From contig JANXOQ010000393.1 of assembly GCA_025357775.1 (NCBI GenBank), positions 1-11,419 on the forward strand: a DNA stretch of 11,419 bases. The letters run 5' to 3'. The stretch comes from Ferruginibacter sp. (lineage in GTDB: Bacteria; Bacteroidota; Bacteroidia; Chitinophagales; Chitinophagaceae). Numbering within the stretch: the first letter of the stretch is position 1; each line of letters begins with the position of its first letter. The translations under genes were made by a program, and so were the position numbers. The notes below the pieces were generated by a model, which worked only from the letters and a program-made list of their open reading frames with translations, was not told the origin of the DNA and did no database searches. Positions 1 through 11,419 of this stretch are shown in pieces.

Positions 1-473
1 GAGCGTTCTGCCATGTAGTAATCTTGGTAATCGTTCCATACCCATCCATTACCGTAAGCTTTGCTTGAAAAATTTTCGTCTCTTATATTTATTTGCTTTG
101 TGCTGGTTTTTAAAAAATCTACTACTGGTTGTTTTAAAAAATCTAGATGCAATAATGTAGGGTCGCCAGTGGGTGTTACAACTATATTATTTGGAAATTC
201 TGTATATCTTAATCCTACCAAACTATCGCCTAAATATTTCATAGCTGCATACATAGTAAACAATTTTACATTGCTGCTTGGTATAAAGTTTTTTTCTGCA
301 TTGTAATTGTACAAATATTTTTTTGTGGCAGGTTCGTATATGCTTATGCCTATATGCCCACTACGTAAGGCGGTATCGTTCAAAAAAACGTCAATTTGTT
401 TTTGAGTTATTTGCCCTATTGTTTTGCAAGAATAAATTATACTTGCAAAAAAGAAAATAAAAATGTATTTCAT
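1..473 (-). CDS. dacB: D-alanyl-D-alanine carboxypeptidase/endopeptidase, S13 family (PBP4-like), 5' part only
   Basis: The first 157 codons are present; the gene runs off the left edge, so the later SxN and KTG motifs are not visible. Family role: a periplasmic serine peptidase that trims or cleaves peptidoglycan peptide cross-links. Visible support: an N-terminal hydrophobic stretch (residues 3-15, rich in I and F) that fits a signal peptide, then the active-site SxxK tetrad Ser67-Asn-Val-Lys70 in the context PSSNVKLFT, as in PBP4 proteins. Further on, GDPTL and the segment YGNGWVWNDYQDYYMAE near residues 137-156 match the conserved S13 block around GWxWDDY. A Cys at residue 16 (IYSC) resembles a lipobox only weakly because Tyr is at -2. 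The ATG at 471-473 is chosen because it precedes the signal peptide directly. Repeat copy A lies immediately upstream and may supply its promoter. Confidence 0.85.
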   Translation of the reverse strand, partial: MKYIFIFFFASIIYSCKTIGQITQKQIDVFLNDTALRSGHIGISIYEPATKKYLYNYNAEKNFIPSSNVKLFTMYAAMKYLGDSLVGLRYTEFPNNIVVTPTGDPTLLHLDFLKQPVVDFLKTSTKQINIRDENFSSKAYGNGWVWNDYQDYYMAER

Positions 474-480
474 AAAAACT

Positions 481-504
481 TAATCTAGTGCATAATCTAA
501 TGCA
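481..504. repeat. 12-bp tandem duplication at the dacB-side end of repeat copy A
   Basis: Two adjacent 12-mers, TAATCTAGTGCA (481-492) and TAATCTAATGCA (493-504), differ at one base. Repeat copy B has only one such unit (from 10314), so the extra unit is specific to copy A and lies 7 bp before the dacB start codon. Confidence 0.7.
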
Positions 505-674
505 TAATGAAAGATGAGTAAAGATATAAAGATGAAATGTGCGACGCCAATGAAGATGCACATAGCTAAAACAGTTTGGACAACCTCGACACGAAGAGTC
601 GGGATTGACCAAAAAGAAAAACTACACCCTAGCCTTTACCATACAAAAAAGCAAAAAGGCTGCTAAAGGGTAAC
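493..674 (-). repeat. Dispersed intergenic repeat, copy A
   Basis: Positions 493-567 match 10314-10388 at 68 of 75 bases with no gaps. Past the core the copies diverge, but the order of parts is kept. First is a hairpin ATGTGC/GCACAT (537-563) inside the core. Then comes a second hairpin (arms 582-590 and 598-606, loop ACGAAGA). An A-rich stretch with CACCC follows, and last a CTTT...AAAG inverted pair ending in GTAAC. The strand is given as minus because both copies lie in front of a minus-strand gene in the same orientation. The element fills most of the 267-bp gap between the arginase-like gene and dacB. It holds no credible gene. I do not recognise a named family; a decayed small mobile element, a structured RNA or a promoter-carrying repeat all fit. 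Confidence 0.85.
519..550 (-). promoter_or_regulatory. Candidate promoter inside repeat copy A, reading toward dacB
   Basis: On the minus strand TTG (548-550) is followed after 21 bp by TATCTTTA (519-526), close to the Bacteroidota -33 TTG / -7 TAnnTTTG pattern with the last G replaced by A. The box ends 45 bp before the dacB ATG. Repeat copy B has the same pair at the same spacing. Confidence 0.35.
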
Positions 675-722
675 AAAAATCTATAATTTAAAAGTACTTT
701 ATTTTTTAGCAATATCAAGTCT

Positions 723-743
723 AATACTTAGTATTTAATACTA
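723..743. repeat. Two overlapping AT-rich palindromes at the stop codon of the arginase-like gene
   Basis: AATACTTAGTATT (723-735) and TAGTATTTAATACTA (729-743) share the TAGTATT segment, so only one hairpin can form at a time. The second includes the TAG stop codon. No T-run follows on the minus strand, so this is not a convincing terminator. Confidence 0.4.
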
Positions 744-1868
744 GTTTCTTTCTTGCACCCTTAACCATCTTTCTGGAAAATCATTTTTGCCTGCAACCAA
801 ATAATCATTATAACTACATGCTACAAATTTACCATCGGGCATTTGCATCCACCATCTATTGGTTCTTTTGCTTTGCAAAAAAAGTGTTTCTACTTCTGCA
901 AATACGGTATGGTATTCATTAAAATTATTTCTATCTTCTAGTGATGATTCTTGATTTTTTCGATGCTGCCCATCTATAAAATACCAACACATTTGTGCTA
1001 TTTGTGATGCAGTTATTTCACTTACATCATCAGTAGGGTTATAGCCGTAAAAGCCAATACTGTTAAGTTTATCGCTCATGCCAGCATAGCGTGTAAGTGT
1101 ACAAGCTTCTATACCTGTAAGGCCATTGGGGCAGTTTTTATTTGTAGGTGCATCGCTATATTTTATTGCTGCTATATCAAAACTTAGCATGTGGCTATTG
1201 CGAATAACAGGCTCCATTTCTACAATATTATCAAGTACATTTCCGAGGCGGTAACAATCAAACCGTAATTTATCAACCGTTTGTAACATGCGTGGGTGCA
1301 CAAAATAACTTTGAAATGCAATGTGATTATAATGCTTCATTAAATTAGGCTCACCAGTAAACATTTCCATCAAAAAAATATCAGCAGGTTTTCTACTCTC
1401 TGCATCTAAATTAATGTAGGCATCTACACAAGTTGCTTCAAGCATTTGGTTGGTGCTTTTATAAGCTAGGTATTGTGCTAGTGTAATATCATGGCTACCA
1501 CCAATAATTATAACTATTTTTTTACGAATGTATAATTCTTCCAGCACCGTTTTTATAGCAGCATAGCTATCATTGAGTGTGGCTCCTTTTTTTATATTGC
1601 CAATATCGGCAATTTTTATTTCACTATGCCAGTAATGTAATTTGTATAATTGCTTACGTATAATATTGGCGGCATTGTTCTCTTTTTTGCTGCCATCATT
1701 ACCTCTATTTTCTAAAACACCTACCAATACTACATCTGCATTGTTTACATCAAAATATTCTGTTTCTTCAGTAAGTATATGTTTCCCTATTTGTCCATCA
1801 ATGTATCCTTCGTCTTCGCTTATTTGGGCAAGTGAAACGGTTTCTAAAAAATCGTAAAAATCCTGCAT
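741..1868 (-). CDS. Arginase-family (formimidoylglutamase-like) protein with an incomplete metal site
   Basis: 375 aa, cytoplasmic, no signal peptide. The fold family (arginase, agmatinase, formimidoylglutamase) hydrolyses C-N bonds with two Mn ions held by six His/Asp ligands in GG(D/G)H, DAHxD and SxDxDxxDP. Here the blocks can be placed: IIGGSHD (121-127, His126 kept), VDAYIN (148-153, Asp149 kept but the usual His is Tyr151 and the second Asp is Asn153), and SFDIAAIKYSDAP (229-241, Asp231 kept but the second Asp is Ala233). Three of six ligands are therefore missing, so classic binuclear Mn catalysis is doubtful. GFYGYNP (272-278) is, from memory, typical of the Bacteroidota branch, where similar degenerate proteins are often annotated as formimidoylglutamase. 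It stands alone between two gaps with its own -7-like box, and no hut or arginine genes are nearby. The fold is secure; the function is not known to me. Confidence 0.8.
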   Translation of the reverse strand: MQDFYDFLETVSLAQISEDEGYIDGQIGKHILTEETEYFDVNNADVVLVGVLENRGNDGSKKENNAANIIRKQLYKLHYWHSEIKIADIGNIKKGATLNDSYAAIKTVLEELYIRKKIVIIIGGSHDITLAQYLAYKSTNQMLEATCVDAYINLDAESRKPADIFLMEMFTGEPNLMKHYNHIAFQSYFVHPRMLQTVDKLRFDCYRLGNVLDNIVEMEPVIRNSHMLSFDIAAIKYSDAPTNKNCPNGLTGIEACTLTRYAGMSDKLNSIGFYGYNPTDDVSEITASQIAQMCWYFIDGQHRKNQESSLEDRNNFNEYHTVFAEVETLFLQSKRTNRWWMQMPDGKFVACSYNDYLVAGKNDFPERWLRVQERN

Positions 1869-1886
1869 GTAAAATTTTAGTTTTTA

Positions 1887-1894
1887 CAAATGTA
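1887..1894 (-). promoter_or_regulatory. -7 box for the arginase-like gene
   Basis: The minus strand reads TACATTTG, an exact match to the Bacteroidota -7 consensus TAnnTTTG, ending 18 bp before the ATG. I see no TTTG at the usual -33 distance, so the call rests on one box. Confidence 0.45.
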
Positions 1895-1931
1895 TGGAGG
1901 ATGATTGAAAGTAATAAGTTTAGAAAGGTTT

Positions 1932-1951
1932 AAAATTGAATATTCAATTTT
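1932..1951. promoter_or_regulatory. Perfect 20-bp AT-rich palindrome between dprA and the arginase-like gene
   Basis: AAAATTGAAT (1932-1941) is followed directly by its exact reverse complement (1942-1951). It lies 69 bp after the dprA stop codon and 37 bp upstream of the -7 box of the next gene. With no spacer and only two G:C pairs it suits a protein-binding dyad better than a stable RNA hairpin, but a weak dprA terminator is possible. Confidence 0.4.
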
Positions 1952-2020
1952 TTAAAATACAAGGTATATTAATTTAATTTTTTGTTTTGTTTACCATCGT
2001 TTATTTTATGCCATACACTC

Positions 2021-3121
2021 TTATAAAAGTTTATATAACTTTCCTGGCAATGATGCTATTACGCCTTGCATTTCCAACATTAATAAAGCGTTGGCAACTG
2101 CGCTGCTGCTCAAACCACTTTTAAAGTTTAATTCATCAATTTGTATACTTTCTTTTTCTTTCAAAATATCTGTAATTAATTTTTCATGAGGCGTAAGTTC
2201 TATAAACAATTCTCTTTGTTGTTTTATTTTTTTAGGAACATCTTTCCAATTCATAATATGTAATAAATCATCTGCGGAAGTAATAAGTAAGGCTTTATTG
2301 TTTTTGATTAGATGATTGCAGCCTTCGCTTCTACTATCTGTAACCCTACCTGGTATTGCAAATACATCTTTGTTATAATTATTGGCAAGCTCGGCAGTAA
2401 TTAATGAGCCGCCTTTTACACTGCTTTCTATTACAATTAATGCATCGCATATACCTGCTACAATTCTATTTCGTCGAGGAAAGTTTTGCCTATCAGGATT
2501 AGTACCACTCTTAAAATCTGTTAGCAGCCCACCTTGTGAAAGCATTTCTACTGCAAGCAATTTGTTTTGTGCAGGGTACACTTTATCTAACCCATGGGCC
2601 AATACTCCTACAGTTTTCAAATTATTTTTTAAAGATGCTTTGTGTGCTATAGTATCTATACCAAATGCAAGCCCACTCATTACTAATACGTTTTGTTCTG
2701 CTAAATCTTCCAACATTTTTTCACAGATATTTTTACCATAATCACTATTGCTTCTTGTACCTACTATAGATACTATTTTAGCTACATTTAAATCTGCATT
2801 GCCTTTGTAATAAAGCATTGTAGGGCTGTCGTAGCAGTTTAGCAATCGCTGTGGATAATTTTTTGCTGTAATAAAAAGTGGAGTTACTTTACTTTTTTCA
2901 ATAAACTTAATTTCGTCTTCACATATTTTAAAATCTGCAAAGTGTTTTATAGCATTTGCCGCAATAGTACCAATACCTTCAATATTTTCTAATTGGTTTA
3001 TTTTAGCTTTAAAAATTGTTTCAGCATTTTCAAAATGCTCAAGTAATGCTTTTGCACGCACATCGCCTATTTTAGGTATAAGGGTTAGTGCTATTTGGTA
3101 AAGTAAGTCGTTGCTTATCAT
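2021..3121 (-). CDS. dprA: DNA processing protein DprA
   Basis: 366 aa, the usual size. DprA binds incoming single-stranded DNA during natural transformation and loads RecA on it. Layout: an N-terminal helix-hairpin-helix/SAM-like region (about 1-65, with IPKIGD and IEGIG), then the Rossmann-like DprA core and a C-terminal winged helix (about 305-366, IQIDELNFKSGLSSSAV, ending GKLYKLL). Core motifs are intact: IVGTR (119-123, the GSR loop with Thr for Ser), SGLAFGID (149-156), FPRRNR (214-219), GGSLITAE (237-244) and IPGR (256-259). The ATG at 3119-3121 lies 21 nt after the stop of the PorE-like gene, so the two are probably co-transcribed. No other competence gene is in the window. Confidence 0.95.
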   Translation of the reverse strand: MISNDLLYQIALTLIPKIGDVRAKALLEHFENAETIFKAKINQLENIEGIGTIAANAIKHFADFKICEDEIKFIEKSKVTPLFITAKNYPQRLLNCYDSPTMLYYKGNADLNVAKIVSIVGTRSNSDYGKNICEKMLEDLAEQNVLVMSGLAFGIDTIAHKASLKNNLKTVGVLAHGLDKVYPAQNKLLAVEMLSQGGLLTDFKSGTNPDRQNFPRRNRIVAGICDALIVIESSVKGGSLITAELANNYNKDVFAIPGRVTDSRSEGCNHLIKNNKALLITSADDLLHIMNWKDVPKKIKQQRELFIELTPHEKLITDILKEKESIQIDELNFKSGLSSSAVANALLMLEMQGVIASLPGKLYKLL

Positions 3122-3142
3122 TGTTAGACAATATTACTGAAA

Positions 3143-5068
3143 TCAATTTGAAATTACACTCATTTCAGTCCTCCTATTTTGCGCCTTGTTTACTTCAGTA
3201 TTATTATTAGCTATTGGTTTAGTTTCTCCAAAACCTTTGCCTAACATTCTTTTTATAGCTATGCCTTTTTTTATTAAATAATCTATAACTGCTTTACTTC
3301 TATTATTACTGAGTATTAAATTATCTACAGGCTTTCCTACATTATCTGTGTAGCCACTTATTTGTATAATTAGGCTTGGGTTTTCTAACATTAATAAAGC
3401 TACTTTATCCAGTTCAGCAAAGGAGGTTATTTGTAAATCTGCTTTTTTAGTTTCAAAAAAAATATTTTTTAAAATTATGAAAGCCCCTTTTTCTATTGGT
3501 TGCAATGCAATGTTTACAATAATTGGGGAGTCACTTACATTAGCTTTCATCATAAAGTTTTCCGAATAAAACAAATACCCTTTTTTATTTATTGTAAACA
3601 CATAATTTTTTCCGATAGGCAATGTTGTTAAATAATTACCATCATCATCAGTTTGTAATTTTGATAAAATAAAACCTGAATCTGACGTACTCAATTCTGC
3701 TATGGATGACAATCCCATATTGCTTTTCTTATCAAATATTTTACCTTTTACCCATAGTGTTTTTTGAGCTCTTATATCTTCACGTAATTCAAAACTGTAC
3801 AAATCAATTTTATTTTTTACATTCCCTTTATCGCTAGCATAGTAAGCAGTTTTGCCGTCAGCAGCTACAATCATAGAGCCTTCATCATCTACAGTATTTA
3901 TTGGGTAACCAAGGTTTTCTGGTTTTTGCCAAATACCTTTTTCATTTCTTCTGCTTACAAATAAATCACTCATGCCATAGCCTACATGTCCATTACTGTT
4001 AAAATAAAATGTTTGGTTATCAGCATGTATAAAAGCGCAACCATCATCGCCTTTAGTATTTATGGTAGCCCCCATGTTTTCTGGCTTTTGCCATAATCCG
4101 TTTACATTATGCGAAACCCAAATATCTGAACTACCAAAGCCACCTGCCCTTGTACTTGAAAAAAACAAATCTCTTTTATCTGCTGAAAGCGATGGTGCAC
4201 TTTCCCAAGCGTCTGTATTTATATTTCTACCCATGTTTTCTGCTTCACTCCACTCTCCATTTTTATTTTTAAATGAAATGTACAAGTCACAACTACCAAA
4301 ACCTTCAGGATAATTACAACCAGTAAATATTAGCCATTGCCCATCTTGCGAAATATTTTGTGCGCCCTCATTTAGGTTGGTATTTATTTTACCGTATACT
4401 GGTGTTGCTTTTTGCCATTGCCCATCTACTTTATTTGATTCATAAAAATCTTCATCTCCATTTATTCTTCTGTTAAATATCATTTTATTTCCATCTACCG
4501 TTATCGATGGCAAATACTCCAAATTAGTACTATTAATATTTTCACCCATATTTATTGGATTAAAAATATAATTTTTATACTTATTGGATTTTGTAAAATT
4601 TACCGCAAATTGGTATGTAGTTTTTTTATCTAATGCAAGTTTTTTATTTCTTTCATTTAGATTTTTATTTGATAGATATTGATTTGTTATTGAAAGCGCC
4701 ATATCAAATTCCCCATTGCCAGCAAGACTTTCAGCATACGCCAATAAAAAGCCATTTGTATAAACAGAATCTTTTTTTATTGCATTATTGTAATCTATTA
4801 TAGAAGCAGTATAGTTTTTTATACTTGCATACATATCAGCCCTTGCTAATATTGCATCTACATAATTTGGATCTATTTTTATAGCATCTGTTAGTTTTTC
4901 TATACTCTTTACAATTTCTCCATTGGAGGCATCTAGAGAAGCTTTGTCAAAAAGTTGAACTGCTTTATTATTTATTTTACTTCCATCATACCATTGTCCA
5001 TGGGCTAAAAACGAACCCAATAAAAATATAGAAGTTAAAAAAGAACAGAGTGAAAAATATTTATTCAT
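3143..5068 (-). CDS. PorE-like envelope protein: TPR, PD40 propeller, carboxypeptidase-regulatory and OmpA domains
   Basis: 641 aa with a signal peptide (residues 1-24, hydrophobic core SIFLLGSFLA, likely cleavage after AHG). In order: TPR helices (about 31-160, e.g. AIKIDPNYVDAILARADMY), a PD40/WD40-like beta-propeller (about 180-425) with five SxxxDGxxxxF-type strands starting near 188, 238, 292, 347 and 400, a carboxypeptidase-regulatory-like fold (about 438-520), and an OmpA C-terminal domain (about 530-640). The OmpA domain has GYTDNVG with Asp575 and LSNNRSKAV with Arg590, the residues that normally hold peptidoglycan diaminopimelate. A linker of the type W-x-KPENMG-x-x-INT recurs between blades (near 218, 273, 326, 380). 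This order matches PorE of the type IX secretion system, but many Bacteroidota paralogues share it, so a secretion role is inferred. Unlike reported lipoprotein PorE, no lipobox Cys follows the signal. dprA follows 21 nt downstream. Confidence 0.8.
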   Translation of the reverse strand: MNKYFSLCSFLTSIFLLGSFLAHGQWYDGSKINNKAVQLFDKASLDASNGEIVKSIEKLTDAIKIDPNYVDAILARADMYASIKNYTASIIDYNNAIKKDSVYTNGFLLAYAESLAGNGEFDMALSITNQYLSNKNLNERNKKLALDKKTTYQFAVNFTKSNKYKNYIFNPINMGENINSTNLEYLPSITVDGNKMIFNRRINGDEDFYESNKVDGQWQKATPVYGKINTNLNEGAQNISQDGQWLIFTGCNYPEGFGSCDLYISFKNKNGEWSEAENMGRNINTDAWESAPSLSADKRDLFFSSTRAGGFGSSDIWVSHNVNGLWQKPENMGATINTKGDDGCAFIHADNQTFYFNSNGHVGYGMSDLFVSRRNEKGIWQKPENLGYPINTVDDEGSMIVAADGKTAYYASDKGNVKNKIDLYSFELREDIRAQKTLWVKGKIFDKKSNMGLSSIAELSTSDSGFILSKLQTDDDGNYLTTLPIGKNYVFTINKKGYLFYSENFMMKANVSDSPIIVNIALQPIEKGAFIILKNIFFETKKADLQITSFAELDKVALLMLENPSLIIQISGYTDNVGKPVDNLILSNNRSKAVIDYLIKKGIAIKRMLGKGFGETKPIANNNTEVNKAQNRRTEMSVISN

Positions 5069-5086
5069 TACAAAATATATAATAAT

Positions 5087-5119
5087 CTAAGATAATATTT
5101 TTTGTAGATTAACATCAAA
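5087..5119 (-). promoter_or_regulatory. Candidate promoter of the PorE-like gene / dprA unit
   Basis: On the minus strand TTTG (5116-5119) is followed after 21 bp by TATCTTAG (5087-5094), five of six fixed positions of TAnnTTTG. The -7 box ends 18 bp before the ATG at 5068. The 21-bp spacing is the same as in the boxes within repeat copies A and B. Confidence 0.45.
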
Positions 5120-5149
5120 ATGCATTGTTAAAAAATACAAAAGCAAATA

Positions 5150-5440
5150 TTAAGGTTTAACATCTATAAGTGCATCCAATTGCCCTTCCATTTTAATTAA
5201 GGAATCTATTACCTCTTTATTTTCTACAGTTGCACCGCCTACGCTTTGGGTAGCGTACCATATTATTACCATGGCAATATAATCTTGCATATCCTTACCT
5301 GCATACTGTGCTTTAAATTCAAATAGTTTATCGTTTATCAGCTTTACCGTTTTACGAATTACCTCTTCATCGGTTGGTTGTGTTTTTATACGATATGTTC
5401 TATCTGCTATTACAATATTTACAGGTATCAATTCACTCAT
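5150..5440 (-). CDS. zapA: Cell division protein ZapA
   Basis: 96 aa, a normal ZapA length. ZapA dimers and tetramers bind FtsZ and bundle its filaments at midcell. The N-terminal part shows the typical opening of the family (about 5-40: VNIVIADRTYRIKT, then an EEVIRKTVKLIND helix), followed by a long helix (about 48-95) with the YIAMVIIWYATQ segment, where other ZapA proteins carry an A-x-M-x-A-L-x-L-A-type pattern. It is the last gene of the pheT operon: its ATG shares one base with the stop codon of the preceding coiled-coil gene (TAATG), which suggests translational coupling. The 81-bp gap to the next gene contains that gene's own promoter candidate. In many Bacteroidota rny follows zapA (from memory); here it does not. 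Confidence 0.88.
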   Translation of the reverse strand: MSELIPVNIVIADRTYRIKTQPTDEEVIRKTVKLINDKLFEFKAQYAGKDMQDYIAMVIIWYATQSVGGATVENKEVIDSLIKMEGQLDALIDVKP

Positions 5441-5739
5441 TATACATTCGATTTATAACTTAGTAATGAAATGCATTTGTCTATATTTTTTAAATAGCTA
5501 TTAATTTTTTGTTCCAATTCTTTTTTCTCTGCTTCATCCATTTTATCTACAGATGCTTTTAAAATTAATTGCTCTTGGCGTAAGGCTTCTAGTTTTACTT
5601 TTTGTTGTGCATCGGTTTGCTGCAATATTTCTATAAGTTTTTTTTGTTGCTCATTTTCGTGCAACAATTTGCTGTGCTTTGCCAATAAAAGTTGAAGCTT
5701 AGCATTTACTTTTTTTATATGTTCGGTTATATCAGCCAA
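5440..5739 (-). CDS. Small coiled-coil protein between pheT and zapA, possible division partner
   Basis: 99 aa, no signal or membrane segment. It is almost entirely helical and charged, with heptad-like leucines from about residue 5 to 93 (for example LQLLLAKHSKLLHENEQQKKL, written here only as a stretch starting at 16) and a single Cys at 89. The start is TTG at 5737-5739: the next in-frame Met is residue 67, and TTG lies just 2 nt after the pheT stop, the spacing expected in an operon. The stop overlaps the zapA ATG. A coiled-coil gene of this size in front of zapA recurs in Bacteroidota as far as I recall. Its size and coiled-coil nature resemble ZapB, which works with ZapA in enterobacteria, but I see no sequence motif that proves relation. 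Function is inferred from coupling only. Confidence 0.75.
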   Translation of the reverse strand: MADITEHIKKVNAKLQLLLAKHSKLLHENEQQKKLIEILQQTDAQQKVKLEALRQEQLILKASVDKMDEAEKKELEQKINSYLKNIDKCISLLSYKSNV

Positions 5740-5741
5740 TT

Positions 5742-8168
5742 TTATTTTCTTACACTTGCGTTTAGTTGTGTTTCAAGCGATGCTATTATTTTATTCATCA
5801 TACTTTCTGTATCTGCATCCTCTAAAGTTTTTGTTTCATCACTAAAAGTAAAATTTACAGCCATTGATTTTTTATCATTTCCTAATTTTTCACTTTCAAA
5901 AATATCAAACAATTTTATTAATTTTAATAATTGTATTTTATTGGCTTTTATATTTTTTTCAATATCAGCATAAGCAATACTTTTATCTACAATTAAAGCC
6001 AAGTCTCTTTGTACAGAAGGAAATTTAGATAATTCTTTATAAGTAATATTTACTTTTTGGTTTAAGGTTAATACCTCATCCCACAAAATATCGGCAAACA
6101 ATACAGGTTCTTTTATGCCAAATTGTTTCAATATTTTTGTATTAATGTTACCTGTTTTACCAATTGTAATATTATTTGCTTTTATGCTTACGCCGTAATC
6201 CAAATCTTCATCAGTAACTATTTCTAAGTTAATATTTTTAATACCTGCATTGGCAAATATTTTTTCACATAATCCTTTTACATAATAAAAATCAGGTTTG
6301 CTCCCTTTTTGCTGCCAACCACCTTCGGTTACTGTACCACTTGTATAGATGGCTAAATGATTTTTTTCTTCATAAATACCAACACCCGTTGTATGATATG
6401 TTTTACCAAATTCAAACAATTTTAAATCCGTATTTTTTCTGTTAATGTTGTAAGCAATTACTTCCAACCCAGTTTGCAAAAGCGATGGACGCATTACATC
6501 TAAGTTTGCACTAAGGCTGTTAATCATTTTTACCGTATTGCCTAATGTAGCTTCGTTGTAATATTTACTATCGGTAATACTATTGGTAAATATTTCGCTA
6601 AAACCATTGCTAGCAAGGTAATTTGCCGTTTTTTCTGTAAGAGCTGCTCTCCCATTATCATTGTCTGAAGAAGGCGCAATAGAAATAGTGTTTGGTATTT
6701 CTATATTATCCAAACCATCTATTCGCATTATTTCTTCTACAATATCTGCAGGTATTGCAATATCAGTTTTGCTAAAAGGTACATTCATAAAAATTTCATC
6801 CACGCCTTCTTTTTGTATTTCAAAACCTAGTGCGGTTAAAATATTTTTGATAGTATCTGCATGATAATTTTTACCACTCAGTTTTTTTAGGTAATGATAT
6901 TTTAGTGCCACCGAAGTTTTTTCAGCAGGTGTTGGATAAACATCAATTATATCGCTGCTTATTTGTCCTCCTGCTATTTCTTTTATCATAAGTGCAGCAC
7001 GCTTCAATACATTTACCGTATTACTTATGTCCACACCTTTTTCAAAACGAGTGGCAGCATCTGTTCTAAGCCCATGCTTTAAAGATGTTTTACGAACCAC
7101 TTCATTGCTAAACCATGCACTTTCTAAAAAAATATTTACAGTATCGTTTTTTACGCCACTTTCTGCACCACCATACACACCTGCAATGCACATATTATCT
7201 TCTGCGTTTGCAATCATTAAATCTTCTGCAAATAATTTTCTATCTTTATTATCTAGTGTTTTAAAAGCTGAACCTTCCTTTGCATTTTTTACAACAATGC
7301 TATTGGCTTTTATTTTTGCAGCATCAAAAGCATGTAGTGGTTGCCCTGTTTCGTGCAAAATAAAATTGGTAACATCCACAATATTATTTATGGGCCTCAA
7401 CCCAATTGCTTTCAATTTATTTTGCAACCAAGCAGGACTTTCGCCTACTTTAATATTACTAATACTGATACCCGAATAGCGTTTGCAGGCATCGTTGTTT
7501 TCTATTTTTACATCAATTACCAACTCATTATTATCTGCTTTAAAATTATTTTTAAAAGGAGATACGGCACGCATTTCTGTTTTGTCATGATGCCAGAGGT
7601 ACGCACATACATCACGGGCTACACCAAGGTGACACATAGCATCCATACGGTTTGGCGTAAGGCCTATTTCGTAAATATAATCTGTGTAGGTTTCAAAAAG
7701 TTGCGCTGCTTTTGTTCCTGGTATTTTATCTGCATTCAACACCATAATACCATCATGGCTTTCTCCCAATCCAATTTCATCTTCTGCGCATATCATCCCA
7801 AAACTTTCTACACCACGTATTTTTGCTTTTTTTATTTGGAATGGCTCTCCGCTACTTGGGTACAACATTGCACCAACGGTAGCAACAATTACTTTTTGCC
7901 CTACAGCCACATTGCTTGCACCGCACACAATTTGCGAAGCTTCTTCAGTGCCAATATTTACGGTAGTTATTTTTAATTTATCTGCATCAGGGTGTTTTTC
8001 GCAGGTAAGCACTTCGCCTACAACAATTCCTTCAAGCCCACCTTTTAAAGATTCATATTTATGTAAGCTCTCCACTTCAAGCCCAATAGAAGTTAATATT
8101 TTGCTCAATCTCTCTGTATCTATTGTTACAGGTATATATTCACTAAGCCAATTGTAAGAAATAATCAT
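5742..8168 (-). CDS. pheT: Phenylalanine--tRNA ligase beta subunit
   Basis: 808 aa from the ATG at 8166-8168, a normal length. PheT pairs with PheS as an alpha2-beta2 enzyme that charges tRNA-Phe. Domains in order: N-terminal ISYNWLSEYIP; tRNA-binding OB fold (about 43-150, with CEKHPDADKLK and GMICAEDEIGLG); B3/4 editing region (about 225-400, with GLRPINNIVDVTNF from 256 and HETGQPLHAFD); FEKGVD near 375; B5 domain (about 419-489); catalytic-like core; and the C-terminal FDX-ACB anticodon-binding domain (about 710-808, KFPSVQRDLALIVD). A longer frame to a TTG at 8199-8201 is rejected because known proteins start at this ISYNWL position and the extension overlaps a promoter-like box. No pheS is in the window. 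The coiled-coil gene and zapA follow directly. Confidence 0.97.
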   Translation of the reverse strand: MIISYNWLSEYIPVTIDTERLSKILTSIGLEVESLHKYESLKGGLEGIVVGEVLTCEKHPDADKLKITTVNIGTEEASQIVCGASNVAVGQKVIVATVGAMLYPSSGEPFQIKKAKIRGVESFGMICAEDEIGLGESHDGIMVLNADKIPGTKAAQLFETYTDYIYEIGLTPNRMDAMCHLGVARDVCAYLWHHDKTEMRAVSPFKNNFKADNNELVIDVKIENNDACKRYSGISISNIKVGESPAWLQNKLKAIGLRPINNIVDVTNFILHETGQPLHAFDAAKIKANSIVVKNAKEGSAFKTLDNKDRKLFAEDLMIANAEDNMCIAGVYGGAESGVKNDTVNIFLESAWFSNEVVRKTSLKHGLRTDAATRFEKGVDISNTVNVLKRAALMIKEIAGGQISSDIIDVYPTPAEKTSVALKYHYLKKLSGKNYHADTIKNILTALGFEIQKEGVDEIFMNVPFSKTDIAIPADIVEEIMRIDGLDNIEIPNTISIAPSSDNDNGRAALTEKTANYLASNGFSEIFTNSITDSKYYNEATLGNTVKMINSLSANLDVMRPSLLQTGLEVIAYNINRKNTDLKLFEFGKTYHTTGVGIYEEKNHLAIYTSGTVTEGGWQQKGSKPDFYYVKGLCEKIFANAGIKNINLEIVTDEDLDYGVSIKANNITIGKTGNINTKILKQFGIKEPVLFADILWDEVLTLNQKVNITYKELSKFPSVQRDLALIVDKSIAYADIEKNIKANKIQLLKLIKLFDIFESEKLGNDKKSMAVNFTFSDETKTLEDADTESMMNKIIASLETQLNASVRK

Positions 8169-8190
8169 TTGTTGTGTAAAAGTTAAGTTG

Positions 8191-8198
8191 CGAAGATA
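8191..8198 (-). promoter_or_regulatory. -7 box of the pheT operon
   Basis: The minus strand reads TATCTTCG, five of six fixed positions of TAnnTTTG, ending 22 bp before the pheT ATG. No clear TTG is seen at the -33 distance. Confidence 0.4.
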
Positions 8199-8311
8199 CA
8201 AAATTTGAGATGGGTGGAAGAGTTGGGTTTTTGCTTTTTAGTTCACAAATTACAAGCCATCAAAAATGATAACTTATAGGATGTTAAATTTTATTTTTAA
8301 GCAAGTAATAG

Positions 8312-8330
8312 GCTCTTCATATAAGAGAGC
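8312..8330. other. Weak hairpin in the pheT / AraC-type gene gap
   Basis: GCTCT (8312-8316) and AGAGC (8326-8330) can pair around a 9-nt loop. It lies about 105 bp after the AraC-type stop codon on the minus strand and has no T-run, so it is at most a weak 3' end structure. The rest of the 267-bp gap (8169-8435) is AT-rich with no gene or repeat that I can see apart from the pheT -7 box. Confidence 0.25.
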
Positions 8331-8435
8331 ATTTAATTTGCATTTGGTAATTTTTTATTATTGACAACATCTTTTATTAATTCGTTATCTAATTTTCTTT
8401 TAAGGAACTAGCCACTAAACAAAACTTTTTATTAA

Positions 8436-9380
8436 TTATCTCAACAACAACTCACAAGGCTTTATCCCTGTTTGTTTTTTAAAAGCTGTGCTAAAATGAG
8501 AAATAGAAGAATAGCCGAGTAAGTGAGAAACTTCTGTTACACTTAAGCCTTTTTCGTACAATAAATACTTTGCATGCTCCATGCGTTGGCTTTGGTAAAA
8601 ATCAAAAATTGTGGTGCCAAATATTTCTTTGAAACCTTTTTTAAGATAGCATTCATTTATAGCTACTTTTCGGCTAAGCGCCTTTATGGTAATGGGTTCG
8701 CCAATATGTTCTAATAATATTTTTCTTGCATTAATTATTTTTTCTCTGTCTTCCACATTTTCTAAAAACTTACATACAAAATTAGTTTCTTCTTTTTCTC
8801 CCAGCATACAATCCATGCTATACAAGAGCAACATTTGCATTTGTGCATTCACAAAAATATTGGCAGAGCTGTCAGTAAAAGTATGATTTAAAAGCGCCTC
8901 TATCACCATTCTTGTTTTACCACAAAGAGGTAATATTTTGGTAAAAGAACTTGTGTGCCTAAATGCTATTACATCATCAGAGAATATTTGAGTATTTTTA
9001 TTAGCCTTGGCAAATTGTTGTAAGTATGAAGGTGTAAAACTAAAACTTAACACATCTATACTATCTACTTTATCAGAGCAATTGTATGTACCATTTAATT
9101 TGCAAGCGTCACATTCAGTTTGCTTTTGCTTACAATACACATTGCCACTCACACAAAATTTTAGCTGTAGCATATTTTCAAAAGCATCATTTTTTACATA
9201 TTGGTATTCTAAAATACCAGTATCATCAATAGAAAATTGAGGTAAACGTTTGTATCTTTTTATGGAGTAAGTAATAGACCCTGGTACGGAGCGTTCGGTT
9301 TCATGCAGCACCTGCAACTCATCGTATAAAATGGGTTGTTTTTGTGCAATAGTTAATATATCGTTCCCTAAAACTTTCAT
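8436..9380 (-). CDS. AraC-family transcriptional regulator with an N-terminal cysteine cluster
   Basis: 314 aa. The C-terminal AraC DNA-binding domain (about 213-314) has both helix-turn-helix units: ITIKALSRKVAINECYLKKGF (from 230) and LSVTEVSHLLGYSSISHFS (279-297) followed by AFKKQTGIKP, the family signature. The N-terminal part (1-200) is a sensor region; the stretch LSFSFTPSYLQQF (111-123) recalls the PchR-like subgroup, which senses iron-siderophore, but that is a loose resemblance. The odd part is a run of five Cys in 26 residues: Cys76, Cys83, Cys90, Cys93 and Cys101, giving C-x6-C-x6-C-x2-C-x7-C. This could hold Zn or an Fe-S cluster, or act as a thiol switch. Upstream, on the same strand, lies pirin with 139 bp between; the regulator may control pirin or itself. 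I find no good promoter box for it. Confidence 0.9.
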   Translation of the reverse strand: MKVLGNDILTIAQKQPILYDELQVLHETERSVPGSITYSIKRYKRLPQFSIDDTGILEYQYVKNDAFENMLQLKFCVSGNVYCKQKQTECDACKLNGTYNCSDKVDSIDVLSFSFTPSYLQQFAKANKNTQIFSDDVIAFRHTSSFTKILPLCGKTRMVIEALLNHTFTDSSANIFVNAQMQMLLLYSMDCMLGEKEETNFVCKFLENVEDREKIINARKILLEHIGEPITIKALSRKVAINECYLKKGFKEIFGTTIFDFYQSQRMEHAKYLLYEKGLSVTEVSHLLGYSSISHFSTAFKKQTGIKPCELLLR

Positions 9381-9471
9381 GTAATGATGTAAATTTAAAC
9401 AAGTAAAGGTTATTAGTTTTATAAGATTAAAAATTTAACAGAATAATGAAGGAATATTTCTAAATTATTTT

Positions 9472-9484
9472 CAAAACAGTTTTG
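9472..9484. promoter_or_regulatory. Short palindrome between pirin and the AraC-type gene
   Basis: CAAAACAGTTTTG has 6-bp arms around one base, 92 bp upstream of the AraC-type ATG and 36 bp after the pirin stop codon. A run of eight T follows on the plus strand, where no gene ends; on the minus strand no T-run follows. It may be a binding site, but such sequences arise easily in AT-rich DNA. Confidence 0.25.
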
Positions 9485-9519
9485 TTTTTTTTCAAATATG
9501 CTGTAAATCAAAAAAGATA

Positions 9520-10236
9520 TTAAAAACCGTTCATCGGTACTTCTACCGCCAATAACTCTGCATCTTCTAATACTTTTATTTCAAAACTATTAGTATCTGC
9601 AATGCCGACTGCATCTTTTTCTGAAAACTTTACTTCACCAATTTCTATGCTGCCTTTTATTACAATTAAATAAACACCATTTTCTTTGAAAGCGTTTTCG
9701 TAGCTAATTTTTTTGCCCGCTTTAATGTTGGCCAATGCAAAACGTGCATCTTGGTTTATCCATAACGCATTATCTGTTTCTAATGGTGAAACGACTACTT
9801 GCCATTTACCTTCTCTTTCTTTAATTTCAAAAGTTCGTTGGTCATACCTTGGTGTAATATTTTTTTTCTTTGGAAAAACCCATAATTGAAAAAGGGTTAC
9901 AGGCTCTGAAATACTTTCGTTTGCTTCGCTGTGTTGCACGCCAGTACCTGCGCTCATTATTTGCACATCTCCTGCTTGTATTATGCCTGCACCTCCTGTG
10001 CTGTCTTTATGTTTTAATGCACCGGTAAATGGAATGGTTACAATTTCCATATTATCATGTGGGTGGGTAGGAAATGCACCGCCGCCAGCTATCCAATCAT
10101 CATTTAAAACTCGTAATGCCCCAAAATGTATTTTATTAGGATTTTGCCAACCACCAAAACTAAAGTAATGTGCAGCTTTTAGCCAGCCATGGTTAGCTGT
10201 ACCTCTTTCGTTTGCTCTTGTTATTGTTGTTTTCAT
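9520..10236 (-). CDS. Pirin family protein (YhhW-like, putative quercetin 2,3-dioxygenase)
   Basis: 238 aa, close to the short bacterial pirins such as YhhW. Pirins are bicupin proteins that bind one metal ion in the N-terminal cupin; some cleave quercetin, others act as redox- or iron-linked regulators, so the physiological substrate is unknown. The metal site is intact: His58 and His60 in PTHPHDNMEIVT, His102 and Glu104 in GTGVQHSE. GDVQIMSAGTG (89-99) and the LFQLWV segment (115-120) are typical. The second cupin (about 125-235) has no metal residues, as usual in the short form. No signal peptide, so cytoplasmic. The ATG at 10234-10236 begins the normal KTTITRANERG-type N terminus. A 20-bp palindrome lies 24 bp upstream and repeat copy B beyond it. 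The next gene is the Cys-rich AraC-type regulator. Confidence 0.93.
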   Translation of the reverse strand: MKTTITRANERGTANHGWLKAAHYFSFGGWQNPNKIHFGALRVLNDDWIAGGGAFPTHPHDNMEIVTIPFTGALKHKDSTGGAGIIQAGDVQIMSAGTGVQHSEANESISEPVTLFQLWVFPKKKNITPRYDQRTFEIKEREGKWQVVVSPLETDNALWINQDARFALANIKAGKKISYENAFKENGVYLIVIKGSIEIGEVKFSEKDAVGIADTNSFEIKVLEDAELLAVEVPMNGF

Positions 10237-10260
10237 TTTTGTTTGCTTAATATTTAAACA

Positions 10261-10280
10261 TCAATTAGTATACCAATTGA
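10261..10280. promoter_or_regulatory. Operator-like 20-bp palindrome upstream of pirin
   Basis: Half-sites TCAATTAGTA and TACCAATTGA are reverse complements at 9 of 10 positions, with no spacer. The site starts 24 bp upstream of the pirin ATG, a place suited to repression. The symmetry suggests a dimeric regulator; AraC proteins usually bind asymmetric direct repeats, so the neighbouring regulator is not the obvious ligand. Confidence 0.5.
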
Positions 10281-10313
10281 AAATTTGTCATTCATTTAAT
10301 TTTCAAAAATGCG

Positions 10314-10471
10314 TAATCTATTGCATAATAAAAGATGAATAAAGATATGCTGATGAAATGTGCGACGCCAATGGAGATGCACATAGCTGTGTTTTAGCTT
10401 GGATAATTCAAACACTTCGTGTTTGGATTTTCTAAAAAAATCACACCCCTACTTTTCCAAAGGAAAGTAAC
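10314..10471 (-). repeat. Dispersed intergenic repeat, copy B
   Basis: Same element as at 493-674, same orientation. The 75-bp core (10314-10388) is 91% identical to copy A. It has the ATGTGC/GCACAT hairpin (10358-10384), then a second hairpin with arms 10405-10415 and 10419-10429 around TTC, 11 pairs with one G:T. That hairpin shares position with copy A but has mostly different paired bases. The outer part is about 24 bp shorter than in copy A. It makes up half of the 306-bp gap between scpA and pirin; the rest of that gap holds the palindrome and the scpA terminators described separately. Confidence 0.85.
10340..10371 (-). promoter_or_regulatory. Candidate promoter inside repeat copy B, reading toward pirin
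   Basis: On the minus strand TTG (10369-10371), 21 bp, then TATCTTTA (10340-10347), identical in boxes and spacing to copy A. A transcript from here would have a leader of about 95 nt crossing the palindrome at 10261-10280 before the pirin ATG. Confidence 0.35.
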
Positions 10472-10499
10472 CAGACGGTAATATTGCATAGCTTGTAAA

Positions 10500-10535
10500 A
10501 GTATCAGATACTAAAAATCCTCCTTCGGGAGATTT
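10500..10535 (-). terminator. Tandem terminators after scpA
   Basis: Eight nt after the scpA stop codon, CTCC and GGAG pair around a four-base loop (TTCG on the plus strand), extended by AAAT/ATTT past one bulged base (10515-10535). Five T follow in transcript sense. A second hairpin AGTAT/ATACT (10500-10512) comes right after, followed by TTTT. Both point to intrinsic termination of scpA on the minus strand. Confidence 0.7.
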
Positions 10536-10542
10536 AGGGAGT

Positions 10543-11346
10543 TTAATTTAGATGGCTAAAATCATCAGCCGTTAGCATGGTGCTTTGGTCTTCTTCTCTT
10601 TCTTCATTGTATTCAATAATAAAATTGTTTCTGCCTTCGCCTATAAGTATGTGTAAAAATTTTTGCTGTACCAGCTCTAGCATATTTAAAAAAATAAATA
10701 TAGCATGTATGCGGCTTTCGCAGTTGTCAAATATTTTTTCGAAGGCTAAAGTTTTTTGCTCTCTGCTTATGTGTAACATGTGCTCACGCACGCCTTCCAT
10801 TGTGTAGTTGTATTGTACAACGGTGTGCACAGGCTTAAAGTTTTTTTCTCTCAAACGAAGGGCTACTCTTTCAAAAGCCTTCATTAATTTAAATAAGGTT
10901 ACGGTTTGTATTTCTGTTCCTTCTCCTGCTTCTTCGCCAATAATAGTGAGTTCTTTCTGCAAGTTTCCACGCTTTAGCATTAGCATGCGTACGGCCTCCA
11001 TTTCTGCCATTTGTACAGAAGCTTCTTTATACTTTTTGTATTCTAAAATTTTATCTATTAATTCTTGTCTTGGGTCTATTTCGTTGCCTTGTGCGTCTAT
11101 TTCTTTGCGTGGTAAAAGCATTTTTGCTTTTATGCGCATAAGTGTACTTATAAATAAAATAAACTCACTTCCAAGTTCTATATTTAACTTTTCACTTTTG
11201 TGAATATGATCTAGAAACTCGTTGGTAATTTTTGTAATAGGAATATTGTAAATATCTAGTTCATCTCTTTCTATAAAAAAAAGCAGTAAGTCAAAAGGAC
11301 CTTCAAATTCTTCTAGCTTTATTTGGTATGATTCGGTTGTAGCCAC
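10543..11346 (-). CDS. scpA: Segregation and condensation protein ScpA
   Basis: 267 aa, normal for the family. ScpA is the kleisin that, with ScpB, bridges the SMC heads in the bacterial condensin. The N-terminal domain is clear: FEGPFDLLLFFIERDELDI (14-32), IPITKITNEFLDHI, and EFILFISTLMRIKAKMLLP (61-79). The middle is charged and helical (about 95-200). The C-terminal winged helix (about 200-250) carries FIFLNMLELVQQKFL. The start is GTG at 11344-11346: no ATG lies nearby, an in-frame stop occurs 15 nt upstream, and the protein then begins nine residues before the conserved IKLEEFEGPFDLLL block, as expected. No scpB is in the window. A strong hairpin lies only 26 nt upstream of the start, which may matter for its expression. 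Confidence 0.95.
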   Translation of the reverse strand: MATTESYQIKLEEFEGPFDLLLFFIERDELDIYNIPITKITNEFLDHIHKSEKLNIELGSEFILFISTLMRIKAKMLLPRKEIDAQGNEIDPRQELIDKILEYKKYKEASVQMAEMEAVRMLMLKRGNLQKELTIIGEEAGEGTEIQTVTLFKLMKAFERVALRLREKNFKPVHTVVQYNYTMEGVREHMLHISREQKTLAFEKIFDNCESRIHAIFIFLNMLELVQQKFLHILIGEGRNNFIIEYNEEREEDQSTMLTADDFSHLN

Positions 11347-11360
11347 TTTTAAAAAAATTT

Positions 11361-11393
11361 ATAAAAAACAATCCCGATGGCTGTGCCATCGGG
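11361..11393 (-). terminator. Intrinsic terminator of the upstream gene, in the scpA leader
   Basis: CCCGATGGC (11373-11381) pairs perfectly with GCCATCGGG (11385-11393) around a 3-nt loop. In minus-strand sense it is followed by ATTGTTTTTTA, a good intrinsic terminator. The T-run ends about 16 nt before the scpA GTG, leaving no room for a promoter between them. It could therefore also act as an attenuator of scpA. Confidence 0.75.
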
Positions 11394-11419
11394 TTGCAAA
11401 TGTATTAGTTATTTGAGTT

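What the first reader, a model, noticed from the sequence alone, without database searches (positions are those of the whole stretch)
493..674. Two-copy intergenic repeat with a 91% identical 75-bp core
Positions 493-567 and 10314-10388 agree at 68 of 75 bases with no gap, although they lie almost 10 kb apart in unrelated gaps. Both copies have the same orientation and sit directly upstream of a minus-strand gene (dacB, pirin) and downstream of another. The core has no plausible gene, yet is more conserved than AT-rich spacer should be. Two copies in 11 kb suggest many in the genome. I cannot name the family.
Basis: seen in the sequence. Interest (0 to 1): 0.7.

Follow-up and report, generated by a model that had tools for sequence, protein, structure and literature searches.

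The report
Abundant alternating intergenic DNA repeat
A short stretch of DNA between genes belongs to a repeat family, for which I found no description, that one family of soil and water bacteria carries in a few to about two thousand copies per genome, with close neighbours pointing in opposite directions, which suggests that some unknown protein recognises it.

Summary
In detail: 489-567 and 10310-10388 agree at 71 of 79 bases. They belong to a dispersed element of about 78 bp, not to a local duplication: 30 BLAST places at E<=1e-3 in this draft genome, 40 of 59 genomes of the genus by profile, 61 of 117 of the family. In three Chitinophagaceae genomes an exact 15-base core word occurs 1500-2004 times and its reversed control never; outside the family it is at chance level. 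I found no Rfam match, no covarying RNA structure and no kept reading frame. The 19-bp core is kept far better than its flanks. Copies sit between genes, rarely in divergent gaps, and neighbours alternate in orientation: same-direction pairs are 1 of 175 below 0.8 kb, 96 of 344 at 0.8-3 kb and 50 of 98 at 4.5-12 kb, whatever homology they share. Copy 2 has no counterpart found downstream of scpA in 29 congeners. Best reading: a new REP-like element whose core is a protein site used in inverted pairs. The protein is unknown.

The parts
489..567 (+). Copy 1 of the dispersed element (conserved part; the profile matches 497-573)
   Evidence: Direct repeat D1; profile R1 match 497-573, E 9e-18
531..549 (+). 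19-bp core of copy 1, GATGAAATGTGCGACGCCA, with the odd palindrome GCGACGC
   Evidence: Read from the sequence; the 15-base word with one mismatch lies at 535-549
10310..10388 (+). Copy 2 of the dispersed element (conserved part; the profile matches 10318-10414)
   Evidence: Direct repeat D1; profile R1 match 10318-10414, E 2.6e-19
10352..10370 (+). 19-bp core of copy 2, identical to that of copy 1
   Evidence: Read from the sequence; the 15-base word with one mismatch lies at 10356-10370

Best explanation
A new family of short (about 78 bp) non-autonomous dispersed DNA elements that behaves like REP elements and is, at the sensitivity used, confined to Chitinophagaceae. SHOWN: high copy number; intergenic placement with few copies in divergent gaps; a 19-bp core built round an odd palindrome (GYGACRC) that is kept while the flanks drift; a few discrete core dialects; alternation of orientation between neighbours up to about 3 kb, independent of gene direction and of shared homology; no counterpart of copy 2 found at the matching place in congeners. 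Few copies near promoters would then reflect selection.
For: Copy numbers 1500-2004 against 0 for the reversed word; family range; core versus flank (Limnovirga 292 exact cores, 36 with one and 11 with two mismatches, while the right 8-mer block is exact in 12.7% and the left in 11.4% of 324 exact-core copies); paired change of the two positions beside the palindrome centre, 565 C-G, 113 T-A, 3 other of 681; gap types (convergent 23 of 43, codirectional 51 of 183, divergent 9 of 40); alternation; copy 2 missing in congeners; no copy in a 44-kb island of Limnovirga. REP elements show the same gap preference and nearness to stop codons (PMC3733652, section read).
Against: No empty/filled site pair with clean ends or target duplication was found, so mobility is not shown; the missing-site test gives a 230-bp difference, larger than the element. 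At the copy-1 site other-dialect copies exist in three congeners, which speaks for old, kept positions there. Of 12 comparable gaps between Limnovirga and UBA4407, 5 have copies in both, 5 in neither and 2 in one, again more like retention than turnover, though small. In UBA4407 the core is less uniform (111 exact, 102 with one mismatch). No candidate protein was found; Y1 transposases are not flanked by copies as a rule.
Confidence: 0.5

Rival explanations
1. A boundary or cis-regulatory DNA element: each copy marks the end of a gene or transcription unit, insulating or regulating it through a bound protein, and is kept by selection at that place.
For: Right ends often lie 5-15 bp beyond a stop codon; copies facing the 5' and the 3' end of the same gene go together (odds ratios 3.1 and 3.4); the core is constrained; some positions are shared between genera and copies lie upstream of an apparent fusA in G000 and G002 (gene name recalled).
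Against: Segments enclosed by inward pairs are not more strand-homogeneous than others; copies occur in both orientations in codirectional gaps (18 plus, 28 minus, 5 double); copy number differs from 0 to about 2000 between relatives; neither window site has the own dialect in congeners.
Confidence: 0.2
2. A DNA uptake signal: the core is the word bound by a competence receptor, and copies accumulate by biased uptake and recombination, as DUS and USS do.
For: Copy numbers like those of DUS (thousands, PMC3630211, passages seen); dialects; balanced strands; inverted close pairs; no copy in a horizontally acquired-looking island; dprA is in the window but is common in bacteria (recalled).
Against: The unit is about 78 bp with a fixed architecture, not a 10-12-bp word; of 17 cores inside my ORF lie in ORFs below 130 aa and the other 5 within 95 bp of a called start, so genuine intragenic copies, common for DUS, were not seen; uptake was not tested.
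Confidence: 0.15
3. An ordinary REP family mobilised by a RAYT transposase.
For: REP-like abundance and placement; Y1_Tnp proteins occur in 14 of 15 genomes searched; CGTC, the tag of one REP class, lies in the reverse strand of the core and becomes TGTC in one dialect.
Against: No 20-40-bp palindrome: no consensus pairs, no compensating arms. Only 2 of 30 Y1 loci have copies on both sides and 11 of 30 any copy, in genomes where a copy every few kb is expected; in G130 (921 near-exact cores) neither locus has one. The strong hits read like subclass 1.2 (subclass motifs from passages), for which no REP is described there.
Confidence: 0.08
4. An inert old repeat whose close direct pairs were removed by ordinary recombination or slippage between the repeats.
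For: Same-direction pairs become as common as opposite ones with distance.
Against: The deficit is as strong for pairs sharing fewer than 12 identical bases (0 of 77 below 0.8 kb; 41 of 132 at 0.8-3 kb) as for pairs sharing 20 or more (0 of 24; 15 of 53). An inert repeat would not keep its core while its flanks drift.
Confidence: 0.05

Closest known systems
REP / BIME elements, in particular CGTC-tagged REPs (PMC3733652: abstract, passages and sections 6 and 15 read)
   Same: Dispersed in high copy, intergenic, between convergent and codirectional genes more than divergent ones, close to stop codons, close pairs inverted
   Different: About 78 bp instead of 20-40 bp; no stem-loop; no flanking transposase gene found; alternation of single copies reaches about 3 kb across genes
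DNA uptake sequences (DUS of Neisseriaceae, PMC3630211, passages read; USS of Pasteurellaceae, recalled)
   Same: Up to about 2000 exact short words per genome, lineage dialects, frequent inverted pairs
   Different: Embedded in a longer element with fixed blocks; genuine intragenic copies not seen; uptake untested
MITEs (recalled)
   Same: Short, non-coding, dispersed, with subfamilies; close inverted pairs could be read as long terminal repeats
   Different: Most gaps with copies hold a single one; spacer between inverted copies varies from tens to hundreds of bp; no terminal inverted repeats seen within one copy

Membership tests
REP (GTAG/CGTC) | 20-40-bp palindrome forming a stem-loop | tested here: not met
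   RNAalifold 0 pairs on 36 copies; arms pair no better than shuffled in 206 of 273 copies with a usable anchor; only an odd 7-11-bp palindrome in the core
REP (GTAG/CGTC) | High copy number in intergenic space, convergent and codirectional gaps preferred | tested here: met
REP (GTAG/CGTC) | RAYT gene flanked by the repeat (GTAG class) | tested here: not met
   2 of 30 Y1_Tnp loci have a copy on both sides within about 1.5 kb, 11 of 30 any copy; the genes read like subclass 1.2 (20 loci)
REP (GTAG/CGTC) | Terminal GTAG or CGTC tag | tested here: inconclusive
   CGTC/TGTC occurs in the reverse strand of the core, but not beside a stem
DNA uptake sequence (DUS/USS) | Hundreds to thousands of copies of one short word | tested here: met
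   1500-2004 exact 15-mers in three genomes, fewer in others
DNA uptake sequence (DUS/USS) | Copies also within genes | tested here: not met
   17 of 106 cores fall in my ORF calls; 12 in ORFs below 130 aa, 5 within 95 bp of a called start
DNA uptake sequence (DUS/USS) | Sequence-specific DNA uptake | not testable with these tools
   Needs a transformation assay
MITE | Terminal inverted repeats | tested here: inconclusive
   None seen within one copy in the alignments, but close copies form inverted pairs with variable spacers
MITE | Target-site duplication | not tested
   No pair of close relatives with a clean empty site was available
Structured RNA family | Covarying base pairs | tested here: not met
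   In one search the 25 strongest couplings of 227 family copies lie within five columns, while the smaller set of 54 has one distant one (-46/+28). In one search, 4 of 21 chimera tests have z below -2.5, with small effects and in different regions. The two palindrome positions do change together
Protein-coding repeat | A reading frame kept free of stops | tested here: not met
   In the best frame 81 of 281 copies have a stop within 43 nt; that frame has fewer stops than column shuffles (96 versus 128.9, sd 8.3) and another has more (284 versus 209.6)

The most novel reading that the evidence does not exclude
A family-wide system of paired, orientation-coded DNA sites: up to about 2000 copies of one protein-recognised core mark gene borders, and a dedicated protein reads them two at a time in opposite orientation (for recombination, uptake or insulation). 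I know of no described bacterial equivalent (recalled).
Probability: 0.35. Interest if true: 0.9.

Novelty: new variant of a known kind. Interest (0 to 1): 0.72.

Why it matters
Few bacterial repeats are recalled to reach two thousand near-identical cores, and six searches of the open paper library gave no description of this one in the listings seen. The alternation rule is a countable signature that copies act in pairs, so a partner protein can be sought by pull-down, and mobility, uptake and insulation can be told apart in a cultured species such as Limnovirga soli.

Tried and rejected
A variable hairpin between the core and GCCGGG looked convincing by eye but did not pair better than shuffled arms; chimeras of different copies fold about as well as real copies (4 of 21 tests with z below -2.5, namely Limnovirga 0..30 by 0.28 kcal/mol, family -40..0 by 0.19, family 30..75 by 0.2 and genus 30..75 by 0.9, the last two outside the element). 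A leader peptide was rejected by stop counts. RAYT mobilisation was tested and not supported. A mobile-cassette reading of inward-facing pairs was dropped because bracketed genes include proteins whose starts look like housekeeping genes (names recalled). An operon-bracket reading was dropped. A core-genome bias could not be decided: 11 of 166, 7 of 101 and 5 of 37 genes faced by 0, 1 and 2 copies have a homologue in the comparison sample. A first run of the shared-gap comparison on less sequence gave 7 cases, the larger one 12.

Limits: genes come from my own ORF caller, and elements there were found by patterns on the core, so decayed copies and other dialects are missed. Profile counts are capped at 65 and 32 scored candidates per genome. 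One search counted some Limnovirga and UBA4407 copies twice; one search recounts them without overlap before it stopped with an error at its fifth group. In one search the 'other assemblies' still held nine Limnovirga, UBA4407 or JANXWM loci; one search recounts without them.

Full report
OBSERVATION. The two stretches are real: 489-567 and 10310-10388 agree at 71 of 79 bases without a gap and are the longest direct repeat listed for the window. Rfam has no match at the gathering score and, at E<=5, two weak ones elsewhere in the window. The hairpins that follow the window copies are not shared by the other copies printed; they are probably terminators of neighbouring genes (inference).

DISTRIBUTION. 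In the own genome (2.99 Mb in 525 contigs) BLAST lists 40 places, 30 of them at E<=1e-3. Copy 1 as BLAST query matches 14 of 39 genomes: the own one and 13 of 23 congeners, none of 15 from other families. A sequence-only profile of 36 copies matches 51 places in G000 and 40 of 59 genomes of the genus, own included, and 61 of 117 genomes of the family in 55 of 100 genera; counts per genome are capped. The exact word AAGWGTGCGACGCMA occurs 2004 times in a MAG (G189), 1527 in Limnovirga soli (G190), 1500 in UBA4407 (G194) and 114, 68, 28, 16 and 2 times in five more; the reversed word 0 times in all eight; two further loci could not be searched. With one mismatch allowed seven more genomes have 19 (own), 58, 0, 66, 185, 270 and 921, reversed control 2 and 1 in the last-but-two and last, else 0. 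Over 395 genomes of the phylum it occurs in 8 of 14 of the own family and once each in 7 of 381 others; the reversed word occurs twice in all. G142 of the own family has the counts and listed places of Limnovirga soli, which places the window in Chitinophagaceae. Twenty stretches of IMG/VR also carry the longer word; whether these are phage or host was not followed up.

ANATOMY. Columns over 17 own, 37 genus, 227 family and 25 viral-contig copies, together with the printed copies, show a left block (GCTGAATA or GCTGCATA), a core GTACAAGWGTGCGACGCAA and a right block (GCT..AATAG ... GCCGGGCTCATAAAA), about 78 bp in all; blocks left and right share a word about 43 bp apart. In the own genome most cores read GATGAAATGTGCGACGCCA. 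In 400 kb of Limnovirga the core takes three sharp forms, 63 GAGTGCGACGCAA, 50 GTGTGCGACGCAA and 20 GTGAGTGACACAA, every other form found once, 11 in all. The two positions beside the palindrome centre change together: 565 C-G, 113 T-A and 3 other of 681 copies in one context. Much of this is subfamily structure, since the T-A form differs at further positions too; in a second context (GGATTG) there are mostly C-G copies, one T-A and one mixed C-A copy, a thin hint of an independent exchange. In 1.2 Mb of Limnovirga 292 cores of the main form are exact, 36 have one and 11 two mismatches; 3 to 5 mismatches rise again (61, 23, 60; control 0, 4, 22) because other forms fall there. Of 324 exact-core copies the right 8-mer is exact in 12.7% and the left in 11.4%. 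In UBA4407 the core is less uniform: 111, 102 and 30 with 0, 1 and 2 mismatches. So something keeps the core that the flanks escape.

NOT RNA, NOT CODING. RNAalifold finds no pair on 36 copies. Arms between core and GCCGGG pair no better than shuffled (206 of 273 copies had a usable anchor). The 25 strongest couplings of the family set lie within five columns; the smaller genus-plus-own set has one distant coupling. Chimeras fold about as well as real copies, with four small exceptions of 21 tests. In the best frame 81 of 281 copies carry a stop within 43 nt, although that frame has fewer stops than shuffled columns and another frame more.

PLACEMENT. In 400 kb of Limnovirga 106 cores were found; 23 of 43 convergent, 51 of 183 codirectional and 9 of 40 divergent gaps hold at least one. 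Seventeen fall inside ORF calls: 12 of these ORFs are below 130 aa and in the other 5 the core lies within 95 bp of the called start. Where the right-hand gene points its stop codon at the copy, the commonest distance from core end to stop is 35-50 bp, i.e. 5-15 bp beyond the element. A stretch of Limnovirga contig C1 from 59.2 to 103.4 kb has no copy; it holds a resolvase/recombinase protein and TraG/TrwB-like coupling proteins and ends at a Mg-chelatase-domain gene, so it looks like an acquired island (inference).

ALTERNATION. Consecutive copies point in opposite directions. Over 774 neighbour pairs, mostly from Limnovirga (1.2 Mb) and UBA4407 (0.69 Mb), same-direction pairs are 1 of 175 below 0.8 kb, 96 of 344 at 0.8-3 kb, 71 of 154 at 3-4.5 kb and 50 of 98 at 4.5-12 kb. 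Gaps with two copies read '-+' 117 times, '+-' 8 and '++' once, and one gap has three. Where consecutive gaps hold one copy each, 110 pairs are opposite and 28 the same, inward and outward alike (binomial P 1.1e-12). The rule holds in codirectional gene runs (27 opposite, 10 same; 13 and 2) and in other assemblies: same-direction 0 of 11, 1 of 5, 1 of 5 and 1 of 4 in JANXWM, and 0 of 8, 1 of 10, 6 of 18 and 6 of 13 in 89 further loci, for 0-0.8, 0.8-1.6, 1.6-3 and 3-9 kb. Homologous deletion does not explain it: below 0.8 kb no same-direction pair among 55 of identical class, 36 of sister class or 58 of different class; at 0.8-3 kb 33 of 109, 16 of 86 and 32 of 90. Operon borders do not explain it: enclosed segments are not more strand-homogeneous. 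Faced genes are longer (median 270, 494 and 631 aa for 0, 1 and 2 facing copies), in line with inward pairs being rare below about 0.8 kb (12 of about 150 pairs).

CHANGE OVER TIME. A core pattern finds no copy within 500 bp downstream of scpA in 29 congener loci, of which two hold less than 250 bp; 23 keep pirin in the same direction within 1 kb, and in the closest (84% pirin identity) the gap is 79 bp instead of 309. The same pattern finds none downstream of the arginase-family gene in 29 congener loci (some short), but reading the gaps shows other-dialect cores in three (L284, L291, L296) and perhaps a decayed one in L283. Between Limnovirga and UBA4407, 12 conserved gaps of 100 bp or more could be compared: copies in both 5, neither 5, one only 2; in two of the five the core form differs. 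So positions can be old, and the core form can be exchanged in place; the numbers are small.

MECHANISM. I commit to a REP-like dispersed element spread by a trans-acting DNA enzyme whose binding site is the core and which acts on two opposite copies at once (0.5). Shown: number, range, anatomy, placement, alternation, no counterpart of copy 2 found. Inferred: mobility, the enzyme, paired action. It is not filed as REP, MITE or DUS, because a defining feature failed or stayed open in each. A boundary element (0.2) and an uptake signal (0.15) stay open; results that favour them are given there.

LITERATURE. Six searches gave listings only; none of the listed titles describes this repeat, and in the search for the core letters only 20 of 96 papers were listed. 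Read: PMC3733652 abstract, passages and sections 6 and 15; PMC6006769, PMC3630211 and PMC7965970 passages only.

Noticed in passing
window 2021-3121 (-): A dprA gene (DNA_processg_A, DprA_WH), a natural-transformation gene, lies between the two copies; relevant only if the uptake reading is taken up.
   Followed up: no
G190 contig C1 59.2-103.4 kb (L251-L254): A 44-kb stretch of Limnovirga soli without any copy, with a resolvase/recombinase protein and conjugation coupling-protein homologues, ending at a Mg-chelatase (ComM-like) gene.
   Followed up: partly
L284, L291, L296 (gaps after the arginase-family gene): Another dialect of the core (GATGAACGGATTGCGACGCAA; GATTGTGACACAA in L296) at the place that corresponds to window copy 1.
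   Followed up: partly
L229-L248: Twenty stretches of IMG/VR viral contigs carry the longer core word, one UViG in several places; host contamination or true phage carriage was not decided.
   Followed up: no
G194 contig C91, L354 and L363: Two nearly identical Y1 transposase-like genes about 0.8 kb apart; strong hits in these genomes resemble the little-studied subclass 1.2 of PMC6006769.
   Followed up: no
G190 sample: Genes faced by copies on both sides are much longer (median 631 aa) than genes faced by none (270 aa).
   Followed up: partly
L014 and L039: Copies lie upstream of what looks like fusA in both G000 and G002 (protein starts; gene name recalled), a possible old shared position.
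   Followed up: no
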